Positions 1 through 64,000 of a DNA stretch of 64,000 bases are shown here, one piece after another. Position 1 is the first letter of the stretch, and every line of letters begins with the position of its first letter. The notes beneath the pieces are model-generated. The model was not told the DNA's origin. It ran no database searches and was given only the letters and a program-made list of their open reading frames with translations. The stretch is from Oryzias latipes. Lineage: Eukaryota > Chordata > Actinopteri > Beloniformes > Adrianichthyidae. The stretch is from contig NC_019867.2 in the NCBI RefSeq assembly GCF_002234675.1, positions 631,001-695,000 of the forward strand, written 5' to 3'. A program made the position numbers and the translations under genes.

Positions 1-109
1 CTGGTGTCCATGGATTACATGAAATCTTTCCACCTTTATTCACCTTTGTCATGGTAGGGAGAACACCTCAATGGAAGGGGGGGTCATCTAAGATAGCACA
101 AGGGTTACA
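1..109 (+). mobile_element. MITE with GTAACCCTTG ends, right part only
   Basis: Matches the right part of the full copy at 49,480-49,698, from ctggtgtccatggattacat to the terminal acaagggttac. The left end lies outside the window. It carries no coding sequence. The superfamily is not clear from the ends. Confidence 0.85.
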
Positions 110-285
110 AAATCAGGATTATCAAGAAGAAGGTAAAAAGGTAAATCCGGTCCAGAACGGTTCTTCTGACCAACAGAATGTCTGAGGAACAGCTGTTTGG
201 TTCTCTGTGGGAGTTTGGCTCCATGAAGCCACTTCCTGTTTGGAACGCCAGGGGGGCGGGGTCTAGTTCTCATATACGTCAGTGG
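110..285 (-). repeat. Dispersed repeat family A, copy 1
   Basis: The reverse complement contains ccccgccccc, aaacaggaagtggct, aaacagctgtt and gaagaaccgttctgga, the same order as the copy at 27,355-27,745. The family type is not recognised. Confidence 0.65.
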
Positions 286-1082
286 TTTCAGTGGAGGTCT
301 GCTGTGTCTTTCATCTCATCTCATATCCAGAACCGACTATAAACTTCCAAACTGGTAACCAGATTACCGGCTTGGCCAACCACCTGTTGTTGTCATGGCA
401 ACCCAGAGCTCAACAGATGTCTAAATGTTTTTATCTGCTTTTCTTGAAAGTGTGACATCACTATCAAAAAGATCTAGAAGAAAAGACGACCAACGACTGG
501 ATGCCACTGAAAATTTATTGTGATATCTGATAGTTTACATTAGAGTGAAAACAGACGAGTGACGCGGCTGTCCTAAGACTCAATGCAAAGCCGTGGAGTT
601 CAAGAAAAGCAAATAGAATTCATCTGTAAACTCAGGAGAGAAAGAAAAACAGGCACCACATCCAGCCTTTATAAATACAACATGCGGTAGACCTTAAAGC
701 AAAGTTTCACAGGCCTCAGAACGTTCCCGCCTCCGACAGACGCTCTGCTTTGAAACGGCTCAAGCGTCGCTCGCCGGCGTCACCGGAGACAGAACAGGAA
801 CCGTAAACGTTGTCAGCAGCGAGTTTCTACATCTGTCCTCCGGGCTGCCGGGATCAGTTCAGAAACCACATTCTCCGGGTTTTGGTCAGGCGCCCGCGCT
901 CGCCGGAGCCTGGTTTTTTTCATTTGGTACGCAGTGACACGGTGGCGGCTGTGGCTTCAGCTCTGACGGATCGAACGGGAAAAACATGGAGGAACCGGCG
1001 CCGCCGTGGAGGTCGGTGTGGGCAAACCGGCGTGTAACAGCTTGAACGTCCAGATTTAGTGACCATCGGGAGTCTCATCAAA

Positions 1083-1970
1083 GCCCCTGCAGCCTGCTGA
1101 GGGGTGAAGGCCCCTGCAGCCTGGTGAGGGCCCCTGCAGCCTGGTGAGGGCCCCTGCAGCCTGGTGAGGGCCCCTGCAGCCAGATGAAGGCCCCTGCAGC
1201 CTGCTGAAGGCCCCTGCAGCCAGGTGAGGGCCCCTGCAGCCTGCTGAGGGCCCCTGCAGCCTGCTAAAGGCCCCTGCAGCCAAGTGAAGGCCCCTGCAGC
1301 CAGGTGAGGGCCCCTGCAGCCAGGTGAGGGCCCCTGCAGCCAAGTGAAGGCCCCTGCAGCCAGGTGAGGGCCCCTGCAGCCAGGTGAGGGCCCCTGCAGC
1401 CAGGTGAGGGCCCCTGCAGCCTGCTGAGGGCCCCTGCAGCCAGGTGAAGGCCCCTGCAGCCAGGTGAAGGCCCCTGCAGCCTGGTGAAGGCCCCTGCAGC
1501 CAGGTGAAGGCCCCTGCAGCCTGGTGAAGGCCCCTGCAGCCTGCTGAGGGCCCCTGCAGCCTGCTGAGGGCCCCTGCAGCCTGCTAAAGGCCCCTGCAGC
1601 CAGGTGAAGGCCCCTGCAGCCTGCTATAGGCCCCTGCAGCCAGCTGAGGGCCCCTGCAGCCAGGTGAGGGCCCCTGCAGCCTCCTGAGGGCCCCTGCAGC
1701 CAGGTGAAGGCCCCTGCAGCCAGGTGAAGGCCCCTGCAGCCTGCTAAGGGCCCCTGCAGCCAGGTGAAGGCCCCTGCAGCCTGGTGAGGGCCCCTGCAGC
1801 CAGGTGAGGGCCCCTGCAGCCTCCTGAGGGCCCCTGCAGCCAGGTGAAGGCCCCTGCAGCCAGGTGAAGGCCCCTGCATCCTGCTGAGGGCCCCTGCAGC
1901 CTGCTAAGGGCCCCTGCAGCCAGGTGAAGGCCCCTGCAGCCTGGTGAGGGCCCCTGCAGCCTGGTGAGGC
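1083..1970. repeat. 20-bp minisatellite with a PstI site in each unit
   Basis: About 44 copies of a unit like GGCCCCTGCAGCCAGGTGAA. From about 1,111 to 1,970 the period stays at exactly 20 bases with no indel. Variation is confined to a few positions (CCAGG/CCTGG/CCTGC, GAGG/GAAG). It lies 3' of ypel1 on the minus strand and may be inside the 3' UTR. Open frames on the minus strand across it (repeating Gly-Cys-Arg-Gly) only reflect a unit without stop codons. Confidence 0.97.
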
Positions 1971-3157
1971 TCCCTAGGCTGGTCTGACTCTTTTTGGGGG
2001 ATGGGGGTATCAGAAGGCAAACTCTACAATCATGGTTGTTTGGGTGAAATCCGGCATGCATGTTTGGAGATACAATCAGACATGGACTGCCGGTGTGGTC
2101 AGATACAGTGGACCTTCACCGCGGCCGCGTCACCCCCACCCTGCGGGGGTGAAAGCCCCCCCTGCAACATGATGGGAGATACCAGCTCGCCCTGAAAGTC
2201 TACAAAGATCAGCAGGGCCCCGGGCACCGGCCCCGGGCACCGACCCCGGACCGCCCCCCCCCCCCGCACACACGCTCCGGAAGCTAACAAACCAAAAGGA
2301 GCGCGAAGGATTCAGAGCCGAAAACCGCCACGGAGGAACGCGGGAGGAAACATTCACTGTGAGCGCTCACACACACACGTGCACACACACGTGCACACGC
2401 ACGGAGCTACAGTGAACAAAAGTGCTTCTACTTGGGAAACAAACGTAAGCCGTAGAAATCTGTATAAAACCTTAAATGTGTGACGGAGGCGGCGAGGCGC
2501 CTCTGCCGCCGCCGTACGCACGTCTTCAAGTAGCTAAGAAGGGTTTGCATTGTCTTTGTTTAACCAAAAAAGGTCGTGTGACGTGACTGACCTCGCCGGC
2601 AAAGTAATCAATCACTGCAGCCCCGCCCACCCTCACCTGCGGTCACAGTTCAATCCCTTTAAATACATTTGACCTCCAGTAGAAAATATAACCCTCAGGG
2701 GGCGGAGCTTTAAAGGGGGAGGGGAGACACAACTGTAGTTATGCGCTGCACAACAACCCACAAGAAACGGGGGTGGGGTGGGGGGCATTTGTGTTTTGAA
2801 GAGGCACTGGATCCATTTGGCTTAGAGGTTTCCAACAGACCGCCAAAAAAAACCCAACCTGCTCCCCCCACCCAAAAAACAGTGACCCCTCCTGCACAAG
2901 CCCCTCCCCTCAAACCCAGATGGACCGCAGGCCTCCTCAAAGTGCAAACAAAGCAGTCGTTCAAGTATGCACACACCCCAGATGCATGTACACGCATGTG
3001 CACGACGGCAAAGGTCCCCACGTCATGGATGTGATGATGTCATCATCATGTTCATGTGGACACGGATGTTCTCCTCTGGTGCTTCTGCAAAATGGGGCCA
3101 GCCACAATCGCAATCAGCAAAACACTACAAATACTTCTATATGTATATTTATATCCA

Positions 3158-3206
3158 TAGATATCTATATATATATATATATATGTGTGTGTGTATTTAT
3201 GTATAT
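3158..3206. repeat. (TA)n/(TG)n microsatellite
   Basis: An alternating ta run passes into tgtgtgtg at 3,168-3,194. It lies in the non-coding region 3' of ypel1. Confidence 0.8.
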
Positions 3207-3645
3207 ATGTCTGTATAAAGCCATCTCTTTCAAACGATGAGTATTGGTGCAGAAAGGAACCAAAGGAAGATAAAACCCCCAAAACTCATCGACCCCACCC
3301 CTAATAAATGAAAACATTTCTGCTACATTACAATAGACCCCCCCTCTCAACCCCCCCATCACTGGTTAGCAGAGAGAAGCTTAACCAGTAACATCTGAGA
3401 CCACACCCCCAAACACCAGCAGAAAGCTCTAAACCCCCCCCCCCCCCCACACTCAGATGGTCGGGGGGGGTGTCAGAGTGCTCCTCAGCTGCTGGGCTCC
3501 CCTCTCAAACGCTCTGACCGTCTCCACCATGAGAACGTAGGGGTGTGCACGTGAAGGAGGGGGGTGTGCAGGTTCATGGCTGTCCTCATCATGAACCTGG
3601 AAAGTGTGGGTGGGGGTGTACAGTTCCACAAACTGGAAGTGGGCG

Positions 3646-3648
3646 TCA
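3646..3648 (-). other. ypel1 stop codon; 3' flank 286-3,645
   Basis: TGA of ypel1. The 3.6 kb beyond it contains no convincing coding sequence. It holds the 20-bp minisatellite, a GC-rich patch near 2,200-2,270, CA/TA microsatellites (2,365-2,400 and 3,158-3,206) and a C15 run (3,434-3,448). A minus-strand AATAAA at 519-514 is a possible polyadenylation signal, which would make a 3.1-kb 3' UTR. This is only a suggestion. Confidence 0.5.
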
Positions 3649-6600
3649 CTCCCAGCCGTTGTCCTTGATCATGTGAGCCAGCTCGATGATGAACTTCCCC
3701 TCCTTGTACTTCTGACTGCTCTCAAAGGCGTGCTCCTGGGGGGGCAGAGACCCGGGTCAGCATCACCCCACACAACAGACACCCCCCTTACCTCAACCAA
3801 CCCCCCCAGATCACGTGACCAGGACTCTTGTCATCAAATACAGCTTTAGATTCTCCTGAAGAGGATTCACAGATAGTATTCGTTTACGCTAACAACCTTA
3901 CACTAACCTATTCACGCTAACGGCCTCGCGCTAACGAGTTAGCCTGAACGCTAACTCGCCGGGTTCACACTAACGCTCTCGCGCTAATGCGTTCAGGCTA
4001 ATGCGTTCACACTAATGCGTTCAGGCTAATGCCCTCGCGCTAATGCGTTCAGGCTAATGTGTTTACACTAACGCGTTCACACTAACGCCCTCGCACTAAT
4101 GCGTTCAGGCTAATGCGTTCACACTAATGTGTTCAGGTTAATGCCCTCGCGCTAACGCGTTCAGACTAACGCGTTCACACTAACGCCCTCGCACTAATGC
4201 GTTCAGGCTAATGCGTTCACACTAATGCATTTACATTAATGCCCTTGCGCTAACGCGTTCAGGCTAATGGGTTTACACTAATGCCCTCGCGCTAACGCGT
4301 TCAAGCTAACGCGTTCACACTAACGCCCTCGCGCTAATGCGTTCAGGCTAATGTGTTTACACTAACGCGTTCACACTAACGCCCTCGCGCTAACGCGTTC
4401 AGGCTAATGTGTTTGAACTAACACGTTCACACTAACGCCCTCGCGCTAACGCTTTCAGGCTAATGTGTTTACACTAACGCGTTCAGGCTAATGCGTTCAC
4501 ACTAATGCGTTTAGATTAATGCCCTCGCGCTAACGCGTTCAGGCTAACGCGTTCACACTAACGCCCCTCGCACTAACGCGTTCAGGCTAATGCGTTCACA
4601 CTAATGCGTTTAGATTAATGCCCTCGCGCTAATGAGTTCAGGCTAATGGGTTTACACTAATGCCCTCGCGCTAACGCGTTCAGGCTAACGCGTTCACATT
4701 AACGCCCTCGCACTAATGCGTTCAGGCTAATGCGTTCACAATAATGCGTTTACATTAAAGCCCTTGCGCTAACGCGTTCAGGCTAATGGGTTTACACTAA
4801 TGCCCTCGCGCTAACGCGTTCAGGCTAACGCATTCACACTAACGCCCTCGCACTAATGCGTTCAGGCTAATGCGTTCACACTAATGCGTTTACATTAATG
4901 CCCTTGCGCTAACGCGTTCAGGCTAATGGGTTTACACTAATGCCCTCGCGCTAACGCGTTCAAGCTAACGCGTTCACACTAACGCCCTCGCGCAAACGCG
5001 TTCAGGCTAATGTGTTTACACTAACGCGTTCACACTAACGCCCTCGCGCTAATGCGTTCAGGCTAATGCGTTCACACTAATGCGTTCAGGCTAATGCCCT
5101 CGCGCTAATGCGTTCAGGCTAATGCGTTCACAGTAATGCGTTCAGGCTAATGCCCTCGCGCTAACGCGTTCAGGCTAACGCGTTCACACTAACGCCCCTC
5201 GCACTAACGCGTTCAGGCTAATGCGTTCACACTAATGCGTTTAGATTAATGCCCTCGCGCTAATGCATTCAGGCTAATGGGTTTACACTAATGCCCTCGC
5301 GCTAACGCGTTCAGGCTAACGCCCTCGCACTAATGCGTTCAGGCTAATGCGTTCACACTAATGCGTTTACATTAATGCCCTTGCGCTAACGCGTTCAGGC
5401 TAATGGGTTTACACTAATGCTCTCGCGCTAACGCGTTCAGGGTAACGCGTTCACACTAACGCCCTCGCACTAATGCGTTCAGGCTAATGCGTTCACACTA
5501 ATGCGTTTACATTAATGTCCTTGCGCTAACGCGTTCAGGCTAATGGGTTTACACTAATGCCCTCGCGCTAACGCGTTCAAGCTAACGCGTTCACACTAAC
5601 GCCCTCGCGCTAATGCGTTCAGGCTAATGCGTTCACACTAACGCCCTCGCGCTAATGCGTTCAGGCTAATGCGTTCACACTAATGCGTTCAGGCTAATGC
5701 CCTCGCGCTAATGCGTTCAGGCTAATGCGTTCACACTAATGCGTTTACATTAATGCCCTTGCGCTAACGCGTTCAGGCTAATGGGTTTACACTAATGCTC
5801 TCGCGCTAACGCGTTCAGGCTAACGCGTTCACACTAACGCCCTCGCACTAATGCGTTCAGGCTAATGGGTTTACACTAATGCCCTCGCGCTAACGCGTTC
5901 AGGCTAACGCGTTCACAATAACGCCCTCGCACTAATGCGTTCAGGCTAATGCGTTCACACTAATGCGTTTACATTAATGCCCTTGCGCTAACGCGTTCAG
6001 GCTAATGGGTTTACACTAATGCCCTCGCGCTAACGCGTTCAGGCTAACGCGTTCACACTAACGCCCTCGCACTTATGCATTCAGGCTAATGCGTTCACAC
6101 TAATGCGTTTACATTAATGCCCTTGCGCTAACGCGTTCAGGCTAATGGGTTTACACTAATGCCCTCGCGCTAACGCGTTCAAGCTAACGCGTTCACACTA
6201 ATGCGTTCAGGCTAATGCGTTCAGGCTAATGTGTTTACACTAACGCGTTCACACTAACGCCCTCGCGCTAATGCGTTCAGGCTAATGCGTTCACACTAAT
6301 GCGTTCAGGCTAATGCCCTCGCGCTAATGCGTTCAGGCTAATGCGTTCACACTAATGCATTTACATTAATGCCCTTGCGCTAACGCGTTCAGGCTAATGG
6401 GTTTACACTAATGCCCTCGCGCTAACGCGTTCAAGCTAACGCGTTCACACTAACGCCCTCGCGCTAATGCGTTCAGGCTAATGTGTTTACACTAACGCGT
6501 TCACACTAACGCCCTCGCGCTAACGCGTTCAGGCTAATGTGTTTACACTAACACGTTCACACTAACGCCCTCGCGCTAACGCTTTCAGGCTAATGTGTTT

Positions 6601-9600
6601 ACACTAACGCGTTCAGGCTAATGCGTTCACAATAATGCGTTTACATTAATGCCCTTGCGCTAACGCGTTCAGGCTAATGGGTTTACACTAATGCCCTCGC
6701 GCTAACGCGTTCAGGCTAATGCGTTCACACTAATGCGTTTAGATTAATGCCCTCGCGCTAATGCATTCAGGCTAATGGGTTTACACTAATGCCCTCGCGC
6801 TAACGCGTTCAGGCTAACGCCCTCGCACTAATGCGTTCAGGCTAATGCGTTCACACTAATGCGTTTACATTAATGCCCTTGCGCTAACGCGTTCAGGCTA
6901 ATGGGTTTACACTAATGCTCTCGCGCTAACGCGTTCAGGCTAACGCGTTCACACTAACGCCCTCGCACTAATGCGTTCAGGCTAATGCGTTCACACTAAT
7001 GCGTTTACATTAATGTCCTTGCGCTAACGCGTTCAGGCTAATGGGTTTACACTAATGCCCTCGCGCTAACGCGTTCAAGCTAACGCGTTCACACTAACGC
7101 CCTCGCGCTAATGCGTTCAGGCTAATGCGTTCACACTAATGCGTTCAGGCTAATGCCCTCGCGCTAATGCGTTCAGGCTAATGTGTTTACACTAACGCGT
7201 TCACACTAACGCTCTCGCGCTAATGCGTTCAGGCTAATGCGTTCACACTAATGCGTTCAGGCTAATGCCCTCGCGCTAATGCGTTCAGGCTAATGTGTTT
7301 ACACTAACGCGTTCACACTAACGCCCTCGCACTAATGCGTTCAGGCTAATGCGTTCACACTAATGTGTTCAGGTTAATGCCCTCGCGCTAACGCGTTCAG
7401 ACTAACGCGTTCACACTAACGCCCTCGCACTAATGCGTTCAGGCTAATGCGTTCACACTAATGCATTTACATTAATGCCCTTGCGCTAACGCGTTCAGGC
7501 TAATGCGTTCACAATAATGCGTTTACATTAAAGCCCTTGCGCTAACGCGTTCAGGCTAATGGGTTTACACTAATGCCCTCGCGCTAACGCGTTCAGGCTA
7601 ACGCATTCACACTAACGCCCTCGCGCTAATGCGTTCAGGCTAATGCGTTCACACTAATGCGTTTACATTAATGCCCTTGCGCTAACGCGTTCAGGCTAAT
7701 GGGTTTACACTAATGCCCTCGCGCTAACGCGTTCAAGCTAACGCGTTCACACTAACGCCCTCGCGCTAACGCATTCAGGCTAATGTGTTTACACTAACGC
7801 GTTCACACTAACGCCCTCGCGCTAATGCGTTCAGGCTAATGCGTTCACACTAATGCGTTCAGGCTAATGCCCTCGCGCTAATGCGTTCAGGCTAATGCGT
7901 TCACAGTAATGCGTTCAGGCTAATGCCCTCGCGCTAAAGCGTTCAGGCTAACGCGTTCACACTAACGCCCCTCGCACTAACGCGTTCAGGCTAATGCGTT
8001 CACACTAATGCGTTTAGATTAATGCCCTCGCGCTTATGCATTCAGGCTAATGGGTTTACACTAATGCCCTCGCGCTAACGCGTTCAGGCTAACGCCCTCG
8101 CACTAATGCGTTCAGGCTAATGCGTTCACACTAATGCGTTTACATTAATGCCCTTGCGCTAACGCGTTCAGGCTAATGGGTTTACACTAATGCTCTCGCG
8201 CTAACGCGTTCAGGCTAACGCGTTCACACTAACGCCCTCGCACTAATGCGTTCAGGCTAATGCGTTCACACTAATGCGTTTACATTAATGTCCTTGCGCT
8301 AACGCGTTCAGGCTAATGGGTTTACACTAATGCCCTCGCGCTAACGCGTTCAAGCTAACGCGTTCACACTAACGCCCTCGCGCTAATGCGTTCAGGCTAA
8401 TGCGTTCACACTAATGCGTTCAGGCTAATGCCCTCGCGCTAATGCGTTCAGGCTAATGTGTTTACACTAACGCGTTCACACTAACGCCCTCGCGCTAATG
8501 CGTTCAGGCTAATGCGTTCAGGCTAATGCCCTCGCGCTAATGCGTTCAGGCTAATGTGTTTACACTAACGCGTTCACACTAACGCCCTCGCACTAATGCG
8601 TTCAGGCTAATGCGTTCACACTAATGTGTTCAGGCTAATGCCCTCGCGCTAACGCGTTCAGGCTAATGCGTTTACACTAATGCGTTCACACTAACGCCCT
8701 CGCGCTAACGCGTTCAGGCTAATGTGTTTACACTAACGCGTTCACACTAACGCCCTCGCGCTAATACGTACACAGTGTTTCTTTCTACAATCAAAGATGT
8801 TACGTAAGCAATGCCTGACAACTCGTCCAGTAATTTCTTAACGTCGCTTGCGCCTCGTCGGGCGTCATCGTTTGCGTAGAATGATGATATAAAGAACTGT
8901 TGAGTCATGCCGAACTGTTGCTTTAGTCAAACAAATCGGATGTTTTTCAGGAGAATTTTTTTATGAACTACAAACTCAGGAAAAAGAATCAGAAACTGTC
9001 CTTCAAGTTATAGATTGACCAATCAGATGCCTCCAGAAGTATTTCCCCAAACGTCTACACTGTACTCTAAATATATTGGTATTATGGATGAATATATTGG
9101 TCAAGGTCCTTCTTTTAACTTTTTTCAACCGACTGCACTACCAAACCATCCAAAACATGAACATAATGGCCAAAAGTGCGTTGGGATCCTGCGGTGAACA
9201 GTTCTACGCGTGAGCAGACACCGTGATCCGTGTGGAAGGACCGTGTTCTGCAGGGAAACTCACGTATTTCCAGCCCAGCGTGGTTTTACAGTTTTCACAG
9301 TAGATGTCAGCCACGGCGTGCAGACCTGTGAGGAGAACCCGCTCCTCCGCCGGACCGCAGCCCACATTCACCCTGCAGGAAGACCAGATGGTTCAGGTCA
9401 GCATGGGGTCTCAACAGACTCTCCTCCATGCAGTTCTGGTTCTCTGGGACTCTGGATGATGATCTTCAGGAAATATTTCTCAGAGGTCGGATCCGGACTC
9501 TGTCCCCGAATGTTCGGACGCCTGTCTCCACATTTTCAGGTTTCAACATTTTATGGATTTCTGCTCATCAGTTCTCCAGATTTTCACTTTGTTCTTGGAC

Positions 9601-12102
9601 TTTTTTAGGTTTAGCTTTTGATCATTTAAAGAAGTTATTTCTTAAAATATTCACTTTATTTTCTGAAATCTTTATTTATTGTTGAAATTCTGAAATGATT
9701 TCCAAATGTATTTTTGTCAAATCTGTTTAACAGTTTTCAACATTCTGATTCTTCATGTTTTAGGATTTGTCCTCTAAAGATTGACTTTTCACACAGTTCT
9801 GGATCTGCCCGCCGCCCCCAGACTTACACAGAGTTGAACAGGTAAGCTCGACCTTGGCTGCCTTGGAACGACTGCAAGAGAGAGAGAGAGAGCATGAAGC
9901 TGCAGCCATGTGAGCAGACGCTGCACCACAGCAGACAGAATTCAATCCCACGTGTCCGGTTCCTACACCGACTGTTGCCCTGAAGACCCAAACCCGCCTT
10001 CTGAACTGGACCTCAGACCCTCGTCTCGCCAGACCAGGTCTCATCCTCAGGAGACTTAAAGAGCAGACGTCCAACCCCCAGGTGCTGGGGGGTTCGGTTG
10101 TTCTGTGATGAGGAACCGAACCCCCAGAACCCGGTCTCAGCAAAGTCAGAAGCTCAAAAACGTCCATTTTGGACCAAATCAAAGAGTCGGTCTGAAGTTG
10201 GAGTTTCGGTCTGTTTTCTGGCGCGGCGGTTGGACGGCGTTCTGGTCATCAGGTGATGGAACGGATGACTTTGAGTTGTCTACAAAGATCGGGTTAAAGG
10301 TCAGAAGCTGAAGCTTCCAGCAGCTTTTCACCCCCCCATGATCCACGCGGCGCTCCGTGACGGCGACTTTTCCTCCGTCCGCCATCGGGGGGCTGGCTGG
10401 ATGCTGAGGCCGCTCGCCTTCCTTCTGTCTTCGGGTTAATCCTCTGCTTCGGGCCGCTCCATCTGCACGCAGCCCCGCCTCCTGGCTCGCCGTGGACACT
10501 CAGCACCGCGGGTGGGGGGGCTGACCTGCAGTGAGTGTGGTTGGAAGCTCGGTCGTCCCAGAAGGAGCGGTGAGAAAGTCCGACACTGCGAGCGGCCTTG
10601 GCAGCAGTCAGTGGAAAGACGGCGGTGTCATCTTCTTCTAAGTAACATAATCAGCTTAGGAGGTTGATGCTGAGAACCGCCGCTCGCCGCTCGCCGCCCA
10701 CCGCCGGCGAGCCAGATAGGAAGCAACAGGAAGAAGCTTTTTTAGGGCTCGCTGCGGCATAAAGGTCGCCGCAAAAACCCAAAACATCTGAAGACGCTGC
10801 GTTCATGGTTCTGCAGCAAACGCAGACCAGGAGGTCCACAAATGTCACCGCAGTGAAGCCTTCAGGAGAACCAGAACCAGAACTCCACTGAGGCCCGGAT
10901 GGATGCAAGAACCCTTCCAGAGACGTCGGTCTAGACTTCCTCTGCAGTTGGGGGGGGGGGGGGGGGGGGGTGAAGACTGCAGCCAGTTCAGTTCCAGAGA
11001 TCACCACTAGAGGGCTGGTTGCACCTCCAGTCTCCATTCAGTCCAACCAGAACTGTTCAACTTTTGGAAAAAATATACAAAAAAACTTTTAATCTTATCA
11101 AAAATATCCGTCTCTGTTCCACAAAAATGCATTTTAGACGGTTAACCTGAGACTGATTCTAGAAAAAAGATCCCAGATTTCTGTGTTTCCATGGAAACAC
11201 ACCTCCCTCTGCACAAACAGGTCTGCTGTCTTCCTGTCCGTGTTCTGGAACATCATGTCTGTCAGATCCACATTTCTGCCGCGTGGGAAACTCAGACCTT
11301 CTGACGAGCAGCTTGAGGCTCCGTGGAGCTACAGGTTTCCCAGCATTCCTGCTGCAGTGACAGCGAACGCATCACAAGTCCCATTAGACAAAGACCTGAC
11401 CTTTGACATGACCTTTGACATGACCTTTGAGGAAGAATCTCCTCGCTGAGGTGGAGAAGCTGCTGGACCACAAACAAAGGCTGGAAGAAGCTGAGCTTCA
11501 GCACATTTGATCGTCATGGAGGAAAAGACTTCAGACCTCAAACACCAAGCTGTGCACCAAGTCCTGACTCTGTAATGACTCCTGACTCGTTGACGAGTCC
11601 TGACTCTGTAATGACTGGGGACACAGAAAACTGGAGCTGCTTCCAGCAGGAATCTGATCGTAAAGGACCTTCCTGTTTCCCGTTTGAGGACTTGGGCTCA
11701 TCCGGGTCGTGTTGGGGGCTCACAGAACCGGCTTGTTCTGGTGTCACTGTAGGGTTCGGACCCTGAGCGCACGGTGGCGGCGGCGGCCGTCACACTGACC
11801 TACATTGGCTTGTTTTGCTCCATCACGCTTGTCTTTGGAGCCCGGGCTCAGCTGATGGGGGTATTTTTAGACCTTTTTCACCTCCCAAACGGGGCAGCAG
11901 AGCTTTAACCCCCACCCCCACCCTACATGCAAATCCAGACTTCTTGGAAAGCTGGAAGAACCGGCGGAGCGGAGCGGCGGCGTACCTTTGAGATGAGCTC
12001 GTCGTGGTTGGCCAGGTGCGCCCGGCAGTGGATGCAGCTGTAGGTGCGGTGGCAGGACGGCAGGTACGCCTGGAAGGTCTTGGACTTGGTCATCTTTACC
12101 AT
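3646..12102 (-). CDS. ypel1: Yippee-like protein 1, four coding exons
   Basis: Coding exons in transcript order are 12,102-11,986, 9,871-9,828, 9,372-9,264 and 3,735-3,646. All have GT/AG junctions with compatible phases and give 119 codons plus TGA, the usual length of YPEL1/2. The protein starts [15 protein letters not shown]. It carries the yippee zinc-binding pattern C23-x2-C26 and C79-x2-C82, with 52 residues between the pairs, and ends in [13 protein letters not shown] proteins are small, extremely conserved nuclear/centrosome-associated proteins whose biochemical role is poorly known. The choice of ypel1 over the near-identical ypel2 rests on the mapk1 neighbour, as I recall it from human chromosome 22. 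The start is the first Met of the conserved N-terminus; the reading frame stays open upstream to 12,255 without resembling YPEL. The last intron (3,736-9,263) is filled by a 4.9-kb satellite. Non-coding 5' exons were not located. Confidence 0.95.
3885..8765. repeat. 4.9-kb CpG-rich satellite of 14-bp units with higher-order structure
   Basis: About 348 tandem 14-bp monomers of three main kinds: taatgcgttcaggc, taacgcgttcacac and taacgccctcgcgc, plus variants such as taatgggtttacac. Ten monomers form a 140-bp higher-order unit; successive ttaatgcccttgcgc-type landmarks are often 140 bases apart (near 4,750/4,890, 5,370/5,510, 6,870/7,010 and 8,143/8,283). Blocks of roughly 1.3-1.5 kb are themselves repeated: the tttagattaatgccc landmark recurs at about 5,240, 6,738 and 8,013. 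The array occupies most of the last intron of ypel1 and has no open frame. Confidence 0.97.
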
Positions 12103-12855
12103 GTCAGTGGGGCGGGGCTCCTCGCAGGCGTCAGGGCTGGCACTGGAAGAGTTGCAGCTCTGCTGGACTTGCTGACAGAAGAAACACTGGAAGATGCAGG
12201 CAAAAGCCGTCGTTGTTGTGGAGTGGGTGTGTGGGACGCTCCACACAGACGCCACAGGAGAAAATCAAGCCTGCAAGAGAGGGGGGGCACAGAGGTGAGA
12301 GGCGTGCGTCCTATTTATAGACCCCATGGGCATGACTGCACTTCCCGTCTGAGCGCAGTCATGACAATCGTCTCTCAGGTAAGCGTTTGCGGCCCATCCG
12401 CGGCGCCGCCTAAACCCAAACCCACTTGGTACCGGACAGTCTGACCCTAACAGACACATGTCATCCATGCGGGGGCCTGCAGGTCAACATGTGTCCGGGG
12501 CGGGAAAACCGCGGCGGTTCAATCAAACCAGCGCCACGTCTTCATGTCCAGGTCAGATAAACGCGTGGATCCAGAACACTGGTCTGTTTAACAACACTGT
12601 AACCACGGCAACGGCCCATGTCCGTTTTCTGACCGTCCAAGACTGTGATTCTCGTGATTGTAGGAGAGCTGTTACTGGGTTTAGGAGACTCATGACCTCT
12701 GACCTCTGAACAGTCAAAGGAGCTTCATGTTGGGGGGGGGGGGGGGGGGGGGGGGGGCATGACTTTTTACTGTAACGCTGTATCTTAAGGCATCAAATGC
12801 TTTTCAAGATTTAATTTGTTCCATGTTCAATACCTCCTCTGGTTCAACTGACGGC

Positions 12856-13320
12856 ATATGGGACCTGGACTGGGTGGCCCCGCCCCCTGGCGTTCTAAAC
12901 AGGAAGTGGCTCCAAGAAGCCAAAATCCCACAGACTTCTACCTTTCTGGATCTGATACTTTGATCCAACTTAATAATCCTCTTTTTTCAAGTTAATCAAT
13001 GTATGAACTGACCAATCAGATGCCTCAATAATGGTGGGTGGAGCCTGCTGGCCCCCACGTCCAAAATGTTTGAAGGATTTGGTGTAGCCCACTTTCAAGT
13101 GGTAGGGGTGTGGCCTTCAGACAAGCTCACTCCTGATTGGTGGGAGTGGTTGCCATGGAAACGAGGACTTCATTTGTTTGGAGCTGGAAGCATCAGAACG
13201 GAGACTTCGGCCCGCTGACCGTCGTCTGTACGTAACGACTACAAACGTTTTCCAACGACCTTTTCTTCGTCTTCACCGGATTCACGACGACTTGAATAAA
13301 GAAATACTCAGAAAAGGATT
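12856..13320 (+). repeat. Dispersed repeat family A, copy 2
   Basis: Shares with the copy at 27,355-27,745 the blocks gtggccccgccccc, aaacaggaagtggctcca, ctgaccaatcagatgcctca, ggtgtggccttcagacaagc and ttgccatggaaacga. The 3' part (gaataaagaaatactcagaaa) recurs near 59,570. A shorter relative (gaccaatcagatgcctcc) lies at about 9,010-9,060. It has no coding potential. Confidence 0.75.
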
Positions 13321-14239
13321 TTAATCTTAACAGTCTTTATTAATGTCCATCTGGAGGAAATGCTAGAGGAAGGTGTCAGAAACAGCAGAAAGACGTTTCA
13401 GCGGCAGTAACTGAACTTCCTGTTCAGCTTCCTCATCGGAGCCTTCAGGCCCGTCTGACGCCTCGGCGTCTGTCTGTTCATCTGGGTTCTGCTTTCTGAA
13501 GGTTCTGGTTCTGTTCTGAAACAAGACATCCTCATGTGTGTTGAGCCATGACCCTACTGTGTTCTATAGTATAATGACATACATTATACTGTAGTATAGT
13601 GTAGTTATTCTATACTATACAGTATAGTTGTGCTATAGTACATCATAATATATAGTAATGCTGTACTCTAGTATACTATAGTATATAGTAATCTGTACTC
13701 CAGTATGGAAGTAACGGACATGCCTGTGTCCTGAACCAGCCTCTGTGTTCATCACAAAGGCTGCAGCACAGTTAGAACAACTGCAGCCGCTCTGGAAGCT
13801 TCCAGGTCGACTCCAATCTGAAACAGGAAGAGCCGGCCAGACAGCAGCCACAGCACAAACAAAGGAGCTTCCTGTCTGAGCAGGAGCTCTGGGGAGGCGG
13901 CAGGACCTCAGGGAGCCGGCAGGAGCTCCGAGGAGCCAATAGGCGCTCCAAAGACCCGGCAGGAGCTCTGTGGAGGCGGTAAGAGATACTTCCTAGTCGG
14001 CACTGGTGCTGCAGCCCTAATCCCTGAATGAAAAGGAATAAATCCCGCCTCCCCATCAGAACAGTTTAGTCTGCACGTGCACGAGAGAGGTAAACACTCT
14101 GCAGGCGCACGAGCTTCACCAGTGATCACCGTGTTGGTTGAAACTGTCTACAGAAGAGAAACCTGAACTCTTCCTCATGGGGTTCCTGTCATGCGCAGTA
14201 GCTCCCTCCCTCCACAACTTTTTTTTTTCTTGATTAAAC

Positions 14240-14930
14240 ATTTTGTTTTTTCTAGCGGAAACGCGGCGGCCTCTTTGATCTTTACACTCGTTTCTGGCTC
14301 GCTCGGTTCGGTTCTGGGATCAGAACCGCTGATCCTGCAGGTGAAGCGGCGCAGACAAAGAGGCTGCACGGCGCAGAGTCCAAACAAAGACCCGCTCCCT
14401 CGTGACCAAAACACGAGCGACGATTCCACGGAGCCGCGTCCGCACGAGCTTATCGTCTCGTGACACGCGCCCGCAATCCCCCTGATCCACTTTTCCCTCC
14501 TCCTCCTCGGTCTCCGCACAGCAACAGCGCACATCAGCTGTTCGCGTTGTTTGATGCTTTTTCCGAAGCCCGGAGCGGACCGTGAAGTCACCACGCCAGC
14601 AGAACCCCGTCCGGTTCCGATCAGCTTTGGGTTGCAGCTGCTGTACTCACCAGCAGGCTCGGAGAACCGCGGCTCGGCGGGACGCGCGTGCTGACGGACG
14701 GACAGCGGGACGTTTGTTGTTGTTGTTGTTGTGATGCGGTCAGGGAAATGAATGGTTGTCGTCGTCGCACGCGCTGCTCCGCGCGTGATCCCACCGCGTC
14801 AGAACTTCCTGCGGGTCCTGCGGGAGCTGGCAGGCATCATTTTTACCAGTGCGGCTTTTGTTGTCTTTGTGTGCGTGACGGACTGGTCTGCTTACTTTGG
14901 AGAGAGGACGTCAGCGTGTGGGAGGAGCGC
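14240..14930 (-). promoter_or_regulatory. Possible CpG-island promoter of ypel1
   Basis: GC- and CpG-dense non-repetitive sequence 2.1-2.8 kb upstream of the ypel1 start codon, where a non-coding first exon would be expected. The similar region at 16,230-17,260 is an equal candidate. This is inference from composition and position only. Confidence 0.3.
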
Positions 14931-15711
14931 GCGCTCTGATTGACACGGAGATTGACCAATGGGCGCCGAGGGTGCATTCACGGTCTTCTAGAGCAGCGTT
15001 CAAGACGGTTTCGTTTGTTTATCCGGTTTTTGTAAAAACCAAAAAGTTCTTTCTTTTTTTTTTAGTTTTTAATTTCTGATAATTAAGTCTGACGTTTATA
15101 AACATTAATGAAAGAAAAGGACAAACATTTTTTCCACAAACCAAACCAAACGCCATCTTTGATTTCATTCTTGATGTTCCGTTTGTGGTTCTTCATAAAT
15201 AAAATGATCACAATGCAAACCAAACAACAAATGTCAAAACAAACGATTAAAAACAAATAATACGTTTTTACAAGAATCCTTACATTTTTCTGCACCAAGT
15301 AACAAAAATGTGTTGTGGTTTGGAGTTTCCCATGTAGCCTGAACGCACCACCTTATGGTGAGGGGGTGGGGGGCGCTCAGGATGTTCATGAACAAGATCA
15401 GTTTTTTGTTCTTTAAGATCAAAATGTTCTGATTGTTTTGAGGAGAAAATTCTTTGTGTTTCTGCAACGTTTTCCCACCGAGGATCCGTTTCTGAGTTTG
15501 TTGTTTCGGTTTTTAGTCTCAGTTTTTCTCGTCGTTCAGCATCAAAGCTTCATTATTCGGTTCCGGTTTTGTGTTTGTCTTCAGACTTTCTTAGCTGTTT
15601 CATAATCCAGCGTTTAATTTGGATTTTTAACATGATTTAGGTTTCCTTTTTGCCAGGTCAGCGTGTGATTCTCATTTTTATTTTTTATGCAGAGGTTATT
15701 TTCCATGTGCT

Positions 15712-15835
15712 TGTCCCAAGCCGGGAAGAGTTGGAGCCTAAGTGTGGGTTGGGTCAGAAAAGCCAAAGTCTCTGCAGGCAAATGGGGTGATGCTCTGTGA
15801 CGCCCCCTGAAGGCAGCGGCTGGAAGAGAACAAAG
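15712..15835 (+). mobile_element. Degenerate RTE-type LINE 3' fragment
   Basis: The order gtcccaagccggg, gggttgggtcagaa, ctctgcaggcaaatggggtg, tgtgacgccccctgaaggcagc resembles, from memory, the common 3' UTR of fish RTE-type LINEs (gtcccaagcc... gcgtcaggaagggcatcc... gtggcgacccc). It is diverged and short. Confidence 0.4.
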
Positions 15836-16229
15836 CTTTTCTGCCTAAACTGGAGAGATCGACATCATCTGCATATTATTTCACATCTTTTTACATTTCT
15901 AACTGTCTTTTTCTACAACGTTCATGTCGTTTTTCCTTAAAACTAGCGTCTGTTTCTGGTAACCAACATCACAAATGAACGTTTTTCAGTCACTGATGGA
16001 AGTTCAAAGTTTTTTAAACAACATTTTTAGTTTATTTATGTCCATAGCCGTTTGAAGTTTGAGCACAGATCTTCAGTCAGATCATTGCAGCAAATCTGAG
16101 GTCCAGAGAACCGGACAGATTCTTTTCACCCTTTTCACTCCTGATCGGTCCAAAATCAAACACGCTGCTTAGAAACCGCAGCTGATGCGGGACAAGGGTC
16201 TTTGTGACACCCCCACTCCCCCCCATCCA

Positions 16230-17260
16230 ACCACCGCCCGCTCAGTTATTCTGTCGGCCGCGCGCTTCGGCTCGGTTCCTATTTTTGTTCACGCGTTGCG
16301 TCACTTTTTACTCGTCTGATGAAGCTGGGAAAACAGCGCGCGCGCTCAGTGCTGTCCGGCTCGGTCAGGATGCTGGCGCGTGAGCCATTGCTTCGCAGGT
16401 CCCTCCATACGCGCGCGCTCCGTGCGCGTGAATGTTATGAAATGCGCTGTGTCGTAGCCTGCTCACGTGGCAGTTTACCCCCCCCCCCCCCCCCCCCCCC
16501 AGTGATGTGGAGCACTGCGGCTCCACCGCGTTCGGGTTCCTGAACGCATCTCCACTCCTGAACTCAGGTCCGCTCCTGAACGCATCTCCGCGCTGAGGCG
16601 GATGTTCTGACCTTTATGATTTATGCAGCAGGTTATGAAATATTTAGGCCGAATCCAGCCGAACCGGGAATTCTGCTGTGGAATTTCTGAGGCTGAGAGC
16701 AGGAAGGTTCAAGTTTCATGTCACACATGAAGCACAGACCGAACATCACATAACCGGACACTGATTCCAACAGAAAACCCGGTTTTCTCTGACAAACACG
16801 GAGTTTTAGAAACCTGCGCGCGTCCGCCAGCGGGTCACCGGATTCACTCACCCCACAAAAACTCCGCTCCTTCCCCGCCTCGGGAACCGCAACAGCCCGG
16901 TGAGGACGCGTCTATGTCCCGCGGGAGGCCGCCTCTCATCGGACAGGTCTCCTTCACGGTCCCATGAATGCAGCCCGCGGCGGGTGGAAAGGCGCCCCGA
17001 ACTCCCGCGTCTGTCCCGGTTCTTCCCGGTGAAGCGAACCCGCGGTCGGCCGACAGGAGACCCGTCCGAGAGGGGTCTCAGCGGGGGTGCATGCTGGTCG
17101 CCTCCAGCTTCCAGCCCCTCAGCAGCTGCACAGGCCGATCGGTTCCGTCTGCGGCCCGGTCTGGACCCGAATCCGGAGTGTCCGGGATGCGGTGAAGAAT
17201 CCACGCACGCCCGCGCCGCCTGCAGCCCGCGTTTGGTGGGTCAGTCGCCGCTGTTGGAGG
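16230..17260. promoter_or_regulatory. CpG-rich region, alternative promoter candidate
   Basis: Contains dense CG steps (for example cgcgcgcgctc near 16,337 and ccgcgggaggccgcc near 16,918) and a C23 run at 16,478-16,500. It is open in several frames on both strands, which fits GC-rich sequence rather than a gene. No domain is recognisable. Confidence 0.3.
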
Positions 17261-18639
17261 GGACGAACGTGGAGGAAACGTGCAGGAAAGAGGCTTTATT
17301 TTCACAAACACTGCTGCCTTCACGGGCTGTGGGACATCCGGAAACCAAAACATGAAAACATCGTCTTCATTTTGCGACGGTCGAAAGTCAAAAACATTTT
17401 CTAACATTTGTCAGATTATTCGGACAAAATACTTCTGCTGGTATTAAGTTAAGTATTTTTCTGATTTTCATCTTTATTAATCTTTGTTCATATCAGAAAT
17501 TAAAGACTCAGAGTTTTTTTTAACGAACTTTATTAAATGTGACAATTCAATACGCAACAATGCAAAACAGCACTCAGTGGTTAAATAACACCAGCATCCG
17601 GCATCTATGTGGAATCAGAAGGTCACGTGGTTTGGAAGCTATTGACAAATATCAGAACATTAACTTGAAACCATTTTTCTTATACAAACATTGCAAAATA
17701 AATAAGACATTAACATCAAAGGATGTTTTACTGTAATTTCTTTCTTACTGCAAAGCATTTATTCTTGGGTTTGATGTAAAATCACGTTCATTTGTTGACG
17801 GTCCCTAAAAGACCCCGCTGGGAAACTTTTCCCCGATCGCTTCCGTCCGCCATGATTCATTCTAAAATACAAAACTTTATCTTTGTTTACAAAAGGAACC
17901 AATGTTTGTAAACAACCAGTAACGTGTAATCTGATAAACCCCATGTGTCCGTGAAGGCAGCAGCAGCATAGCTACAAAGCCTGCTCCAGAAATACCATCC
18001 AATCAGAGACAAGAACAATATCCAGGCCAACAATCCAAACCGAGAGGAGGCGGGGCCACTGAGACCTTAGCCAATGAGGAAGAGGCTGCGCGCCCATGAG
18101 GCCGATTGTTGTCTAAAGACACACGCGCGGCCGCAACATGAGCACGTGGTCGAAAGAGAAGGTAAACAACGGGCTCCCCCCTCCCCAATCTGACAGATTT
18201 AATTGATGTTTCCCGGGTAAAATCATGACGTAATAACAGTCAGATTAAGGAAAAGAAAGAACAGTTCAGGATTTAGAAAATATGTTTCATCGGGTTCCGG
18301 TTCACTGCAGGGTTTGGTTGGTTTGGGAACAGCGCCCCCTAACGGACAGGTTCAAACTCACAATGCGACTCAGTTCGGTTCTTTTTCTGATCGGCTTTGG
18401 AAGGACCCGACATGACGTGGAGCCTCGGAGGAGGAAAGGCTTTTTCTCCTGTTTGGAACAAACGTTGACAGCTTCTCCAGCCATGAACTCAAAGACAAAC
18501 ATGGTTCAGCCTCTCAGTCGGTTCATTTCACTCTTTACTGCAAAACGTTATTATCCTGAAAGTCCACAAAGGGAAACAAACTGTTAACAGTTATGTTTCC
18601 TGAGGCTTTCTCCATCTTTTTTTCAGCATTCTTCACTTT

Positions 18640-18840
18640 ACCCCGTGTGCTATCCTATGATATAACTCATTGGTTCTCCCTACCATGACAAAGGTGGATA
18701 AAGGTGGAAAGATTTCATGTAATCCATGGACACCAGTGAAGATCACAAATCATTGAAGAAGAAAGGTTCAGAGCACTGTCTAGTGGGTCTAGATGACCCC
18801 ACTCCCAATGTTAAAGTGCCTAGGATAGAACAAGGGTTAC
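18640..18840 (-). mobile_element. MITE with GTAACCCTTG ends, full-length copy
   Basis: Reverse-orientation copy of the 49,480-49,698 element, with ends acccCgtgtgctatc and gatagaacaagggttac. It lies between ypel1 and mapk1. It lacks the G-run seen in the other copies. Confidence 0.85.
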
Positions 18841-19535
18841 GATACGTCTCAGAATTAAATCTGATCAAAGATTTAATCTCGTGGGATCAACTTTCATGAC
18901 TGTTACAGGATCAAAAGAACCAGATCCTGTAAAGCTTCCCGTTTACATCATAAAGATCGTCAACATGAACTTTTCTCTCGGTCTACATTTTCTCCTATCG
19001 TCATTATTTCAGAGGACGGTTTGGGGAGATTATTCCCTCAAAATGTAGATTTTGATTTGAATAAAGTTGCGTTCTACGCATTAACATCTGTTGCACTTTA
19101 TATCCCGTCAATGTTCCTTTCTCTTCTTCCTCTCACGTTTTTTCTTCCTGCTGCCTCCTTTAGGGGGCGCCACAGTCAATCCTCCATCTGTCTGCATCCT
19201 CCTCATCCATCAACCTCCTCTTCGGTGGTAGCTCCACCTTCAGCATCCGTTCATCATCATCATCACTGCTCCTCCTCTCAAACGTGCACTGATCTCCAGA
19301 ACATCCACCATGATGTGATCTTCGGATGGATTCAATGATCCATCCTGGTTCCTCAGGCTGAAACCTCCAGCCTGCTTCACACGTCTCTCCACCTCTAAGA
19401 ACTTAAAGTCCTCCACCTGCATGAGAGGAAAGGGGGGGGGGGGGGGGGGTTCCAGGGAGCAGAGGTTCTCCTCTCATTCCCACAGAGATGCTCCGCCTTC
19501 CGTCAGCTGACCTTCATTCTCCTCCTTTCCAGATC

Positions 19536-20822
19536 CAGTGATGAAAGTCTTCCGGGAATTCCCGGAAATCCGGGTTTTTGAGCAAACCGAACGTACTTTC
19601 CGGGAAATAAAGACCTGATCTCTACGGACAAATCGCTTTCCGGATTAGAAAATGGTCTGAAATCAGCTAATTTTAGCTTTATTTTCTATATTTCTCCGCA
19701 GATCGCTTCCTCTATGGTCGTGGCCATCTCTCGTCTTCCCGGCCTAATTGACCAATGACGGGACGTTTTAGTTGCTTTCGGATGCGTCGACGGGTCTGAT
19801 TGGCTCTGTCTGCACCACGTGGTCAGCGTGACTTGCTTCCCTAGAGACCAAAACTGGCGGACCCACGCTAAACTTTCACAAACACATCTGAAGAGTTTGC
19901 GATCAAATTTGTGTTAAAATAATGGCAGGCATCGTCATTATTGAGCGTGGTCACGACCTCAGTTGTGAGAAGACGATAAAAAACAAATTGAAGTGGTCTT
20001 GGCTGGAAAAAAAAAAAGATTTTTAAGGTAGTGTAGGTCAAATACTTTTTTGTGTAAAATAATCTCAAAACCACATTTTGAAATAATTTCAATTTTAGTT
20101 TTGAGTTTCAGTTTTTATTTTGAATACATTTCTCTATCTAATTTATTTGTATTTCCTAATTACCATGATTTAGTTCAGTATAGTTAACATTAATTATAAG
20201 TATTTGATGGTTTGGACCCGCACTCCCTTAAAAAATAATGTTTACAATGTTTAGTTCAGTTTGTATGTTTGTTTTGATATTTCCCAGATTATTTAGTATT
20301 GGTGTTAAAGAATTGATGTATTATGTTATAGAATTATAGTTTAAAGCAGATCCCATATTTTGATGTAATTATAGTTTGAGAAAACAGTGCAAGTGGATGT
20401 TGTACATCAGTCATTTCTAAAGCAGAAATAATGTATAAATAACTGAGGTATTTTCATAGAATATCATAGTTACTGGTGTTCTTTTTGCCATTTGGGGCTT
20501 TGATGTTACTATATTTTAGCAATTGTATGTTTTGCAGCTTTAAGGAAAAGCGTAGATTGTAGGATTGTGTTACTTTGAGCAATTTTCCAAATTCTTTTTT
20601 AGGACCAGCAAGTCCTTAATGGAGAGTCAAACTAGGGGTTTGAATGACAAATCATGATGCTCCAATTAGTCTTAGTTTCTTGATAAAGAAGTGAATAACT
20701 AGCTGCCAGAATGCACCAGAATGCATCTAAGACCACGTATTTTTCCAAAATTTCGCTCTGTGCCCGCCATATCGCTCAAAGAAAAGTTCAGGGATTTTTT
20801 CCTTGCCTGACTTTCATCACTG
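19536..20822. mobile_element. Non-autonomous DNA transposon, 1.29 kb
   Basis: Terminal inverted repeats cagtgatgaaagtc and gactttcatcactg are each bordered by cagatc (19,530-19,535 and 20,823-20,828), consistent with a target duplication. The interior is AT-rich and non-coding. Near the left end lies the palindrome ttccgggaattcccggaa. Superfamily not determined. Confidence 0.75.
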
Positions 20823-20888
20823 CAGATCAAACCTCTCTAGATGCTCCTCCACCGCCTCTAACTACAGATCAGTGTCGTCTGCAAACAT

Positions 20889-21172
20889 GATGTAACCGGC
20901 TGGGTGGCTCGGTTGGTAAGGTGAGCGGCTAACCACGCAAGAATCCAGGGTTCGATTCCCGGAGGGGAATGAACAATGGTACTGAGTCAATTACCATATA
21001 TCAATGGCGAGCAATGAACATCACCCAGTGAAGGTCCTTAGGCAAGACCCTTAGCGCTACCGCCTCCCGAGCGCAATTAGGCTGCAGCTCACCGCTCCTC
21101 CAGGGGATGGGTCAAATGCGGAGACGAATTTCCCCATTGTGGGATCAATAAAGTACCAATTATTAATTATTA
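20889..21172 (+). mobile_element. tRNA-derived SINE
   Basis: The head resembles a tRNA gene, with an A box in ggctcggttggtaaggtgag and a B box ggttcgattcc at about 20,949. A body containing aggtccttaggcaagaccc and caaatgcggagacgaatttcc follows, ending gggatcaataaagtacc with an (att)n tail. It lies just beyond the probable mapk1 3' UTR. Confidence 0.85.
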
Positions 21173-21481
21173 TTATGATCCACGGAGATCCCTGTCTGAC
21201 GGTCTGTCCATCACCATGGAAACGAGGAGCTCCTCTGTCACACCAACAGAACATCTCACCGCTGACTTCCAGCTCTCCTCCGGGTCCTGATGTTCTCCGT
21301 CGCTCCGTGTCTAGACCTGTGACCACTAGATGCTGCTCCATCTGACTTTCTCCTGGTTGACCGCTTTTTGCTTTGTAGGTCTTCCAGAAAAAAATGGTTT
21401 CTGGAGTTTTTCCAAACTTCTTCTCTAATTTCTTAGATGGTAAATAAGGGAAGAGTCCAGTCGAGACGTTGGTACAGTGTT

Positions 21482-21487
21482 TTTAAT
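21482..21487 (-). promoter_or_regulatory. Possible mapk1 polyadenylation signal
   Basis: ATTAAA on the minus strand, which would give a 3' UTR of about 2.0 kb after the stop codon at 23,526. Nothing between 21,490 and 23,525 codes for protein; it holds GA/G-run simple repeats. This is inference only. Confidence 0.35.
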
Positions 21488-23525
21488 GAACGTCTATTAA
21501 ATGTCATCACGGTAGAGTTGCAAACAGAAAGGTGTGCGGTAGCAGTCAGTCTTTAATAACAAATGCCTCTTTAAATTCAATCCTTCACACAACAGCAACA
21601 CGCATCATCAGAAACACAACCAGGATGGGAAGGTTCCCGGTCCGAAAGGTTCACGACACCGTTTGAAATGATCCAAACCTACAGAATGAAGAAGTTCCAC
21701 CAGAGACGAAGATTAGTGTCCGATCATAGAAACAGAACATTCATCTGACCAGAAAAGATCTGCACTTAAAAAAAGAGAAAAGCCTCGAGGGAAATATATA
21801 GAAATGTTTTCATATCTTCAGTACAGTCACAAATCACGTAGCTGTGGCGAGAAAATCCTTTAGAAATGTACAGAAATGAGATCAAAACGCCGCGGGTGAC
21901 GTCACCGCCACGAGCTGCGCGCCAAACCTCCGCTTCTTCAAAAGGCACAGACACTTACACCGCACAAAAACTCACGAGCTTTTTTTTTTTTTTTCGCTTT
22001 GAATGCCCCCCTCCCCCCAAACACGTGTATCTACAGGTGAGTCCCGGCGGGCGCGCGCGCGGCGTTTGTGGCTTCAAGCAACAAAAATAGTTTTGGGTTC
22101 AAGAAAATACGATAAAAATATCTCTAAAAAATAGGGTCAGTCCTGATAGACGGCTGGCGTGCAGCGTCCGGACCTGGCGCCGCCGTGGGGTTCGGACCCG
22201 CTGCCGCGGGGTCCGGACCGACTCAGGTTTGGAACTATTCGACTCGGTCACCGGAGGACCTTCAGGCTTCAGCCGCTTTCCTTCCGCCGGCGCGGCAGCA
22301 GCGGCGCTCATGCGCACTGGGTTGGTACGCTGTGACATCACAGGTGGGCGTGGTCAGAGGTTCTGTTATGGCTTGATTGCATTTCAGCAGAGCTTTAGCG
22401 TCCTCTCCTCCAAAAGAAAAGGGGCGGGGCATATAAGCACAAACGGTTCTCTAAGTTCTGGACAAAGTCGTGGTGATGGTTTCGTCCAAACAGGATCAAA
22501 CTAACATTTTAGAACGGGGGTGGGGTGGATTTAGTCCTTCAGGTTATCCATCGGATCAGCTGTTCTGCAGGGGGGGGGGGGTTACAGTGAGGAAGCTAAA
22601 GCAGAAAGGGGCGGGACACAAAAAGCACCGCGTGTTCGGAGAGTGACACGCCCCCGCAGGTAAGGGTGAAGAGGCGCCCCGTGGCACTTAACATGGTGGT
22701 CTTTGTATACGGAGCTGATAACAGTCATGCAGAGGGGACAGTCTGATTCTGACGGGGGGTGGCGCGACACCAAACCATGGGGGGTGGGGGGCACGGCAGC
22801 GTCCTCACGGATCAAACGGGTTTTAAATTTGTGGCTAAGGCAAAAACGGACGTGAAAGGGTTCTTTTCCCGTCATGACCCCCCCCCCCCCCCCCACTTAG
22901 CCAGCGGGTTTGGACTCGACCAGAAACGGAACCAGGTCGGTTCTGTTGCATAAAACCAGCAGACTGGGATGTTTCACAACCAGAACCCGTAACGGGGCGA
23001 CAAGGTGGGACTGATTCTCAGGAATAATGTGCAAAGCAGCGGACCCCCCCCCCAAAAAATAAACAAACAAAAACACAAACACAGACCACGTCATTCCTCA
23101 ACTTGGCTTGAAACAACGACCCCCCCCCAACACTGTAAGCACCCCCCATTTAAGCCCCCCTCCCACTCTGACAGAGAGAGAGAGGGGGGGTATTCTTGAT
23201 GCTGTTCCTGAGCAGACTGGATTGATGACAGACCGAGGAATCCAGGCGATGGGGATGGGGGCGGATACAAAACCCCCAAAACAAAAGGTTCCATCACAGC
23301 AACAGGGGGGGGGGGGGGGGGGGGGGTGCAGACGCCTGTGCGGGGTCACCTGTGGGGGGGAGAAAGCTTTCATGAATTTTTCCTTTCAGCTAAACCAGAC
23401 AAAAGTCACAGAGTTGAGGGACGCCTTCCTGAAGGGTCCAGCTTCAGTCTGCATCACATCTGGTCTGAACCCGGTTCAGCTCCACAGACACCAGTCCGGA
23501 AACAGGAGGACGCACCTGAGAGACG

Positions 23526-37600
<14,075 letters not shown>

Positions 37601-37830
37601 GATGAGGAGCGGCGCTTCGGGGGCGGAGGCGGAGCGGACTCGGTCCGGAAGGTTCGGGTCTGAGGACGGGGTCGGCGGAGAGGCGGGGGGCCTTGGCTGC
37701 GAGGACTGTTTTCCTTTCCGTTAACGTGCGTTCGAGAGCGAGCACACGGCTGCTGAGCTGTACGCGCGGGAGCGAGCAGCGCGTTCAGGGGGCTTGCTGC
37801 AGGAAATGATGGCGACCACGTGACTCAGCT
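37601..37830 (-). promoter_or_regulatory. mapk1 5' UTR and promoter region
   Basis: GC- and CpG-rich sequence immediately upstream of the mapk1 ATG, as expected of a housekeeping promoter. It ends where ordinary sequence and the AT-rich minisatellite begin. The start site is not determined. Confidence 0.5.
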
Positions 37831-37954
37831 TTTCCCTTTTTTCTCGTTTGTGTGGCGTTCAGGGGCGCTGTGGGTTTTCTCCAGGGGCCCAGGCAAGAAT
37901 GGGGCCCCAATCATTTTGTTATAGATAAAAGTCCTTTTATAGACACGTAAACAT

Positions 37955-38185
37955 ATCAATAAACATGTAGACATGTTGATAAACATCTAAACATATTGAC
38001 AAACATGTAAACATATTGATAAAAAAATTGATAAACAAATTGATAAACATGTAAACCTATTGATAAACATGTAAACATATTGATAAACGTGTAAACATAT
38101 TGATAAACATATTGATAAACATGTAAACATATTGATAAACATATTGATAAACATGTAAACATATTGATAAACATGTAAACTGTAG
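37955..38185. repeat. AT-rich minisatellite upstream of mapk1
   Basis: Short units of the type gataaacatgtaaacatatt (20 bp) alternating with gataaacatatt (12 bp). It begins about 350 bases upstream of the mapk1 start codon, just past its GC-rich promoter region. Confidence 0.85.
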
Positions 38186-38568
38186 GTATGCAGCTGAAGA
38201 TGATGATAATGGAATCATCCGTTCTTCTTCTTTGTTGGTTTAAATAAAAAGTGGACCAATCCAACACAAGTTTATGTTCCATGAATGTCCCATTACAGGT
38301 AAACCCCCAAACTATACATGTTCTTAGGGTGTAAATGTCCTCGCTACACTTTAGATCCACTTTTTTCAGGCGCACATAATGAACTTTCTTTCAAAGTTTA
38401 AGCCTTTTGTTGAATAAAAGGTCCAGAAGAAGCCAATCAGGATGCAGAACACTGCGCTGTACTTTGATGATGAGCCTCCATTTGTGTGTCAGACTGCAGC
38501 TGAGCTCTTCCTCCTGCCTGAAGATCCTGTCAGGGAAAAGTCGGCTGTTCGGCCTCCATGCTGCACAG

Positions 38569-40202
38569 GGGCCTGTTTCAGAAAGGAGGTTAAGTGTAAA
38601 CTCTGAGTGCGTTAACCCTGAAATCAGGGAAACCCTGGGTTTTCCGTTTCAGAATGGGAGGTTTGTTAAACCAGAGAAAGCAGAGTAAGTCAAACCCGTT
38701 TCTGAAAGAGAGGTAACTTATACTCGGAGTCAGTGTCCATGGTTACTTATGCTGTGAACCTAACCTGGTCGGGAGCAGGTTTTATTCTCCAAACTCAAAG
38801 TTTCTGCCGGTCCCCTCCCCTTTTTAAAGACGAAGCGGTATTTTTCGCTTTAACCTTCATTGCCCACATTTCCGTCACACAGAGACGGTCTAAGTGACAA
38901 GAATGGCTTGTTCTTTTTTGGAGGACCCAATAGACGAGGAGGCTGCATTAATTCATAGAGAATTACATTTACGAGGATTTTGAGAAGACTCGATTTTTTT
39001 TTTTCACTTTTAGCTGCTGCCATGTTCTTTTAATTCCTGCAGGATTGCATCTACATGAAAATGAAATCAGGGACATTAAATTAGATTAATGTAACAATTA
39101 CTTTTTGGAAACACAATTTGCTAGCACTGCTTACTTTCTTAATCCCATATAAACCTATACCACTTGATCAATACAAGGGTAGTGCTGCAGTGTGTGTGTG
39201 CTGAGCGGGGTGCGATCCACGAGAGAGAAGGGGAGGGGCGAGTGCAGGTGCAGATGGGGGGGGGGGGGGGGGGGTAGAGCGTGGTATATATTGTGTGTTC
39301 GGAGGACGGAGCACTTCGTTAAATAAAGAGAAGGTGTCATTCCCAGAATAACTGTTTTGGAGTCATTCTTAATCCGCTCTGGAGGTTGAGGGTTTCCAAC
39401 GGGAAGTGAACCCCGAAGGAGAATTCCCTTCGGCCCTGAAGGAAATCTCCCCTGCGCTTCTGACCACGGTCGGTCGGAAAGACGAGAGAAAAGAAAGGAG
39501 AAGTCTTCGCGCAGCGAAAGGTTCAACAGTAGACAAAAGTTCACTTTTAAAAACACAATTGCATGTATTAATATTAAACTGACCAACGTTTGCAAGAGGG
39601 GAAGGTTAACAAAAAAGTCCTCTAAACATTACTGACGTTAAATGCACCCCCCCCCCCCCCCCAGATTGGTTCTGTACACTATGCAGCATTTCATGCATTT
39701 ACACCAGGAATGAGACTTCAAAAGTACACCTAAATATAGCCATTTTTTATTTCACACCTTACGCTATTTAAAAAATTATTACAGCCAATATTTTATAACA
39801 ATGATTTAAATGCAAACTTGCGCATTAACTTGAGCAGCTATGTTTTCCACACTAACTGTCTCTGTTTTGCAGATGCAGCGGTGTTGCTTTTCTTCTGGAA
39901 TATGTGCTCATATTCACTGTAACTCTGCAGCAGCACGTCAAGTTCAGCTGGCGAAAAATACGCAGACCTCTTTTTTTCACGGTTGCCATGGTGACTCGTA
40001 ATATCTGCGCTCCATTGATAATGGCTTCTTATAGTCGCGGTGCGCACGCTCACCTCCGAATCAGTCCACTCAGAATTGATTGACCTAACTCCGATCAGCT
40101 TCTCTGAAACAGAAAACTCAGAGTTGTTAATCTCCCGATTGACCAACTCAGAGTTCAAGTTTAACCTCAGAGTTGGTTGAACCTCCTTTCTGAAACAGGC
40201 CC
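38569..40202 (-). mobile_element. PIF/Harbinger-type element 1, with nested insert
   Basis: Perfect terminal inverted repeats gggcctgtttcagaaaggag with CAG on both sides (38,566-38,568 and 40,203-40,205). On the minus strand from about 39,990 to 39,840 it encodes a Myb/SANT-like DNA-binding domain fragment (EKKRSAYFSPAELDVLLQSY) of the kind carried by Harbinger second genes. The ATG in accatgg is out of frame with this domain, so the copy is broken. No transposase is left. An LTR-like module is nested at about 39,150-39,540. Confidence 0.85.
39150..39540 (+). repeat. LTR-like module nested in Harbinger element 1
   Basis: Shares, in order, tgtgtgttcgga/aggacga, aataaagag, ccagaataa, ccgctctggag/cccgttctggag, ggaagtgaacccc, cttctgaccac and aggttcaac with 58,915-59,110 and, inverted, with 25,300-25,600. 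The layout (polyadenylation-like aataaa, then a conserved tail) suggests a solo LTR or a piece of one. Exact ends and a target duplication were not found. Confidence 0.5.
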
Positions 40203-40295
40203 CAGACGGGTGTGTGTGTGTGTGGGGGGGGGGCGTCCTCTACTAAGAAAAGGATGGTGGTATTAAAGTTGGTTCCTCTTCGAATACTTATATGG

Positions 40296-40556
40296 AACAT
40301 GAGCAGAGGAGGTATGGTGGGGTAGTGTCTAGCATGCTAAAAGCTCCAGGTTCAAATCCCAGCCTGGTTCTCTGTTTGCATGTTCCGCTGGTTACTCCGG
40401 CTTCCCCCCACAGTCCAAAAACAGGCTTCATGCATGTCTGTGTGCGGTCCCGGGATGAACCTGGGAACTGTACAGAAACCTCCCCTTCACCCTTAACGGG
40501 ATAGGCTCCAGCATCCCCAAGACTAGGAATGCATTAAGGTTTAGAAGATAAACGGG
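40296..40556 (+). mobile_element. tRNA-headed SINE
   Basis: B box aggttcaaatccc at about 40,350, followed by ctgtttgcatgttccgctgg, actccggcttccccccacag, tccaaaaacaggcttcatgc and gggataggctccagcatccc. This is a core widespread in teleost SINEs. It lies between the two Harbinger elements. Confidence 0.75.
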
Positions 40557-40561
40557 TTCAG

Positions 40562-42184
40562 GGGGGTATTCCAGAAGGCCCGTTTAAACTCCCCTGACTT
40601 TAACCCTGAACTCTGGCTGAAGTCCGCCTGAACTTGCTTACTCTGGGTATGTCGGTTTCAAAAGACCGGATATGAGTTAACGTAATTACGCTCCACTTGG
40701 TAACCCTGGGTTAATGCACGTGCACAGCAGGTACATAAAGACATTCTCAATGGATCGCAGATTTCTGGAGTCACCATGGAAACGCGTGGAGAAAAAAAGA
40801 GAGCGCTATACTTCAGTGAGACGGAGTCTGAGATTTTAATGACGGCGTATGAAGATTATACGACCATCAAAAAAGTGACACGGCTGCATCATCAGCAAAA
40901 GAAAGAGTTTCCGGTAAATCGTTGTTGCTGCTACAGCGCAGCCTCGCGGGGGCAAAACGGCTCCCAGCGTGTTTCAGAAGCGGCGGCGGCGTGCCGCCGG
41001 TCCGAACCCTGGCGTCCCGGGCCGTGTGTCTGCGGGCGCTGCGCCCGCTTCTGCCCGCCGGGACGCGCTGGCAGCCCCGCTTCTTCTCCAACAAGGTGAG
41101 CCCGGAAAACCGAATCCTCCGGTTCCCGGGATGAACGTGTAACGGGAGGTGCGGTGAGCTTTGATGTTTTCCGGAATAAAAATGTGCTTGGAGAAAAGGA
41201 ACGGACAAAGTAAACGCACGAGTTTCTATTTCATTTCTATTTTCATTGTGAGGCATATATATATGTAACTTATCCAACTTAAATTCATTCAATTGGTAAC
41301 AAATAATCGAGTTCAATTTATTCAACCTAACTTCTTACGTCTATCCAACTCAATATTTGTTATATAATTCAAATGTACATATTTATCTAACTAAATGTCA
41401 TATTACTCCAATTCAATTTAAGTTTTTCCATCTTAATTTATTGTAATTCTTGAACTATCTAATGTCTAAGTTTGAGCCTGGAGATATTCTCATTTTTATA
41501 ACAATAAAGTAGTGGTGCTAAATATCTTCATCCCTCATCCTCCTCTTCCTCCCTCTCACTCATGGTGCAGAAAGAATTAAACATAACATGATGAAATAAC
41601 TCAACAAAACACAGTAAAACAGCTAAACAACTAGACACATTTGGTCAAAAACCCACACTTAAACCCAAATCCGTCCAAACAGGCAAAGGGAATGGTATCC
41701 CACAATCCCTTGCGGTGCCGATCTAACAGCAGCACCAAAGTTACACCTACTTCATTGAATTAATTTGAATGAAAGTAAAATAACTATCTGAAAACTACGT
41801 GTTATTTTTAAACTGACTTAACAAAAAATGATTTATCTTAACTGAAACAAATAATGAAGTTAGATCAAAGTAAAAAGTTTTTCTTTCCAACATCCATGTG
41901 TGGTCTTATCAGCCTCTCACGGTGGAAAAAGTATTATCTGAGCTTTTTCATCCACTAAATCATCTTCAAATGGACACGCCATGCTGCTTCACCTCTCTGA
42001 AAACAAACTATCCTTCAACTAAACCTGCTCCGGACCAGGTTATGTTCAGAGCATGAGTTGCTATGGCAACTTGACCTACCCTGAAACATACCTCCATTTC
42101 TGGAACCAAAAGCTGAGGTTATCAACTTCCTTAGCCTCAAACTTACCGTGGGAGCTAGCAGAACCTGCTTTCTGGAATACCCCC
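40562..42184 (+). mobile_element. PIF/Harbinger-type element 2 carrying a grsf1 fragment
   Basis: Inverted ends gggggtattccagaa, each bordered by CAG (40,559-40,561 and 42,185-42,187), 1,623 bases in all. From ATG 40,776 it encodes the start of a Myb/SANT-like domain (METRGEKKRALYFSETESEI), clearly related to element 1 but on the opposite strand. At 40,910 the element sequence switches to a 277-bp copy of grsf1 exon 1. AT-rich non-coding sequence follows to the right end. No transposase, so it must have been mobilised in trans. Confidence 0.88.
40910..41186 (+). pseudogene. Captured grsf1 exon 1 fragment inside a transposon
   Basis: Identical without any mismatch or gap to 46,118-46,394 (constant offset 5,208). 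It includes exon 1 from the second base of codon 3 onward (encoding the mitochondrial leader), the GT donor after the exon, and 91 bases of intron 1. It lacks the grsf1 start codons, promoter and all RNA-binding domains, so it cannot make GRSF1. Both edges of identity fall inside the transposon. Confidence 0.95.
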
Positions 42185-42413
42185 CAGGAGTAAGGACTCA
42201 GACCATAAATCCCGCAAATGTTATAGCGTTTTTTCTCAAAATGCTCCCCCCCCCCCTAAAATTAGGGTTTAATTCAAGAACATCTTTTAAGATTAAAAAC
42301 ATTTTTTTTAATTAATTAAACACAACTGAACTTTTCAAACAAGGACCGAATTTATTTCTGCTTTCGAAATTTGAATAATATTTAATAATTAGATTAATAA
42401 TAATAATTATTAA

Positions 42414-43111
42414 ATGTCTGTCAGTCGTAGTAAGACAGAATACATGTGTCTGAACGAGAGGGATCAAGGTAGAAGCGTTAGGTTACAGGGAGCTGAGGTG
42501 AAGAAGGTGCAGGAGTTTAAGTACTTGGGGTCAACAGTTCAGTGTGATGGGGAGTGTGGAAAAGAGGTGAAGAGGCGAGTGCAGGCAGGTTGGAGCGGGT
42601 GGAGGAAAGTGTCAGGAGTGTTGTGTGACAGAAGAGTGCCAGCAAGACTCAAAGGAAAGGTGTACAAGACAGTGGTGAGACCAGCTCTGCTCTATGGGTT
42701 AGAGACGGTAGCAGTGAGACAGAGACAAGAGGCTGAGATGGAGGTAGCAGAGATGAAGATGTTGAGGTTCTCCTTAGGAGTGACCAGGTTAGACAGGATA
42801 AGGAACGAGTACATCAGAGGGACGGCTCATGTTGCCTGTGTTAGCGACAAAGTCAGAGAAGCCAGACTGAGATGGTTTGGACATGTTCAGAGGAGGGATA
42901 GTGGATATATTGGTAGAAGGATGTTGGAGATGGAGCTGCCTGGCAGGAGGGCAAGAGGACGGCCAAAGAGGAGATACATGGATGTCTTAACAGAGGACAT
43001 GAAGTTGGCTAACGTTAGGGTAGAAGATGTCCATGATAGAGTGAGGTGGAAAAGGATGATTCGCTGTGGCGACCCCTGATGGGAAAAGCCGAAAGAGAAA
43101 GAAGAATAATA
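42414..43111 (+). mobile_element. RTE-type LINE, 5'-truncated reverse transcriptase end
   Basis: An intact 221-codon frame matches the C-terminal part of fish RTE-type LINE proteins: SKTEYMCLNE, FKYLGSTVQ, RRVPARLKGKVYKTVVRPAL, LYGLETVAV, LRWFGHVQRRDS and GRPKRRYMDV. It lies beyond the catalytic YxDD, which is missing. The 3' end tggcgacccctgatgggaaa agccgaaag followed by a short (aat)n tail is typical. The clade is given from memory. Confidence 0.88.
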
Positions 43112-43113
43112 AT

Positions 43114-45823
43114 AGACCTTTTTCACACTTCCGCATTTTTCGACCGGAAATACGTCAATGACGTGTAAAACAACTTCCTGTTAGCGTAGCAGCAGATATG
43201 AAGAATGGCAGAGTCGAAGAGTTGCAGTTTCTGTTGTGTTCCAGGCTGTTCGTCTTCCAACCAAAAACAGTCCTACCTTTCATTTCATTATTTTCTTCTG
43301 GATCCAAACCTGAAACCAAAATGGATATAGGCGATCCGAAGAGATGAAGGGCATAGTTTTAATGTAAACACAGGTAGCACCCTCTGCTGCCGGCACTTCG
43401 CTCCGGATTGTGGTGCGGCTGCGCCGTTCGTCGCCTGAAGAGTGGTGTTGCCCCGAGTATTTTCCCTTGGAAAAACTTTACTGCTCCTTTGAGAATTGAG
43501 TCAGTATATGACAGAAACGTCAGGCTATGCAGCTATGCTGTGAAGATGGCGACACGGTGGCTAAGCTAAGGCAGTAAATGGATCAGGACTACGGGACACA
43601 CCCACCTGCAGGTAAGGTTTTTCATAATGTGTTTAGTTAACGCTAGTCAACTATGTGTACCGTTATTGGATAAATGCATTTCTACCTGAACAAATGAATG
43701 TTTATAATAAAAGCTGTTCATGCTCTCACCTATTTTAATTACATGTATTTAACTAATTTTGAGCATTTTGTCATTAACAAAAATAAATGCCACTGCCACT
43801 TTAACCATGCCACTGTTCTTTAGCACTGTTTAGACTACTGTTATTCTTCCTACTATTACTGTCTTTATATCTATTTTTAAGTCGTTTATTTATTATTTTA
43901 TATGCTGCTTGCACTGTGGGGTGAGAGGAAAGCAATTTCATCTGTGCTGTATGTCTGATGGATGCAGCATACTTGACAATAAAGCTGACTTTGACTTTGA
44001 AATGAAATGTATTTGTAATTAAATACTTGACATACTTTTCAAAACATGATTACTGTGTTGTGTTGAAAGGTAGCATAAATATATTAAGACTGGTTTTTAA
44101 TTTCTTTCCAGGTGCTCTGGATGAGGCTTTGATTACATCCATGACTTAGAAGCCAAGTTCCTTTGCTGGAGCCAGGAGACGATGTCATGGCGGACAAAGA
44201 GTTCCTCGTTCAAGACCTGCTTACTGACATTGGATCTAAGATCATGATTCCACCTTTTAAGCTTTCAGCTCCATCAGCAAGGAGGAAACAGAACAAACGC
44301 AGCCATCACCCGCCTCAGAATTATAGTGGAAAGAGTGATCAGCAGGATAAAGTCCTTTCACATCAGGGACTCTCCCGTGCCGCTCACACTGATGGGCAGT
44401 GTGAATCAGATCTGGCTTAACTGCCGTGTTTTGGCAAATGATCATGGACTTTTGTTTTGAAGAGTGAATTAATGTTTGGTATGTAAATAATGTATAATGT
44501 GCAAATAGTATGGAAAAATTTAGTGTTTCCACATATTCTTAAAATCTAATAAATATAATTGTTATATTCGTAATATTTTTCTGTTGAAATGAGACTTTGA
44601 CTACACAAAAAAATTAGATGAACAAATAAAACAATTCTGGTCAAAATTGTGCCTCATTTAATTTTTAGGTATGCGTAACAACAACTGATTAATCACAACT
44701 CAAATAACATCAAACATTTACAATAAAAAATAACATTACAGATCAACAGTAAGACAGAAGGCTGAACTGATTGTTAAAGACAAGATAAGTGTAATTTAAG
44801 GTATGCATTCATGCATTTGCCATAATATATATCCAAGTTCTCTTTCTTTTCATCTCAGGGGGCTGCACCTGGCATAATCTGCTTCCAGATGCCATCATAT
44901 ATGGATCTGGCTGTGGTCCTACACAAGAGAAACACAACACACAAAAGTTAGACATAAGTGCATAACTACATTTAGATTTAATTCATTATATCTGCTGTAA
45001 CCATAATTTGGTTAGTCATAAGATTAGAAAAAAAAACTTTCTGCATCCATCCAGTGATATCTGGAAACAATAAATTAAATAGGTTACAGTTAAGACATAC
45101 TTATGTTGCTACATCAATGTAACATGAAACTATAACTTTCAGTAGGGTGACCAGATTTGAGTTTGTAAAAAAGAGGAGTGAAGTGAGTTTGTGAGTAATT
45201 GGTGTTCAGAGCTGCGTACATAAAGCAAATATGATTACATTTCATCTATGTTCAATGTTATTTTATTATATAAGTATCAAAAAAGAGGACATGTCCAGGA
45301 AAAGAGGACGTATGGTCACCCTAGTTTCAGAAAAATAAGTGAAGAAAGTGCCGCAACCGCAGCAAAATAAATGAACACGCATACGGGCAACTTAACATTT
45401 CTTATTTACAGCTTCACCAAATTTTTGGGTGTTATGTTAATCTCATGCCTTTTCACTTAAACATACACACAACATATTCACTGCGATGTGTTATACCTTA
45501 TATTACAAATAACACCAGGATTTACAGTTGACGTAAACACACAGAGTTACTGTGATGCGGCTATGGCTAAGCTAGCTGAAGCTTACCTTGGTAATGGTGG
45601 ATAAACTCTTCGTGGACGAATTTATATCCCTTGTCCAATTTATTTCCTTTAGTGGACGAATGCATCTTCACACTCTTCACCACATCGTCGCTGGTGAACT
45701 TCGGAACACAACTCAGGCTCTTCGAAAACACTCTAGGCTCTGCCATTCCTCTGCCAGCGAAGCACAAACCGGAACTATGTTTACACGTTGATGACGTACT
45801 TCCGGTTTTTGCGAAAAAGGTCT
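43114..45823 (+). mobile_element. Defunct ISL2EU-like transposon with THAP domain and DDE transposase
   Basis: Ends agacctttttc and gaaaaaggtct with AT on both sides. At 43,206-43,440 a THAP-type zinc finger can be read: CCVPGC near the start, CCRHF near the end, interrupted by an in-frame TAG after PKWI. At 44,163-44,450 remains a DDE_Tnp_4-like transposase: DDVMADKEFLVQDLL contains the second Asp, and ITRLRIIVERVISRIKSFHI, in another frame, contains the Glu. The two parts are separated by frameshifts. THAP plus DDE_4 with an AT target duplication fits ISL2EU/IS4EU elements. The right end lies about 290 bases upstream of the grsf1 ATG. Confidence 0.8.
45143..45323. mobile_element. Small MITE nested in the ISL2EU-like element
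   Basis: Inverted ends tagggtgaccaga and tatggtcacccta, 181 bases. Inside, aagaggag and aaaagaggac motifs occur. It is flanked by similar but not identical ctttcag/gtttcag. Confidence 0.75.
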
Positions 45824-45959
45824 ATTATTAAATATTTTGTATTTGTCTATTTTTAATTCAATCAAAGGGTTTCTTTTCTTCAGAAAGTCAACAAACTAAA
45901 AGAATCAACAACAAAACTGTTTGTAAACAATAATCATGTTCTAACAGCGCTGTGTGCTT

Positions 45960-46111
45960 TTAATGTGAAAACCGGAAATAGAACAAGAAGTAACGTGACC
46001 GTGAAACTGTCGTGCCCCGTCCTTGACTGTCACGGGCCCACGTGAGTGCGTGAAGCCGCTCTCATAGGAAACGCGGCCGGCTGTTGCGACCCTCCGGTTC
46101 CGTGTCCGGTA
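45960..46111 (+). promoter_or_regulatory. grsf1 promoter and 5' UTR region
   Basis: GC-rich sequence between the transposon end (45,823) and the grsf1 start. The usable proximal promoter is less than 300 bases unless it extends into the transposon. Confidence 0.45.
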
Positions 46112-48357
46112 ATGATGTCCGGTAAATCGTTGTTGCTGCTACAGCGCAGCCTCGCGGGGGCAAAACGGCTCCCAGCGTGTTTCAGAAGCGGCGGCGGCGT
46201 GCCGCCGGTCCGAACCCTGGCGTCCCGGGCCGTGTGTCTGCGGGCGCTGCGCCCGCTTCTGCCCGCCGGGACGCGCTGGCAGCCCCGCTTCTTCTCCAAC
46301 AAGGTGAGCCCGGAAAACCGAATCCTCCGGTTCCCGGGATGAACGTGTAACGGGAGGTGCGGTGAGCTTTGATGTTTTCCGGAATAAAAATGTGTTTATA
46401 ATCGTCTGGAAACTAAACATCAAAAGATGCCGTCACTTCCGGACCCTTTAGAAATAAGAGGACACCACTGCGGTCCTCTCTGGGGGGGTGTTGTGTGTGT
46501 GTGTGCGCGCGCGCGCGTGCTTGCGTTCTCCTCAGGGATGTATTTGCTGCGTCACTCATCCAGATCATGGCCTCCTCCTTCAGGGAGGGGACCAGGAGGC
46601 GTACCCGCCGCTGCCGGCCTATGACCAGCAGGAGAGCAGGGAGGTGTTCATCGTGCAGGTGAGAGGCCTGCCCTGGTCCTGCACGGTCCACGAACTCCTG
46701 CACTTCTTCTCAGGTGAGTCTGAGCGGGACGGGTGAGGATGGGTGAGGACGGGGCTGACCCCCGTCTGCTGCAGACTGCAGGATCCGCGACGGGGAGAGG
46801 GGCGTCCACCTGACCTTGGACCGGCTGGGGAGGCCGTCGGGCCGGGCCTTCATCGAGATGGAGCACGAGGAGGACGTGAGCAAAGCTCTGGAGAAGCACC
46901 GGCAGTACCTGGGTCCGCGGTACGTGGAAGGTCAGTCCGTCCCGCTCCGTCTGCTGCAGTTCCGGACCAGAACCAGAACCGCTTTACAGAGAACGCCGTC
47001 TGTGCTCAGTGTCCGAGGTGACCAACAGCGACGCCGAGACCATCCTGCAGCATGTGGCCCCGCCCGCCGCCGAGGACGGCGTGGTCATGCTCAGAGGACT
47101 CCCCTTCTCCTGCACCCAGGACGACATCCTCCTCTTCTTCTCAGGTTCCTCTCCTTCATCAGGGTTGTTTGAACGGGGCGATGTGTTCGTGTCCCTGCAC
47201 GGGACGCGGACATCGCAGCGCAGACGCAGCAGATCTGTCCGCCTGCTCTCATGGTGCTCCTCTCAGGGCTGGACGTCGTGGAGAACGGGATCACCATGGT
47301 GACGGACGGCAGAGGAAGGAACTCGGGCGAAGCCTTCGTGCAGTTTACGAGTCAGGAAGTGGCGGGAAAAGCTTTGCAGAAACACAGAGAGCTGATGGGA
47401 CACAGGTGAGGCCCCGCCGTCCGGACCTGGACCTGTTCTGGTCCCGAGGATTTACGTCTGAACGCAGACCGGCCTTCGCCTCCGTTAAACTCCTCTTCTC
47501 AAAGTTGATATTTCCCGCTGTAAACTCCCCCGGGAGAAGATTTGTCTTCGGTCTTTGGATCCTCCCGAGCGCCTCTGATGAACTGAAAGGTCCGTGTTCT
47601 GTCCGTCCTGCTTAGATACGTGGAAGTGTTTCCCAGCAGAAGCAGTGAGATCCGCTCCACCTGGAAGAGGAGGAGTTCACTTCCCCCTCAGAGCGCCTCC
47701 CCACCCGCCGGCAGGCCGGCGTCTGCGCCGCACAGAGCCGGTGAGAGGGCGCCGCTCTTCCAAAGCCGCCAGGCTTTTATTTTGGTGACGTCTGGGCTCC
47801 TCCTTCAGCTGTTCAATCCTAACTTCAAGCCGCTTCAGTTTCTCCTCAGAGCTCGGAGGCCAACAGCCACTTCATCCACATGAGAGGGCTGCCCTTCCAG
47901 GCTTCAGGGGAGGACATCGTCAAGGTGGGACACCAGCGGACGGCTCATCAGGAGCCGGAGAAAACTGCTTTTCCTGGCGTTTTCCCGCTAAATCAGGAGC
48001 TAAAATCCGAACCTCAAACCTGCACTGAATGTTGTAGATGTGTGGGCTGCTTTAAATCCTCGGGGGAAGTGACGCTTTCATTCCCTCCTGCAGTTCTTCT
48101 CTCCGTACGTCGTGTCAAAGATCATGATTGAGTGCAGGCCGGACGGTCGGACGAGCGGCGAGGCCGACGTTTACTTCAGCTGCCACAGGGACGCCGTGGC
48201 GGCCATGTCCAGGGACCGCACCAACATGGGTACGGACAAGAAGCTCTTCTGATCCTGAGCTCCTCCTGTCAGGTTAACGTGATGTTCCTCCTCACTTTCA
48301 GGTCATCGGTACATCGAGTTATTCCTGAACTCTGCACCCGACTCGGACCAATGCTGA
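46112..48357 (+). CDS. grsf1: G-rich RNA sequence binding factor 1, nine exons
   Basis: Exons: 46,112-46,303, 46,584-46,713, 46,775-46,930, 47,010-47,144, 47,267-47,405, 47,616-47,740, 47,839-47,924, 48,094-48,229 and 48,302-48,357. They give 384 residues, shorter than the human protein mainly in the linker before the third domain. Exon 1 encodes an Arg-rich, Leu-rich leader without acidic residues, typical of a mitochondrial presequence. Three quasi-RRM domains follow, at about 85-160, 183-257 and 303-378, each with a Gly-Leu-Pro-Phe/Trp core (VRGLPWS, LRGLPFS, MRGLPFQ). GRSF1 binds G-rich transcripts in mitochondrial RNA granules and supports mtRNA processing and mitoribosome assembly. Two in-frame ATGs lie at 46,112 and 46,115. 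Exon 7 must use the upstream acceptor ending at 47,838, because the nearer AG breaks the frame. The gene is convergent with rufy3. A 277-bp copy of its start sits in a transposon at 40,910-41,186. Confidence 0.93.
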
Positions 48358-51300
48358 CAAACTGCACAAAACTACAGACAAACATCCCATCGTCCCCTCC
48401 ATTATTTTACCTCTGTTAGAAATGTTCCAACATGCAGAACATGCAAAGAACATGTGCAGGACATGTACGGACTGTCCTCTTAACAGTAAAATGAAATCAC
48501 ACCAAGCTGAGGTCTGTATTTGAATCCCTCTGCAGTTCCAAAGGAGGACACTAGGCGGCGAAAGTGGACATTTCACTTCAGAGAAGGCCCTAAAGAAGAA
48601 GAAACTCGCTAATGTTAGCATTAGCATGCTACATTTTAAAGGAGAAGTTTGTGATTTACGGTATGTTACATCGATATTTCATTAAAGAAAACTAAAATAT
48701 TTATTGACTGCGGTCTGCTGCCCCGCATGTGTCAGGAGGAGATAAACGGAGAAGTTTGTTGTTCTGTACTGCGCGTGCGCACAAACGCCTCGCGCTCGGG
48801 TCCAGCCGCTGTGTCGTGCTGTGTTGTACTTTGTTGTTTAGTAACATCCTTTGATCTACAGACTCAGTCCGGTTTTTTCTGAATCTTCTACACGGAACCA
48901 GAACCCACCGTCCTCTGAACAAACACGGACCACAAAAACCGGACTTTAATCGGTTTATTTCTAAAGAAAACTGACCGGAAAACGAAGTTCTGCTGCGGAG
49001 AAGAAGCGGGCGGTAAACGTGGTAATGCTCAAAAATTAAGATTCATTAAAACTACAAAAGGAAATTCAAGTTTAATGGTAAAGTAGTTAATAAAATAAAA
49101 CCACTTCGTCGCGTTCAAATGTTTTTTTTTTAAACATTCTGGGTCTTTAAACACCCGCTGGTTCCTCCAAACGACATTTTTATCTTTCCTTTGATGAATA
49201 TTTAATAGTTTGTCCTCTAAGTCAATGATTCATTATTTTTATTAAGAGTTTATTTTGTGCAGCTTCTCAAATCAAAGAGCTCACAGACTGAAATAATAGT
49301 TGTGACCACAAGGGGGCGCAACAGAGAGCGTTTCTCTTGTTTTTTAGTGAACATTTGCAGAATACATTTCAAAAATGTAATATTTATAACAGTACAAGAA
49401 CATACTTCTAATACAAATCACATTTAAACTTATGAAATTCTTAACTACTGAGAACAAGAATCTAAAAACCATGTATCTTGTAACCCTTGTGCTATCCTAG
49501 GCACTGTAACATTGGGAGTTGGGTCATCTAGACCCACTAGACAGTGCTCTGAACCTTTTCTCTTCAATGATTTGTGATCTTCACTGGTGTCCATGGATTA
49601 CATGAAATCTTTCCACCTTTATCCACCTTTGTCATGGTAGGAAGAACACCTCAATGGAAGGGGGGGGGGGGGGTCATCTAAGATAGAACAAGGGTTACAC
49701 ACACAGCGGTAATAAAGAATGACCGAATAAAACAAAACATTCAGAGGGAAAATCAAATGTGAGGGTTAACTTCTGTCACTAATCAAAAGATGTTCAGATG
49801 TTTATCACTTTTGGTGAAGCAGGAATTAGTTTGGAATTTTGCTGCAGATCCAGTTTCAGGACAAAGAATTGAGCTGTTTTATTAACAAATGTACTTTTGT
49901 GAAAATGAAATGTAATCATGAATATAAACATAAAAAAACAGCATCACAATCTTTGTGTTCAAAACTATGAAAACCAAATATTACGTTTTTGGAATAAAGT
50001 TGAAAATCAGCAAATAGTCGGTGATGAATTTGTGGAGGTTTCCCATAATTTTTAAGTGAATTCACAAGAATTAATGAGAAAATGTTTCTGGCAGAAAGTA
50101 GTTATATTGTATACTTATAAATGTTATATTTATAAGTATATTTATGTATTATATTCTGCAAATTTTCAATTAAAAAACAAAAACTTCATGCCGAAATAAA
50201 AGGACTTGTCATTAGAACTGTATTTTATTCTTGGATTGTTATGTTATACTTTTATATTCTGCAAATGTTCAATAAAAACAAACTTAAAGCTTAAATAAAC
50301 TACTACACACTTTGTCTGCCTCCAAGGCCGTCAATGCGCGACAGAGACACCTGATTGGTCAGAATCTGGACCAATCAGCAGCTGTTGGAAGGCAGATTTG
50401 ACACCAAGATGAACCCTCGAACGCAAAATCAAAGATAGGGAGAAAAGCGAGATGAGACACAACGCATGAAAACATTTGTTTGAAAACGCTAAAATGTAAT
50501 ATTTTCTTTTGTTACTTTGTTTTCTTGGAATGAATTGGCATAAATATCACTTCATAGAAACGCAGATATAAGCAGAGGTTTTATCAAGAAGGTCTTCCAA
50601 CCGAAGCAAATCAACCATAAGAATCATGAGAAGAACTTTCAGACCGGATCACAACCACTGGTTCTGATGACTTGTTGGTGGGAGGAGGGCGTGTTCTTCA
50701 GCAGAGAAAGGAAAGAGGGGAACAGAACCTTAAATGTAGGAACTTTGGATCTCATGGTTCTGTTCATGCAGACAGAACTTGTGAAGAACGTCGGCTTTGA
50801 TCCGTGCAGCAGAGAAAAAAAGCCGCTGTGGGTTTCAGACCAGAAACTGAACTTTGAGTCTTCAACCCTCTTTGGAGTTTCAGGACATCCAGAACTGGAC
50901 CAGAATCCAGAAGAACATCAGAAGAACCCAGATCCAGATCTTCACCATCATCATCTTCACTTCCTTAGAAACTCTCTTCTGTATTTTAACAAACATTCTG
51001 GTTTTATTGATCTCATCTGCTTCTCTCACTGGTTAGAAATGATTTGAATAAATGATCCATATTTCTACATTTATTTCTCTACAGACTCTTCATTTCCACC
51101 ATGAATACAGCAGATTCTCCAGAATAATCCCCGTTACTAAAAGCTCAGATTAGATTTGTGCAGATGAAGCAGTCGCCTTCATTTCCAGATGTTCCTTCAG
51201 AAGCGTTTGGCCTCCACCGGCGTCCAGAGCAAACGCCGAAGACGAGGGTCTAGCTTCAGCCAGACGCTGGCGCCAGACGCTCCTGGATCATCAGGACCAG

Positions 51301-51420
51301 CAGGAGGCGGGAATCCAGGCTGAAACTGACCGTAAAGAGGTTCCGGTTCCACAAAGCGCCGTTTTCCTCCAATGCCAGGCCTAAGCAGCAGCGGCCTGCG
51401 GATGCCGCGCCGGCGTGCGC
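48358..51420. other. grsf1-rufy3 convergent interval
   Basis: It contains the grsf1 3' UTR (start unclear; attaaa at about 48,679), the MITE at 49,480-49,698, AT-rich sequence (49,700-50,300) and the rufy3 3' UTR. Two minus-strand AATAAA motifs, at 51,070-51,075 and 51,003-51,008, would give rufy3 a 3' UTR of about 0.35-0.4 kb. An open frame at 50,667-51,047 on the plus strand is not recognised and overlaps this UTR. Confidence 0.6.
49480..49698 (+). mobile_element. MITE with GTAACCCTTG ends, full-length copy
   Basis: Terminal inverted repeats gtaacccttgtgctatcct and agatagaacaagggttac enclose about 220 non-coding bases with a G14 run at 49,660-49,673. Three copies of this family occur in the window. 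It lies in the grsf1-rufy3 interval. Confidence 0.88.
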
Positions 51421-54400
51421 TCACGTGGGCGAGGAGCCGTACTGCAGCAGCAGCTGGGCGTAGCAGGCGCTGCACACCGTCTCCGGGAGGATGGAGGACG
51501 GCAGCGGCAGCTCGTTGGAGACGCAGCTCTGACAGAAAACGCCGCTGCAGTTCTTACAGCGTTTCTGCAAGAGAGCACAGAGTTCACGCCGTCAAGGCCC
51601 GCCGATCCACGGTTCTGGAAGATGCTTTGTTCAACCGCCAACCTACCTTTGTCCTGTCCAGAGACTGCACCTCCTCACACATGGCGCAGATGGAGGGCGG
51701 AGCCGTCTGCAGACCGCTCTCCTCCTGCAACGACACAGACGCTCAGCTCAGGAGCCAACGCCAGCGCGGGCGGCGCCGTTACTCCTCACCTGTTCGTCCT
51801 GACGAGGAGACGAAGACCTTCACAGAAGGAGAAGAACGTCAGCGGTCTTCCCGCAGAACGAACCGACGTGCAGACGACCACTCACCGGCTGGAGCCGCTC
51901 CTGCCCGGCTCGCCGCTCCACGAGCGCTCCATCTCACTGCTACCTGGAGGCTCCTCTGAAGATGAGGAGGAGGAGCTCATCCTCGTCTGCTCCTCGCCAT
52001 CGCAGCCGGGCGGCTGACCTCCTGTGGGTCCCGGCTCCGCCCTCTCCGGCAGGGAGGGGTCGGCCTGTTTGCCGGCAGCGCCCAGACTGGGAGGCTCCGC
52101 CTTTCGCTCTTTTCTCAGCTCCGACTCCAGATGAGACCTGAAGGAGAAGTTTGTGGATCACCTCGGAAAAAACAGCGACTACCGTCAGAAAAACCTGAAG
52201 GAGCAGAGCTTCTCCAAGCACATGTGTCAGCATGAACACGCGTGTGGCCTTCCACACCTCAATCATTAAAAGATAAACCTTCCATGAAACTGGAAGCCCA
52301 ACCTCATTTCCCGTTTACCTGTCGGCACTGAAACGGCGCCTCCTACGGGCGCAGAGCCGTGTTCAGACCTGTGAGTCATGTGACGAGGGGCGGGGCCACA
52401 CCTGCATCTCCTCAGCTGCTCCACCTCCACCTGCAGACTCATGATCTTGTCTCCAAAGTCGCGTTTGAAGAGGCGGTTGGCCTCCAGCGCCAGGGCGCGC
52501 TCCCTCTCGGCGTGCTTGCATCTGGGTCGGGGGGGGGGGGGTGAGCGCATTAAAGCAAACTGATGGTGGAACCAAAGAAAAAGCGGAAGGACGGACGGCG
52601 AAGCAGACTCTTTTCAGGAGCGCTTTATTAGCCGGACCACAGTTTACAGCAAGGTTCACACGCTCAGATCCATCCCATCATTCCCGTCTCTCCACCAGAG
52701 CCCCCCCACGCTGCAGACGGCCTGAACTCCCCCCGTTAGCCAAAGAAGCAGAAATGAGAACGTTTGAGGATTAAGTGGAAGTAAAACCCGAAGGCTGAAG
52801 CAGCAGGAAGCCGACACAGAGGAAGCATCTCAGCCGGGGGGGGGCAGGACTGCGCAGCCACTCCTGCAGCTGCAGCTACGGCTTCAGCTGCAGGAGCTTC
52901 CCGGCTGAAGTGCTCAGATTTCTGGCCTGCTTCACCAAATGTTTGTCGCTGAGCGTGAAGACGAACAAACGAGGAAACAAAAGGATGAGAACGGACACGG
53001 TGGGGGGGCAGAGAGAGAAAAGTGAGAGGTTTGTGCTGTGAAAGCGTCACGTCAAAGCGGCACACCTGCAGCCTCCTCACCTGCTCTCCAGCTGCTTCAC
53101 CGTCCCCGACATCTGGCTGATTTTGTCCTCCAGGCGAGCGATGACCTCCCCCTTCTGCTTGGAGCTGCTGTCTGCACTCTGAGGAAGAGGAGAGCAGTGA
53201 GAGGAGCTCCTTCATCATCAGCCCCCACCAGAGCAGCACATGTTGGCATGGAAACCAAAGATCAGGAGACGATGCTGCTGCAGGAGATGCCAACGGCAGG
53301 AACCCCGGCGGTAACCGTGGTAACCACGCTCCCCCTCTGCAGCTGGTCTGAAACCCACCTGAGACTTGTGGCTGAGCTGCTGGTTGATGGTCCGGAGGTC
53401 GTCCAGCTGCTGCCGGAGCTCCATCAGAGCGTCCTGCTTCTCACAGACGTCCTTCTCCAGCATCTTCATGGACATCTCCATCTCCTGCTTCATCCCGATC
53501 TGCACCTCCAGCTCCCGCTCCACGTCCTGCAGATCAGGGGCCTCATTTATAAAACTTTGCGTAGGATTTGCGTCAGAAGTGGCGTACGGATGAAACATAG
53601 GACGTGCGTACGCACAGAAATATTGGGATTTATAAACCGTGCGCACGCACATCCTACGCATCTTTCCCTTAATAAATCACAACCGATTCTAAATGCAGCG
53701 CAGCTTTTGCGGCTTCATGACACGCCCATAGTTGCCCATAAATAGTCCGTGAAAACGCCCACAAATTAATATTCATGGCTTGCTAAACCATGGCACACAC
53801 AGAGGGGAAATCAAAAAAACGTAACTTCACTCAATGTGAAGTAGAAGTTATCGTTGGCGAGGTGGAAAAGAGGAGAAAAGTGTTGTTTGGAGGGCACAGT
53901 GTGGGCATTACTAATGCCAAAAAGGCACGTGAGCGGCAAACGGTGGCAGACGCCGTAATGCTGTAGCCTCACAACCTCGGACCGTGGCCGAAATAAAAAA
54001 GAAATGAAAGAAATGATCGGACATCAAAGTCGAGGCAAAAAAACGTCTAGCGCTGCATCGGCAGAGTGTGTCTGCCACGGGGGGGGGAAAGGGGACACCG
54101 GAGCTGACCCCTCTTGATGAGAGACTGGCGGCTATTGGGGAATCCCTATCGGCGTCCCCTCCGTCTCAGTCACCTCGGTGACTGAGACGGAGGGGACGCC
54201 GACGCACCGGGTGACACAGGTAAGAGAAATAATTAAAATGAATGCAGTCAAGTCACATGTATGCAGGCTACACAATTACAGTTTATTAATATAGAACAAT
54301 TTTATTTTAGTTGCTGGGTGTTCCAGCGGGGCCAGTGGTTACGATGCTGCAGCTGAGCAGCCGTCTGGACCCAGCGTCTCCACGGCACGCGGCTCTCAAC

Positions 54401-57400
54401 CCTCCAGCAGTGGGCGCGTCCTCACCGATGCAGTCCTTGAAATGCAGAGGGAAGTCAGTAGTTCAATCAGAGAGGTGGCCAAGGAGTTGGGCGAAATCAA
54501 GACTGACTGAAATAAACTGCACGATGAGGGAATTCTTAAATAAATAATATTTTCCACACCTCTTTTTCTTTATAAGCGACGCATCACTTCCAAACGCTGG
54601 CGCACAGCAGCAGCAAATGGCTCAAATGCGTGGGGATGGGGTTCAGGGTCGGGGCCAACACAGCAATCAGCGCCAGGGGGTAGAGGCACGTTTTTAAGCT
54701 GTGCCACATTGTGTAGCACAGCACATGCCAGCACGATTTGGCACACACTGTCACTTTCACGTGTTTCTTCCATCTGCCGACGGTGTCGCCGTTTCTCATT
54801 TCACCCGTTTTTGTGCGTACGCCTGGGTCAGAGCGTGGAGGACCGCACATTTTCCCGTCAAGTTTGCTTTTTATAAATCTCAACTATTGCGTAGAGAGTG
54901 GCGTACGCCTTCTTTTGTGCGTACGCAACGTTTATAAATGAGGCCCCAGCTCCTGATCAGACCCCCCCCCCCTCGCGGGCAGAGGGAGCAGCGGCTCCGG
55001 CAGGAGCGGCACTCACCAGCCGGAGCAGAGTTTCCTCCTTCAGCTGCTTGCGGGTTTCGGTCAGCGCAGAACCGTCGGCTGCCGGGTCTCCTCTGGCTGA
55101 CTGGAAGCACAAAGACGTGCTTTCAGACGCACAACCAGAACCAGAACCAGAACCTCACACCGGAGAGTTCAACGGCGCCTTGAGAAGCACCGATGCAGGT
55201 CCTGCCCGGCTCACCTTCCTGGACTCCAGCTGGAAGGAGCTCTCCTCTTTGACTCTCTCCACGTCTTCTTGTAGCGTGATGATGCGGTTGTTCGCCACCG
55301 CGAGCTGAGGAGACCAGCCACAGAAGGATGACACGCCTGACACTTCCTGTTCTCGCAGAGGGAAGCCGCCGACTCACCTCTTCGGTCAGCTTGGTGTTGG
55401 CCTTCTCCAGAGCGTCCACCTTGGCCTGCAGGTTGTTCACGGAGGCGCTGAAACCACAGGAGCCGGTGAGTCACGGACCTCAGGGGGAGGAGCCCCCCCC
55501 CCGCTGACTCACCTTAAATGTCTGTTCAGCTCCTCCACGTAGTTCTTCTGATCCAGGATGGCCGTGATCTGACCGTCGCTGTCCGAACACAAACCACATC
55601 GTCAGCCAACCGCCACCGCGCTCCAGCTCCAGGTCAGAGCGGCTCCGCCCATTCAGGACTTCCTGTCTGCTCTACGTTTACGTTAAACGCCACCGTGCAG
55701 AACTCTGGCCCAGTTCTCTGGGACACCTGACCTGGATGGACTGGCCCCGCCCCCTGACACGCCCCCCACCCCGCCCCAGTTTGTAGGAACTTACCCCTCT
55801 GCGCTCTTGCTACTGTGTCCTCCATCCTTGAGGTACATGGAGAAGTCAATCACCCCGACCTGCAGAGAGGAGAGTTCAACCTGTGACGATGGGATGTGGG
55901 GGCGGAGTCAGACAGATGCCAGCCCCTCCTCTCCTGGGCGACACACCTGCGAGTCCAGATCTTCTCCCTTCATGCACAGGTTAGCATCGATGACGTTCAG
56001 CCCGACCAGGAGGCCGGCGATGACGGCGCCCTCCTCCTCCATCATCAGGGCGTTCGGCTCGTAGAATTCACTGCGGGGGGGAGACCAGCGTGAGTCCAGA
56101 ACCGGAGGGAGGGCGCGGCGTCAGGTACACACCTGAGCAGGTCCTTCCTGTTGATGATGGTTTTCATGTAGTCGGAGAGCTTCTTCTGCATCAGCGCCAG
56201 GCGTAACCAAGCACGGCCGCGCCCCAGGGGGGTTCTGACGCCAAACAGGAACGTTTAAAACACTGAAAAGCTCACCCGTCACTCGGAGAACGCTCGGACA
56301 GACTGACCTGAGGCCTGGCAGGTCCTTGACGCTGGCCGTGATCTCTCCTGCTTCAGGCGTCAGCTTCTCAACCAGCTCCAACGCCCCCCAGAAGGACTTG
56401 TTCTGCCCCAGGAAGGTCTTCTTAGCTGACACACACAGCATGGACAGCTTTATTTCAGCCGGTCAAAAGCAGAACCCAGAAGAACTTCTGACAGGTTCAG
56501 AAGGACTTTCAAAGGAGGAGGACAGGACCTACTCTTCAGCCCGTGCTTCAGGCAGTGCTCCATCACCACGAAGAACTGCTGCAGCGGCGCGTAATCCGAG
56601 TCCAGCGTGCGTCCCAGGTTCAGGGCGGACTCGATCAGGCCTTTGATGCTCAGCTTGGCCATGTTCATCAGGTTGAGCCGCTCGATTGCGACTGGATCCT
56701 TAGGATCTGGAGAAACATCCGGTCAGAGAACGGGAAGCTGAAAGTTCAGCTGAAATGCAGAGAATCAACTGTTTTTTCTGATCGTTGATCGGTGAAGTCC
56801 CAAACCGGTCCGACCGTGTGGTCTGCAGGCCTCTGGATGCATGTGGACGGAGGTCCACAGCTACCACACGTCTCACCTGTCTGCCGTGTCATGCTTTTGG
56901 TATGTTAAAAGACGTCGTCTCCCTGGCAACCAGAGTTAGCCACGCCCACATCCTAACAGTGAGAACATGAGCGGTCGTGTCGCCGTCTCTCTGAGACAGA
57001 CGTTCTTTAATGCTGATTGGATAAAGTATGTACGATTTTGAATGGAGTTTTCTCCAACTATGAGACCATGATTTGGACCAGGTCACCATGGAAACCATCG
57101 GCATGATGCAGAGAAAATCATTGGACGCCGTCTCCCCACCCTGACGGACATCTGCTCTGCACGCTGCATCACTAGCGCTCAGAACATCATCAGGGACAGG
57201 ACCTGTCTGACCTGCTGCCCTCTGGGAGGGGCTACAGAGGCATCAGAACCAAAACCACCAGACTCAAAAACAGCTTCTTTCCATAAACAATAACCAAACG
57301 CACAGATGAAATCCATCCTTCTGTCCACAACGTCAACACTCTACCTCATTGCTACCCCTAATGTCTGACATCTTTACACACAAATTTCAGACATTCAATC

Positions 57401-58816
57401 AATCAAACTTTATTTATAAAATAGTGCTTTTCATGTAGTTGTGCAGCTCGAAGCGCTTTAACATTAAAAACAGATAACACACAATATTACAGCAACAACC
57501 CAACCCACCCTTTACCCTCCCCACTCCCCTCCATTAAAACATGTGACCCATGGCCCCCACGTAAAAGGAAAAATGACTATGTAACTGTAAACAAACAAAC
57601 AAGTAAGGCTCTGCTCTGCTGTGGGGAAACGGTATTTGGGAATCTCTTCATACCAGGAGCCAGCCTGGTCATGGGAGCAACGTCACAGCGCCCCCCCAGA
57701 CTGGGACAACACTGGGGTCCACTTCACAGCCGTGAGGCTGCAAACTTAGACCCCAGCCGCCCCAGCAAGGGCAACAACTGCAGCAACAACCACCGACCGA
57801 GCCGGCAGCCCTGGAGGAAAAGATCCCCACAAGAAACACTGGAGCTGAAATCACGAGATGCTAAAATTAAAGACATAACATGTGTATAAAAACATAAAAC
57901 TGAGAATAAGATGCATAAAATGAAAATAAATACATAAAATAGCCTGTACTAAAACTAATAGAATAAATTAGCAGTTAAAATCAACTAAAAGCTAAATTAT
58001 AAAGGTGGGTCTTGAGCCTCTTCTTAACAACCTCTACAGTCTCTGAGGTTCTCCGGCAGACTGTTCCACAGGTGAGAGCCTGACGGTGGAACGAAGCCTC
58101 GCCACAAGTCAAGTCAACTTTCTTTATGAAGCGCTTTTAAAACAGCAGAAGCTGACCAAAGTGCTTAACAATGCAGAATAAAAACAAAACAACAAACTAA
58201 AACAAACAGAATAAAATCAATAAAAATCGATACATTAAATAAAATTAAATAAAACCAATAAAAACATCAACTCATACTGAGTTAAAAGCCAGGGAGAAAA
58301 GGTGAGTTTTTAACTTGGATTTAAAATCATTCAGTGAACGGGCCCGCCTAACCTGCATAGGGAGTTCATTCCCCAAGCTGGGCCAGCAACAGCGAAGGCT
58401 CCGTCCCCTCTGAGTTTCCGCCGTGTCCTTGGCACATCTAGGAGTTGTTCTCACCTTAGGAACAACTTGGGCTACGATCACACTGCAGGGCTTAATGCTC
58501 AATTCAGATTTTTTGAAAGAATCCCATTTTTCTGCAAGGCCGTTCACATTTCCAATTAAATGTGAACTTTTATGATCTCCTGTGTGACCGTGGAATGACC
58601 CAGAAGTGACCCGCATGTGCAGAACTCAACGGTGAACGACGTCACTGTTGTTTATGAACATAGCTAACGTTAGCATGGATGTCAACAACAGTGTTGTCAA
58701 CAGCTGAGCTCTTTTTAATACATTTATTTTCACAAAGGAGCAGCAAAGTTACAATCTTCTCATTTTAAGAAGGCATTGGAGCCAGGGTCATCTGGACCCA
58801 CTGTAGTGGAATGGGG

Positions 58817-58858
<42 letters not shown>

Positions 58859-60563
58859 CAGGAGAAGAGCGCTGGAGGGAGTGAGGGGGGCAGCGGGGGC
58901 GCACATTCATGTTGTGTGTTAGGACGAAGGAGAACGGTGATAAAAGAAGGTTTCCCCCAGAATAAATGCGATGGACTCTTTATTAACCCGTTCTGGAGAA
59001 TCTGAGGGTCCAAACGGGGAAGTGAACCCGGAGGAGGATCCACCTTCTGTCCCCCGTCCTTCTGACCACGATCGGAAAGGGGGAAAAGTCATGGCGGGGA
59101 AGGTTCAACGCCACGCTCGGCCATTTAGCTGGAAATGTTTTCAGAAACCGCCCGGATGCGATCAGAGCCCTGGAGTTTGGCCTGAATGGAGCTGTCACTC
59201 CAAATATGAATCAATGGGTGACCTCACTTCCCTTCCACTGACTGGTCTTTAATTGGAAAAGTGAACAAAAAAAAATCAGATTTTTTGCAAAAATGGGAAT
59301 TGAGCATTAAGCCCTGCAGTGTGAACGTAGCCTAAGAGGTCAGAGGAGCTCAGGGTCCCCGAGGGCTCAAACATCATTTAAATAAGAAGGCCCAAGACCA
59401 GAAAAACATTCATAAACCCCCATCCAGTTCCAGACCAGGAAAACAAACATGGATATATGTGTCTGCAGGTGGATGACCAGAAGGGGGCGGAGCTTGTGGC
59501 CCCGCCCTACGTCACAACTACGATCTTTCTTAACCAACATTTTTTCAACTGCACCTGATTCACAGCGATTTGAATAAAGAGAAACTCAGAAATGCAACTG
59601 TAAGCTTCATTTTTTCTGTAAATGTCCATCAACACGCCACAGGAACATGTTCAAAACACGCTGTCATGGGGGAGGGTCTTTAACTGTGTTTGAAAGAGCG
59701 AACAGCAGAGGCCTGAAAGAACGCTACGGTACCGCTATAGGAACCACGTTCTCCTGCCATCATGACGGGGATCTACCAGAACCTGGCAGTGATGAGACCG
59801 TCACACAGGAAGAACACGCCCATCTGCCACATGACGGCAACGAACACGAAGCCCCGTTCAGAACTTTCATTCATCTGCATCTTCCATGGTTGCCATGACA
59901 ACAGCAGCAAAAGCGTTTTGATGATTTTTTAAATGTTTCCAAATGGTTAACGTTTTGGATCTTAAAAAAGAGAAACGATTCTTTAAGATGAAGCTGACTC
60001 ATGTTGACAAAACATTTCCCAGCATGCTTTGCTGCTGTAAGACTGTAAGGCTCCACAGCTTTTGGACCCTCGAAAACGACATCAGAAACACAAAAGTACA
60101 AACTTCTGTAAAATTCAATAAAAAGCTCTTTTGATGACATTTAGAATCTAGTATTTCTGGGTCTGGTTCTGAGGTCGACCTGCATTAAAGTTATAAACGT
60201 GTTTGGGGAAAATCGGACCGGACCTTCGGCCAGAAACCCGTTCACCTGATGAACCGGGTCAGAAACCAGCTCCGATCCAACCAGCAGAGCTTCAACTTGT
60301 TCAGACCCTCCAACCGTTGGAGACGTCCGACTCCGCCACACCCTGGAGGAGCCGCTCCCCGCCCCCCCGAGCGGCCCGCTCGTACCTTCGTGGGCCGGCT
60401 CTGGGTCCGGCGTGAGCGAGATGTCGTTGAGCTCCCGCAGGCAGAGCCACTCTCCGTCCACGGAGACGCGAAAGTTGCAGAGATAGATGGTCTCCCTGGC
60501 GGCCTGCGTGATCTTGTCTGTGGTGGGGGTCGGGGTCTCGCTCTGGGGCGTCAGATCAGACAT
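51421..60563 (-). CDS. rufy3: RUN and FYVE domain-containing protein 3, long and short forms
   Basis: Shared exons in transcript order: 60,563-60,386, 56,706-56,533, 56,425-56,308, 56,234-56,133, 56,070-55,947, 55,859-55,795, 55,578-55,513, 55,447-55,378, 55,304-55,215, 55,100-55,017, 53,526-53,359 and 53,178-53,081. The long form continues 52,521-52,402, 52,137-51,886, 51,817-51,790, 51,724-51,647 and 51,564-51,421 (652 aa). Phases agree throughout; the 28-bp exon is the least certain. Exons 2-5 encode the RUN domain (for example [14 protein letters not shown] and [12 protein letters not shown]). Exons 7-12 encode coiled coil. The last two exons encode an eight-cysteine FYVE-like finger (C592, 595, 608, 611, 616, 619, 636, 639) lacking the basic His-rich motif of classic FYVE domains. 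RUFY3 is an endolysosomal and neuronal trafficking adaptor, reported to link ARL8-positive lysosomes to dynein. A Harbinger element fills most of intron 10. Confidence 0.93.
52876..52948 (-). CDS. rufy3: Alternative last exon of rufy3 (short isoform)
   Basis: This 73-base exon has an AG acceptor directly before 52,948, continues the phase of exon 12 (53,081-53,178), and reads [18 protein letters not shown] before ending LLQLKP and TAG at 52,878-52,876. The sum of exons 1-12 plus this exon is 1,410 bases, or 469 residues, exactly the length I recall for the main human RUFY3 form, which ends in a very similar Lys-Gln-Ala-Lys segment. Splicing past this exon to 52,521 yields the FYVE-like long form. 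Confidence 0.85.
53538..54946. mobile_element. PIF/Harbinger-type element 3 in rufy3 intron 10
   Basis: Inverted ends gggcctcatttataaa with CAG on both sides (53,535-53,537 and 54,947-54,949), 1,409 bases. Plus strand 53,790-53,966 encodes a Myb/SANT-like domain ([20 protein letters not shown]) ending in an early stop. Minus strand 54,773-54,570 keeps the C-terminal part of a Harbinger transposase ([17 protein letters not shown]). It is an internally deleted derivative of a two-gene element. Its left end is 11 bases from rufy3 exon 11. Confidence 0.9.
54149..54202. repeat. Perfect inverted repeat, 26-bp arms, 2-base spacer
   Basis: tcggcgtcccctccgtctca continuing to gtcacc (54,149-54,174) pairs fully with ggtgactgagacggagggga continuing to cgccga (54,177-54,202). 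It lies inside Harbinger element 3. Confidence 0.95.
57150..57290 (+). mobile_element. LINE C-terminal fragment (Rex1/L2-like)
   Basis: One frame reads [20 protein letters not shown] then SFFP and a stop, the characteristic last residues of many fish LINE proteins. Only the very end is present. Lies in rufy3 intron 1. Confidence 0.65.
57390..58105. repeat. Dispersed repeat (actttatttata family), copy 1
   Basis: Begins caatcaatcaaactttattt ataaaatagtgctttt and ends gtcttgagcctcttcttaac ... ctgttccacaggtgagagcc. The neighbouring sequence to 58,469 has the same order (actttctttatgaagcgctt ... ggagttcattccccaagctg). From memory this is a very common teleost repeat of uncertain class. Confidence 0.6.
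58106..59445. repeat. Dispersed repeat (actttatttata family), copy 2, split by a transposon
   Basis: The left part, 58,106-58,469, is interrupted by the TIR transposon at 58,470-59,332. The right part resumes with aagaggtcagaggagctcag and catcatttaaataagaaggc. Confidence 0.55.
58470..59332. mobile_element. TIR transposon with ggctacg...cgtagcc ends, copy 2
   Basis: In rufy3 intron 1. The inverted ends ggctacgatcacactgcagg and cctgcagtgtgaacgtagcc are followed inward on both sides by gcttaatgctcaatt. It contains a (GT)n run (58,816-58,852) and the same LTR-like module as copy 1 (about 58,860-59,190). It interrupts another dispersed repeat (58,106-58,469 and 59,333-59,445). Confidence 0.85.
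59465..59610 (+). repeat. Dispersed repeat family A, 3' fragment
   Basis: In rufy3 intron 1. It matches the 3' half of the 12,856-13,320 copy (gtggccccgccc, then a diverged stretch ending gaataaagagaaactcagaaa). Confidence 0.55.
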
Positions 60564-61000
60564 GATGACTCAGCGTTCGGAGGACAAACACACGAAGGAA
60601 GAACCACAAAAATAGGTGGAGCCCCTTTGTTCTGGGGGGGTGGATGACAACAAAAGATGAGGCCGGCCTCGGCGGCGGAGGCGGGTGATGGGAAAGGAGC
60701 CGCTTCCTCGTCTTTAAGGCTGCATCCTCCTCTCCTCCAGCACGCAGACGGGTGCAACGCGCCGCTGTCGCAGACGGCAGCCCTCCCTCCCTCCCTCCCT
60801 CTGCGTCAGCCCCCGCTGTCCCTTTGTGCAGACGGGGGCTCGAGATGCAAAGCTGCCTGAAATCACAGTCGCTGCCGGCTGGCTCCGATCGGACTGCCTG
60901 AGCGCTGCAGTGGAGGCTCTGGGAGGGTGTCGACCAAGATGGCCGACGGCAGTGCTGGGTTCAGCAGCGCGCGGTCACGTGAGCGGATGGTGCATGCGTA
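60564..61000 (-). promoter_or_regulatory. rufy3 5' UTR and promoter region
   Basis: GC- and CpG-rich sequence directly upstream of the rufy3 ATG, with a ccctccctccctccct tract near 60,781. Start site unknown. Confidence 0.45.
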
Positions 61001-61394
61001 AAGCGGGGAGGGGTCCCCAGAGCGGCCAACCCGTCCTAACGATGCAGCAGAGGTGGTGCGTGAGCAGCATCCCACAGCTGAAACAGAGGCCTGCTGTCTG
61101 TGAGGATGGAGGCGGCGACCCGCGGCTGAACCCGCCCCTCAGGAGGACGCGCTCGTCTCCTCGTCAGCACAGCGCAAAGATTCTGGATTGATGATCTCCC
61201 AGAATTCCCCTGTGCCAGAACAGGCTGACACTGAACAACACAGACAATTACAGCCACAGACACAGCAGAACCAAACCTGTTCAGATAAACCCGTGACCAA
61301 ACTCAGAGGACAGTTGGGACAAAGGTTGGTCAGGGAAGTGTCTCATCAGCCAAATCCAAAATCCATCAGAGCAGCATGAGGCCAAGCGGACCAG

Positions 61395-61539
61395 AACCCA
61401 TGCTGGTCAGCCCGCATATAGATATATATTTCTGTGTATAAATGAATATTTCTGTGTATACAGTACATGTATTTTTCTGTGTATAGATGTATATTTCTGA
61501 ATACAAATATATATTTCTGGGAATAAATGTATATTTGTG

Positions 61540-61545
<6 letters not shown>
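61395..61545. repeat. tatatttctgtgtataaatg minisatellite
   Basis: About six imperfect units of roughly 20-24 bases. Two more units continue on the far side of the Tc1 element (62,564-62,605), so the transposon sits inside the array. Confidence 0.75.
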
Positions 61546-62563
<1,018 letters not shown>

Positions 62564-62605
62564 TATATTTCTGTGTATAAATGTATATTTCTGCTGTTTG
62601 TCTAT

Positions 62606-64000
62606 AACTTTATTTTTGTTTTGAATGCTGGAAATAAAACATTTTTTAAATCCAAGATGAGAAGCAGTGATGTTTTTCTGTGAGCTTCACTAGCTAAAGC
62701 TGCAAAGATGAGTAAATCCAGAACTGTGGGTCGTTGACATGAAGGGGATTCTGACTTCAGCTCGATTCGACTTGATTCTGTCCCGCCTCCCACATGACGC
62801 AGCTGAGCTTTAAGCTTTCCAACGGAAATTCTATGCGTAAATGCGCCTTTCGGGCTTCTGCGATCAAAACCGTCACCGTCAGTTGCTACACAAATTTTTA
62901 AGACCGTTTCCGGGCTCTACGTAAAAAGACGCACAGTCATGGAATGTGTATTGAAAGTTAAACCAGTTGAACGTTGACCAATCAGGGACTTTGTTTTGGT
63001 AGTGACGTATGAGAGTGATGTCCCTTTCAGCTCGTGGAAGTTCCAACCATTTTTAAACGGATTAATGATTGCAGTTTGTTCCCGGCCGGAATTCTGTGAC
63101 CCCAAGTCTTTCATTTGGGAATAGAGCTGTGAAAGCAAAAGTCTGGAGCCACAATTCATGAGATTTGCACTGCTGTGACATTTCACACCAAGTCTCCTCC
63201 ACTGGCGGACATGGACTACTTAACAGTCTCTGCAGTTCTTTGTGCAAAATATCTCTGATCGGATCAAAGATCGGATTAGAATTGAACTGTGTAGAACTTT
63301 ATTGATTAGAACAAAGGTTTCCATCCGCCACACCTTCAGTCAGAATAAATCATTTGGACATGCGCAGAACTCTCTAAAATACTGGAAACCGCCGTAGAAG
63401 AAGAAATATTGAGTTCTGTAGTAAACAAAGAAACCTGCAGCATAGAGCCAGATGATCTTCTACGCGTCATTTTATTATTGTTAGGATTATTATGAAGTGC
63501 CTGTCATCATTTTATTATTTCTTCTTGGTGGAACGGAGCTGGAAGAAGCCTTAGGATTAGGCTAATACGTGCTAACAACACGCACTTCCGGATGTGGGAA
63601 TAACATCCACCTTTATTCCGTCTGGACACGCCTGGAAACATGAATTCACAGGATTGTTTCCACGGTTTCTCAGGACCGAGCAGCATCTCTGCATTCAAAG
63701 GCGCCTCCCTCAGCTCACACACCGTCCCAGAGCCGCTCCTCTGCTCTGAGGCCCGGTTCTACGGAGTCCAGCAGCACTTGCAGCGGTCCAAAGCCTCCTC
63801 CGGAGCCACGCCCTAACAAAGGACTCTCCCCAGCCCGCAAACACGAAGCTACGAGTCTGGCTGCTCTGCTCAGAGACACGGTTAGCTGAGGTGGAGCGGG
63901 CGGCCGGTCCTGTTGGTGCTCCAAAGCCTCCTCTGGAGCCACACCGTCTATGCATGACCTAAACCAGAGCAGGAATCACCCACGGTCAGAATAAACGCTT
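62606..64000. other. Region with no recognised feature
   Basis: No exon, repeat family or RNA gene could be assigned. Short open frames on the minus strand near 63,715-63,955 do not resemble known proteins. Confidence 0.5.

Follow-up and report, generated by a model that had tools for sequence, protein, structure and literature searches.

We analysed a 64,000-nucleotide window of the Oryzias latipes genome (C9:631001-695000; "the window" denotes this whole stretch), in which a short non-autonomous transposon of Harbinger type and the resident gene grsf1 lie on the same strand (Table 1). The translation of the nine-exon model of the gene matches an O. latipes protein without a difference (100% identity); this protein is named heterogeneous nuclear ribonucleoprotein H2 (hnRNP H2) in one source and G-rich RNA sequence binding factor 1 in another. 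Most of the named fish relatives, among those listed, are called G-rich sequence factor 1, and the name grsf1 was adopted here for the gene of the medaka protein. Pfam recognized three RRM_1 stretches in the product, and its best match to a solved structure was hnRNP H (6dhs), with the GRSF1 chains 2lmi and 4qu7 also matched. In a six-row alignment, a comparable, less conserved N-terminal stretch opens five other fish GRSF1 proteins; in the medaka protein, this stretch is a putative mitochondrial leader. Because the comparable stretch in other fish places the leader in the parent gene, the direction of the copying described below was from gene to transposon.

Table 1. Coordinates of the transposon, the captured segment and the parent gene in the window
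Feature	Position	Strand	Details
Harbinger-type element (PHIS superfamily, putatively NuwaI-like), non-autonomous	40562..42184	+	1,623 nt; inverted ends, full-length siblings
Left target-site copy, CAG	40559..40561		read directly
Right target-site copy, CAG	42185..42187		read directly
Left terminal inverted repeat	40562..40584	+	arm 40561-40584
Right terminal inverted repeat	42162..42184	-	arm 42162-42185
Decayed Myb-like ORF, start	40776..40911	+	METRGEKKRALYFSETESEILMTAYEDYTTIKK, then other frame SDTAASSAKERV
Decayed Myb-like ORF, continuation	41189..41221	+	WRKGTDKVNAR
Captured segment	40910..41186	+	277 nt identical to grsf1
Strictly inserted part	40912-41184		273 nt, between shared TC (40910-40911) and TG (41185-41186)
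Copied part of grsf1 exon 1	40910..41095	+	186 nt, without start codon, GTGAGC donor at end
Copied part of grsf1 intron 1	41096..41186	+	first 91 nt
Resident grsf1	46112..48357	+	9 coding exons, 384 aa
Parent grsf1 exon 1, coding part	46112..46303	+	tandem ATG 46112-46117
Source of captured segment in grsf1	46118..46394	+	genome place C9:677118-677394

Several other features surround the two. A further Harbinger-type element, likewise flanked by CAG and bounded by perfect inverted repeats of 24 nt, occupies 38569-40202; its minus strand carries a Myb-like piece that scored above the Pfam cutoff (PF13873, 27.2 bits), and its plus strand carries what we take, by resemblance and with no Pfam match, to be a transposase-like N-terminus. 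Between the transposon of Table 1 and grsf1 lies an ISL2EU-like TIR element (43112-45830; 21-nt ends at 95%) with fragments of THAP (PF05485) and DDE_Tnp_4 (PF13359). Among the recognized TIR elements, the nearest one upstream of the parent segment ends at ~45,830, ~290 bp away. A 221-aa ORF at 42414-43079, which has no Pfam match, resembles the terminal part of LINE reverse transcriptases of fish. A long array of short tandem units spans 35650-37060, upstream of what we take to be the first exon of mapk1 (~37460-37600, minus strand), and Pfam placed a protein kinase piece at 24592-25020. Rfam, run over the window at gathering scores, returned nothing.

A within-window comparison aligned the captured segment with its source in grsf1 at 277 of 277 bases on the same strand (E 6e-147), with 5,208 bases from start to start, as the initial annotation had claimed in reporting 277 mismatch-free bases shared with the start of grsf1 about 5.2 kb away. 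The identity between copy and parent ends exactly at both joints. The splice donor of the copy (41095/41096) reads AAG/GTGAGC and corresponds to the end of exon 1 at 46303 in the parent, and the copy starts at the base that follows the tandem ATG of the parent. The annotation had also stated that the copy keeps the mitochondrial leader, the donor and part of intron 1; the donor and 91 nt of the intron are indeed there, whereas the leader is kept as DNA only, both ATG codons (46112-46117) having been left out. A retrocopy was ruled out because the intron sequence is retained and neither a poly-A tail nor a duplication is present at the joints. A Pack-TIR is defined by both TIR ends around a captured sequence that has a unique parent, a length ratio of 80-120% and at least 90% identity and that is not a retrocopy; a further criterion, meant to exclude segmental duplication, is that no TEs flank the parent within 100 bp. 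As regards this last criterion, the parent stretch belongs to grsf1 proper, and the nearest recognized TIR element ends ~290 bp upstream of it. Both TIR ends enclose the segment examined here, which has one other place in the genome, matches it at 277/277 and contains intron sequence.

To follow the distribution of the copied piece, the 277-nt stretch was used as a query against the genome, and it was found in two places, namely, the parent and this element (both of the two candidates were scored). The search skips very common words, and by this two-place result, the stretch is not common. There is no sign that the captured piece has spread, and the earlier suggestion that the element may be spreading a leader exon was not supported. 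A "leader exon on the move" likewise found no support, given the same two places and the lack of an in-frame start codon.

The inverted ends of the element, which the initial annotation had correctly recognized, are 24 nt long and 88% complementary (end sequence GGGGGTATTCC); one scan of viral contigs did not find the end sequence. The CAG target duplication that had been described along with them is present on both sides of this copy, but the siblings of the element differ. Target sites were read by eye in 21 both-ended siblings: four had agreeing sites (two CAG and two CTG), nine had CAG at the left end but CTG at the right end, and eight were of other types or unreadable. The nine CAG/CTG siblings are L011, L016, L019, L023, L024, L027, L028, L032, and L033. 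The NuwaI group of the PHIS (Harbinger-like) superfamily has CWG target duplications, ends of 12-61 bp that usually start with GGG, and a second ORF with a Myb/SANT domain, and it has been reported in 16 animals, 12 of which are bony fish (PMC4482050). The medaka family resembles this group in its GGG ends and its occurrence in a bony fish, and the CAG/CAG target of this copy and the putative Myb-like ORF would fit as well. The copies examined here are short and decayed, and they showed neither a transposase of their own nor one linked to them. The features point to a placement in the NuwaI group, although the fit is not complete: the Myb assignment is weak for this decayed family, and nine of the 21 both-ended siblings have CAG/CTG in place of identical target copies. 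Teleost Harbinger-like elements have been surveyed (PMC9179366) and provide the family background.

The Myb-like ORF is interrupted in the medaka element, whereas a single frame crosses the insertion site in the sibling copies L025 and L030 (SAKERVSAWRKRTK and ERVFAWRKGTDKVN). PF13873 matched a hand-joined peptide of the ORF with an E value of 0.0076 and 16.6 bits, below the curated cutoff of 21.7, and Pfam found no such match on the raw ORF or on three sibling ORFs. The AT-rich right half of the element had been considered as a nested insertion private to this copy and was rejected as such, since the siblings carry the right half too.

The siblings were collected by searching the genome (734 Mb, 25 contigs), where the best 40 of 3,345 candidates gave 113 matches; the sibling count is therefore a lower bound. 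We retrieved 36 of the 39 other scored places, the remaining three having matched the right part only, and 25 of the 36 could be followed through both flanks of the insertion site. The flanks of the site abut directly in 22 of the 25, such that element position 350 adjoins position 624; two have T for C, and one has five other nucleotides. None of the 25 readable siblings contains the grsf1 piece, and the comparison of copies with and without it, which the initial annotation had proposed, gave, among these places of the genome, one filled copy and 25 paralogous siblings that lack the piece. Because the flanks abut in the unfilled siblings, the net insertion was 273 nt, and no base of the transposon was lost. 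Insertions longer than 200 nt of other kinds occur in L015, L017, L019, L026, and L034, and also in L038; these look like dispersed repeats.

At each joint, 2 bp are shared between the element and grsf1, namely, TC on the left and TG on the right. In 200,000 trials of random joins, at least 2 bp were shared at both joints in 2.5% of trials, a summed length of at least 4 was reached in 7.1%, and at least 2 bp were shared at one given joint in ~15%.

To place the capture in time, we compared the divergence of the host element with that of its insert. The host element differs from the majority of 21 full-length siblings in 34 of 1,247 conserved columns (2.7%), 15 of which are strictly private; small gaps private to it and a longer deletion add to these differences. 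The copies are about equidistant, with nearest-neighbour identities of 91.0-94.3% (22 rows). By contrast, the insert differs from its parent at none of 277 positions, which places the upper bound on their divergence near 1.1%. If the insert were as old as the divergence of the element from the majority, 7.6 changes would be expected in it (P(0) 5e-4), and the private changes alone would predict 3.3 changes (P(0) 0.036). Fisher's test of insert against element gave p = 0.0023 for differences from the majority and p = 0.088 for private changes. Since the insert is unchanged at all 277 positions while the host element has diverged by 2.7%, the capture is probably younger than the arrival of the element. 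This supports the initial annotation insofar as it proposed a young capture of grsf1 sequence by a Harbinger-type element; it had read the perfect identity as a sign either of very recent capture or of upkeep by gene conversion. With these p values, the evidence for the order (element first, capture later) is moderate only, and constraint on the parent exon, by lowering the divergence expected on the parent side, counts against the timing argument.

The proximity of the parent, the 2-bp microhomology, the single copy, and the internal breakpoint match features described for animal Pack-TIRs by Tan et al. (PMC8277862), and we therefore adopted transposition-independent gap filling as the explanation. 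With a probability of roughly 0.78, the locus is a single-copy Pack-TIR that arose in cis when a gap in an already resident element was filled by repair, and that probably has no function. A decayed, non-autonomous NuwaI-like element with a CWG target would already have resided ~5 kb upstream of grsf1, and a break, or a stalled replication fork, would have occurred inside its Myb-like pseudo-ORF. At the 2-bp match TC, repair synthesis would then have jumped to grsf1, which has the same orientation on the same chromosome, continued there for another 273 bases through the exon 1/intron 1 boundary, and returned to the element at the 2-bp match TG; the element would thereby have been restored with no base lost. 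We infer both this repair route with a strand switch and the order from element to capture. The ISL2EU-like element may have lengthened the distance between copy and parent after the capture. Against the gap-filling reading, the microhomology is short, and each joint would be matched by chance in ~15% of cases.

It is also conceivable, although unlikely, that the capture was linked to transposition, the grsf1 piece having been taken up during excision repair or fork switching (transposition-dependent gap filling or the FoSTeST model) before the element was inserted here. The intact inverted ends and the CAG/CAG duplication would agree with such an insertion. However, the piece was found at two places, the parent is close, the element has lost nothing, and the insert is less diverged than the element; multicopy Pack-TIRs, moreover, lie far from their parents (PMC8277862). 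Less probable still is an older capture in which gene conversion between the 277-bp direct repeats has kept the two copies identical. Identical direct repeats ~5 kb apart would be a plausible substrate for conversion, and conversion could account for an unchanged insert (0/277) inside a host element that has diverged by 2.7%, but the identity reaches both joints with no decayed margin, whereas a conversion tract would not need to reach both edges. The least probable explanation is an assembly artefact in which a 277-nt stretch was misplaced: exact identity at a short distance invites this suspicion, but the window contains no N and lies within a 33.4-Mb contig, both flanks continue the sibling element exactly, and the overlaps of 2 bp are shorter than a false overlap join would be expected to need.

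We also considered whether the element could make use of the captured exon. When the element is read in the frame of grsf1, a TGA stands upstream of the copied exon, and neither the sequence ahead of the exon nor the exon itself offers an ATG. The ATG of the element at 40776 enters the copied exon in a frame other than that of grsf1 and stops at the donor, leaving no intact frame. As there is no ATG in the grsf1 frame and the Myb-like ORF is out of frame, the copy cannot give a leader as it stands, and the idea that the element offers a usable leader was not borne out. Residues 18-70 of the chimeric ORF, used as a protein query, returned no candidate. After in-silico splicing to exon 2 of grsf1, the Myb-like frame stops soon, and the grsf1 frame is open with no ATG before exon 3. 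There is no sign of a protein made from the copied piece, and a function for it appears unlikely. It is very improbable that grsf1 uses the copied exon as a distant first exon supplied by the transposon and spliced from 41095/41096 to exon 2 at 46584. If it did, a transcript that starts in or upstream of the element would yield a leaderless, extramitochondrial GRSF1 or a decoy 5' end, as the spliced mRNA would have no ATG in the grsf1 frame before exon 3.

Gene capture by DNA transposons is known from other animals. In a published survey, 370 Pack-TIRs were found in 55 of 100 animal genomes, including eight in zebrafish (Tan et al. 2021, PMC8277862). Of 281 unique Pack-TIRs, 160 (56.9%) lie within 15 kb of the parent and 190 have microhomology at one or both breakpoints (median 2 bp), and transposition-independent gap filling was inferred for most single-copy cases (PMC8277862). 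The medaka element resembles these animal Pack-TIRs in that host sequence lies inside a TIR element near a parent on the same chromosome, with microhomology at the joints and, as in most of them, in a single copy (PMC8277862). It differs in its superfamily: hAT and TcMariner account for 87.2% of the published Pack-TIRs, whereas the medaka case is of Harbinger type, and the words "Harbinger" and "PIF" are absent from the main text of that survey (PMC8277862).

Turmoil-1, a Harbinger element of Caenorhabditis elegans, holds exon-intron sequence of rsp-2 (Sela et al. 2008, PMC2572040). The initial annotation had considered such capture rarely documented for vertebrate Harbinger elements. The 370 animal Pack-TIRs, eight of them in zebrafish (PMC8277862), and Turmoil-1 (PMC2572040) weaken this statement, and it stands insofar as the main text of the survey names no Harbinger case. 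Our own literature search, which covered few subscription journals and took in articles without their supplements, found no earlier report of gene capture by a medaka Harbinger element.

The long inverted ends of Turmoil-1 harbour its captured pieces, the element is represented by a single complete copy besides eight fragments, and its 5' splice site is mutated (PMC2572040); by contrast, the medaka element has one filled copy, with the piece at an internal site and the donor unchanged. Plant Pack-MULEs and Pack-TYPE elements likewise carry gene fragments between transposon ends (PMC8903248), whereas the medaka capture is single and local. The medaka locus is a real, cleanly resolved and new case of a process already known. 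The parent, the element with its insert, and two dozen siblings lacking the piece can all be read in a single genome, and the joints are located to the base; the locus therefore shows with unusual clarity how DNA transposons of animals acquire pieces of genes.
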